39,898 nucleotides of DNA. Origin: Halorubrum persicum. Its GTDB lineage: Archaea > Halobacteriota > Halobacteria > Halobacteriales > Haloferacaceae. Of the stretch, positions 1 through 39,898 are shown piece by piece. A program made the translations under genes and the position numbers. Within the stretch, counting starts at the first letter, position 1. Each line of letters begins with the position of its first letter. The notes beneath the pieces were generated by a model. It saw nothing but the letters and a program-made list of their open reading frames with translations, did not search any database and was not told the DNA's origin. Location: contig NZ_NHOA01000012.1 of the NCBI RefSeq assembly GCF_002727125.1, forward strand, positions 1 through 39,898, read 5' to 3'.

Positions 1-191
1 GGGGACACTGACCCATGAGCGCGCCCGACTGCACGCTCTGTGAGCTCCCGACGGACGGCGTCGACGTCGGCGTCCCCGAGCGTCTCGTACACGTCGCGGC
101 AGCCGGTACAGCAGAACTCGTTTCCGTCGTCATCGACCACGTCGACGCCGTCCGTCGGGAGCTCACAGAGCGTGCAGTCGGGCGCGCTCAT
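1..191 (-). CDS. Heavy-metal (Cu-type) P-type ATPase, N-terminal fragment
   Basis: The 5' end of a gene that runs off the window start. Reading from the ATG at 191, the N-terminus holds a CTLCELP segment and then FCCTGCRDVYE, the cysteine-rich metal-binding segment found at the N-terminus of heavy-metal-translocating P-type ATPases linked to copper handling. No HMA, transmembrane or ATPase domain is inside the window. It starts 3 nt after the stop of the TauE/DsbD_2-like gene, so the two are an operon; that pairing is known for CopA/CcoI-type ATPases and supports copper export or copper delivery to oxidases. Only bases 68-191 look authentic: 1-67 is an exact reverse complement of 139-205, so the last 20 or so codons are the antisense of the gene's own start and should not be trusted. 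Confidence 0.75.
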   Translation of the reverse strand, partial: MSAPDCTLCELPTDGVDVVDDDGNEFCCTGCRDVYETLGDADVDAVRRELTERAVGRAHGSVS

Positions 192-205
192 GGGTCAGTG
201 TCCCC
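1..205. repeat. 67-bp perfect inverted repeat at the window edge
   Basis: Bases 1-67 are the exact reverse complement of 139-205, with a 71-base unique spacer (68-138). The repeat carries the start codon and first codons of the P-type ATPase plus the end of the preceding gene. A protein-coding start is duplicated in inverted orientation without any functional reason, exactly at the sequence end. The junction sits in short self-complementary sequence (around CGTCGACG), which favours template switching. I read it as a fold-back chimera or assembly end artefact. Confidence 0.9.
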
Positions 206-1022
206 CCGCGGCCGCGATGTCGACCGGGTTCCAGAAGGGGAGGCTCGGGTGGGGCACGTGGACGCCGACGGCCATGAGCCCGTGCGCGAACAGGACGTAG
301 CCGAGCGCGACGAAGGCGACGCCGAGCAGGCGGTGGACGCGGCGGCGGTGGACCGCGTCGACGCTCTCGATGACGGTGCCGTAGAGGAAGACGGCGGGCA
401 TCGTGCCGACGCCGAGCGCGCCGAGCGCCAGCGCGCCGCTGACGGCGGAGCCGCTGGCGAACGCGTAGAGGTACGCCGGGTAGAGGATCGGACAGGGGAG
501 CAGGCCGTGGACCGCGCCGAGCCCGACGATCCCGGGACCGTTGGCGAGCCGGTCGACGTGGCCCGTGAGCCAGCCGGTGACGCGGCCGAGTCCGGGGAGG
601 TGTATCCCGCCGGTCGCGCCGCCGAGCGCGTATCTGACCCCGACGAGGATCACGGCCGCGCCGACGGCGAGGCCGACGACGCCCCGCACCGCCTCGGCCG
701 CGCCGGTCAGCGTCGCGGTCGTGACGAGGACGGCCCCGCCGAGCGCCCCGAGCGCCGCGCCGATGGTCGCGTAGCTCGCGGCGCGACCGAGGTTGAACAG
801 CGCGTGCTGGCGGACCTCGTACGTCGTGAGGTGGCTCCCGCGGCGGTCACGGGCCGCGCCGGCGGCCGTCGAGCCGCCGTCGGCGCGCTCGCCGCCCTCG
901 CGCATCTGCCCCGCGTACACCGTCACGAGCGGGCCGCACATCCCGATACAGTGGGCGCCGCCGAGCAGCCCGATAGCAAGGAACAGCAGGACGTCGGTTC
1001 CCAGAAGCGTCGAGATGGCCAT
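195..1022 (-). CDS. TauE/SafE (DsbD_2-like) six-TM membrane protein
   Basis: Predicted integral membrane protein of about 275 residues. The first transmembrane segment carries GGAHCIGMCGP, the signature of the sulfite exporter TauE/SafE - cytochrome biogenesis (DsbD_2) family with its Cys-x3-Cys pair. A second conserved segment is HGLLPCPILYPAYLYA in the middle. Further hydrophobic segments fill the rest. A hydrophilic stretch of about 30 residues after TM1 is an inter-helix loop. Relatives next to copper P-type ATPases (CcoH/CopA neighbourhoods) are thought to take part in copper handling for haem-copper oxidases; here the gene lies 3 nt before such an ATPase. I chose the ATG at 1022; an in-frame GTG at 1034 adds only four residues. 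Confidence 0.82.
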   Translation of the reverse strand: MAISTLLGTDVLLFLAIGLLGGAHCIGMCGPLVTVYAGQMREGGERADGGSTAAGAARDRRGSHLTTYEVRQHALFNLGRAASYATIGAALGALGGAVLVTTATLTGAAEAVRGVVGLAVGAAVILVGVRYALGGATGGIHLPGLGRVTGWLTGHVDRLANGPGIVGLGAVHGLLPCPILYPAYLYAFASGSAVSGALALGALGVGTMPAVFLYGTVIESVDAVHRRRVHRLLGVAFVALGYVLFAHGLMAVGVHVPHPSLPFWNPVDIAAAGGH

Positions 1023-1109
1023 GAGTCGAGTCACCTGTGGTTGGGGTCGCGCGCGCTAATGGGTTTCGTCGCCCGGGGGAGCGGGCGGGCGAGCCGGTGC
1101 GCTCGCACG

Positions 1110-1535
1110 TCACTCCTCCACGAAAACGGTCCCGACCATTCCCCCCGCCTCGTGGGGGATGCAGACGTAGTCGTAGCGGCCGGCGACCTCGAAGGTGTGC
1201 GAGTAGCGATCGCCGTTCTCCAAGCGTCCGCCGAACTCGTCGGCCCAGGCCTCGCGAGCCGCCGTTTCGCCGTCGTAACCGCCCGAGGCGAAGTATTCGG
1301 CCGCGTCCGGGATGGCGCTCTCGTAGGCGGTGACCGTGTGGCCGCGAGCGCTCGTGTTCTCCCAGACGACGGTGTCGCCGACGGCGACCGTCACCTCGGT
1401 CGGCTCGAACGCGGACGCCATCATCCCCACGTCGTAGCCGGGGTCGCCCCCGACGGCCGAACAGCCGGCGAGAGCGGCCGTCGCCGCGACGCCTCCGGCG
1501 GCGCCCATCCCTCGGAGGAACCGTCTGCGATGCAT
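1110..1535 (-). CDS. Halocyanin-type blue copper lipoprotein
   Basis: A 141-aa secreted blue copper protein. The N-terminus is a Tat signal (MHRRRFLRG...) with lipobox LAGC, so Cys25 should be lipidated and the protein anchored outside the membrane. The remainder is one plastocyanin-like domain: His66 in RGHTV, then Cys125, His128 and Met133 in YVCIPHEAGGM make the complete type I copper site. It probably shuttles electrons between membrane complexes such as a bc-type complex and a terminal oxidase. Its position upstream of the TauE-like and P-type ATPase genes on the same strand suggests a copper group. The frame stays open upstream to about 1946, but that stretch has no Tat signal and overlaps the halorhodopsin gene, so I start at 1535. 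Confidence 0.9.
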   Translation of the reverse strand: MHRRRFLRGMGAAGGVAATAALAGCSAVGGDPGYDVGMMASAFEPTEVTVAVGDTVVWENTSARGHTVTAYESAIPDAAEYFASGGYDGETAAREAWADEFGGRLENGDRYSHTFEVAGRYDYVCIPHEAGGMVGTVFVEE

Positions 1536-1763
1536 GGTCACACTGGGTGCCTCAGTCGTTTCAATACCGCGGTCGTCCCCGCCGAGTGAGAACGTCTCGG
1601 CCCCCGGCGGAGCGAACGCGGGCGCGCCGTCTCTCGCCTCGCCTTTCGGCTTCCGTCCCCGGATCTGCCGTCGATCTGCGTGTTTTAAAACGCGCGTTCG
1701 TCGGTGTGGGCGATAAAGAAAATGATCCGAATAATCCGGCTCAGAATGAAACGTACACGGTGG

Positions 1764-1793
1764 ACCCCTACTAGTTGGGTACTGCTGTTTAAC
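1764..1793 (+). promoter_or_regulatory. Bat-type UAS and TATA box of halorhodopsin
   Basis: ACCCCTACTAGTTGGG at 1764-1779 fits the haloarchaeal bop-regulon upstream activator sequence (consensus ACCcnactagTTnGG) at all but the first position when aligned from its 3' end. A TATA-like GTTTAACC lies at 1787-1793, about 30 nt before the ATG at 1822. UAS, TATA and a near-leaderless start are in the order known from bop-type promoters activated by Bat under low oxygen and light. Confidence 0.75.
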
Positions 1794-1821
1794 CGGCTCA
1801 TCTCGTAGCCGTCGACATCGC

Positions 1822-2694
1822 ATGATCGAAACAGCAGCAGCCGACGCGCTCGCGCGGGGAATCGTGCCACTCGAGATGACCCAGACCGAGCTGTTCGAGT
1901 ACATCCGGGCGGATCCGCTCCTGAGTGCGTCGCTCTGGCTGAACATCGCCCTCGCGGGGCTGTCGATCCTCCTGTTCGTCTACATGGGACGGCGCGTGGA
2001 GGATCCCCGCGCTCAGCTGATTTTCGTCGCCACGCTGATGGTGCCGCTCGTGTCGATCGCCAGCTACACGGGACTCGTATCCGGGATCACCGTCGGCTTT
2101 CTCGAGATGCCGGCCGGACACGCGCTGGCCGGGGCCGGGTCCGGGCCGGAGGGCGGCGTGTTCACGCCGTGGGGTCGGTATCTCACGTGGGCCCTGTCGA
2201 CGCCGATGATCCTCCTCGCGCTCGGGCTGCTCGCCGGATCGAACGTGACGAAGCTGTTCACGGCGATCACGGCCGACATCGCGATGTGCGTCACGGGCCT
2301 CGCGGCCGCGCTGACCACGTCCTCGTACATGCTGCGCTGGGTCTGGTACGGCATCAGCTGCGCCTTCTTCGCCGTCGTCCTCTACGTCCTGCTCGTCGAG
2401 TGGGCGGAGGACGCTGAGATCGCCGGCACCGCCGAGATATTCAACACGCTGAAACTGCTCACCGTCGTCTTGTGGCTCGGCTACCCGATCGTCTGGGGGG
2501 TCGGCGCCGAGGGGCTCGCGTTAGTCCAGTCTCCCGCGGTCACCTCGTGGGCCTACAGCGGGATGGACATCGTCGCGAAGTACCTTTTCGCGTTCCTCCT
2601 GCTGCGCTGGGTCGCGAGCAACGAGAGCGCGGTTGCGACGATAAGCTCCGGGGTCGGCTCGGACGGGAGCGGCGTCGCGGCCGCGGACGACTGA
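1822..2694 (+). CDS. hop: Halorhodopsin, light-driven chloride pump
   Basis: A 290-aa seven-helix retinal protein of the cytoplasmic membrane. Helix C reads WGRYLTWALSTPMILLA, giving Arg119, Thr122, Ser126 and Ala133 where bacteriorhodopsin has Arg82, Asp85, Thr89 and Asp96. This Thr/Ser/Ala pattern marks an inward chloride pump rather than a proton pump. The Schiff-base lysine is Lys253 in MDIVAKYLFAF, with the counter-ion Asp249. The conserved B-C loop segment GFLEMPAGHALAG and the helix D segment DIAMCVTGLAAALTTSS are intact, so the gene should be functional. Length and start match known halorhodopsins, which have a short N-terminal extension. It stands alone, with its own Bat-type promoter at 1764-1793. 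No retinal synthesis gene is in the window. Confidence 0.97.
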   Translation: MIETAAADALARGIVPLEMTQTELFEYIRADPLLSASLWLNIALAGLSILLFVYMGRRVEDPRAQLIFVATLMVPLVSIASYTGLVSGITVGFLEMPAGHALAGAGSGPEGGVFTPWGRYLTWALSTPMILLALGLLAGSNVTKLFTAITADIAMCVTGLAAALTTSSYMLRWVWYGISCAFFAVVLYVLLVEWAEDAEIAGTAEIFNTLKLLTVVLWLGYPIVWGVGAEGLALVQSPAVTSWAYSGMDIVAKYLFAFLLLRWVASNESAVATISSGVGSDGSGVAAADD

Positions 2695-2817
2695 GTTCCG
2701 GCGACCGACGGGCGTCCGCCGCGGTGCGGGCGTTTCGCGGCCGTTTTCGCGTCTGTCACTCCTCGTCGAGGCGACCGAGAGACAAACGCTAAACCCGCGG
2801 CGGCGGTGGACACGGAC

Positions 2818-3156
2818 ATGAAACAGGCCATCGTCGCCCGCACCGACATCGGGATGGGCGAGGGGAAACTCGCCGCGCAGGTCGCGCACGCGTCGCTGTC
2901 GGCGTACCAGGACGCCGGGCGACGCGTCCGCAAGAAGTGGCAGGGCGAGGGACAGAAGAAGATCGTTCTCAAGGGCGACTCCGAGAGCCAGCTGTTCGCG
3001 CTGGCCGACAAGGCCGACAAAGAGGGGATCCCGTACGCGATCGTCCGCGACGCCGGCCACACCCAACTGGAACCGGGGACCGTCACCGCGCTCGCGGTGG
3101 GACCCGCCCGCGACGACACCGTCGACCGCGTGACCGGCGACCTCTCGCTCTACTAG
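2818..3156 (+). CDS. pth2: Peptidyl-tRNA hydrolase Pth2
   Basis: A 112-aa archaeal/eukaryal-type peptidyl-tRNA hydrolase, which frees tRNA from peptidyl-tRNA that drops off the ribosome. The family start [26 protein letters not shown] is evident, with the conserved lysine and the QVAHAS helix. Later segments K-LKGDSE and [12 protein letters not shown] are also typical. The length is the usual one. An in-frame GTG at 2806 would add four residues, but relatives begin at the MKQ methionine. The TAG stop is followed directly by the ATG of truD with no spacer, so the two genes form a translationally coupled pair. Confidence 0.95.
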
Positions 3157-4641
3157 ATGGCCTCGCCCCACACGCTCCGCGAGGCGCACCCGACCGAGCG
3201 CGCCGCGGGCATCGACCACTACGTCAGCGACGCCGACGGGATCGGCGGTCGGCTCCGCGAGTCGCCAGAAGACTTCCGCGTCCGCGAGCTGGAGGCGTTC
3301 GAGCCGGAGCCGCTCGGCGCGGATACCGGGAGTTACCCCGAGCTCGTCGTCCGCGTCACGCTCCGCGACTGGGACACGAACGACTTCGCGCGCCGGATCT
3401 CCGACGCCCTCGGGATCAGCCGCGAGCGCGTCTCGTGGGCGGGGACGAAGGACAAGCGCGCCGTCACCACCCAGCTGTTCACGCTCCGCGAGGTCGACCC
3501 CGACGACCTCCCCGAGATCCGCGGCGCCGAGATCGATCCCCTCGGGCGGGCCGGCCGCGGCCTCTCGTTCGGCGACCTCGCGGGCAACGCCTTCGAGATC
3601 CGCGTCGCCGACGCGGTGAGCGAGGCCCCCGAGCGCGTCGCCGACGTGGTGGCGGACCTGCGGGCGTTCGGGGGCGACGGTGGGGAGACGGAGGCGACCG
3701 GTCCGGGCGGTAACGGCGCCGTCGTCGGCGTCCCCAACTACTTCGGCCAGCAGCGCTTCGGGAGCCGGCGCCCCGTGACGCACCGCGTCGGACTCGCAGT
3801 CGTCCGCGGCGACGTCCGCGAGGCGGTGCGGCTGTACGCCGGCAATCCCGCGGCGACGGAGCCGGACGACACCCGCGCCGCGCGCGACCGCGTCGACGCC
3901 GCGTTCGGGGTCGGCGACGGCGGCGCGGGCGACGGCCTCGGCGCGGGCGACGACCCCGCCACCGCCGACGGCACCGGCGACGGCGACTGGGAGGCCTGCC
4001 TCGACGCGATTCCGGGGAAACTCCGCTTCGAGCGCTCGATGGTCCACCGGCTCGCCGAGCGCGACGTGCCCCCCGACGCGCCCCCGGATCACGACGACTG
4101 GCGCCACGCGCTGGAGGCGGTCCCCTCGAACCTCCAGCGGCTGTTCGTCAACGCCGCGCAGTCGTTCCTCTTCAACCGGGTGCTGAGCAAGCGCCTGCGC
4201 CGCGGGCTCCCGTTCGACCGGCCCGTCGCCGGCGACGTGGTCTGTTTCGCCGACGGCGACGCCCCCGACGAGCTGTACGCGCCCGACACGGACCGCCTCC
4301 AGCGGGTCGACGAGGACCGGGTCTCCGTCGTCACCCGCCACTGCGAGCGCGGGCGGGCGTTCGTCACCGCGCCCCTCGTCGGCACCGAGACCGACCTCGG
4401 CGACGGTGAGCCCGGCGAGATCGAACGGGAGGTCCTCGACGGCGCCGGGATCGAGCCCGGCGACTTCGCGCTCCCCGGCGAGTTCGACTCGTCGGGCACC
4501 CGGCGGGCGATCCTCCTCCGGAGCGACCTCGACGTGACGTTCGAGGGCGGCGATCCGCGGTTCGCGTTCGCGCTCCCCAGCGGGTCGTACGCCACGGTGC
4601 TGCTCCGGGAGTTCACCAAGAGCGGGCCGCTGGACCTCTGA
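3157..4641 (+). CDS. truD: tRNA pseudouridine(13) synthase TruD
   Basis: A 494-aa TruD-family pseudouridine synthase that isomerises U13 in certain tRNAs. The catalytic motif [13 protein letters not shown] is present, with Asp99 as nucleophile. Other family segments are [13 protein letters not shown] and the C-terminal [15 protein letters not shown] Gly/Asp-rich low-complexity insert lies near residues 245-275, longer than in bacterial TruD but common in haloarchaeal proteins. The gene abuts pth2 without spacer. No terminator-like T-run is obvious immediately downstream. Confidence 0.95.
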
Positions 4642-4776
4642 TCGGCGGCGATCCCGCGGATTGATCCCCAGATTGATCCGCGTTCGTGTATTATCGATCG
4701 GATCTCGCGGTCGAAACCACCACGATACTGCGCTCCGTTCCGAGCCGTTTTTGTGCGGGAGCCGCCAACCGGAGCC

Positions 4777-5331
4777 ATGACCCGGATCGTCGTCATCGAC
4801 CTCCACGGCCAGTTCACCCACCTCGAACGGCGGGCGCTCCGCGACGTGGGCGTCGACACCGAGATCGTCTCGGCGGACACGCCCCCGGCGGAGATCGACG
4901 CCGACGGGATCGTCCTCTCCGGCGGCCCCGACATGGACCGCGTCGGCAACGCGCCCGACTACCTCGATCTGGACGTGCCCGTGCTCGGGATCTGTCTCGG
5001 GATGCAGCTGATCGCGCTGGAGCGCGGCGGCGCGGTCGGCGGCGGCGACTACGGCGGCTACGCCGACGTCGACGTGGAGATCGTCGACGACGAGGACCCG
5101 CTCGTCGGCTCGCTGGCGCCCGAGACGCGCGTCTGGGCCTCCCACGCCGACGAGGTGACCGAGGTTCCCGAGGGGTTCGTTCGAACCGCCACCTCCGACG
5201 TCTGCGACGTGGAGGCGATGGCGAACGCCGAGGCGGGGATGTTCGGCGTCCAGTGGCACCCCGAGGTCGCCCACACCGAGCGGGGCGAGGAAGTGTTCGA
5301 GAACTTCGTCGCGATCTGCGAGTCCGCGTAG
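4777..5331 (+). CDS. guaAA: GMP synthase glutamine amidotransferase subunit
   Basis: A 184-aa class I glutamine amidotransferase that supplies ammonia to the separate ATP-pyrophosphatase subunit (GuaAB) making GMP from XMP; archaea split GuaA into two proteins. The catalytic triad is visible: Cys73 in GICLGMQ, and His161 and Glu163 in QWHPEV. The start MTRIVVIDLHGQF is the normal one for this family; an in-frame GTG at 4753 would add eight residues. A T-rich box GTTTTT lies about 30 nt before the ATG. The GuaAB subunit is not in the window. The gene is convergent with uspA, 9 bases apart. Confidence 0.95.
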   Translation: MTRIVVIDLHGQFTHLERRALRDVGVDTEIVSADTPPAEIDADGIVLSGGPDMDRVGNAPDYLDLDVPVLGICLGMQLIALERGGAVGGGDYGGYADVDVEIVDDEDPLVGSLAPETRVWASHADEVTEVPEGFVRTATSDVCDVEAMANAEAGMFGVQWHPEVAHTERGEEVFENFVAICESA

Positions 5332-5340
5332 GGCCGAGAG

Positions 5341-5766
5341 CTACTCGCCGATGTGCGCCGTCAACACCGGGAGCTCGCTGTGTCGCACGACCCGCTCTGC
5401 GACCGACCCCGCCGTAACGAAGCGCCCGATCCCGGTGCGCCCGTGGGTCCCCATCACGATCAGATCGATGTCGTAGTCGGCCGCGGCGTCGAGGATCTCC
5501 TCGTGGGGGTGCCCGCGTCGGAGGTGGCGCTCCGCCTCGACGCCGCGCTCCGTCGCGGCCCCGACGACCGCGTCGAGCGCGCGCTCGCCGCGCTCCTCCT
5601 CGCGCTCGACGACCAAGTCCCACTCGTCGGCGCCGGCGATCCCCTCGTCGACGACAAACAGCGTGTGGACCCGTGCGCCCGTCAGGGCGGCGAGACCACA
5701 GGCCTGTTCGATCGCGGCGTCGCTGCCGGCGCTCCCGTCGGTCGGACACAGGATCGCGTCGTACAT
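5341..5766 (-). CDS. Universal stress protein (UspA family)
   Basis: A 141-aa single-domain UspA protein, a soluble dimeric nucleotide-binding protein. The start MYDAILCPTDGSAGSD and the C-terminal ATP-binding signature GTHGRTGIGRFVTAGS (G-x2-G-x9-G-S/T type) are both intact, so it should be of the ATP-binding class. The ATG at 5766 fits the family start; a GTG at 5781 would add five residues. A TTAACGGTTACC box at 5789-5800 serves as TATA region about 28 nt upstream. Its specific role cannot be told from sequence. Confidence 0.93.
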   Translation of the reverse strand: MYDAILCPTDGSAGSDAAIEQACGLAALTGARVHTLFVVDEGIAGADEWDLVVEREEERGERALDAVVGAATERGVEAERHLRRGHPHEEILDAAADYDIDLIVMGTHGRTGIGRFVTAGSVAERVVRHSELPVLTAHIGE

Positions 5767-5836
5767 GTCGTCTCGGCCCACACGCCAACGACTTAACGGT
5801 TACCTCGACGCGAACGGTCCCGGAGCGGTCCCCGGC

Positions 5837-6034
5837 TCACAGCCGGTACGTCTGAACGCGCTCGGTCCCGCAGCTCGGGCACTCCCGTCGGTACTCGACG
5901 GTCGCGCCCGTCGTCACCGCCTCCCACGAACCCTCCTCGTCGACGAACCCGCACTCCTCGCAGGCGTGGTCCCGTCCGTCGAGCCGGGCGCGGAGCCGAT
6001 CGAACGCCGACGTACCGCCGTAGCTAGATGACAT
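5837..6034 (-). CDS. Small two-CxxC zinc-ribbon protein
   Basis: A 65-aa protein with HACEECGFVDEEG and RRECPSCGTERVQTYRL, two Cys-x2-Cys pairs about 30 residues apart, the spacing of a single zinc ribbon. Small proteins of this kind, called HVO-type zinc-finger proteins, are numerous in haloarchaea. They are mostly of unknown function; some affect biofilm formation or motility. The N-terminal 20 residues are Ser/Gly/Arg-rich. The ATG at 6034 is preceded by a TATTAAT box about 25 nt upstream (around 6058), consistent with a leaderless transcript. I know no specific partner, and both neighbouring genes have their own signals. Confidence 0.82.
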   Translation of the reverse strand: MSSSYGGTSAFDRLRARLDGRDHACEECGFVDEEGSWEAVTTGATVEYRRECPSCGTERVQTYRL

Positions 6035-6148
6035 GTGGTACCGATACACAATACCACGATTAATAGTTATCGATCAGGTGAGTCACGCGAACTGGAACTC
6101 CGCCGTCGAGACTCGCGTCGCTCTCGGGGCGGTCGGCACGGCGGGCTG

Positions 6149-6153
6149 AAAAA
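6149..6153 (-). terminator. T5 run ending the rpl37ae-DUF3194 operon
   Basis: On the minus strand a TTTTT run follows the DUF3194 stop (6165) by about 11 nt. Archaeal transcription commonly stops at short U-tracts, so this is a plausible terminator for the five-gene operon. There is no stem-loop. Confidence 0.45.
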
Positions 6154-6164
6154 GGTGCGCCGCC

Positions 6165-6467
6165 CTACGCTTCGAACAGCTCGTCGACCGCCTCGCCGGC
6201 GGTTTCGGCCGCCTCGCGGGCGACGGCGTCCGGGTCAGGGTCGTCTGGCGCGTTCAGGTAGACGTCGACGTCGAGGACGCCCTCCTCGAACGTGACCGTC
6301 ACGTCCAGATCGGTCACCGCCGACTGGTCGTAGTGCGCGAACACGACGCCTTCGGCGGCCTCTGCGGCCGTGCGGACGACTTCGTCGTCCGTGGGCTCGT
6401 CGTCGGCGCTCCCGTCGCCTGCACCGACCGGTTCGCCGGTCGATCCGTCGCTCGATCCGTCGGACAT
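6165..6467 (-). CDS. DUF3194 family protein
   Basis: A 100-aa acidic protein. The first 30 residues are a Ser/Gly/Asp-rich tail; the following domain (EVVRTAAEAAEGVVFAHYD...) alternates helix and strand and ends in a helix AREAAETAGEAVDELFE. It matches DUF3194, a short archaeal family I know chiefly from its place next to prefoldin beta; function unknown. It starts 6 nt after the prefoldin beta stop. I use the ATG at 6467 rather than the GTG at 6473. Co-transcription with pfdB, pcc1, rpoP and rpl37ae suggests a role in protein synthesis or folding, but nothing in the sequence proves that. Confidence 0.85.
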   Translation of the reverse strand: MSDGSSDGSTGEPVGAGDGSADDEPTDDEVVRTAAEAAEGVVFAHYDQSAVTDLDVTVTFEEGVLDVDVYLNAPDDPDPDAVAREAAETAGEAVDELFEA

Positions 6468-6473
6468 CGGCAC

Positions 6474-6869
6474 TTACGCGCCGCCCGCGCCCGGACCGCC
6501 CGGACCCATCGGGCCGCCGCCGGCGCCGCCCTGAAGCATCTGCTGGAGCTCGTCCTGCAGCTCGTCGAACTGCTCCTCGACGCGCTCCTCCTGCTTCTGA
6601 AGCTGCTCGGCGCGAACTTCGAGGGAGTCGACCTTGTTCTCGAGGTCGTCGTAGGCGGACTCGTAGTCCGTCTCGACGAGGACCTCGCCGATCTCGCGGT
6701 ACATTCCGGCGTCATCGTCGACGTCTTCGAGGGCGTCGAGCGCCGTCTTGGACTCGTTGAGCGCGGTCTGGGCCTGCTCTTTCTGCTCGGCGACCTGCTG
6801 TGCGGTCTCCTGCAGCTCCTGCAGCTCCTCGATCTTCTCCTGTGCCTCGGGCGGCATGTTCCCTTGCAT
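6474..6869 (-). CDS. pfdB: Prefoldin beta subunit
   Basis: A 131-aa beta subunit of archaeal prefoldin, the jellyfish-shaped hexamer (two alpha, four beta) that captures unfolded proteins and passes them to the thermosome. Two long coiled-coil helices are clear: residues about 8-50 ([20 protein letters not shown]) and 72-115 ([16 protein letters not shown]), joined by a beta-hairpin region ([19 protein letters not shown]). The C-terminal 20 residues are Gly/Pro/Met-rich ([11 protein letters not shown]), as in other haloarchaeal beta subunits. The gene lies in the usual rpl37ae-rpoP-pcc1-pfdB order. Confidence 0.96.
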
Positions 6870-6971
6870 GGGCGAAACGAGGCGTCCCGGACGGAAAAAC
6901 CCCCGACTTCTCCGACGACGATCGGATCGGAGGGCACAGCGCCGGAGAGGCGAGAAAACGGCAGGTCGCCG

Positions 6972-7256
6972 CTACTCTCGACCGCGTCCCGAGCCGACGC
7001 GCTCGGCGACGTCGACGAGCCGCGACCAACTGTTGATCCCGGCGCGGAGGGCGACGAGGTCGTCGGCGACGACGCGGACTCGGACCGCGTCGCCGTCGCG
7101 GGAGACGGTCGCGGCTGATCGGGCGTCGTCGATCTCGCCGACTTCGGGGGCGAGCGCGTCGCCGACGAGCCGTGCGCGCCGCTCGGAGGGGTAACGGAAC
7201 GAGAGAACCGTTTCGTGCGCGCGCTCGGAAGTCGAAACGGTGGCGTCGGAAGTCAC
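6972..7256 (-). CDS. KEOPS complex subunit Pcc1
   Basis: A 94-aa Pcc1-type subunit, the dimerisation module of KEOPS, which makes the t6A37 modification in ANN-decoding tRNAs with Kae1, Bud32 and Cgi121. The fold signature is visible as VLSFRYPSERRARLVGDALAPEV followed by the strand VRVRVVADDLVALRAGINSWSRLVDVAE, matching the short Pcc1/CTAG family. The start is GTG at 7256 with no in-frame ATG nearby. It lies between rpoP (22 nt upstream) and pfdB, the usual place for pcc1 in haloarchaea. Confidence 0.9.
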   Translation of the reverse strand: MTSDATVSTSERAHETVLSFRYPSERRARLVGDALAPEVGEIDDARSAATVSRDGDAVRVRVVADDLVALRAGINSWSRLVDVAERVGSGRGRE

Positions 7257-7278
7257 GGTGACGCGATCGGGCGCGGGG

Positions 7279-7413
7279 TTACTCGACGTTGACTTCCTTC
7301 ACGTCGCCGCCGCGCTCCTTCAGGAGGACGCGGTGGCCGCAGTACGGACAGCGCACGCCGCCGTACTCGTCGAGCGTGACGTCGCGCTTACAGCGGGAGC
7401 ACTTGTAGCTCAT
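7279..7413 (-). CDS. rpoP: RNA polymerase subunit P (Rpo12)
   Basis: A 44-aa subunit of archaeal RNA polymerase, equal to Rpb12, sitting at the Rpo3/Rpo10 assembly platform. A zinc ribbon is visible: [10 protein letters not shown] and [13 protein letters not shown] give Cys-x2-Cys ... Cys-x2-Cys. The C-terminal positively charged tail [14 protein letters not shown] is typical. It begins 4 nt after the stop of rpl37ae, in the same operon. Confidence 0.95.
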
Positions 7414-7417
7414 CGCC

Positions 7418-7684
7418 TTACTCCTCGTCGGAGAGCGCGGCGCGGATGGAGCGGCGGACGGTGCGACCGCCGGGCGTCTCGGGGCGGTACGCGCCGCCGG
7501 TGAACGTCTCGCCGGTCTCCTCGTTGACCCAGATGCCGGTGCCAACGCGCTTCACGTCGTCGCCGTCGACGGTGGCGTTCTGCATTTCCTCTTCGATGTC
7601 CTGGACCCGCTTGCGGGAGACCCGGCCGTATCGGGCGCCGAATCGGCCCGCGCTGCCGGTGCTTCGTGCCTTGTCCTCAGCCAT
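7418..7684 (-). CDS. rpl37ae: 50S ribosomal protein L37Ae, zinc-free form
   Basis: An 88-aa large-subunit protein (eL43). The N-terminus [22 protein letters not shown] and C-terminal segment [25 protein letters not shown] are the family hallmarks. The four cysteines that usually form a zinc ribbon in the centre are all absent; the region reads [23 protein letters not shown], and the protein has no cysteine at all. Relatives with the zinc ribbon have CPxC and CxxC there. First gene of the operon; CCTTTTTACC on the minus strand near 7710-7719 is the TATA box, about 27 nt before the ATG at 7684. Confidence 0.94.
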
Positions 7685-7837
7685 AGTGACTCCGTCTACC
7701 GCCAGCGCGGGTAAAAAGGCTACGAGTCGGGGACGCCGGAGCGCGGAGCCGATCGCACCGCGCCGAGAGCGCGGCGACGGAGACGATCCCACCGCCGATC
7801 GCGAGCGGCGACGACGACCGCAACGCCTTTCACTACT

Positions 7838-7851
7838 AAGTAATATTACTT
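7838..7851. promoter_or_regulatory. 14-bp palindrome before thi4 (possible operator)
   Basis: AAGTAATATTACTT is a perfect palindrome ending 6 nt before the thi4 ATG. It sits where a leaderless transcript would begin, too close to the ATG to be the TATA box. A repressor bound here would block initiation. ThiR, the archaeal thiamine regulator with a thiamine-phosphate-synthase-like domain, is the obvious candidate, but I cannot compare with its known motif. Confidence 0.55.
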
Positions 7852-7857
7852 GGTTGT

Positions 7858-8793
7858 ATGCACGGATTCGACGGCTTCAGCGACGTGAGCGAGACGGACG
7901 TAACGAAGGCGATCGGCAACGAGTGGACCGACGGGTTCCTCGAGTTCACCGACTCGGAGGTGATCATCCTCGGCGGCGGCCCGTCGGGGTTGATGGCCGC
8001 CAAAGAGCTGGCCGAGCGCGGCGTGAAGGTGCTGATCGTCGAGAAGAACAACTACCTCGGCGGGGGGTTCTGGCTCGGCGGGTTCCTGATGAACACGGTG
8101 ACGGTCCGCGATCCGGCACAGGAGGTCCTCGACGACCTCGACGTGGACTACGAGCCGGTCGACGACGTGGACGGGCTCTACACCGCCGCCGGCCCCGAGG
8201 CCTGCTCCGGGCTGATCAAGGCGGCCTGCGACGCCGGCGCGCGCGTCCAGAACATGACCGAGTTCACCGACCTCGTCGTCCGCGAGGACCACCGCGTCGG
8301 CGGGATCGTGATGAACTGGACGCCGGTCCACGCGCTCCCCCGCGAGATCACCTGCGTCGATCCCATCGCGATCGAGTCCGACCTGGTGATCGACGCGACC
8401 GGCCACGACGCGGTCGCGATCAGCAAGCTCGACGAGCGCGGCGTCCTCTCGGCGCCCGGCATCGAACACGCGAAGGAGCACAACACCGGGATGGACCAGA
8501 CCGGAGACGGCGAGTACGGCGCGCCCGGCCACGACTCGCCCGGCCACGACTCGATGTGGGTCGGCGAGAGCGAGGACGCCGTGGTCGAGCACACCGGCGT
8601 CGTCCACGACGGGCTGATCGCGTCCGGCATGGCGGTCGCGACCGCCCACGGCCTCCCGCGGATGGGGCCGACGTTCGGCGCGATGTTGGTCTCCGGGAAG
8701 CGCGCCGCACAGGCCGCGCTCGACGAACTCGACGTCGACGGGCCGGAGGTCCGGCTCTCCGCGGGCGACGCGCCCGCGCCCGCCGACGACTGA
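7858..8793 (+). CDS. thi4: Thiamine thiazole synthase Thi4
   Basis: A 311-aa Thi4-family flavoprotein that builds the thiazole half of thiamine from NAD and glycine. The dinucleotide-binding motif is [19 protein letters not shown] (residues 37-55), followed by [14 protein letters not shown]. Cys166 in REITCVDPI aligns with the cysteine that in yeast Thi4 is consumed as sulfur donor and that is needed in Haloferax Thi4; so this is the cysteine-type, possibly single-turnover enzyme and not the histidine-type methanogen one. DATGHDA and [17 protein letters not shown] are further family segments. The C-terminus is acidic and disordered. It is monocistronic, with a perfect palindrome at 7838-7851 just before the ATG. 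Confidence 0.95.
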
Positions 8794-8865
8794 GGCGACG
8801 CGAGCGCCCGCTCCGCCGACGCCTCCCCCAACGGGTTTTTCAGCGGCGTTCCCCGAGCGTCGCCC

Positions 8866-9324
8866 ATGTACTGGCGGGGCCACGTCGGGATCGCGCTGCT
8901 CGCGTACGCGCCGGTCGCGGGAGCGGTCCGCGTCGCCGGTGAGCCGGAACTGGCGGTCCTCGGCGCGGCGGTCGCCGTCGCGTTTGCGACGCTGCCCGAT
9001 CTCGACCACCGACTGCCGGTCTCGCACCGCGGCCCGACGCACACGGTCGCGTTCACGGTCGCCGTCGGCGCGGTCGTCGCCGTCGCGACGGCGGCCGTCC
9101 GCCCGCCGTGGACCGCGGCCTTCGTCGGTGGTGTCGCGGCGCTCTCGCTCACCTCGCACGTCGCCGGCGACGCGATCACGCCGATGGGGATCTGGCCGTT
9201 TCGCCCCCTCTCGGAGCGGCACGTGACGCTCGATCTGACGCCGGCGGCGAACCCCCGCGCGAACCGGCTGTTCCTCGGCGTCGGTGCCGCCGCGCTCGCG
9301 CTGTCCGTCACTCTCACGCCGTGA
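8866..9324 (+). CDS. YdjM/DUF457-type membrane metal-dependent hydrolase
   Basis: A 152-aa membrane protein of the YdjM (LexA-binding inner-membrane, DUF457) family. It begins MYWRGHVGIALLAYAP. Conserved His/Asp motifs are LPDLDHRLPVSHRGPTHT and SHVAGDAITPMGIWPF, which form a putative metal site at the membrane surface. Four or so hydrophobic helices surround them. The biochemical role of the family is unsettled. A GGTTTTTCA box at 8835-8843 about 25 nt upstream gives it its own near-leaderless promoter. Confidence 0.88.
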   Translation: MYWRGHVGIALLAYAPVAGAVRVAGEPELAVLGAAVAVAFATLPDLDHRLPVSHRGPTHTVAFTVAVGAVVAVATAAVRPPWTAAFVGGVAALSLTSHVAGDAITPMGIWPFRPLSERHVTLDLTPAANPRANRLFLGVGAAALALSVTLTP

Positions 9325-9432
9325 GCGGCGGGCTCCGGGGGTGCAGTCGTCCGCCCGGCGAACCTCATGAACGTTCACTCGGTGGCGACTCAACCGTGTG
9401 CCTTTTTCCGCCCCTGCGACGAAACCGCCGAC

Positions 9433-11190
9433 ATGCGAAACGCCAAAATCGTCTGTACGATCGGTCCTGCGTCGGACGACCGGGACACGATCCGCGACCT
9501 CGCGGACGCGGGGATGTCCGTCGTCCGGCTGAACGCCAGCCACGGGACGACGGACCACCGCGAGGAGGTCATCGAACACGCGCGCGAAGTCGACGACGAG
9601 CTCGACGACCCGCTCGCGGTGATGGTCGACCTGAAGGGGCCGGAGGTCCGGACCGCCGAGCTCGACGACCCGATCTCGCTCGTGACGGACTCCGAGGTGA
9701 CGTTCGTCGAGGGCGACGACGCCACCCCCGAACGCGTCGGCCTCACCCACTCCATCGCGGCCGCGGGTCCGGGCGATACGATCCTCTTGGACGACGGTCG
9801 GATCGAGTGCCGGGTCGAGCGGGTCGACGGCGAGTCGGTCGTCGCCACGGTCGTCTCCGGCGGGAAGCTCAGCTCGCGGAAGGGCGTCAACCTCCCCGGC
9901 GTCGCCATCGACGTGGACCTCATCACCGCCGAGGACGAGGCCGAACTCGACCTCGCCGCCCGGGCGAACGCCGACTTCGTCGCGGCCTCCTTCGTGCGCA
10001 ACGCCGAGGACGTGTACCAGATCGCGGACGCGCTGGAGGAGCGGGGCGGCGGCGACATCCCGATCATCGCGAAGATCGAGCGGGCGGGCGCGGTCGACAA
10101 CCTCGACGGGATCGTCGACGCCGCCGACGGCGTGATGGTCGCCCGCGGCGACCTCGGCGTGGAGTGCCCGCTGGAGGACGTGCCCGTCATTCAGAAGCGG
10201 ATCATCCGGAAGTGCGTCAACGCGGGCGTCCCCGTCATCACGGCGACGGAGATGCTCGACTCGATGGTCCACTCGCGGCGGCCCACCCGGGCGGAGGCCT
10301 CCGACGTCGCCAACGCGGTCCTCGACGGCACCGACGCCGTGATGCTTTCCGGCGAGACCGCCATCGGCGAGGACCCCGTCAACGTCGTCGAGACGATGGA
10401 CCGGATCGTCCGTGAGGTCGAGTCGAGCGACGAGTACGCGGAGACGCGCGAACAGCGCGTGCCGACCGCCGCGGAGGGCTCGCGGACCGAGGCGCTGGCC
10501 CGGTCCGCGCGCTACCTCGCCCGCGACATCGGCGCCTCCACGGTCGTCGCCGTCTCGGAGTCCGGATTCACGGCCCGCAAGACGGCGATGTTCCGACCGG
10601 CGGTCCCCGTGGTCGCGACGACGCCGGACGACCGCGTCCGTCGCCAGCTCGCACTCTCGTGGGGGGTTCGTCCCGTCTTGACCGAGTACGTCCACGACAT
10701 GGAGACGATCCTCGACAACGCGGTCGACGCCGCGCTCGACACCGGCGGCGCCTCGTCCGGGGACACGCTCGTCGTGCTCTCGGGGATGCTCTCGGAGTTC
10801 GAGGGGACGAACACGACGAACACGCTCAAGGTCCACGTCGCCGCCGAGACGCTGGTGACCGGCAAGGCGGTCGCCGCCGGTCGCGTCGCGGCCCCGGTGT
10901 ACCACACCGCCGACGGCGATCTGAGCGAGCTCCCGGACGGGTCGATCATCGCGCTCGGCTCCAGCTTCGAGGGCGAGTTCACGGGCGACCTGAACGCGGT
11001 CGCCGGGATCATCGACGCCCGCGAAGGGATGACGGGATACCCGGCCGTGGTCGCCCGGGAGCTCGGCGTGCCGATGGTCTCCGGCGCGCACCTGCCCGAG
11101 AGCGTGACCGACGGGACCGTGATCACGGTCGACGGCGAGCGCGGCGTGGTCTACGACGGCGACGTGATCGCGGCGGCGCGGAAGCGGTAG
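9433..11190 (+). CDS. pyk: Pyruvate kinase
   Basis: A 585-aa pyruvate kinase (phosphoenolpyruvate + ADP to pyruvate + ATP), the last step of glycolysis. Catalytic segments are TIGPAS, RLNASHG, IIAKIERAGAVDN with the key lysine, VARGDLGVECPLEDVPVIQK and TATEMLDSM. The standard regulatory C domain (EALARSARYLARD...) is followed by an additional PEP-utiliser mobile-type domain over about the last 100 residues (GKAVAAGRVAAPVYH ... YDGDV), usual for the haloarchaeal enzyme. I start at 9433, MRNAKIVCTIGP; the frame is open 22 codons further up, but GCCTTTTTCC at 9398-9407 is the TATA box of the shorter form. Confidence 0.96.
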   Translation: MRNAKIVCTIGPASDDRDTIRDLADAGMSVVRLNASHGTTDHREEVIEHAREVDDELDDPLAVMVDLKGPEVRTAELDDPISLVTDSEVTFVEGDDATPERVGLTHSIAAAGPGDTILLDDGRIECRVERVDGESVVATVVSGGKLSSRKGVNLPGVAIDVDLITAEDEAELDLAARANADFVAASFVRNAEDVYQIADALEERGGGDIPIIAKIERAGAVDNLDGIVDAADGVMVARGDLGVECPLEDVPVIQKRIIRKCVNAGVPVITATEMLDSMVHSRRPTRAEASDVANAVLDGTDAVMLSGETAIGEDPVNVVETMDRIVREVESSDEYAETREQRVPTAAEGSRTEALARSARYLARDIGASTVVAVSESGFTARKTAMFRPAVPVVATTPDDRVRRQLALSWGVRPVLTEYVHDMETILDNAVDAALDTGGASSGDTLVVLSGMLSEFEGTNTTNTLKVHVAAETLVTGKAVAAGRVAAPVYHTADGDLSELPDGSIIALGSSFEGEFTGDLNAVAGIIDAREGMTGYPAVVARELGVPMVSGAHLPESVTDGTVITVDGERGVVYDGDVIAAARKR

Positions 11191-11247
11191 CGCGGGGAGG
11201 CTTCCCCACCCGCCAGCCATTTACAGATGAGTCGCGTAGCCGCGAGC

Positions 11248-11505
11248 ATGAGCAGCGACGACGGGGAGCGCGACGAGGTCCGGAGCCGGGCGAACGAGAC
11301 GCGCCCGGACGAGGCTGAACGCGGGGACGGCGACGAGCGCGAGTGGCGGTTCGCCGTCGAAGACGTCGGCCCCGGCGGTGTCACCGAGGACACTCACACG
11401 CCAGAAACCGAACCGATCGAGCCCGGATCGATCGACGCCGAACACGCGGTCTTCGTCGTGTTAGGGGTCGTGCTCACGATCGCCGTCCTCTTCCTCGGGT
11501 TCTGA
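11248..11505 (+). CDS. DUF7312-like single-TM protein
   Basis: An 85-aa protein with a highly charged N-terminal 60 residues (Asp, Glu, Arg) and one C-terminal hydrophobic segment AVFVVLGVVLTIAVLFLGF. It should be a tail-anchored membrane protein with the tail in the cytoplasm. Its middle, WRFAVEDVGPGG, is the part I associate with haloarchaeal DUF7312 proteins. Function is unknown. An in-frame ATG at 11227 would add seven residues. It follows pyk by 57 nt on the same strand. Confidence 0.75.
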   Translation: MSSDDGERDEVRSRANETRPDEAERGDGDEREWRFAVEDVGPGGVTEDTHTPETEPIEPGSIDAEHAVFVVLGVVLTIAVLFLGF

Positions 11506-11593
11506 TCGGTCGGGGCCCCGAGTCGCCGTCGACCGCGTTGTCGACTCCCAATCCGTTTCATCCCGCGCTGTTCCCATCCCGCGTCGCTGCCCT

Positions 11594-11657
11594 CCCGTAC
11601 CGCCACTTGCGCCTTCCCGTACCGCCACTTGCGCCCTCCCGTACCACCACTTATACT
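11594..11657 (+). repeat. Three 22-bp tandem repeats, the last forming the nfeD TATA box
   Basis: The unit CCCGTACCGCCACTTGCGCC recurs with an exact period of 22 bp starting near 11594, 11616 and 11638. Copy 3 differs at CCACTTATAC instead of CCACTTGCGC, and that change makes the TATA box (11648-11657) about 25 nt before the NfeD ATG at 11679. Confidence 0.85.
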
Positions 11658-11678
11658 GCCGCGGCCGTACGTTTGGAC

Positions 11679-12302
11679 ATGGACGTGCTCGCGCAGTCCG
11701 GGCTCCTCTCCCCGGACACGCTCCCCCTGCTGTTGTTGACGGCCGGGCTGTTGCTCTCGATGGCGGAGGCGCTCGCGCCGGGTGCGAACTTCATCGTGGT
11801 CGGCATCGCGCTGATCGGAGCGGGGCTCGGTGGGCTCCTCCTCACGTCGCTCGGGGTCGTCGGTGCGGGCCTGATCCTCGTCATGGCGCTCCTGACGCTC
11901 GTGTTCGGCGCGGCGGCCTTCTACGGCTACCACGAGTTCGACCTCTACGGCGGGAAGGGCCAACAGCAGACGAGCGACAGCGCGTCGCTGAAAGGGAAGA
12001 CCGGCGTCGTCACCGAAGCGGTGACCACCGCCGGCGGCGAGGTGAAGCTCTCCGGCGGCGGCTTCAACCCCCACTACTCCGCGCGCTCGATCGAAGGCGA
12101 GATCGAGGAGGGCGAGGAGGTGATGGTCGTCGACCCCGGCGGCGGCAACGTCGTCACCGTGGAGTCGATGGGGTACGTCGAGGACGACATCGACAAGGAG
12201 CTCGCCGCGGACAGGGCGCGGAAGGAAGCGCAGCGAGAGACCGACGAGACGGCGGAGGAGACCGACGACGCCGAGCGAGCGACCGAGACCGAACGCGAGT
12301 GA
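11679..12302 (+). CDS. NfeD family membrane protein
   Basis: A 207-aa short NfeD protein without the ClpP-like protease domain. Four hydrophobic helices fill residues about 15-90 (LPLLLLTAGLLLSMAEALAPG, FIVVGIALIGAGLGG, VGAGLILVMALLTLVFG). A soluble OB-fold NfeD domain follows (SLKGKTGVVTEAVTTAGGEVKL ... GEEVMVVDPGGGNVVTVE). The C-terminal 35 residues are a charged coiled tail. Short NfeD proteins usually partner with stomatin/flotillin-type SPFH proteins in membrane quality control; none is nearby. I start at 11679, where a TATA box lies at the right distance, although the frame is open from 11343. Confidence 0.92.
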   Translation: MDVLAQSGLLSPDTLPLLLLTAGLLLSMAEALAPGANFIVVGIALIGAGLGGLLLTSLGVVGAGLILVMALLTLVFGAAAFYGYHEFDLYGGKGQQQTSDSASLKGKTGVVTEAVTTAGGEVKLSGGGFNPHYSARSIEGEIEEGEEVMVVDPGGGNVVTVESMGYVEDDIDKELAADRARKEAQRETDETAEETDDAERATETERE

Positions 12303-12393
12303 AGCGCGGAGGGCGCGCGCCGCGCGGCGTCGCCGGGCGCGCGAGGCGTCGTGTTATCGATCCGTTGAAGCGCGCCGCCGGCCACGAACGGGT

Positions 12394-12864
12394 ATGGACG
12401 CGGACCGTCGGATCGCCGCCGTCGAGGAGGTTCCCGAGGACAGCACGCTGCTCGTGACCCTGCGCCCGGTCGACCCGGAGAGCGTCGACGACGGGGAGGG
12501 CGACGTGGGCGAGTCCGAAGCCGGGACGCCCGAGGCCGAGGCGATCCTCACTCGGGCGGCCGGCGACGTGCGCGCGTTCCGCAACTACTGTCAACACTGG
12601 ACCGACGTGCGCCTCGACAAGGACGACGGGGCGTTCGTGCGCAACGGCGAGGTGTTCTGCCAGAAGCACGGCGCGACGTTCGAGGCCGACGGCGGCTACT
12701 GCAACTTCGGCCCCTGCGAGGGGGCCGTGCTCGAGGGCGTCGACGTGACCGTCGACGGCGACGCGGTGTACCTCGCCGACGACGCCTACGAGTTCGTCCG
12801 GCTCGGCCACGCGAACCGCGACGGCGACGCCGGCGACTCGCGGATCGACTTCACGGGGAACTGA
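12394..12864 (+). CDS. Rieske-type 2Fe-2S protein
   Basis: A 156-aa soluble protein with one Rieske domain. Ligands are visible as Cys-x-His in NYCQHWTDV and Cys-x2-His in EVFCQKHGATFE, about 20 residues apart; YCNFGPCEG after it forms the rest of the cluster loop. There is no signal peptide or membrane segment, so it is cytoplasmic, more like a ferredoxin-type Rieske protein than a bc-complex subunit. The N-terminus has an acidic insertion (residues 30-50). Partner and pathway are not evident. Confidence 0.9.
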   Translation: MDADRRIAAVEEVPEDSTLLVTLRPVDPESVDDGEGDVGESEAGTPEAEAILTRAAGDVRAFRNYCQHWTDVRLDKDDGAFVRNGEVFCQKHGATFEADGGYCNFGPCEGAVLEGVDVTVDGDAVYLADDAYEFVRLGHANRDGDAGDSRIDFTGN

Positions 12865-12970
12865 GGGGGACCACGGCCGTTGCGCCGGAGGTGAGGGCAG
12901 TCGCCCCGGAGACCACAGCGGCTCTTTGTGCAACGGCGGCCCATTTATACGGGGGCGACGAACGACGCGT

Positions 12971-13996
12971 ATGACCAATCCGAACCCCTCCCGACGCCGG
13001 CTGCTCACCGGCGGCGTCGCCGCGGCGGCGGGCGCGCTTGCCGGCTGCCTCGACGGATCGGTGACGGGCGGCCCCGCGGACGGCGACGACGACCGCGTGC
13101 TGGCGCTCACGCTCGACGACGCGGGGGACACCCTCCGCGACACCGCCGTCGTCGATCTCGCGGCGGCCGGCCCGGGATGGGACGAAGCGGCGTTCAAGCC
13201 CGCCCGAAACGGCGAGCGGTACACCACGCAGTACCGGAAGCCGTTCCCGTCCGCGAGCGACGACCCGACGTACGCCGCCCACGAGGGGACATACTATCGG
13301 TTGAGCTCCGTCGTCGTCGACGAGGCGGAAGCGACGCGCCCCGTGCTCCGGCTGTTCGAGGCCGACGGGGTCGACGGCGGCAACGGGACCGACGCGGGCG
13401 GGGAGACCGACGACGACGGGAACGGCGCCGTCGGGAAGCAGACGCTCCCGGCGGGAGACCGACGCGCCGTCGAAATCGCCCACTTCTCGGCGCGAGCGCG
13501 GGGAGACGTCGGCGGCGTGCCGGTCGGCCTGGTGGAACGCGGCGGCTACGTCTACCGCGACGCGGACGCGATCGACGCGAGCGAACTGCTCGACGGCGAC
13601 GGCCCGAGCCGCGTCACGTACCGCGACACCGTCTATCGGGTCGCGGTCACCCGCGAGCGGTTCTACGAGCCCGTGTACCGCGCGGTCGCCGAGCCGGTCG
13701 CGGAGTCGCCGGAGCGGATGGAGGCGATCGTCCGGGCGCGGACGGTCGGCGCGCGGATCGAGGGCGACGACCTCTCGGCCGACGCGCGGGCGGTGATCGA
13801 CGCCGCCGCCCGCGGGGGATACGAGGAGTCACACCCCTATTCGGACGGGTACGCCGAGGTGCTCCGAGCGATACACGAGCGCCCGTACCTCGACGGCAAC
13901 ATTCGGAAGGACGCGGGGTGGAGCGAGTCCGGGTCAGAGCGGATCCGCTACGACGACCGCTACTACGACTACCGCCTGCAGTTCCAGTCGGCCTGA
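12971..13996 (+). CDS. Tat-exported lipoprotein of unknown function
   Basis: A 341-aa protein beginning with a Tat signal, SRRRLLTGGVAAAAGALAGC, with Cys after LAG as lipidation site; so it is tethered on the outer face of the membrane. The mature part is acidic with a Gly/Asp/Asn-rich stretch near residues 135-160, and ends with many aromatic residues (RYDDRYYDYRLQFQ). I do not recognise a domain. A TATTTATAC-type TATA box at 12943-12950 lies 21-28 nt before the ATG at 12971. It converges on the DUF5788 gene, 38 nt apart. Confidence 0.85.
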   Translation: MTNPNPSRRRLLTGGVAAAAGALAGCLDGSVTGGPADGDDDRVLALTLDDAGDTLRDTAVVDLAAAGPGWDEAAFKPARNGERYTTQYRKPFPSASDDPTYAAHEGTYYRLSSVVVDEAEATRPVLRLFEADGVDGGNGTDAGGETDDDGNGAVGKQTLPAGDRRAVEIAHFSARARGDVGGVPVGLVERGGYVYRDADAIDASELLDGDGPSRVTYRDTVYRVAVTRERFYEPVYRAVAEPVAESPERMEAIVRARTVGARIEGDDLSADARAVIDAAARGGYEESHPYSDGYAEVLRAIHERPYLDGNIRKDAGWSESGSERIRYDDRYYDYRLQFQSA

Positions 13997-14034
13997 AGCC
14001 GTCTCCGTCGGCGGCGAGCGCGGCCGCCGACCCG

Positions 14035-14481
14035 TCAGAACCGCGTTCGACCGCCCGCCCCGCCCGCGTCGTCCCGGCCGAGCGCCTTCTTCAAGAAGCT
14101 CATCCAGCGCTTGCGGTCGGCCGTCTCCTGCCGCTTCGCCTCCGTCTCGGGGTCGGGCGCGTCGAGCCCCTCCAGGGCGTCGAGCGCGCGGTCGATCCCG
14201 ATGATCGAGGCCGCCAGCTCCTCGCCGCGATCGTAGCTCACCTCGTTCTCCTCGATGGGTTCGAGCCGGTCTAAGCGCTCGCGCCGGAGGTTCCGTTTCG
14301 CCTGCTCGACCCGCTCCCGCTCGCCGGGCGGGACGGTGTCGCGGCGCTTGATCTCGAAGACGAACGACCGCAGTTCGATCGGCTCCCCCTGGATCTCGAT
14401 CTCCTCGGGGATATCCGCGCCGACCGTCGCCGCCTCGCGGTTGACGCGTTCGAGGAGCCCCTTCCGCTCGTACTCCTTCAC
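14035..14481 (-). CDS. DUF5788 family protein
   Basis: A 148-aa basic/acidic helical protein with the haloarchaeal DUF5788 layout: KEYERKGLLERVNREAATVG at the N-terminus, EIKRRDTVPPGERERVEQAK in the middle and ADRKRWMSFLKKALGRDD at the end. The function is unknown. The start is GTG at 14481 (no ATG fits); the frame continues much further upstream only as a shadow of the opposite gene. An 8-bp stem with a 4-base loop at 14481-14500 begins right at the start codon. It is divergent from the YkgJ gene. Confidence 0.85.
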   Translation of the reverse strand: MKEYERKGLLERVNREAATVGADIPEEIEIQGEPIELRSFVFEIKRRDTVPPGERERVEQAKRNLRRERLDRLEPIEENEVSYDRGEELAASIIGIDRALDALEGLDAPDPETEAKRQETADRKRWMSFLKKALGRDDAGGAGGRTRF

Positions 14482-14500
14482 GCCCCCTCGGTAGGGGGCG
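14481..14500. promoter_or_regulatory. Hairpin at the DUF5788 start codon
   Basis: CGCCCCCT and AGGGGGCG are exact complements around a CGGT loop; the stem touches the GTG start of the DUF5788 gene. In the transcript it would be a very stable hairpin ending at the start codon. It could hide the start from ribosomes, or be a protein-binding palindrome in the divergent promoter region. Confidence 0.5.
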
Positions 14501-14592
14501 GTCGCACTTCGCTCCTTCGGCGGCTGCACCCTCGAACGCCGACGCGACTCCCGAAGGGACGGGATTAACCTGATCGCGCCGCAAGCGTCTCC

Positions 14593-15369
14593 ATGGAATC
14601 GCTCGAAGCCGAACTCGAACGCGCCCGCGACCTCGACGCCGGCGAGCTCGCCGACGCCATCGAGTCGATCGGCTTCGAGTGCACGCGCTGTGGCGGCTGC
14701 TGTACGGGATACGCCCCCGACGAACCCGGCGGCGCGCCGGCGGGGGAGGGGGCGGAGGACGCCGGCGCCGACTGCCACGGGGGCGACGGCGACGCCCCCG
14801 ACGACCGCGAGCCGCACACGGCCACCGTCTTCCCGGACGAGGTCCGCGCGGTCGCCGACGCCGCCGAGGCGCAGTTCGACGACTCGTACGACTGGCGCGA
14901 CGTGGCCCGCCCCATGCCGTTCGGGCTCTCCGAGGGCGACGACGGCGAGCCCACGGGCGAGACGTTCGAGTGGGCGCTCGCGACCGACGACTGCGGGGAC
15001 TGCACCTTCTACGCGGAGGCGAACGGGCAAGGGGCCTGTACCGTCCACGACGCCCGCCCGCTCATCTGCCGGACCTACCCGTTCAGCGTCGCCCTGGAGG
15101 GGACGAGCCAGCCGATGGGCGAGGCGGTGGACGCCGAGGGCGTCGTCCGCGCCCACGAGTGCGAGGGGCTCGGCCGCGACATCTCGCGCGAGGACGCCGA
15201 GGCGCTGGCCGCGTCGCTCAAGGAGCGCGCGGTCCGCGAACTGGCGGAGGCGGTCGGCGTGCGCGACGGCTACGATCCGTCCGCCGCCGAGCGCGCCGAC
15301 GGCGACGTGGTGGTCTTCGACTCCGAGGGACCGAAGGAGGCGGACGGGACGCCGATCGACGGGGACTGA
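14593..15369 (+). CDS. YkgJ-type cysteine-cluster protein
   Basis: A 258-aa protein of the YkgJ/UPF0153 family. The metal-binding cysteines are CTRCGGCCTG near residue 30, then DDCGDCTFY, ACTVHDARPLICRTYPF and HECEGLG. This is the usual pattern of eight or so cysteines, thought to bind zinc or an Fe-S cluster. An acidic Gly/Asp-rich insert follows the first cluster (residues 40-75). Family members are widespread, and the biochemical role is not settled. Divergent from DUF5788 with 111 bp between. Confidence 0.88.
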   Translation: MESLEAELERARDLDAGELADAIESIGFECTRCGGCCTGYAPDEPGGAPAGEGAEDAGADCHGGDGDAPDDREPHTATVFPDEVRAVADAAEAQFDDSYDWRDVARPMPFGLSEGDDGEPTGETFEWALATDDCGDCTFYAEANGQGACTVHDARPLICRTYPFSVALEGTSQPMGEAVDAEGVVRAHECEGLGRDISREDAEALAASLKERAVRELAEAVGVRDGYDPSAAERADGDVVVFDSEGPKEADGTPIDGD

Positions 15370-15403
15370 CGCACTCGGGCCCGAATCGGCGTCTCGCCGA
15401 CAG

Positions 15404-16309
15404 TCACACCGCGTCGAGCGCCGCGTCGACATCGGCGGCGATCGCCTCCCGCCCCGCCGCGTCCGGGAGCGTGAGCGGCGGTCGGACCGCCGGGTCCGGA
15501 ATGAATCCGCGATGCGCGGCCGCGACCTTCGTGGCCGGCGCGAAGCCGTAGTCGGCACAGCGAGCGAAAAGCGGGGCGATCGCCTCCCGGTGGAGCGCCA
15601 GCGCGCGGTCGTCGTCGCCGGCGCGGAGCGCCTCGCCGAGCGCGACGAACGCCTCGGGGATCACCTGCGAGAGCGCGTTGATCCCGCCGTCCGCGCCGAG
15701 CGTCACGGTCGGATAGAGCTGGGCGTCGACCCCTTGGAAGACGGTGAACGACTCCGGAGTCCGGCGGATGACGCCGTCGAGCCCGGAGAGGTCGCCCGAC
15801 GTGTCCTTCAGCCCGACGACCGACTCGTGGGCGGCGAGTTCGGCGACCACCTCGGGGTCGATCCGCTCGCCGACCGTCAGCGGGATGTCGTACAGGTAGA
15901 TCGGGACGGGGGAGTCGTCGGCGACCCGTTCGAAGAAGGCCCGCTGGCCGTCGGAGTCAGTCGAGGTGTGGTAGTACGGGAGCGTGACGAGCCCCGCGTC
16001 GGCGCCCGTCTCGGCCGCGAACCGCAGCCGATCGCGCACGCCCGAGACGGTCGTGTCCGCCGCGCCGGCGAGCACGGGCACGCGACCGTCGGCCGCCTCG
16101 ACGGCGGTCTCGATCACCGTCCGACACTCCTCGTCCGTGAGACTGGCGAACTCGCCCGTCGTTCCGCAGGGAACCATGCCGTCGAGCCCGGCGTCGACGA
16201 GCGTCTCGACGTGGTTCGCGAGCACGTCGGCGTCGACGGCGCCGGTCGCGTCGAACGGCGTCACGATCGGGGGCGAGACGGCTCCGTGGCGGAATGTCGG
16301 ATCGCTCAT
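15404..16309 (-). CDS. DapA/NAL-superfamily aldolase
   Basis: A 301-aa class I aldolase of the dihydrodipicolinate synthase / N-acetylneuraminate lyase superfamily. The barrel start PPIVTPFDATGAVDADVL, the pyruvate-binding VPCGTTGEFASLT, the catalytic tyrosine in IYLYDIP and the Schiff-base lysine in VVGLKDTSGD are all present. Lysine genes are absent nearby, so it may be a dihydrodipicolinate synthase (lysine pathway) or a sugar-acid aldolase such as a 2-keto-3-deoxy-acid aldolase; sequence alone does not decide. ATG at 16309; downstream it is convergent with the YkgJ gene. Confidence 0.88.
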   Translation of the reverse strand: MSDPTFRHGAVSPPIVTPFDATGAVDADVLANHVETLVDAGLDGMVPCGTTGEFASLTDEECRTVIETAVEAADGRVPVLAGAADTTVSGVRDRLRFAAETGADAGLVTLPYYHTSTDSDGQRAFFERVADDSPVPIYLYDIPLTVGERIDPEVVAELAAHESVVGLKDTSGDLSGLDGVIRRTPESFTVFQGVDAQLYPTVTLGADGGINALSQVIPEAFVALGEALRAGDDDRALALHREAIAPLFARCADYGFAPATKVAAAHRGFIPDPAVRPPLTLPDAAGREAIAADVDAALDAV

Positions 16310-16399
16310 GCGGGGTGGTTCGGGGGACCGCGAGAAAGGTCTTGGTCCGGTGGCGGGGGTTGCCGGAGCCGGGAGCGGCGTCGGGAGGTGTGGCGATCG

Positions 16400-16488
16400 G
16401 GGCGGGAGGCATGGAGAGCGGGAAGAGAGAAACGAGGGTGAGAGGAGAGAAGTGAGGTGGAAGAGAGAAACGAGGACGAGACGGTGAG
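16400..16488. repeat. Polypurine tract with a 17-bp direct repeat
   Basis: The plus strand is almost purely A/G over about 80 bases between the bactofilin-like gene and the aldolase gene. GGAAGAGAGAAACGAGG occurs twice (16421-16437 and 16459-16475, spacing 38). On the minus strand this is a pyrimidine tract just upstream of the bactofilin-like gene's stop. Such tracts can form triplex DNA. I see no gene in it. Confidence 0.75.
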
Positions 16489-16499
16489 CAGCCCCGCGG

Positions 16500-17591
16500 T
16501 CAGTCCACCTCCACCGGGTCGCTGTCGGAGACGATCGCGTCGTTCCGTCCTCGATATCGGTCCCGAAGCCCGAGTCCGAGCGCACCGAGTCCGAGCAGGA
16601 GGACGAGCAGTTCGACGAGCCCGCCCGCCCACGGGACCAGCCCGATCAGGGCGACCCCGACGACGCCGAGCAGGAGCGCGGCCCACCGGTTCGGCCGGCC
16701 GAGCCGGGCGAGGACCCACGATCCGAGCGCGTACCGGCCGTACACGGAGCCGACCCAGAGCGCGACGACGTAGGCCGCGATCCCGACGAGGGCCAGCGGG
16801 AGCCCGACGATCGTGATCGCCACGAGGGCGAGAGCGATCGGTGCGGCGATCAGCGCGAGGAGTCCGACCCCGCCGCTGGCGAGCGGTCCCCCGCCGATTC
16901 GGTCGGAGACACCGCGCGAGAACCGGGGGAACGCGAGCAGGAGGACCGCGCCTAACACGAGGTTGGCGGCGACGCCGTACGCGGATCCGACCCACGACGG
17001 AACGAAGTCGCCGCCACCGGAACCCGTGCCGCCGAGGCTCGTGTCCTCGACGACGCCGCCGGCGACGGTCGCGTCCGGGCTCTGCGTGAACTCGTCGGCG
17101 TCGTACCGGAACTCGCCGCCGATGTCCGCGGTGGGGCCGAGGACGACCGAGCCGGCGGCCGCGCGAACGTCGCCGCCGACCGCGCCGTCGACGACGATCG
17201 AGCCCGCGCCGGCGTCCAGCAAGCCGTCGATTCGACCGGTCTCCGTCAGTTCGAAGGAGCCGGCGCCGATCTCCGCGTCTCCGCCGACCGTGCCGTCGAC
17301 GATCACGGTCCCGGCGGCGGCCTGGACGTTGCCGCCGACGCGGCCCGTCTCGGCGATCCGGATCGAGCCGGCCGCACCGGAGAGGTCGCCCTCGACGGTG
17401 CCGCGCACGACGATCGTGGCGGCCGCGCCCTCGACGCTGTCGACCGTCTCTCCCTCGTCGACGACGATGGACCCGGATGCGCCTTGAACGGACTGCGCCG
17501 TGGCGAGCCCGGTCGCGAGCGGCGACAGGAGCGCCACGAGCGCGAGCGCGACGGCGATGCGACGGCGAGTGCTGCTGTCTGAGAGGGCCAT
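16500..17591 (-). CDS. Bactofilin-like beta-helix membrane protein
   Basis: A 363-aa exported protein. A Sec-type signal peptide covers the first 32 residues (RRRIAVALALVALLSPLATGLATAQ). Residues about 35-165 are repetitive: SGSIVVDEGETV, AGTVIVDGTVGGDA, AGSIVVDGAVGGDV and so on, a polymer-forming beta-helix as in bactofilins. The C-terminal 170 residues hold several transmembrane helices (LVLGAVLLLAFP, GVGLLALIAAPIALALVAITIVG, LVELLVLLLGLGALGLGL). Unlike cytosolic bactofilins, the beta-helix should lie outside the cell. It may form a surface or envelope scaffold. The start at 17591 fits a TATA-like CATATGTAC about 25 nt upstream; an ATG at 17618 is in frame but would put nine polar residues before the signal. 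Confidence 0.85.
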   Translation of the reverse strand: MALSDSSTRRRIAVALALVALLSPLATGLATAQSVQGASGSIVVDEGETVDSVEGAAATIVVRGTVEGDLSGAAGSIRIAETGRVGGNVQAAAGTVIVDGTVGGDAEIGAGSFELTETGRIDGLLDAGAGSIVVDGAVGGDVRAAAGSVVLGPTADIGGEFRYDADEFTQSPDATVAGGVVEDTSLGGTGSGGGDFVPSWVGSAYGVAANLVLGAVLLLAFPRFSRGVSDRIGGGPLASGGVGLLALIAAPIALALVAITIVGLPLALVGIAAYVVALWVGSVYGRYALGSWVLARLGRPNRWAALLLGVVGVALIGLVPWAGGLVELLVLLLGLGALGLGLRDRYRGRNDAIVSDSDPVEVD

Positions 17592-17629
17592 GATCGGAGT
17601 GTCTATGTCGAAGTACATATGATTGTTTG

Positions 17630-19048
17630 TCAACTGGTATCGGACGGCTCGTCCGGGTCGAGCGGCTCGTCTCGCGTGAGAGCGCGTACGCGCACCGGAC
17701 CCTCCGGGCGGGTGTTCACGCTCGCCTGCAGCGACAGCTCCGTCGTCACCGGCTCGAGTCGCACCCGGCGGAGCAGCGTCGCGACCGCGAGGCGAAGCTC
17801 CTGTCGTGCGAAGCGCATGCCGATGCAGTGGCGCGGTCCCCCGCCGAACGGGAAGAAGGCGTGTTCGGGGCGCTCCCCCACCGCCGGTCCGGGGCGGTCG
17901 TCGCCGTGAACCGTCTCGCCGGCGTCGGTCTCGCGGAGCCAGCGCTCGGGCCGGTACGTTTCGGGGTCGTCCCACCAGCGCCCGTCGCGGTGGACCGTCC
18001 ACGGAGAGAGCGTGAGCACGACATCGGCCGGGACGCGGTAGCCGCCGAGCGAGACCGGCTCGGTCGGCTCCCTGAAAAAGGAGTGGACCGGCGGGTACAG
18101 GCGGAGCGCCTCGTCGACCGCCGCGGTCAGGGCGGGACACTCGCGCAGGTCGGCGGGAGTCGGATCGGAGCCGAGCGCCGCGACCTCCGCGTGAACCCGC
18201 GCCTGAAACTCGGGGGTGTCGGCGAGGCAGTACAGCGCGTACGTCAGCCCGAGCGCGCTCGTCTCGTGGCCGGCGAAGAGGAACGTCACCGCGTTGTCGA
18301 CCAGTTCGCCGTCGTCGAGCGCCCCCATCTCCGCGGCCGCGACGAGGGTGCCGAGGAGGTCGTCCGCGGCGCCGGGATCGGCCGGCGGGTCGGCCGCACG
18401 GCGCTCCGCGACGAGCCCGCGTATCGTCTCGCGGAGGGCGTCGAGCCGCCGGCGGTACCGTCGGTTCGCCGGCGTCGGCAGCCACTCGGGGAGGAACGAC
18501 GTCAGCCGGCGCGTGTCGAACCGGTCGGTGATCGCCGCGGACGCCGCCCGGACAGTCTCGCGCTCGCGCTCGATATCGCTTCCGAGCAGGCTCTCCGCGA
18601 GAACCGCGAACGCGTACTCGGTGGACGCGGCGTGTACGTCGACGACCGCGCCGTCCTCCCACGAGTTCGCCGTCTCGCGGGCGCGGTCGACCATCGCGTC
18701 GCCGTAGGCGGCGACCCGCTCGCGGAAGAACGCCGACCGGATCGCCGTGCGCTGCTCGCGCCACGCCTCCCCCTCGGCGAGGAACAGCCCGTCGCCGAGG
18801 AGGCCACCGAGCCGCTCGCGGGGCATCTCGCCTTTCACGAACCGGTCGTGCTCCTCGACGAGGATCTGCCCGATCGCCTCGGGGTCGGTCACGAGGTAGC
18901 TCTCCGTGCCGAACACGTCGTACCGGACGACCCCGCCGTGCTCGGCGGACCGCTGTTCGTAGAACCCGAGCGCGTCGCTCGCGATCTCGTGGACGTTTCC
19001 GAGCACCGGGAGCCCGCCGGGGTCCGGCGGGCGTGTCGTGTCTCCCAT
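17630..19048 (-). CDS. Cytochrome P450
   Basis: A 472-aa soluble cytochrome P450. The haem-binding signature is FFPFGGGPRHCIGMRFA with Cys408 as axial ligand; the oxygen-activating I-helix motif is FAGHETSAL (259-265); the E-x-x-R pair is Glu313/Arg316 in DEALRLYPP; RPERW is the following signature. There is no membrane anchor. The N-terminal PPDPGGLPVLGN is typical. It resembles the haloarchaeal CYP174-type proteins, but I cannot name the substrate. No ferredoxin reductase is adjacent. It is divergent from a Bat-type HTH regulator, with 92 bp between. Confidence 0.95.
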   Translation of the reverse strand: MGDTTRPPDPGGLPVLGNVHEIASDALGFYEQRSAEHGGVVRYDVFGTESYLVTDPEAIGQILVEEHDRFVKGEMPRERLGGLLGDGLFLAEGEAWREQRTAIRSAFFRERVAAYGDAMVDRARETANSWEDGAVVDVHAASTEYAFAVLAESLLGSDIERERETVRAASAAITDRFDTRRLTSFLPEWLPTPANRRYRRRLDALRETIRGLVAERRAADPPADPGAADDLLGTLVAAAEMGALDDGELVDNAVTFLFAGHETSALGLTYALYCLADTPEFQARVHAEVAALGSDPTPADLRECPALTAAVDEALRLYPPVHSFFREPTEPVSLGGYRVPADVVLTLSPWTVHRDGRWWDDPETYRPERWLRETDAGETVHGDDRPGPAVGERPEHAFFPFGGGPRHCIGMRFARQELRLAVATLLRRVRLEPVTTELSLQASVNTRPEGPVRVRALTRDEPLDPDEPSDTS

Positions 19049-19084
19049 ACGAACGGATCACCGAGGGAAACCGCTGAGCCTTTG

Positions 19085-19110
19085 CACGGATCAGTCCGTG
19101 TGTTTTTAAG
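19085..19110. promoter_or_regulatory. Palindrome plus TATA box between P450 and HTH regulator
   Basis: CACGGA-TCAG-TCCGTG (19085-19100) is an exact inverted repeat that abuts the TATA box TGTTTTTAAG (19101-19110) of the plus-strand regulator gene. It lies 37-52 nt upstream of the P450 start codon, where the P450 TATA/BRE region would be. One bound protein could control both genes. Confidence 0.6.
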
Positions 19111-19140
19111 ATTCAAGTGACGGCGGCCGCCACGAACCGT

Positions 19141-19791
19141 ATGCGATACGTTCGCGTGGAGTTCGCGTTTCCCCCGTCGGTGCGGCATCCGATGCACGAC
19201 TTCCTCGACGACGGCGACGGGTGGCGGTCCGACCTGTTGACGTGGCGACGGCTCCCCGACGAGACGTTCGTCACGCTGTTCCGCGTCGTCGCCCCCCGAG
19301 AGCGGTACCTCGAACGGCTGCGGGCGATCGACTCGATCGACCGCTTCGAGACCGCGCCCGGCGACGACGCGTTCTACCTCAAGGCGTACGACCGGCTCGG
19401 CGGACCGCTGGAGACGTTCCTCGGCGCGTTCGTCGACACGGAGTTCCTCTCCGTGCCGCCGATCGCGTTCCGGGCGGGCGGCCGGCTCTCGTTCGGGGTG
19501 ATCGGCCCGCCGGACCAGTTGCGGGACGTTCTCTCCGCCGTGCCGGACCCGATCGACGTCTCGGTCGAGCGGATCGGGTCGTACGGCGGCGGCCGACGGC
19601 TGGCCGGCGCGGACCTCACGGAGCGCCAGCGGGAAGCGCTCCGCGCCGCGCGCCGCGTCGGGTACTACGACGTGCCACGGACCGGGTCGGTCGCCGACGT
19701 GGCCGAGGCGATCGGGTGTTCGCCGTCGACGGCCGGCGCCCACCTCCGGAAGGGAGAGGCGGCGCTGGTCGGCGCCTTCCTCGCCGGGTGA
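19141..19791 (+). CDS. Bat-type HTH-10 transcription regulator
   Basis: A 216-aa regulator of the bacterio-opsin-activator class. Residues 1-150 match the beta-rich domain found before the HTH in Bat-like proteins (MRYVRVEFAFPP ... FRVVAPRERYLERLRAID). The C-terminal 55 residues are an HTH_10 domain: LTERQREALRAARRVGYYDVPRTGSVADVAEAIGCSPST. It has none of the PAS/GAF sensor domains of Bat itself. It likely controls the divergent P450, given the shared 92-bp spacer and palindrome. I use the ATG at 19141, MRYVRVEF; a start at 19117 would lie too close to the TATA box. Confidence 0.88.
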   Translation: MRYVRVEFAFPPSVRHPMHDFLDDGDGWRSDLLTWRRLPDETFVTLFRVVAPRERYLERLRAIDSIDRFETAPGDDAFYLKAYDRLGGPLETFLGAFVDTEFLSVPPIAFRAGGRLSFGVIGPPDQLRDVLSAVPDPIDVSVERIGSYGGGRRLAGADLTERQREALRAARRVGYYDVPRTGSVADVAEAIGCSPSTAGAHLRKGEAALVGAFLAG

Positions 19792-19851
19792 GCGGCGCGT
19801 GTCGGCGGTACAACTATACTGGTCCGTCTCCACGTTTCGCTGGAGTCTACT

Positions 19852-20268
19852 ATGGAGATCTCAGAGAAGCTCCTTTGTCTGTTCAGCGCCGACGTTCGCG
19901 AGGAGGACGGCGAGTACGTCGTGGAGGTCCCGCGACGAGAGATCGAGACCGGTTCGCTGGAGCCCGGCGAGACCTACCGCGTCGCGCTCATCTCACGATC
20001 CGAGTCCGAGACGGCCGAGGCGACCGACGAGAGCGTCGACACCTCGGCGTCCCGCGCCGACGACGGGCCCCAACCCCCGGTCGAGCCCGGCGAGATGCGC
20101 TACGTCGAGATCGAGGACCTCGGGAAGCAGGGCGACGGGATCGCCCGCGTCGAGCGCGGGTACGTGATCATCGTCCCGGAGACGGAGGTCGGCGAGCGCG
20201 TGAAAATCGAGGTAACGGAAGTCAAATCGAACTTCGCGGTCGGCGAAGTGGTGGAGGAGTCGGCGTAG
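19852..20268 (+). CDS. TRAM-domain protein
   Basis: A 138-aa soluble protein. The C-terminal 55 residues (RYVEIEDLGKQGDGIARVERGYVIIVPETEVGERVKIEVTEV) are a TRAM domain, a small beta-barrel that binds RNA. The N-terminal half has the short strand-rich element (LLCLFSADVREEDGEYVVEVP) seen in many haloarchaeal TRAM proteins; an acidic linker joins the two. Single-TRAM proteins in archaea can act as RNA chaperones. A CTATACT TATA box at 19814-19820 suggests a short leader. It is tail-to-tail with the methyltransferase, one base apart. Confidence 0.9.
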   Translation: MEISEKLLCLFSADVREEDGEYVVEVPRREIETGSLEPGETYRVALISRSESETAEATDESVDTSASRADDGPQPPVEPGEMRYVEIEDLGKQGDGIARVERGYVIIVPETEVGERVKIEVTEVKSNFAVGEVVEESA

Positions 20269-20269
20269 C

Positions 20270-21067
20270 TCACCGAGCGGCGTCCGCGTCGGCGGACTCC
20301 GCGGCGTCGTCGTCGACGGCGGAGCCGCCGTCTGTGGGGTCGCTGTCGTCGGAGGTCCCGGAGACGCGAGCGTCCCAGTAGGAGACGGACGCCACGTAGT
20401 CGCCCGGAATCGTGTTGCCGACGAGCCCGTCGACCATCCGGAACGGCTTCGCGACGGGACCCGGAAGCTCGCGGTAGAAGCCGTACGGCAGCACGAAGTC
20501 GTGTTCCTCGCCGGCGAGCGTCAGCTCCGCCGCCCGGAGCATGTCGACGACCTGTCGCTCGGAGTAGAGCCGCGACCCCATCGGGAGCAGCCAGGTGTAC
20601 AGCGTCCGCAGGCTGCGGCTGTTGAACGTGTCGAAGAACACCTGATCGGCGCTGACGCGGCGCAGCTCACGGGCGAACGGAACCGGGTCGTCCATCAGGT
20701 GGAAAAAGCGCATCGCGACCACCGTGTCGAAGTGGTCGTCCGGGAACGGGAGCCGGGAGGCGTCGCCGCGGACGAACTCCACCGTGTCCGAGAGCCCCGA
20801 CTCGGCCGCGTTCTGCCGCCCCTGTTCGAGCATCTCGCGGGAGATGTCGAGACCGACGATGTCGGCGCCCTGATCCGCGAGCATGGTCGTGAACCGACCG
20901 GTCCCGCAGGCGACTTCCAGCACGCGGTGTCCCTCCTCGATCGGCCCGAGCGCCGAGAGGACCGCCTCCTTCTCGCGTCTGTCGATGAGCTCCCCGCCAC
21001 CGGAGAACCGTACGTCCTCGTACTCTTCCGCGACCTCGTCGGCCTGGTACCAGTCCTGTCCCTTCAC
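20270..21067 (-). CDS. Class I SAM-dependent methyltransferase
   Basis: A 265-aa methyltransferase. SAM-binding motif I is RVLEVACGTGRFTTMLA; motif II is the acidic end of DIVGLDISREMLEQ; FVRGDASRLPFPDDHFDTVVAMRFFHLMDDP contains motifs III and IV. The last 35 residues are an Asp/Ala-rich tail. The overall type matches UbiE/Coq5-like enzymes acting on small or lipid molecules, but the substrate is not known. The stop is next to the end of the TRAM gene. Upstream, 243 bp separate it from the divergent winged-helix regulator. Confidence 0.9.
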   Translation of the reverse strand: MKGQDWYQADEVAEEYEDVRFSGGGELIDRREKEAVLSALGPIEEGHRVLEVACGTGRFTTMLADQGADIVGLDISREMLEQGRQNAAESGLSDTVEFVRGDASRLPFPDDHFDTVVAMRFFHLMDDPVPFARELRRVSADQVFFDTFNSRSLRTLYTWLLPMGSRLYSERQVVDMLRAAELTLAGEEHDFVLPYGFYRELPGPVAKPFRMVDGLVGNTIPGDYVASVSYWDARVSGTSDDSDPTDGGSAVDDDAAESADADAAR

Positions 21068-21273
21068 GTTGTCCGTACTGCACGCCCGACCGACAAAACC
21101 GTACTGGATGCGATCGGCGATCGCTCGGCGACGGCGGCCCCGACGACTCGGCGCTCATCGGCGGACTGGACACGTTACCGCGCCACAATCCGCCCGACGG
21201 ATCGGGAGTGATCGCCGCCCGAGCTGTGATATTAACACATTATATTATTCCAATCAGATTGCCCAATATGTAG

Positions 21274-21301
21274 CCAACCTTTACCAATAGGCGCAGGTTG
21301 G
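21274..21301. promoter_or_regulatory. Inverted repeat over the winged-helix gene promoter
   Basis: CCAACCT (21274-21280) and AGGTTGG (21295-21301) are exact inverted arms around a 14-nt core that holds TTACCAATA, the likely TATA region of the gene starting at 21311. The arms are centred 19 and 7 bp either side of the presumed TATA/BRE, so an autoregulator could bind here. Confidence 0.5.
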
Positions 21302-21310
21302 ACATGAGAT

Positions 21311-21583
21311 ATGAGTACCAGTCCCGCGGAGACCGCTGACCAAGACCGTCTCTCGGAGTCCGAGTACCGCGATCGCCTACGCGAACTGCCCCCGAGCGCC
21401 AAGCTCGTCGCCAAGGTGCTGGAAGGCGACGCCCCCCTCTCGCAGGGCGGCCTCGCCGACGAGTCGCTGCTCCCCGACCGGACCGTGCGCTACGCGCTCA
21501 ACCGGCTGGAGGAGGAGGGGCTCGTCGACTCCCGCTACAGCTTCAAGGACGCGCGCAAGCAGGTGTACTACCTGACGATCTGA
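21311..21583 (+). CDS. MarR-like winged-helix regulator
   Basis: A 90-aa DNA-binding protein that is one winged helix: PPSAKLVAKVLEGDAPLSQGGLADESLLPDRTVRYALNRLEEEGLV and a wing YSFKDARKQVYYLTI. The N-terminal 25 residues are a Ser/Glu/Asp-rich tail. There is no ligand or metal domain. Haloarchaeal genomes conserve such short MarR/TrmB-like proteins; the target genes are unknown to me. Upstream is an AT-rich block (21230-21285) and an inverted repeat at 21274-21301 that suggests autoregulation. Confidence 0.88.
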   Translation: MSTSPAETADQDRLSESEYRDRLRELPPSAKLVAKVLEGDAPLSQGGLADESLLPDRTVRYALNRLEEEGLVDSRYSFKDARKQVYYLTI

Positions 21584-21741
21584 ACGCGCGCACCGGCCGC
21601 CGGGACGAGACCGGCGATCGAACGTCCCCCGTCGACCGCGCGCCGACGGTTCTCTCGCTCGCCCGTCGATCGGTCTCGGCGCAGCCTCGCGGTCGGTCCG
21701 CACGGATCTCTTTTTAATCCTCGGCCTCGATATTCGACCGT

Positions 21742-22728
21742 ATGGACCTCTCGGTCGTCGTGCCCACCCTCAACGGGCGGGATCGGTTGGGCGCCTGCCT
21801 CGACGCGCTGGCGGCCCACGCTCCCGAGGCGGAGGTGATCGTCGCCAACGGGCCCTCCGCCGACGGCACCACCGGGATGGTGCGAGACCGCGACGACGTG
21901 GACGTGCTGGTGGAGATCTCCGATCGGACGGTCAACGTCGCCCGCAACGCCGGCATCGAGGTCGCCACCGGCGACGCGATCGCCCTCGTGGATTACGACA
22001 ACCGGATCGAGGCGGGGTGGCTCGAGGCAGTCCGCACCGGGCTCGGCGACGCGGACGCCGTGACCGGGCCGGTGACGCCGATCGAGCCGGAGGCGGAACG
22101 CGACGGCGAAGAGCGCGACGACGAGAGGCCGGACGGGGAGCGTCGAAACGGCGATGAGGCCCGCGGCGGCCCGGAGCGACGGGCGATCGCGAACACCGAG
22201 GTGACGTACTTCGAGGGGGGGAACGTCGCCTTCCGACACGAGTCGCTGCGGGACCTGGACGGCTTCGACGAGTACCTCAACACCGGCGGGGCGCGCGACG
22301 CCGCCCATCGGCTGGCGCAGATGGGTCGGACCGTGGGGTGGCAGGAGGAGATGGCGGTCGCCAAGGCCCTCCCGAGCCCGACCGCCGCCGACGGCGGGCG
22401 CACCGCCCGCGAGTGGGGGTGGAAGTACCGGGCGCTCGCCTATCGCCTCCTGAAGAACTACGGGGTCCGGCCGACCGTGGCCGCGCGGGCCGGAACGCAC
22501 GCCGTGGCCGACGCGCTCGGGGCCGCCGGCGACGTGCTCCGCGGCGAGTCGACCCCGTCGCGGTGGGTCGCCACCGGCCGCGACGTGCTCTTCGGGCTCG
22601 CCGGCGGGGGCTCCGACGGGCTCGTCGCGCGGAGCCGAGACCGGAGCCCGGCCCGGAACCCGAACGGTATCTCGAAGCGCGCGGACCGCGCCGTCGCGAA
22701 GTACGACCGGCGAGCGTCGGAGGAGTGA
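21742..22728 (+). CDS. Glycosyltransferase family 2 protein
   Basis: A 328-aa GT-A fold glycosyltransferase. The start MDLSVVVPTLNGRDRLGACLDAL is the nucleotide-sugar binding strand of family GT2. The metal-binding acidic motif is LVDYDNRIEAGW. The acceptor-side segment is YFEGGNVAFRHESLRDLDGFDEYLNTGGARDAAHR. An acidic/Arg-rich insert (about residues 115-145) is unusual. There is no membrane segment, so it acts from the cytoplasm. The sugar donor and product are not predictable. The CTTTTTAATCC TATA box at 21711-21721 fits the ATG at 21742. Confidence 0.9.
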   Translation: MDLSVVVPTLNGRDRLGACLDALAAHAPEAEVIVANGPSADGTTGMVRDRDDVDVLVEISDRTVNVARNAGIEVATGDAIALVDYDNRIEAGWLEAVRTGLGDADAVTGPVTPIEPEAERDGEERDDERPDGERRNGDEARGGPERRAIANTEVTYFEGGNVAFRHESLRDLDGFDEYLNTGGARDAAHRLAQMGRTVGWQEEMAVAKALPSPTAADGGRTAREWGWKYRALAYRLLKNYGVRPTVAARAGTHAVADALGAAGDVLRGESTPSRWVATGRDVLFGLAGGGSDGLVARSRDRSPARNPNGISKRADRAVAKYDRRASEE

Positions 22729-22825
22729 CGGTGCGCGGGAAGCGGACCGCGCGCCGGGCGGAACCCGCGCGACGAGAGCGGCCCCGGGCCTTTTAACCCC
22801 GACCGCCGCCAACGGCCGGTAACGA

Positions 22826-23644
22826 ATGGGACTCACGAAGCGGATCATCCCCTGTATCGACGTCGACCTCGACGACGACGGGGACGCGGCGGTGTACACG
22901 GGCGTCAACTTCGAGAATCTGGAGTACACCGGCGACCCGGTCGAGCTGGCGAAGAAGTACAACGCCGCGGGCGCCGACGAGTTCGTCTTCCTCGACATCA
23001 CGGCGAGCGCGGAGGGCCGCGAGACGATGCTCAACGTGGTGAACGCGGTCGCAGACGAGTGTTTCATTCCCCTGACGGTCGGGGGCGGCATCCGCACCAA
23101 GGCCGACATCAAGGAGACGCTCCGCGCCGGCGCGGACAAGGTGTCGATCACGACCGGCGCCTTGGAGCGCCCCGTGCTCATCGAGGAGGGGGCCGCGGCG
23201 TTCGGCAGCCAGTGTATCGTCATCTCGGTCGACGCCCGCCGGCGGTACGACGACGAGGGCGAGCACTTCTACGAGGACGAGGACGGCGAGGCGGTGTGGT
23301 TCGAGTGCACCAAGAAGGGCGGCCGCGAGGGCACCGGCATCGACGCCGTCTCGTGGGCGATGGAGGCCGAGGAGCGCGGCGCCGGCGAGCTGTTCGTCAA
23401 CTCCATCGACAAGGACGGGACGAAGGACGGCTACGACATCCCGCTGATGACGGCGGTGTGCGACGCCGTCTCGACGCCCGTCATCGCCTCGTCGGGCTGT
23501 GGCTCTCCCGAGGACATGTACGAGGTGTTCACCGAGGCGAACGCCGACGCCGGGCTCGCGGCCTCCATCTTCCACTTCGGCGACTACTCGATCGAGGAGA
23601 CGAAGGCGTACCTCGACGAGCGCGGCGTGCCGGTGCGGCTGTAG
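22826..23644 (+). CDS. hisF: Imidazole glycerol phosphate synthase subunit HisF
   Basis: A 272-aa cyclase subunit that, with HisH ammonia, makes imidazole glycerol phosphate and AICAR in histidine biosynthesis. The (beta/alpha)8 barrel motifs are clear: RIIPCIDVD with the catalytic Asp, [34 protein letters not shown] with the second catalytic Asp, and [13 protein letters not shown]. An acidic 15-residue insertion after VSVDARR-type strand 5 ([16 protein letters not shown]) is a halophilic feature. Other his genes are not nearby, as usual in haloarchaea, where they are scattered. TATA TTTTAA at 22791-22796. Confidence 0.97.
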
Positions 23645-23722
23645 GCGGGGACGGTCTGGCACGGCTGTAGGCGGGGACAGTCCGGGAGGAGGGGCTGTAG
23701 ACCGGGACGATCCGGCGTGGCA
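23637..23722 (+). repeat. Three degenerate direct repeats over the hisF stop codon
   Basis: The unit GGCTGTAG-GCGGGGACRGTC begins at 23637, 23663 and 23693 (spacing 26 and 30). Copy 1 contains the last Leu codon and the TAG stop of hisF, so the gene end has been copied twice downstream in decaying form. Confidence 0.7.
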
Positions 23723-23849
23723 ACGTGACGGCGGAGGCGGGCCGTGATTCACTCGGATCCCGGTTAATCTCCGCCATCGACGACGGTTGTTTCGTTGATC
23801 ACGACCGAAAACCAATACTTATTATCCGATCGGGGGCGAATCGTCACGT

Positions 23850-24032
23850 ATGTCCACGTCATCGGCGCGCATCCGTGCCGAGCAGTCGGAGCTCGTCTGC
23901 AAGCGGACTGACGGTGACTCCGACGGCGAGGAGGTGACGTTCTTCGAGCGGGACCGCGATCCCGACGAACGGACGACCCGGTGGATCACAGTCCGAGCGG
24001 AGGACTGCGTGCCGGCGGAGGAGTGGCGGTAA
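23850..24032 (+). CDS. Small acidic haloarchaeal protein (DUF7511-like)
   Basis: A 60-aa protein with no cysteine pair. The core ELVCKRTDGDSDGEEVTFFERDRD followed by TTRWITVRAEDCVPAEEW resembles small haloarchaeal proteins I link with DUF7511. Function is unknown. Support comes from a start ATG 25 nt after an AT-rich TATA region (AATACTTATTATCC, 23812-23825), acidic composition and a codon pattern like the neighbours. It is convergent with the glucoamylase gene. Confidence 0.72.
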   Translation: MSTSSARIRAEQSELVCKRTDGDSDGEEVTFFERDRDPDERTTRWITVRAEDCVPAEEWR

Positions 24033-24137
24033 GGCCGGCGCGTCGGTTGTTACGCGGCGGTGGTGAGATCTCGTGCGCGGCAGGCGTTTCGCGTCGGTTC
24101 ATAAGTGGGTACCGACGGGAACGCGCCGGGCGAAGCG

Positions 24138-26264
24138 TCAGTCGTCGGCCGCGACGCGGTCAGCGAACTGCGGGAGTTCATCTTCGAGCAGCGCCACGGT
24201 CGCCAGCCGGATCGCGTGGGGCCATCCGAGCGGCGTCGCGCTGTCGGGGGTCCCGTCGTCGAAGAACTGTTCGGGGAGGTAGCTCGTCGGTTCGCAGAGC
24301 GTTCCGCCGGGCGAGACCTGGGCGAGCAGCTCCCGAGCGCGCTCGACCATCTCGGCCGCGCGGGGGTCGCCGCGGTCGGCGAGCAGGACGGCCAGCTCGG
24401 CGCAGGCGTTCGCGCCCCACGCGGTCGAGACCGTCCACACCTTCTCCGAGCGCTGGCCGGCCCGCCGCCAGCCGTCGCCCTCGTACCGGATCAGGCCCGC
24501 GATGTCGTCGGTCTCGTGCGTGAGCCCGTCGACGACCGTCTCGACGTGCGAGACCAGGCGGTCGAGGCGCTCGTCGTCGACCGCACCCGCCTCCTCGGCC
24601 CCGTCGCCCCCGCCGAGCGCGTCGAACGACCGGTGCGCGCTCGCCAGCGACAGCGTCGAAGAGTCGAGCCGGTCGTCGATCGCGCCCTCCGGCGTCTCGC
24701 GGAGCGCGTAACAGCCGCGCTCGGGGACCCACAGATCGTCGAGGGCGTCGTACACGCGCGTCGCCTGATCGCGGGCGTGGGCGGCGAGATCATCCGGGAG
24801 GGCAGTGCGGTCGAGGCCGCTCGCCGCGTCGAGCGAGTCCGCGTCGAGCGTCTCGCCGTGGAGCGCGAGCTCGCTGTACGCCTCCAGGAACGTCGCGGTC
24901 GTGTGCGCGAAGCGCCCGGCGCTGTCCTCCCACGCGTTCTGGCAGACGACCGGGCGGCCGTCCGCCGCGAGCGTCTCGTCGAGCCCGGCGAGCGCGGCGA
25001 CGAGGGTCCGGTCGAGGTCCGGCACGTCGACGCCGGCGGCGCGCGCCTGCGCGAGGTAGGCGATGACGCTCCCGGTCTGGTCGGCCTGGTAGTCGACGTC
25101 GGGGCCGTCCTCGATGCGCGCGTTCGCCCAGCCCGGTGCGAGCGCGCCGTTCCGGGGCCACACGCGGTGGGGCCACGAGCCGTCGGGACGCTGGGTGGCG
25201 ACGTACATCTCGGCCGAGCGCGCGTGCCAGTCGTCGAGCCCGAGCCCGAGCCGGTCGTCGGCGTCGAGCGCGAACGTCGAGATCTCGGCGTCGTCGCGGA
25301 ACCACGTGTAGCCGTAGCCGCCGGAGGTCGCGTAGAAGGGGTCGAAGTCGGGGCCGGCGATCCGGAGCCCGGACTCCGCGGAGAGCAGCGACAACACCCG
25401 GAGGTCGGCGACGATCGACTCCCGAGCCGGGACGGAGTCGGGGACCGGGGGAGTCGTCTCACCCGCCGCCGCGGCGAGCGCGTCGGGGTCGTCGAGCTCG
25501 TCGAACAGCTCCGCGAGCCGGTCGCGGGCCGCCCCGCGCGTCGTCTCCTCGCGGTCGGTCAGCAGGGTGCCGACGGTGGCGACGCCGTTCTCGAAGGGTA
25601 CGTCCGCGATGACCTCGCCGGAGAGGCGCTCCTCCTCGTAGCGGTCGCCGTCGCGGTCCCGCGGGAGGTCGGTGGGTGCGTCGTCGAGCAGTTCGGCGAA
25701 CGTCGCCGGGAGCTGGCCGCGCAGGTCGGAGAAGCCGGTGTCGCTCGCGAGGAAGTCGTGCTCGTCGTCGTGGTACACCTCGACCGCGTCGTCGTACCGG
25801 AGCTGGCCGAGGCGATCGTCGCGCCCGTCGGGCGCGAACCGGGCGTAGACGACGAGGGAGAGGTCGTCGGGGTCGACGTTCGCGTGCCCGTCGTCGCCCA
25901 CGTCGATCGCCGCGCGCGTGATGTGGGCGTCGCCGATCGTCGCGTCGTACCGAGTCACCCTCCCGCGGTCGGTGCGATGCACGGTTTCGATCAGGGTCGT
26001 CTCGCCGACGTAGCGCTGCTCGGTCGCGACCTCGTCGAGCCACGTGACCTCGTCGCCGACCGCGAGGCCGACACGCGAGCGGACGAGCCCCGTGAGACCG
26101 GTCAGCGGGTAGCCGAAGTCGCGGAGTTCGCCGCCGGCGTCGACGTGGACGAGTCGCCCGTCGCCGCCCGAAAAGCGACCCGTGACGGTTCGGCGTTCGG
26201 CGGGGAACCGGGTGGCGTGCCCGGTGTTTCGCTTGTAGTCGTCGAGCGCGTCGCGGAGTTGCAT
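24138..26264 (-). CDS. GH15 glucoamylase-type glycoside hydrolase
   Basis: A 708-aa cytoplasmic enzyme of family GH15 (glucoamylase / alpha,alpha-trehalase type). A beta-sandwich N-terminal domain of about 270 residues is followed by an (alpha/alpha)6 barrel. Barrel signatures are YATSGGYGYTWFRDDAEIS, QRPDGSWPHRVWPRNG, the general acid Glu in QNAWEDSAGRFAHTTATFLEAY and the general base Glu in YLPEQFFDDGTPDSATPLGWPHA. There is no signal peptide, so it would degrade imported maltodextrins or stored glucan. I start at 26264, MQLRDALDDYKR. It is divergent from the GH13 gene, 103 bp apart, and belongs with the TrmB regulator downstream. Confidence 0.93.
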   Translation of the reverse strand: MQLRDALDDYKRNTGHATRFPAERRTVTGRFSGGDGRLVHVDAGGELRDFGYPLTGLTGLVRSRVGLAVGDEVTWLDEVATEQRYVGETTLIETVHRTDRGRVTRYDATIGDAHITRAAIDVGDDGHANVDPDDLSLVVYARFAPDGRDDRLGQLRYDDAVEVYHDDEHDFLASDTGFSDLRGQLPATFAELLDDAPTDLPRDRDGDRYEEERLSGEVIADVPFENGVATVGTLLTDREETTRGAARDRLAELFDELDDPDALAAAAGETTPPVPDSVPARESIVADLRVLSLLSAESGLRIAGPDFDPFYATSGGYGYTWFRDDAEISTFALDADDRLGLGLDDWHARSAEMYVATQRPDGSWPHRVWPRNGALAPGWANARIEDGPDVDYQADQTGSVIAYLAQARAAGVDVPDLDRTLVAALAGLDETLAADGRPVVCQNAWEDSAGRFAHTTATFLEAYSELALHGETLDADSLDAASGLDRTALPDDLAAHARDQATRVYDALDDLWVPERGCYALRETPEGAIDDRLDSSTLSLASAHRSFDALGGGDGAEEAGAVDDERLDRLVSHVETVVDGLTHETDDIAGLIRYEGDGWRRAGQRSEKVWTVSTAWGANACAELAVLLADRGDPRAAEMVERARELLAQVSPGGTLCEPTSYLPEQFFDDGTPDSATPLGWPHAIRLATVALLEDELPQFADRVAADD

Positions 26265-26367
26265 TACGCGGGTAAACGACCCCTCCGCGTATGAAGTTTT
26301 GGTGTAATTATTATTCATTCATTCTCGGAACGGAAACCCTCAAGCCGGGGCGACGCCGGTAGCCCGT

Positions 26368-28587
26368 ATGCACGAACCCGGTCCGCCGCGCACGACGAGC
26401 GTCGGCGACTCCGTCGAGTTGGCTCCGCGAAACCCCGATCCCGACGGCACCTACGAGTGGACGCTCCGCGATGCGCCCGAGGAGAGCGACGGGGGCGTCC
26501 TCGATTTCGGCCAGACGAGCCGTGCCGACGCGCCGGTCGTCCACCTCCGCCCCGACGTGCCCGGCACGTACGTCCTGACGCTCGACGCGCCGGACGGAAC
26601 GCATCGACAGCGGGTGCGCGCGTACCCCGACGAGCGGCGGTCGGTCGAGCTCCGCGTCCCCGCCGCGGACCTCCCGGTCGACGACGGGGACGTGGACCGC
26701 GTCTCGCTGATGTGGTCTCACAACGACCGCCTGCTCGCGCGCGACCGCCCGGAGCGCGACGGCGACGACTGGGTGTACGAGGTCCGCGTCCCGCCCGGCC
26801 GCCACGGGTTCAGCTTCGTCGCCAACGACGACCCCGGCAACGTGCACAGCGACGAGGTGACCGTGCCGGGACCGGGCCGACCGCGCGTCTCGCTGTCGGC
26901 GACGGTCGTCGACGGTGAAGCCGGGAGCGGCCCGTCCGTCCGGATCGACGCCGACGCCGCGGCGCCTCCCGACCTAGACGGCGACGGCGAGATCGGCCGA
27001 AACAGCGGCGACTCCCCCGTCGCCGTCGACTTCCTCGTCGACGACCGCGACGCGGCCCCCGAGGCGGTCGCGCGGATCGAGTCGCTGACGGCGGGCGACG
27101 CCCTCTCGATCCCGCTCGCGGAGCTCCCCAACGACCTCGCTGGCGGGATCCGGATCCACGCCGTCCCCCACGCGGACCGGTACGGCGCCGGGGAGACGGT
27201 TCGGATCGAGCGAGGCGAAGGGGGGTCGATCGCGGTGAGCGACCCTCACGCGCCTCCCGAGTGGGCCGACTCGCCGACGATCTACGAGGTGTTCGTCCGG
27301 TCGTTCGCCGGCGACACCCTCCCGACGACGTTCCGCGAGATCGAGCGGCGGGTCCCCTACATCGAGAGCCTCGGCGTCGACGCGCTGTGGCTCACGCCGG
27401 TGCTCGCCTCGCCGACGGAGCACGGCTACCACGTCACCGACTACGGCGACACCGCCGCCGACCTCGGCGACCGCGAGGCGTTCGAGTCGCTCGTCGACGC
27501 CTGTCACGAGGCGGGGATCAGGGTCGTCTTCGACCTGGTGATCAACCACACCTCCCGCGACCACCCCTTCTTCCAGATGCACGCCGCCGGCGTCGACGCG
27601 TACGCCGACTACTACCGGCGGACCGACGGCACCTTCGACGTGACCGACACCGACTGGGCGGAGCTCGCCGATGGCGACATGCCCGAGTACTACTTCAACT
27701 GGCGGCGGATCCCGAACCTCAACTTCGACAGCCCGGCGGTCCGCGAGTGGCTCCTCGACGTGGTCGACGAGTGGAGCGCGGTCGTCGACGGCTTCCGCGC
27801 CGACGTGGCGTGGGGGGTCCCCCACGGCTTCTGGAAGGAGGTCGGAGAGCGCGTACCCGACGACTTCCTCCTGCTCGACGAGACGCTCCCGCACGACCCC
27901 TTCTACGGCGAGGGGGAGTTCGACATCCACTACGACACCTCGCTGTACGGGGTGCTCCGGAAGGTCGGCGCCGGCGAGGCGCCCGCGGACGCGATTTCGG
28001 AGGCGTTCGACCGCGCCGAGTGGCTCGGCTTCGACGACCCGAGCCGCCAGATGCGCTACGTCGAGAACCACGACGAGGAGCGCTACCTCGCGGAGTACGG
28101 GTTATGGGCGCTGAAAGCGGCGGCCGCGGCGACGTTCACGCTTCCCGGCGCGCCGATGATATACGCCGGCCAGGAGCGGGGGAACGAGACGTACCGCGGC
28201 CCGATCCGGTGGCACGACGGCGACAACGCCCTCACCGACTTCCACCGCGACCTCGCCGCGCTCCGCGAGCGCGAACCGCTCCTTCGGGACGGCGCCGTCG
28301 ACTTCGAGGGCCGCGCCGCCGGGGTGTCGGTCGTCGACGGCGACCCCGAGCGCGTGACGGCGTACGAGCGCACGACGACGGCCGACTCGGTCCTCGTCGT
28401 CATCAACTTCGCCGACCGGCCTGCGAGAGTGGCCGTGCCACCGACGTTCGAGGCCGACCTGTTCGCGGGCGACGGGGCCGCCCGGATCGACGGGGAGGTC
28501 ACGGTCGAGAGCGTCGCCGTCCTTCGGGAGGAGGCGCCCCCCTCCGATGCGTGTCGTCGCGGCGATCGAGACGACCCTTATAAGTAA
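26368..28587 (+). CDS. GH13 alpha-amylase-family enzyme
   Basis: A 739-aa enzyme. Residues 1-290 form N-terminal beta domains (immunoglobulin-like, then a CBM48-like segment, VPPGRHGFSFVANDDPGNVHSDEV). The GH13 barrel begins at SPTIYEVFVRSFAGD. Conserved regions: I DLVINH, II GFRADVAWG with nucleophile Asp479, III LLLDETL with acid Glu505, IV YVENHDEERY. No signal peptide, so it is cytoplasmic; cyclomaltodextrinase/neopullulanase-like or maltogenic activity is likely, but sequence does not fix it. The last codons (RDDPYK) overlap the TATA box of the trmB gene. Confidence 0.92.
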   Translation: MHEPGPPRTTSVGDSVELAPRNPDPDGTYEWTLRDAPEESDGGVLDFGQTSRADAPVVHLRPDVPGTYVLTLDAPDGTHRQRVRAYPDERRSVELRVPAADLPVDDGDVDRVSLMWSHNDRLLARDRPERDGDDWVYEVRVPPGRHGFSFVANDDPGNVHSDEVTVPGPGRPRVSLSATVVDGEAGSGPSVRIDADAAAPPDLDGDGEIGRNSGDSPVAVDFLVDDRDAAPEAVARIESLTAGDALSIPLAELPNDLAGGIRIHAVPHADRYGAGETVRIERGEGGSIAVSDPHAPPEWADSPTIYEVFVRSFAGDTLPTTFREIERRVPYIESLGVDALWLTPVLASPTEHGYHVTDYGDTAADLGDREAFESLVDACHEAGIRVVFDLVINHTSRDHPFFQMHAAGVDAYADYYRRTDGTFDVTDTDWAELADGDMPEYYFNWRRIPNLNFDSPAVREWLLDVVDEWSAVVDGFRADVAWGVPHGFWKEVGERVPDDFLLLDETLPHDPFYGEGEFDIHYDTSLYGVLRKVGAGEAPADAISEAFDRAEWLGFDDPSRQMRYVENHDEERYLAEYGLWALKAAAAATFTLPGAPMIYAGQERGNETYRGPIRWHDGDNALTDFHRDLAALREREPLLRDGAVDFEGRAAGVSVVDGDPERVTAYERTTTADSVLVVINFADRPARVAVPPTFEADLFAGDGAARIDGEVTVESVAVLREEAPPSDACRRGDRDDPYK
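28577..28584 (+). promoter_or_regulatory. TATA box of trmB inside the GH13 gene
   Basis: CTTATAAG, a palindromic TATA box, ends at 28584, just before the GH13 stop (28585-28587) and 25 nt before the trmB ATG at 28610. The regulator thus has its own leaderless promoter within the coding sequence of the gene before it. Confidence 0.7.
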
Positions 28588-28609
28588 TACCCACGCGCAT
28601 CACTGTCAC

Positions 28610-29713
28610 ATGGACGACCGGACGCTGAACGATCTTCTCCGCCGGTTCGGACTCTCTGATAAGGAGATCGACACGTACCTCAGCCTCTTGGCGCACGGCG
28701 AGGCGAAGGCGAGCACCATCGCCGACGCCGCGGGAGTGTCGAAACGCTACGTCTACAGCGTGAGCGAGTCGCTCGCGGAGCGCGGCTTCGTCGAGGTGAA
28801 CGACCACGTCGTGCCGACGACGATCCGTGCGAACCCGCCGGACGAGGTGATAAACCGGCTCCGCGCGGACGTGGACGCGATCCGCCCCGCGTTGGAGGAG
28901 CGGTTCTCGCGGGTCGAGCGGCAGACCGAGCAGTTCGAGGTGATCAAGTCTCGGGTGACGGTGACGAAGCGAATCCGGTCGCTTCTCGCGGACGCCGTCG
29001 ACGAGGTGACGCTGTCTATCACCGCCGGCCACCTCCCCGAGATCCGCGACTCCCTGGTCGAGGCGGTCGATCGCGGCGTGCTCGTGCTGCTCATCGTCTC
29101 CGACGCCGGTACCGCGGAAGATATCGAAGGGGAACTCGACGGCGTCGCCAGCGTCGTTCGGACGTGGAGCGAGGCGATGCCCACCCTGCTCACCGTCGAC
29201 GCGGCGGCCGGGGTCGTCGTCCCCCCCGAGCTGTTGCGCCGGTCCAACACCGACCGGCAGGCGATCCACTTCTCGCAGGAGCAGCTCGCGCCCGTGATCG
29301 CCGGCTCGTTCCTCGGGAACTACTGGCCGGCCGCGAGCGAGGTCGCGACCGCGGACCCCGCGCCGCTCCCGGCCGAGTACGGGAACTTCAGGCAGACCGT
29401 CCTCCAGGCGACGCTCCGGCTCCGGGCGGGCGAGACGCCCCACGTCACCGTGGGAGGTCGGTGGACCGACGACGACGAGCCGGTCGAAGTCAGCGGCCGC
29501 GTCGTCGAGTCGAAACAGGGGATGGTGGAGCCGACGACCAACGAGTTCCCCGTCGAAAACTCGCTCGTCGTCGAGACCGACGAGGGCGAGACCGTCACGG
29601 TCGGGGGACAGGGCGCGTTCGTCGAGGACGTGGAGGCCGACCTCGTCCGGATCGAGGCAGACGAGAGCGGACCCGACGAGACGGACGCCGGGAACGTGGC
29701 GGGCGACGAGTAA
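28610..29713 (+). CDS. TrmB-family sugar-sensing transcription regulator
   Basis: A 367-aa TrmB-type regulator. The N-terminal winged helix is RFGLSDKEIDTYLSLLAHGEAKASTIADAAGVSKRYVYSVSESLAERGFV. A coiled helix (VINRLRADVDAIRPALEERFSRVERQTEQFEV) leads to the TrmB sugar-binding domain, which ends with EVSGRVVESKQGMVEPTTNEFPVENSLVV. TrmB proteins bind maltose, trehalose or glucose and control glycolytic, gluconeogenic or sugar-uptake genes. The GH13 and GH15 genes are the obvious local targets. I start at 28610, where the TATA box fits. Its 3' end overlaps the readthrough tail of an opposite-strand gene. Confidence 0.93.
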   Translation: MDDRTLNDLLRRFGLSDKEIDTYLSLLAHGEAKASTIADAAGVSKRYVYSVSESLAERGFVEVNDHVVPTTIRANPPDEVINRLRADVDAIRPALEERFSRVERQTEQFEVIKSRVTVTKRIRSLLADAVDEVTLSITAGHLPEIRDSLVEAVDRGVLVLLIVSDAGTAEDIEGELDGVASVVRTWSEAMPTLLTVDAAAGVVVPPELLRRSNTDRQAIHFSQEQLAPVIAGSFLGNYWPAASEVATADPAPLPAEYGNFRQTVLQATLRLRAGETPHVTVGGRWTDDDEPVEVSGRVVESKQGMVEPTTNEFPVENSLVVETDEGETVTVGGQGAFVEDVEADLVRIEADESGPDETDAGNVAGDE

Positions 29714-29952
29714 CGGCGCGAGCGCGGGCGGGGAACGTAGTACGGCAGCCGCGGGTCGTACCGGCGAAGCGCGTCGCGGTACTGCTCGGTGGCGCGCGCC
29801 GCGGCGCGCGCGACCGGCCGGCTCTCGAACCGGAGCCCGGTCGCCGGGACCGGTCGGTCGCCGTACCGCGCACAGACGAGCGAGTACTCGCCCGTCTCGC
29901 TCGCGAGCGATTCGATGTGGTCGCCGATCTCGAGTAGCGTCGTTCCGATCAC
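29320..29952 (-). CDS. DUF7552-like protein with antisense readthrough tail
   Basis: A 210-aa reading frame. Only the first 75 residues look like a protein family: TLLEIGDHIESLASETGEYSLVCARYGDRPVP, GLRFESRPVARAAARATEQYRDALRRYDPRLPYY, resembling haloarchaeal DUF7552. After YY the frame turns Ser/Arg/Pro-rich and runs 394 bases antisense through the 3' end of trmB before a stop. I infer that the normal 3' end was lost and the frame now reads through. The start is GTG at 29952 with an unusually perfect Shine-Dalgarno GGAGGTGA at 29959-29966, six nt before it. It follows FAD protein 1 by 23 nt and is the last gene of that operon. Confidence 0.7.
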   Translation of the reverse strand: MIGTTLLEIGDHIESLASETGEYSLVCARYGDRPVPATGLRFESRPVARAAARATEQYRDALRRYDPRLPYYVPRPRSRRYSSPATFPASVSSGPLSSASIRTRSASTSSTNAPCPPTVTVSPSSVSTTSEFSTGNSLVVGSTIPCFDSTTRPLTSTGSSSSVHRPPTVTWGVSPARSRSVAWRTVCLKFPYSAGSGAGSAVATSLAAGQ

Positions 29953-29958
29953 GTGATG

Positions 29959-29966
29959 TCACCTCC
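29959..29966 (-). promoter_or_regulatory. Perfect Shine-Dalgarno before the DUF7552-like gene
   Basis: GGAGGTGA on the minus strand is fully complementary to the archaeal 16S rRNA 3' end and ends 6 nt before the GTG at 29952. Rare in this window of mostly leaderless or coupled genes, it decides the start. Confidence 0.75.
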
Positions 29967-29975
29967 TCGCGCGGC

Positions 29976-30866
29976 TCACTCCTCCAGGCTCGGGTGCGTC
30001 TCCTGCGGATCCGGGTGCGGCGCCGCGAACCGCTCCCGGACGACTTCGCGCGAGTCCGCCTCGCGCTCGCGTCGCTCGTCGTCGTCGATCTCCTCGCAGC
30101 CCGGCGGCACCTCCCGACCCCGGTCGCTGAAGTACCCCTCGGGCGCGACCCAGTCGTGGTAGAACCCCCGGTCGTCCGCCTCGAGGATCGTCACGCCGAC
30201 CTCGGCGCCGTGGCCCGCACACACCGCCGCCTGATGCGACTTCTCCGCGAGGCGGCCGGCCGCGTACAGCCCGTCGACGCCGGTCCGCCCGCGCTCGTCG
30301 GTGTCGACGTACGACTTCCCGCGGTCGAGGATCCCGACGCCCGCGACGTCCTCGAGGTAGCCGACCTCGTTTTTCGTCGCCGCGACGACGTACCGGGCTC
30401 GGATCGGATCGCCGGGAGCGTGGCCGTCGTTGCGGTTGCCCACGTCGTCGCCGTCGTCCGCGCCATCGTCGTCGACGTTGTCATGACCGTCCGCGTCGTC
30501 GTCGATCTCGACGACGAACCGGGCCGAGTCGGTGTCGTCGCCGTCGTCCGCTCCCTCGTCCCTGTCGGCCGCCGCGACCCGCGAGACCCGGGCGTCGACC
30601 CGATCGGCGCCGGCGTTCTCGGCCTGTTCGCCGAGGAGGTCGAGGAGCTGTCGGGCGTTGACGCCGAGCGGGAAGCCGGGGAAGTTCTCCAGATGTGCGT
30701 TCCGTCGGAGGATCGACTCCCCGGAGTCGACGACGAGCGTGTCGAGCCCCTGGCGGGCCGTGAACACGGCCGCCGAGAGCCCGGCGACGCCCCCGCCGAC
30801 GACGACGACGTCGCGGAGCGCGCGTGAGTCGCCCGCCGACTCTCCCGGCGTCTCGCTCCCGTTCAT
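29976..30866 (-). CDS. TrxR-like FAD protein 1 lacking the NAD(P)H domain
   Basis: A 296-aa flavoprotein. The FAD motif DVVVVGGGVAGLSAAVFTARQG is at residues 19-40, followed by ILRRNAHLENFPGFPLGVNARQL, as in thioredoxin reductase-like enzymes. The second FAD half, GVDGLYAAGRLAEKSHQAAVCAGHGAEV, is at 196-223. Between the halves, where thioredoxin reductase has its NAD(P)H domain with the CxxC, there is only a 50-residue Asp-rich linker. A 70-residue C-terminal extension (FYHDWVAPEGYFSDRG) follows. Its ATG overlaps the stop of a 51-aa ORF, and the operon is led by a ferric-siderophore-type binding protein. I infer a role in iron release or substrate reduction, with an electron donor other than NAD(P)H through this chain. 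Confidence 0.85.
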   Translation of the reverse strand: MNGSETPGESAGDSRALRDVVVVGGGVAGLSAAVFTARQGLDTLVVDSGESILRRNAHLENFPGFPLGVNARQLLDLLGEQAENAGADRVDARVSRVAAADRDEGADDGDDTDSARFVVEIDDDADGHDNVDDDGADDGDDVGNRNDGHAPGDPIRARYVVAATKNEVGYLEDVAGVGILDRGKSYVDTDERGRTGVDGLYAAGRLAEKSHQAAVCAGHGAEVGVTILEADDRGFYHDWVAPEGYFSDRGREVPPGCEEIDDDERREREADSREVVRERFAAPHPDPQETHPSLEE

Positions 30867-31018
30867 CGGTCGATCCCCCGTACGATCCGCGGATCGTCGC
30901 TGTCGATCGCCATACCGTCCGGCGCGGGGGAGCCGCCGTAGTCGCTTCGGTCCACGGGCGGAGCGCTCCCACTCGGTCTGACGACCCCGGTCGCGACCGT
31001 CGGCTCGCGAGCGCGCAT
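30863..31018 (-). CDS. 51-aa translationally coupled small ORF
   Basis: The binding-protein gene ends in TAG at 31019-31021 and the next base starts ATG (31018). This ORF codes for 51 residues: MRAREPTVATGVVRPSGSAP, then an acidic Asp/Gly-rich stretch and the end RIVRGIDR. Its TGA overlaps the ATG of FAD protein 1 by four bases. Coupling on both sides and the absence of any other use for the space favour a real gene. I recognise no family, cysteine or membrane segment. It could also serve only as a ribosome relay between the two large genes. Confidence 0.5.
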   Translation of the reverse strand: MRAREPTVATGVVRPSGSAPPVDRSDYGGSPAPDGMAIDSDDPRIVRGIDR

Positions 31019-32272
31019 CTACAGGGCCCCGTTGATCGCGTCCGCGACGCGCTGGCGGTCGAACAGCCGTTCGCCCTCCGGAATCTCCGGGTATGGTCCC
31101 GACTCGTACCGCGGCCACGAGCCGAACTCGTCGGGGTAGAGCTGTTTGGCGGTCATCTCGAGCTGGAAGAGGTTCAGGATCGGCCCCTGATAGCGTGCGC
31201 CCTGCGGGTGGATGCGGTCGTTCTGCACCGCGGTGACCTGCGAGCCGACCGGGTCCTCCTCGAAGGCGGCCCGCCGCCCGGCCATGTCCGTTCCCGGCTC
31301 CATGCCGCCGAGGTAGAGGATGACGTCGGGGTCGGCCTCGAGGATGGTCTCGAAGTCGACGACCGTCCCGGACTCGACGTCCCCCTCGAACGCGTCTCGC
31401 GGCCCGAGCGGCCGCGTGTGCGAGGTGAGGAAGCCGGGGTTGCTCAGCGTGTACGCGTAGATCTGCTCGATGTCGGCGGCGGCGATCATGATCGCGGTCG
31501 GACGCTCCGCCTCGGGCGGGAGCCGCTCGTCGATCGTGGCGAGCAGGTCCTCGCGGACCGCCGCGAGCGCCTCGTAGCGCTCGCGCTCTTGGAACGCCTC
31601 GGCGACGATCTCGAACTGCTCCCAGAGCCCGTAGTACCGGTAGCCGTCGGCCCACCCCTCGGCGGGCTCCTGATGACGGTCGCTGAGGGAGTTGCCGAAC
31701 CACGGCGAGACGTGCTCGCCGATCTCGTCGATGTCCTCGCGGTCCCACCCCTCCAGCTGCGTCACCCACGCCGGGTCCGCGAGGTGAACGTCGCTGTCGA
31801 GCTCGTACAGCTTCTCTTTGTCCGGCTCCCAGGAGGAGTAGAGCCCCGACCAGTCGAGCGTGACGCCGGGGAGCCGCTCGACGTACTGGTTCCAGAGCCC
31901 GTCGTAGTAGTCCGGCGCGTGCAGCGCCGTGACGCCGTCTCCCCGACCGAGCGCGAACGCCATGTCCGCGTGGTGGGTAAGCCGCGTGAACACCGTCTCC
32001 GGCGGCGACTCGAAGGTCACCTCGCCCACCGGCGAGATCGACGCCGCGTAGCTCCCGTCGGCGTCGTCCGCGGTCTGTGACTCCGCCGAGCCGTCGCCGG
32101 TCGAGCCGGTAGCCGTCGACTCGCTCCCGGTCGCGTCGGGAGCGGACGAGTCGGGGTCGGCGCCGTCGCCGCCGGTACAGCCGGCGAGGAGGCCGCCGAG
32201 CGCGACGGTGACGCCGTACTTGGTAAACGCTCTGCGGGTTGGTGCGCCGCGTCCCGCGTCGTCTCTGGCCAT
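31019..32272 (-). CDS. Iron-siderophore-type ABC substrate-binding lipoprotein 1
   Basis: A 417-aa exported binding protein. A Tat signal (TRRAFTKYGVTVALGGLLAGC) with lipobox anchors it to the outer membrane face; a Ser/Thr/Asp linker follows. The mature part is a FecB/BtuF-like two-lobed binding protein: SPVGEVTFESPPETVF, LYELDSDVHLADPAWV, ILEADPDVILYLGG and the end GPILNLFQLEMTAKQLYP. It is clearly paralogous to the gene at 35432-36712. The promoter carries an iron operator (32275-32292) directly before the ATG. It heads an operon with the small ORF, FAD protein 1 and the DUF7552-like gene, and presumably uses the permease and ATPase of the other operon. Confidence 0.92.
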   Translation of the reverse strand: MARDDAGRGAPTRRAFTKYGVTVALGGLLAGCTGGDGADPDSSAPDATGSESTATGSTGDGSAESQTADDADGSYAASISPVGEVTFESPPETVFTRLTHHADMAFALGRGDGVTALHAPDYYDGLWNQYVERLPGVTLDWSGLYSSWEPDKEKLYELDSDVHLADPAWVTQLEGWDREDIDEIGEHVSPWFGNSLSDRHQEPAEGWADGYRYYGLWEQFEIVAEAFQERERYEALAAVREDLLATIDERLPPEAERPTAIMIAAADIEQIYAYTLSNPGFLTSHTRPLGPRDAFEGDVESGTVVDFETILEADPDVILYLGGMEPGTDMAGRRAAFEEDPVGSQVTAVQNDRIHPQGARYQGPILNLFQLEMTAKQLYPDEFGSWPRYESGPYPEIPEGERLFDRQRVADAINGAL

Positions 32273-32274
32273 AT

Positions 32275-32302
32275 TTTTAGGCCAGCCTAAAACAATATAG
32301 TC
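32275..32302 (-). promoter_or_regulatory. Iron operator and TATA box of the SBP1 operon
   Basis: TTTTAGGCCAGCCTAAAA (32275-32292) is a TTTAGG-N4-CCTAAA palindrome beginning 3 nt before the start codon (32272). On the minus strand CTATATTG at 32294-32302 is the TATA box. The operator covers the start of a leaderless transcript, so a bound regulator should repress. Confidence 0.85.
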
Positions 32303-32352
32303 GTTCCGATCCGCCCCGTATCCCCGTCCCCGGCTGCGCCGCCGGACCCGAT

Positions 32353-33252
32353 TTACTCCTCGTGTCGGGCACGCAGCGGCGTGACGCGCGGCCCGTTCTC
32401 GGTCTGCACCACGTCGGCGTCGACGCGGAACACGTCCGCGAGCAGGTCCTCGGTGACGATCTCTTCGGGCGCGCCGCGGGCGCGGATCTCGCCGTCCTTG
32501 AGCGCGACCATCCGGTCGGCGAGCCGGGCGGCCTGCTCGATGTCGTGGAGGACGACGACGACGGTCACGTCGCTCTCGTCGCGCAGGGTTTCGATGATCT
32601 CCATCACCTCCATCTGGTGGTGCAGGTCGAGGAACGTCGTCGGCTCGTCCAACAGGAGCACGTCGGTGTCCTGCGCGAGCACCATCGCGATCCACGCCAG
32701 CTGTTTCTGTCCGCCGCTGAGGCTCCCGACCTCGCGGTCGCGCAGGTGACCGCAGCCGGCCAGCTCGATCGCCTCCTCGACCGCGACCACGTCCTCGTCG
32801 GTCGTCCGCTCGAAGAACCCGCGGTGCGGGTATCGACCGTGGTACACCAGGTCCTCGACCGTGATGCTGTTCGGCGAGCTGCTCTCCTGGGAGAGCAGGC
32901 CGAGCGTCCGGGCGAGCGCCTTCGTGTCCATCGCGTGCACGTCGCGCCCGTCGACCAGCACGGAGCCGTCCGCCGGCGCGAGCTGCGTCGCCAACCCCTT
33001 CAGCAGGGTGCTCTTCCCGGAGCCGTTCGGACCGACGAGCGCCGTGACCGCGCCGGGCTCGGCCGCGATCGACTCGCCGTCGATCACGGGCTCCGGGGCG
33101 TTCGGATACCCCAACACGAGGTCTTCGCCGTCGAGGTCGCTCGCGTCCGCCGCGGCGGGCTCGCCGTCGGCCGCCGAGCCGCCCGCAGCGTTCGATCCGT
33201 CCGGTCCGTCCGTCGCGTCCGTTCGCGTCGTGTCGACGTGTTCCGTTGACAT
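32353..33252 (-). CDS. ABC transporter ATPase, iron-complex (FecE) type
   Basis: A 299-aa ABC ATPase. After a 40-residue Ala/Asp-rich N-terminal extension come Walker A GPNGSGKSTLL, Q-loop LGLLSQESSSPN, signature LSGGQKQLAWIAMVLAQ, Walker B VLLLDEPTTFLDL and the switch His in VVLHDIEQAARLAD. This is the FecE/FepC/BtuD subgroup that energises uptake of iron complexes or cobalamin. Its ATG follows the permease TGA without spacer. It is the last gene of operon A; 80 bp with an iron operator separate it from the SBP1 gene. Confidence 0.95.
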   Translation of the reverse strand: MSTEHVDTTRTDATDGPDGSNAAGGSAADGEPAAADASDLDGEDLVLGYPNAPEPVIDGESIAAEPGAVTALVGPNGSGKSTLLKGLATQLAPADGSVLVDGRDVHAMDTKALARTLGLLSQESSSPNSITVEDLVYHGRYPHRGFFERTTDEDVVAVEEAIELAGCGHLRDREVGSLSGGQKQLAWIAMVLAQDTDVLLLDEPTTFLDLHHQMEVMEIIETLRDESDVTVVVVLHDIEQAARLADRMVALKDGEIRARGAPEEIVTEDLLADVFRVDADVVQTENGPRVTPLRARHEE

Positions 33253-34425
33253 TCAGAGCTCACCCATGTGCTGCTGTTTCCGCATCAGGTACAGGAAGTA
33301 CGGGCCGCCGATCAGCCCGGTGACGATACCGACCGGAACCTGCGCGTCGGCGCCCGTGAGCACGCCCATCCCGAGGCGCGCGCCCACGTCGGCCGCGACC
33401 ATCAGCGCGGGCCCGACGAAGAGGCAGCCGACGATCACCCGCTTGTAGTCGCTGCCGACGAGGTTCCGAACCATGTGGGGGACGATCAGTCCGACGAAGC
33501 TGACGATCCCCGCCACCGCGATGCTGGCCGCCGCCGCCAACACGGCGACGCCGGAGAGCGCGAACCGCACCTTCTCGATCGACATCCCCAGCGACTTCGC
33601 CGTCTGCTCGCCGAGGAGGAGGAGGTTCAGCTGCCGGGAGCCCGCGAGCGACAGCACCACCGCCACGGCCGTCCACGGCAGCGCCATCCGGACCTGCTCC
33701 CAGTCGGTCCCCGTCAGCGACCCCGTCGTCCACTGGATCGCCGACTGGACGACGCCGATGTCGTCCGCGAAGAAGAACAGTCCCGTCTGGAGGCTGTTGA
33801 AGACGGTCCCGACGATCACGCCCGCGAGCACGAGCCGGACCGGGCTCGTCCCGTTCTTCCACGCGATCGCGTAGACGATCAGGAACGCGACCGCGCCCCC
33901 GAGCGCCGCGATCAGCGGGAGGAACGCCGCGAGCCCGCCGAACATCACGAGCGTCAGCAGGATCATCAGCCCCGCGCCCGAGGAGACGCCGAGGATGAAC
34001 GGGCTGGCGAGCTCGTTCCTGGTGACCGCCTGGAAGATGGCCCCCGAGATGCCGAGGTTCATCCCGACGATGGCGGCGACGAACACCCGCGGGAGCCGGA
34101 TGTTCCAGACGATGAGCGTCCCGTGCGCCAGCTCCGGCAGCTCACCCTGGAAGCCGGTGATCGACCGCATCAGTCCCTCGCCGACGACGAACTGCAGCAG
34201 CCAGCGCGGGTCGAGGAGCACCGCGGGGTCGAGGGCGGCGCGCCACGCCTCGCCGACCGTCATCGAGTAGGCGCCGAAGCTCACCTGCACGAGCCCGCCG
34301 GCGACGACGACGGCGACGCTGGCGAGCGCCACCGCGGCCAGCTTCGGGTCGAACAGCCACCCCAGCCGTCCCCCGGACGCTCGGGGCGCGGCGCCCTCGC
34401 CGGCGACCGACCGCCCGCCGTTCAT
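33253..34425 (-). CDS. FecCD-family iron-complex permease
   Basis: A 390-aa multi-spanning permease of the BtuC/FecCD family (about ten helices), working as a homodimer with the following ATPase. Hallmarks: VWNIRLPRVFVAAIVGMNLGISGAIFQAVTRNELASPFILGVSSGAGL, TGSLTGTDWEQVRMALPW and VSFVGLIVPHMVRNLVGSDYKRVI. The start at 34425 overlaps the FAD protein 2 stop by four bases (ATGA), so the genes are translationally coupled; longer starts upstream fall in that gene. It is the only permease of the island. Confidence 0.94.
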   Translation of the reverse strand: MNGGRSVAGEGAAPRASGGRLGWLFDPKLAAVALASVAVVVAGGLVQVSFGAYSMTVGEAWRAALDPAVLLDPRWLLQFVVGEGLMRSITGFQGELPELAHGTLIVWNIRLPRVFVAAIVGMNLGISGAIFQAVTRNELASPFILGVSSGAGLMILLTLVMFGGLAAFLPLIAALGGAVAFLIVYAIAWKNGTSPVRLVLAGVIVGTVFNSLQTGLFFFADDIGVVQSAIQWTTGSLTGTDWEQVRMALPWTAVAVVLSLAGSRQLNLLLLGEQTAKSLGMSIEKVRFALSGVAVLAAAASIAVAGIVSFVGLIVPHMVRNLVGSDYKRVIVGCLFVGPALMVAADVGARLGMGVLTGADAQVPVGIVTGLIGGPYFLYLMRKQQHMGEL

Positions 34426-35435
34426 GGGGTCCCCTCGGCGTACGCGGCGATCGCGTCGTCGTCCATCGCGTCGAGCAGCGCCTCGGCGCCGTGAGCGTCG
34501 ACGACGGCGCCGGGATCGAGGTGGCCGGCGAGCGCGCGCCGCCCCTCGACCGCCCGCGACTCGGCCTCGTCGGCGTCGACGTACGCCGACAGCGCCTCGT
34601 CGATCACCGCCTCGCGGACCCGAGCGAACCGCTCCGAGTCCGCGTCGACCGGGGCGTCGGCGTGGCGCTCGTCGAACCATTCGACCCACCGATCGCGGTC
34701 GGCCCACTCGTCCTCGCGCTCCGCCTCGCGGCGCACCCAGTCGACCCCTTCGGCCGCCGCGGGCCACCAGCCGTCCGCGACCCGCGCGTCCGCGATCACC
34801 CGTTTGGCGACGCGGGCGCCGCGCCCGGCCGCCGTGATCGCCTGCCGGTCGGCCTCGGAGGGCGAGGCGACGTAGAGCCCGTCGACCGGCGTCGCCCCGT
34901 CGGGGTCGGCGTACTCCCGGTCGAAGTGTTCGTGGACCTCGCCGCCGTGGTCGTGGGTCTCGAACATCGCCGCGCCGTCGTCCAGCCCGCGGAGGTACTC
35001 GCCGTCGTACCGGGTCGCCGCCACCACGCGGCGGGCGGTGACCGGCCCTCCCTCCTGTGGGATGACGCGGAAGGGCGTTCCGTTCGCGTCGCTCCCCGAC
35101 CTCTCGACCGACTCGACGAGGTCGTCGACGAGCGTGCCGCCCGCACGGTCGACGTGGTCGTGCAGGAGGTCGTAAAATGTCTCGACGTCGATCCCGCCCG
35201 GGAAGCCGAGGTAGTTCCCCAGGTGCGCACAGCGCGCGATCGACGACCGACCGCGGTCGAAGACGGCGACCTCGATCCCCTCGCGAGCGAGGAAGACGGC
35301 GGCCGAGCAGCCGGCGGGGCCGCCGCCGACCACGACCGCGTCGTAGTCGGCCCCCTCGGCGGCTTCGTCGGCGGCGGTCTCCCCGGCTCCGGGGTCGGCG
35401 GGGTCACGCTCGTCGCGGTCCACCCCGTCGCTCAT
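34422..35435 (-). CDS. TrxR-like FAD protein 2 lacking the NAD(P)H domain
   Basis: A 337-aa paralogue of FAD protein 1. FAD motif AVVVGGGPAGCSAAVFLAREG at residues 33-53, then SSIARCAHLGNYLGFPGGIDVETF, the short strand VTARRVVAATRYDGEYLRG at 132-150, and the second half PVDGLYVASPSEADRQAITAAGRGARVA at 183-210. There is no NAD(P)H-binding domain and no CxxC. A 120-residue acidic helical C-terminal region (WWPAAAEGVDWVRREAERE) follows. It overlaps the SBP2 gene by four bases at one end and the permease by four at the other, in an iron-operator-controlled operon. I infer that it handles the imported substrate, for example reductive release of iron; its substrate and electron donor are unknown. 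Confidence 0.85.
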   Translation of the reverse strand: MSDGVDRDERDPADPGAGETAADEAAEGADYDAVVVGGGPAGCSAAVFLAREGIEVAVFDRGRSSIARCAHLGNYLGFPGGIDVETFYDLLHDHVDRAGGTLVDDLVESVERSGSDANGTPFRVIPQEGGPVTARRVVAATRYDGEYLRGLDDGAAMFETHDHGGEVHEHFDREYADPDGATPVDGLYVASPSEADRQAITAAGRGARVAKRVIADARVADGWWPAAAEGVDWVRREAEREDEWADRDRWVEWFDERHADAPVDADSERFARVREAVIDEALSAYVDADEAESRAVEGRRALAGHLDPGAVVDAHGAEALLDAMDDDAIAAYAEGTP

Positions 35436-36712
35436 GGCTGATCACCGGCGACGATCGCGGCGACCCGGTCGCGGTCGAAGAGCCGCTCGGCCTCCGGGAT
35501 CGCCGGATAGCCGTCGCCGAGCTCGTACGTCGGCCACTCGCCGAACCGCTCGGGGAACAGCTGTTTGGCGGTCATCTCGAGCTGGAAGAGGTTCATAATC
35601 GGCCCCTGCACCGGGTTCCCCGAGGGGTAGAACCGGTCGGCCCGGATCGCCGAGAGCTCACCGGCGACCGGGTGGTCGGCGAGCTCCTCGCGGATCGCGG
35701 CCACGTCGTAGTAGGACTCGACCCCGTACTGGTGTAAGATCACGTCGGGGTCGATCTCCAGGAGCCGTTCGTGGTCGTAGGCGGTCTCGTAGGTCACGTC
35801 GGCGGCGCCGAACGCGTCGGGCACGCCGAAAGGACGCACGTGGGCGGTGGCGAACCCCGGACCGTCGAGCCGCGAGGGGTAGTAGGTCCCGTCCATGTAG
35901 AGGAGCGTGGCGACCGTCGGTCGCTCCCCTTCCGGCGGGAGGTCCGCCTGTACCGTTTCGACCAGGTCGTCGTGAACCGACGCGAGCGCCTCGTAGCGCT
36001 CCGGCTCCTGAAACACGTCCGCGACGCGCTCCGCGATCTCCCAGAGGGTGTAGTGCTCGTAGTCGTCGCGGCACGGCTCCGGCGGCTCGGAGTTCCGGCG
36101 ACTGTACACGTTGCCGAACCACGGGCCGACGTTGTCGCGGATCTCCGCCACGTCGCCCTCGTCCCACCCGTCGAAGGAGACGAACAGACAGGGGTCAGCC
36201 AGATGGAGGTCGGCGTCGAGCTCGTAGAGCAGCTCCCGGTCGACCGTGATCCCGCCGCCGGACCCCGAGTTGAGCTGTCGGATCCCCTCCCGATCGAACT
36301 CGACGCCGTCGAGCGCGGCGTAGTAGGCGTCGAGGGTGTTCCCGCCGGCGTCGGCGTCGAAGCCGAGCGAGTTCACCGCGTCGCCGTGGCCGAACGCGAC
36401 CGCCATGTCCGCGTACAGGAGGCTGTAGACCATCACGTCCTCGGGGACCGCGTCGAGCGTCACCTCGCCGACCGGCGCCATCTCGACGGAGTACGCCGCC
36501 CGAGACCCGTCACCGGCGGCCGCCGCGTCGGAACCGTCTGCCCCGTCGGTCTCGGCGTCGTCCGAGCCGGCGGCGCCGTCGGAGCCCCCCGATCCGGAGC
36601 CGCCCGAACCGCCTCCGAGACAGCCCGCGAGCAGTCCCGCCCCCGCGACCGCACCGCCGAGCCTGATCGCGGTGCGGCGCGTCGAGGTGCTTCGGTTCTC
36701 GTGCGTTACCAT
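35432..36712 (-). CDS. Iron-siderophore-type ABC substrate-binding lipoprotein 2
   Basis: A 426-aa exported binding protein. The Tat signal RRTAIRLGGAVAGAGLLAGC and lipobox are followed by a Gly/Ser/Asp-rich linker of about 35 residues. The binding domain parallels SBP1: APVGEVTLDAVPEDVM, LYELDADLHLADPCLFVSFDGWDEGDVAEI, LLEIDPDVILHQYG and GPIMNLFQLEMTAKQLFPERFGEWP. SBP2 differs by an insert (LNSGSGGGITVDRE). It is first in operon A with FAD protein 2, permease and ATPase. The promoter has one iron operator right before the ATG and a second upstream of the TATA box. The ligand (a siderophore, haem or a cobalamin-like chelate) is not fixed, but the operators point to iron. Confidence 0.93.
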   Translation of the reverse strand: MVTHENRSTSTRRTAIRLGGAVAGAGLLAGCLGGGSGGSGSGGSDGAAGSDDAETDGADGSDAAAAGDGSRAAYSVEMAPVGEVTLDAVPEDVMVYSLLYADMAVAFGHGDAVNSLGFDADAGGNTLDAYYAALDGVEFDREGIRQLNSGSGGGITVDRELLYELDADLHLADPCLFVSFDGWDEGDVAEIRDNVGPWFGNVYSRRNSEPPEPCRDDYEHYTLWEIAERVADVFQEPERYEALASVHDDLVETVQADLPPEGERPTVATLLYMDGTYYPSRLDGPGFATAHVRPFGVPDAFGAADVTYETAYDHERLLEIDPDVILHQYGVESYYDVAAIREELADHPVAGELSAIRADRFYPSGNPVQGPIMNLFQLEMTAKQLFPERFGEWPTYELGDGYPAIPEAERLFDRDRVAAIVAGDQP

Positions 36713-36716
36713 ATGG

Positions 36717-36768
36717 TTTAGGCCTCCCTAAAGGATTAAATCGCTTTCGAATCTTAGGGGCACCTAAA
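36717..36768 (-). promoter_or_regulatory. Two iron operators flanking the SBP2 TATA box
   Basis: TTTAGG-CCTC-CCTAAA at 36717-36732, five nt before the ATG, and CTTAGG-GGCA-CCTAAA at 36753-36768. The TATA-like GATTTAATC (36734-36742) lies between them. Centres are 36 bp apart. It is the only promoter of the group with two copies. Confidence 0.8.
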
Positions 36769-36894
36769 TCCGAGAGATCGGCGAGGACGCGCCCCTACCA
36801 CGGGGAGATCGCGACCGGTCGGAGAAATAAACATAATCTGATACATTCGGAGGGTACTGCGCTATTACTCTCGCTTACCGGCGTACGCGTGGGT

Positions 36895-36910
36895 TTTAGG
36901 TCGTGCGAAA
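36895..36910 (+). promoter_or_regulatory. Degenerate iron box upstream of the dpsA TATA box
   Basis: TTTAGG-TCGT-GCGAAA: the left arm is perfect, the right arm keeps four of six bases of CCTAAA. It ends 20 nt upstream of the dpsA TATA box (36931-36938), the position of an activator rather than a repressor. Confidence 0.5.
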
Positions 36911-36965
36911 AAGTGTTTTAGTATTGATAAGTTATAAGTGGGTAGCGGGTGTATCGGATATCGTT

Positions 36966-37511
36966 ATGAACACACAGAAGGAGACTCGGCAGCGCGCCGG
37001 CACCGTCGAAGAGAACGCCCTGCGGCTCGAACCGGAGAAGGCGGAGCAGATCGTCGAGGCGCTGAACGTCGACCTCGCGGACGCGTACGTCCTCTATCAC
37101 CAGCTCCACAAACACCACTGGAACGTCGAAGGCGCGGAGTTCCTCGACGTCCACGTGTTCCTCCAAGAGGTGTACGAGGACGTCGAGGCGGCCGCCGACG
37201 AGCTCGCCGAACGGCTGCAAGCGCTCGGCGGCGTGCCGCACGCCGGCATGACGACGCTCGCGGAGAACGCCACCGTCGAGCCGGAAGACGAGGACGTGTA
37301 CGACATCCGCAGCTCGCTCGCGAACGATCTGGAGATGATGGGCGACATCATCGAGAGCTACCGGCAACACATCGAGCTGGCGGAGGGACTCGGCGACTAC
37401 ACGACCGCGGAGATGCTCCGCGATCAGCTGGAAGCGATCGAGGAGCACGCGCACCACATCGAGCACTACCTCGAAGACGACACGCTCGTCGTGGACTCCG
37501 CGACGAACTAA
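36966..37511 (+). CDS. dpsA: DpsA, iron-storing Dps-like ferritin
   Basis: A 181-aa dodecamer-forming ferritin that oxidises and stores iron and guards DNA against iron-driven oxidants. The ferroxidase region reads YHQLHKHHWNVEGAEFLDVHVFLQEVYEDVEAAADELAERL with the His, Asp and Glu ligands of Dps. Later helices LANDLEMMGDIIESYRQHIELA and LEAIEEHAHHIEHYLED carry extra His clusters. The start at 36966, MNTQKETRQRAG, is the known DpsA start; TATA GTTATAAG lies about 30 nt before it. It is divergent from the SBP2 gene across 253 bp containing iron boxes. Dps is expected to be up when iron is plentiful. Confidence 0.95.
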   Translation: MNTQKETRQRAGTVEENALRLEPEKAEQIVEALNVDLADAYVLYHQLHKHHWNVEGAEFLDVHVFLQEVYEDVEAAADELAERLQALGGVPHAGMTTLAENATVEPEDEDVYDIRSSLANDLEMMGDIIESYRQHIELAEGLGDYTTAEMLRDQLEAIEEHAHHIEHYLEDDTLVVDSATN

Positions 37512-37533
37512 CCGGTCGAAAACGGATCGCGGC

Positions 37534-37848
37534 TCAGCGAACGTCCGGTGCCGTCTGGTCGGTTCGGCCCGGCAGTTCGAGCTCGATCTCCAGTCCCGGT
37601 TCGCCGACCCCCTCGAAGTCGATCTCGAACTCCACGGGCTCGCCGAACGCGAACGGGAGTTCCCACTCGTCCGTCTCGATCCGAAGGTCGTCGCCGTCGC
37701 GGAGCTGTTCGCCGAGCGCGACCAGAAACTCGCCGGCCTCGCTCGCGTCGAGGCGATACTCTTGTTCGAAGTTCCGTCCCGCAATGACTGTTCGCTCCCC
37801 GTCCGCCGTCGACGAGTCCATCTCGTCCGGAGTGGATTCGTCCGTCAT
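37534..37848 (-). CDS. Amphi-Trp domain protein
   Basis: A 104-aa acidic protein with the amphi-Trp domain: TVIAGRNFEQEYRLDASEAGEFLVALGEQLRDGDDLRIETDEWELPFAFGEPVEFEIDFE. The domain is named for alternating amphipathic strands and a conserved Trp; its function is not known. No signal or membrane segment. The ATG at 37848 follows the TGA of the 55-aa gene after one base, and both come under the iron operator at 38025-38042. It is convergent with dpsA, 22 bp apart. Confidence 0.88.
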   Translation of the reverse strand: MTDESTPDEMDSSTADGERTVIAGRNFEQEYRLDASEAGEFLVALGEQLRDGDDLRIETDEWELPFAFGEPVEFEIDFEGVGEPGLEIELELPGRTDQTAPDVR

Positions 37849-37849
37849 C

Positions 37850-38017
37850 TCACTGCGTCACGTCGACGACGTGGTCGCTCGCGATCCACCCGTCCGTGTT
37901 GTCCGACTCCATGAACACGGACCGACCGGGACACCCTTCACAGACGGTGACGGACGGGGTTTGATCCGGCTCTGGTTCGCGACGAGATTCGGTGCGAGAC
38001 TGGGCGCCTGCTGACAT
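37850..38017 (-). CDS. 55-aa CxxC protein, iron-operator controlled
   Basis: A small protein just below usual gene-finder length. The first 20 residues are charged and disordered; the rest is PSVTVCEGCPGRSVFMESDN followed by TDGWIASDHVVDVTQ, with one Cys-x2-Cys pair and a Trp. Similar short proteins with CPGR-VF and DGWIASD are, as I recall, recurrent in haloarchaea and of unknown role. It is well supported: ATG at 38017 lies 8 nt from a clear iron operator, and the next gene starts one base after its stop. The CxxC could bind iron or zinc, alone or as a dimer. Confidence 0.78.
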   Translation of the reverse strand: MSAGAQSRTESRREPEPDQTPSVTVCEGCPGRSVFMESDNTDGWIASDHVVDVTQ

Positions 38018-38024
38018 TGCGCTT

Positions 38025-38052
38025 CTTTAGGCAGACCTAAAATAAAAAGGAC
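38025..38052 (-). promoter_or_regulatory. Iron operator and T-rich TATA box of the CxxC/amphi-Trp operon
   Basis: CTTTAGGCAGACCTAAAA (38025-38042) contains TTTAGG-CAGA-CCTAAA and begins 8 nt before the ATG at 38017. The minus strand reads CCTTTTTATTTTA just upstream (38041-38053), which serves as TATA box and possibly as U-tract terminator of the dtxR-like gene, whose stop is at 38068. Confidence 0.85.
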
Positions 38053-38067
38053 ACGGTCGGCGCCGCG

Positions 38068-38508
38068 TCACTCCGCACGCGTCGGCGAGACATCGAGATC
38101 GTCGGGACGGCTCTCGGCGTCGACGTCGAGGCCTTCGAACAGCACGTGGGCGAGCCGTTCGGCGACCGTGGGGCTGACCAGTCCGGCCATCTCCATCGCC
38201 TCGCGCTCGTACGCGTCGAGATCGAGCACGTCGCGGAAGAACCACGACAGGACGACGTACGTCTCGTGGAGCGCCTCCGCGCGGTCTCGACCGGCGTCGG
38301 TGAGCGTCGCCCCCTCGTACGGCTCACGGGCGACGAGCCCGTCGGCCGCGAGTCGTTGGAGCATCTCCGTCGTCGCCGCCGGAGAGCGGTCGAGCATCTC
38401 GGCGATCCGCCCGGGCCGGATCGGCGGCGACGACCGGTGTTCCGCGATGTACAGCGCGAGGAAGTACCGGGCCGTCCGCGTGGACCCCGGCTCGCCGACG
38501 TGCGCCAT
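38068..38508 (-). CDS. DtxR-family (Idr/SirR-like) iron regulator with altered metal ligands
   Basis: A 146-aa DtxR-type regulator: winged helix RTARYFLALYIAEHRSSPPIRPGRIAEMLDRSPAATTEMLQRLAADGLV, then the dimerisation helix region EALHETYVVLSWFFRDVLDLDAYEREAMEMAGLVSPTVAERLAHVLFEGL. The C-terminal SH3-like domain is absent. Aligned by eye with DtxR, the metal ligands Met10, His79, Glu83, His98, Cys102, Glu105 and His106 become Arg14, Tyr84, Ser88, Glu101, Met105, Ala108 and Gly109. It is autoregulated, since a perfect 18-bp palindrome sits 2 nt before its ATG. By its operator it should control both ABC operons and the CxxC/amphi-Trp operon. How it senses iron, if it does, is unclear. Confidence 0.9.
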   Translation of the reverse strand: MAHVGEPGSTRTARYFLALYIAEHRSSPPIRPGRIAEMLDRSPAATTEMLQRLAADGLVAREPYEGATLTDAGRDRAEALHETYVVLSWFFRDVLDLDAYEREAMEMAGLVSPTVAERLAHVLFEGLDVDAESRPDDLDVSPTRAE

Positions 38509-38510
38509 GC

Positions 38511-38537
38511 TTTTAGGCTAGCCTAAAATTATAAATC
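38511..38537 (-). promoter_or_regulatory. Perfect iron operator and TATA box of the dtxR-like gene
   Basis: TTTTAGGCTAGCCTAAAA (38511-38528) is a perfect 18-bp palindrome, the best copy of the motif in the window, starting 2 nt before the ATG. The TATA box ATTTATAAT (minus strand, 38529-38537) abuts it. The position predicts negative autoregulation. Confidence 0.88.
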
Positions 38538-38626
38538 GGTTACGGATCCGGAACCGGAGCGCCGCGACGGCGGCGGAGAACAAGTCTGAGGGCGACCGCG
38601 ATCGATTCGATATAGCTGAATGTGGT

Positions 38627-39541
38627 TTATTTCTCGCCGAACGCCCGAATCGTGGCAAACGACCCGTCGACGATCGCGTCCGCGATTCCCTCGATGTCGG
38701 CGTCACGGGGCACCTCGTGGGGGTATTTCCGTCCGAAGTAGCGCAGGAGGTTCCCCACGTCGCGTTCGAGGAACTCGCGGGCGTTCTCGTGGTCGACGGG
38801 GACCGCCTGCGGCCAGTCGAAGATGGTGACGCCGCTCTCCGCGACCGCGACGTTGTGCTCGGACATGTCCGCGTGGACCCAGCCGTGGTCGTAGGCCGTG
38901 ACCAGTTCACGGAGAACGAGGTCGAGGACGCCGATCGCCTGCTCGGGATCGAGCTTCGCGCGCGCGAGCTCGACGCCCTCGAACTTGTCCATCACGATGG
39001 CGTGACGGTTGTGGTCGACCGGACGCGGCACCGACACGTCGGGGTACAGCGCCTCCATCGCCTCGTACTCGCGTTCGGCCGCCTTGCGCGCGGTGTACAG
39101 CCACGAGACGTGGTCGCGGTCGGCGGTGTACTCGCGTTCGCGGTTCACCTCGCGGAAGTTGGTGTACCCCTCGCGGTGGTACTTCAGGGCGAGCGGCTTG
39201 AACGACTGCGCCTCGTACACGTCTCCCTCCTTGCCGAACCCCAGGGGTGAGCCCACGCCGTCGATGGTCTCGCGCTCGGAGAACGTCCGGAGCGCTAAGG
39301 CGTCGTACCCCTCGAAGGTGAGCTGGTACCCCTCGTACTGGATCGTCTTCCGTTCGATCAGCTCGCGGTCGAGACACCGGTCGATCCGGTAGTCGACCTC
39401 CTCGCGCGTCAGGTCCGCGTAGTCGGGGATCTTGTCCCGGCGGACCCATTCGGAGAAGCGCATCCCCTGCTCGACGCCCGAGAGGAGATAGAAGTCCTCG
39501 GGGTCGAGCTCGGCCATGTCGCCCGCGACGTTTCGAACCAT
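38627..39541 (-). CDS. rio2: RIO2-type serine/threonine kinase
   Basis: A 304-aa RIO2 kinase/ATPase, which in eukaryotes and probably archaea matures the small ribosomal subunit. An N-terminal winged helix (DFYLLSGVEQGMRFSEWVRRDKIPDYADLTREEVDYRIDRC) is followed by the RIO domain: GSPLGFGKEGDVYEA phosphate loop, catalytic HADMSEHNVAV and metal-binding Asp in IFDWPQAV. All catalytic elements are present. The ATG at 39541 fits the family start; a CCCTTTTAGG box near 39563-39572 is about 25 nt upstream. Confidence 0.95.
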   Translation of the reverse strand: MVRNVAGDMAELDPEDFYLLSGVEQGMRFSEWVRRDKIPDYADLTREEVDYRIDRCLDRELIERKTIQYEGYQLTFEGYDALALRTFSERETIDGVGSPLGFGKEGDVYEAQSFKPLALKYHREGYTNFREVNREREYTADRDHVSWLYTARKAAEREYEAMEALYPDVSVPRPVDHNRHAIVMDKFEGVELARAKLDPEQAIGVLDLVLRELVTAYDHGWVHADMSEHNVAVAESGVTIFDWPQAVPVDHENAREFLERDVGNLLRYFGRKYPHEVPRDADIEGIADAIVDGSFATIRAFGEK

Positions 39542-39780
39542 ACGCGCCCCTACTCCGGCGATTCCTAAAAGGGACGCGCGTTCGATGAGCGGCGGCATAA
39601 ACCGTATCGCGCGATAGTAAATCGACGAGCGGGCGACATCGGACTGACGGGCGGGCGGTGTCGACCGCTCGCGCCCCCGAACGCAACCGCTTTCGGCCGG
39701 GGCGCCGACGTGGGACGTATGTACGCGGAGGGAGCGCTGAGCGGGGGGAGTGGCCGAGCGCGGAGCGCAGGTGGGAGACG

Positions 39781-39898
39781 GTGACCGCGCCGACGGGCGA
39801 CTGGCGACTGATCCGCGAGGAGCCGCGACCGGGGCCGATGCAGATGGCGCTCGACGAGGTCGCGGCGGAGACGGCGGCCGCCGGCGGACCGGCAACCC
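39781..39898 (+). CDS. Lipoate-protein ligase family protein, N-terminal fragment
   Basis: The first 39 residues of a gene cut by the window end. DWRLIREEPRPGPMQMALDEVAAETAAAGGP is the start of the lipoate-protein ligase A / octanoyltransferase (BPL/LPL) fold in haloarchaeal proteins, which attach lipoate or octanoate to acyltransferase and glycine-cleavage proteins. The start is GTG at 39781; the frame is open further upstream, but without an ATG or family similarity. A 21-codon ORF (ATG 39719) ends in a TGA that overlaps this GTG. Confidence 0.75.
   Translation, partial: MTAPTGDWRLIREEPRPGPMQMALDEVAAETAAAGGPAT

Follow-up and report, generated by a model that had tools for sequence, protein, structure and literature searches.

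DtxR proteins are the textbook example of a repressor that is switched on by the metal it binds, and in DtxR itself the ligands are M10, C102, E105 and H106 at the primary site and H79, E83 and H98 at the ancillary site. Among the described relatives, the primary site of DtxR and IdeR includes M10, C102 and E105, the ancillary site includes H79 together with two residues of the SH3-like domain, and Fe(II) is favoured by sulfur ligands; MntR carries Asp or Asn and Glu at the places of DtxR M10 and C102 (PMC10317159). Halobacterium salinarum has four DtxR proteins, which form the Idr1, Idr2, SirR and TroR network (PMC6978704; for the Idr network see also PMC5287237). The literature covered by our search contained nothing on ligand loss in H. 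salinarum Idr1 and Idr2, and a search for metal-independent DtxR members found nothing useful.

We analyzed a regulator gene in a stretch of 39,898 nucleotides of Halorubrum persicum DNA (contig NZ_NHOA01000012.1, positions 1 to 39,898; the window), which an earlier note, made from the sequence alone, had described as a DtxR-family member without the canonical metal ligands. The features of this locus, in window coordinates, are as follows.

38068..38508, minus: ligand-less DtxR-fold regulator of 146 aa; complete ORF, ATG at 38508-38506, stop at 38068
38529..38535, minus: TATA element TTTATAA, -27 to -21 from the ATG; putative leaderless-type promoter
38511..38528, no strand: perfect 18-bp palindromic iron box TTTTAGGCTAGCCTAAAA, -20 to -3 from the ATG, between TATA and ATG
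38350..38388, minus: recognition helix region, residues 41-53; S42, A44 and E48 as in the Cys-tailed paralog
38242..38259, minus: residues 84-89; Y84 and S88, clade-invariant, align with DtxR H79 and E83
38179..38208, minus: residues 101-110; E101, M105, A108 and G109 align with DtxR H98, C102, E105 and H106
38027..38040, no strand: iron box ahead of the DUF7331-like ORF and the amphi-Trp-like gene
37850..38017, minus: 55-aa ORF with CxxC, DUF7331-like (26.6 bits against a cut-off of 27)
37534..37848, minus: small acidic protein, presumably amphi-Trp-like; no Pfam match; neighbor in 20 ortholog loci
36966..37511, plus: Dps/ferritin-like protein; neighbor in 24 loci, with PF00210 on an ortholog; start set at ATG 36966, longest ORF from 36903
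36718..36767, no strand: pair of iron boxes, spaced exactly 36 bp, on either side of BRE/TATA-like elements, ahead of the substrate-binding-protein gene
35432..36712, minus: ABC transporter substrate-binding lipoprotein, Peripla_BP_2-like (below cut-off)
34422..35435, minus: FAD-dependent oxidoreductase
32277..32290, no strand: iron box ahead of a second substrate-binding-protein gene

Profile matches and a predicted structure together show that the regulator descends from the DtxR/MntR family, as the earlier note had proposed, and has its two-domain fold. PF01325 scores 41.7 bits on the protein (cut-off 26) and is matched by 36/36 of its orthologs, and PF02742, the metal-binding and dimerization domain, scores 21.7 bits, under its cut-off of 27, and is matched by 33/36 orthologs at E<0.01. 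The MarR profile PF01047 reaches 28.6 bits over the HTH core (residues 26-63) only, lower than PF01325, and among proteins of solved structure the closest in sequence are DtxR, IdeR and MntR-like proteins. An AlphaFold2 model fed with 36 own-locus orthologs reaches a pLDDT of ~93 for the winged helix, drops to ~80 for the dimer domain and has low confidence at residues 128-146; it places helices at residues 10-25, 32-39, 43-55, 71-94, 101-108 and 113-129 and contains no SH3 domain. MntR and DtxR entries are its top fold matches in Foldseek and VIA-align, the best being MntR (Z 15.1, 124 residues, rmsd 2.6), with DtxR at Z 14.7.

Reading the ligand columns from an alignment of 149 sequences, in DtxR numbering, recovered every one of the seven substitutions previously listed by eye (M10 to R14, H79 to Y84, E83 to S88, H98 to E101, C102 to M105, E105 to A108 and H106 to G109). 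The primary site accordingly reads R, M, A and G, and the ancillary site has Y, S and E at columns 79, 83 and 98 in 52/52 of the distinct haloarchaeal clade members in our ortholog sets (one from H. salinarum), the two SH3 ligands being absent with their domain. Nor is the manganese site of MntR (D8, E11, H77, E99, E102, H103) present, since the corresponding columns hold R/Q/E, L, Y, M, A and G; the extra ligand Glu11, at DtxR position 13, is Leu17 in every clade member. Met is found at 102 in 49/52 members, Ala at 105 in 50/52 and Gly at 106 in 47/52, and over the 52 members column entropy is 0 at Y84, S88 and E101 and 0.27-0.60 bits at M105, A108 and G109. Among the seven columns only position 10 varies freely (Q/R/E/L/D/H), so that the change of Met10 to Arg holds for this regulator but not as a fixed feature of its clade. 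A C-terminal CxxC...C tail is found in none of the members, which rules out a replacement site of the kind seen in the sister clade; 35/52 have no Cys at all, and a single His column exceeds 90%.

Because the replaced columns are conserved across the 52 clade members, the alignment indicates that the ligand loss is old, common to the clade and under selection, and on the same columns the regulator falls outside the metal-activated DtxR/IdeR class. The freezing of these columns, together with the near-absence of Cys and His, speaks against ordinary iron binding. The loss extends beyond the single protein first noted: it is clade-wide, and the sister groups of paralogs also lack part of the site. 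The ligand-less orthologs form one clade (SH-aLRT 100) whose sister is the Cys-tailed Idr type (SH-aLRT 92), and a third short group, labeled GHPC, joins at SH-aLRT 87; because the tree is built on few columns and includes some long branches, its deeper joins are provisional. The whole metal site is kept only in the SH3-bearing paralog (D10, H79, E83, E105 and H106 in 47/47, H98 in 46/47) and in three deep Cys-tailed sequences (loci L105, L109 and L144), which have M10, H79, E83, H98, C102, E105 and H106 along with the Cys tail. The Cys-tailed Idr type retains E83 and E105, and the ligand-less clade retains no ligand. Since these three sequences combine full ligands with a Cys tail, a state that is likely ancestral, the comparison suggests that the ancestor of the short haloarchaeal forms had the metal site, which was then lost stepwise. 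Members of the GHPC group (L101, L136, L141, L145, L147, L152, L155, L162, L166, L168 and L190) also lack the canonical ligands, with Gly at 105 in 10/11 and an HPCxGxC tail in many.

Close orthologs occur in ~85/293 sampled genomes of the order, and a scan of named genomes gave 56 ortholog loci, in Halorubrum, Haloarcula, Haloferax, Halobellus, Natrinema, Halovenus, H. salinarum and others. The H. persicum cell has two further DtxR proteins, one with a complete metal site. In H. salinarum DSM 3754, four proteins exceed the PF01325 cut-off (L098-L101), one per main subgroup; its ortholog of the regulator (L094/L100; 54% identity) adjoins dms-type genes and presumably corresponds to VNG0835G, one of the Idr genes. 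The plasmids of H. salinarum NRC-1/R1 gave no ortholog match, and in these strains the gene, if present, is probably chromosomal.

The iron-gene setting that the earlier note saw around the regulator was borne out, with Dps, a siderophore-type ABC transporter and a flavoprotein beside the gene. The island runs from the regulator through the small CxxC protein, the amphi-Trp-like protein, Dps, the substrate-binding protein and the flavoprotein to the permease and ATPase, and the small CxxC ORF (37850-38017, minus) has an iron box of its own (38027-38040). Across the ortholog loci the neighbors are Dps (24), siderophore-type substrate-binding proteins (23), ABC ATPase (23), amphi-Trp-like protein (20), FAD oxidoreductase (19), DUF7551/7552 (18), NifU-like protein (15) and DUF7260 (13). 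Two FAD-oxidoreductase-like genes (29976-31769 and 34422-35435, both minus) adjoin the two substrate-binding proteins of the island and could be siderophore-reduction partners. In nine loci (L069, L071, L079, L080, L083, L085, L086, L089 and L093) the ortholog immediately follows a DUF7260 gene, in many of them together with DUF7551/7552, and several have boxes upstream; these DUF proteins belong to the same iron operons.

The box at the regulator gene, TTTTAGGCTAGCCTAAAA, is the best of five perfect copies of TTAGGNNNNCCTAA in the window, in agreement with the initial reading. The 3.58-Mb genome contains 14 copies of the pattern TTAGGNNNNCCTAA (reversed-pattern control, 3), five of these copies lie within 32277-38526, and shuffles of the window never attained its count. 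Over 57 loci (1.13 Mb of ortholog loci) there are 153 such boxes against 0-1 for each of eight control patterns, which rules out chance palindromes, and TTTAGGNNNNCCTAAA has copies in 52/52 Halorubrum genomes, with zero for the reversed control. This distribution identifies TTAGGNNNNCCTAA as the mark of a genuine, small regulon. Boxes are densest around the gene, at 63 per 100 kb inside a distance of 1 kb, and thin out to 0-3 per 100 kb beyond 7 kb. A box in the regulator's own promoter is kept at the same place (-18/-19) in seven other Halorubrum orthologs, and a perfect box within 140 bp upstream is found in 18/52 clade members against 0/92 other DtxR paralogs (0/46 SH3-type, 0/30 Cys-tailed, 0/11 GHPC, 0/3 deep Cys-tailed and 0/2 others). 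When 600 bp of upstream sequence are considered, roughly half of the orthologs still lack a perfect box, some of them standing in operons with a promoter farther upstream. The regulon is also present in at least nine Halorubrum genomes without a detected close ortholog, so another protein must read the box there, and the regulator is ruled out as its sole reader. Close pairs of boxes (<120 bp) are spaced exactly 36 bp apart in 36/41 cases, with a BRE-like CGAAA element and a TATA-like TTTAAT element between them (for example 36718-36767; L042-L093); such 36-bp pairs are putatively a double operator around the core promoter.

Comparison with the known systems places the regulator closest to the Cys-tailed Idr type (own paralog L002; H. 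salinarum L098), which is likewise short and without SH3, belongs to the sister clade and also lacks H79 (Tyr), H98, C102 and H106, but which differs in keeping E83 and E105 and the C-terminal tail, and whose genes carry no perfect box within 140 bp upstream. With DtxR and IdeR the regulator shares the two-domain fold, the winged helix, a predicted palindromic operator and the iron-regulon context, but it has none of their primary and ancillary ligands and no SH3 domain. MntR (Bacillus; DR2539 of Deinococcus), its best structural match, is similarly without SH3, although none of the MntR ligands has an equivalent in the regulator. The recognition helix has S42, P43, A44 and E48 as in the Cys-tailed paralog, in contrast to T37/P39/S43 of the SH3 group, and since these residues match in the two short proteins and differ in the SH3 type, both short proteins probably read the same box.

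Three readings had been left open at the outset, namely that the regulator binds iron in another way, senses something else, or relies on other DtxR-type proteins of the cell. Our evidence leans toward the last, because the cell contains a complete-site paralog, because the box regulon exists without the gene and because the recognition helix is shared. We therefore favor, by a narrow preference over its being wrong, the reading that this haloarchaeal DtxR paralog has given up metal sensing and acts as a second-tier, box-binding partner that takes its iron response from a sensing paralog; with the metal site and conserved Cys absent and one His strongly conserved, a non-sensing second tier is the simplest account. 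When iron is plentiful, another DtxR protein on the box, of the Cys-tailed Idr type, the metal-site-bearing SH3 type or both, would keep the regulator gene off. As iron falls, the regulator would be made, and its product, free of metal, would bind the same box family either alongside the sensing paralog or jointly with it. In this feedback or co-regulatory role it would adjust the expression of Dps and of iron uptake. The regulator would then owe its response to iron to its partner and to its own synthesis rather than to a metal that it binds itself. Binding of the regulator to the iron box, the identity of the protein that represses its gene, the metal-free mode of binding and the choice between repressing, activating and partnering are all inferred here. 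Idr regulators reportedly show iron-modulated binding in vivo; should the H. salinarum ortholog belong to them, such binding would require either a partner or a sensor of another kind within the protein itself.

A sensor of another kind could lie in a remodeled pocket at or near the old ancillary site, where H81, on the same helix and three residues ahead of the position of DtxR H79, stands with Y84, S88 and E101. These four polar residues are fixed despite the loss of their DtxR function (HYSE in 49/52 members and YYSE in 3/52), which suggests that they are used, perhaps to bind another metal, an ion or a small molecule such as an intact iron complex. We regard this as unlikely but worth serious attention: only one His is strongly conserved and no Cys, Ala and Gly occupy the primary site, H81 is replaced by Tyr in three members, and an internal hydrogen-bond network would yield equal conservation. 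A constitutive repressor of the iron regulon, active in the apo form and free of any partner, would need just what is kept here (the fold, the dimer domain and the recognition helix, with the site removed). Such a protein, however, would be made under iron starvation and would shut off uptake when it is needed, unless it exerted weak feedback, and the paralog network indicates shared control rather than a lone repressor, so that this explanation appears improbable.

Two simpler explanations would make the ligand loss either an artifact or an accident, and both are very poorly favored. Compared with DtxR, the regulator has a deletion of two residues and an insertion of one, which allow some shift in the alignment, yet the structure-based alignment that had been proposed as a check on the ligands gave the same register (model residues 8-123 on DtxR 4-120 and 8-131 on MntR 2-125). 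The agreement of its ends with the sequence register supports the ligand columns; the canonical ligands were not restored, and no Glu-His pair that could supply E105/H106 lies nearby. Misalignment that hides the ligands, already a slim prospect, is thus ruled out by the 149-sequence alignment and the structural register. Slimmer still is the prospect of a decaying gene whose ligands drifted away, which would fit the patchy distribution of close orthologs in the order, but the changed columns are among the most conserved of the clade and intact orthologs occur in many genera; these two findings rule out drift or a pseudogene.

The second-tier reading can be widened, more tentatively and with rather less than even confidence, into a split system in which a metal-sensing DtxR paralog and a co-evolved site-less paralog work on shared operators, often two boxes 36 bp apart. 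The site-less protein, itself under iron-box control, would be either a non-sensing or heteromeric partner or a sensor acting through the rebuilt H81-Y84-S88-E101 pocket.

The clade described here is widespread and conserved, and it has lost the metal site of its family but retains the fold, the setting in the iron regulon and, probably, the DNA specificity. It raises the testable question of how a metalloregulator network uses a member unable to hold metal, bears on why haloarchaea maintain several DtxR paralogs, and advises caution toward "metal-dependent" names given from homology alone, such as the one used in plasmid records. Matching the four H. salinarum proteins L098-L101 to Idr1, Idr2, SirR and TroR would anchor the whole family. 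Elsewhere in the H. persicum genome, on its contig C12 (82500-95500; L209), five iron boxes lie within 10 kb, ~9 kb from the Cys-tailed paralog, where they adjoin glycosyltransferase-like and membrane-protein genes that could form an iron-controlled surface cluster.
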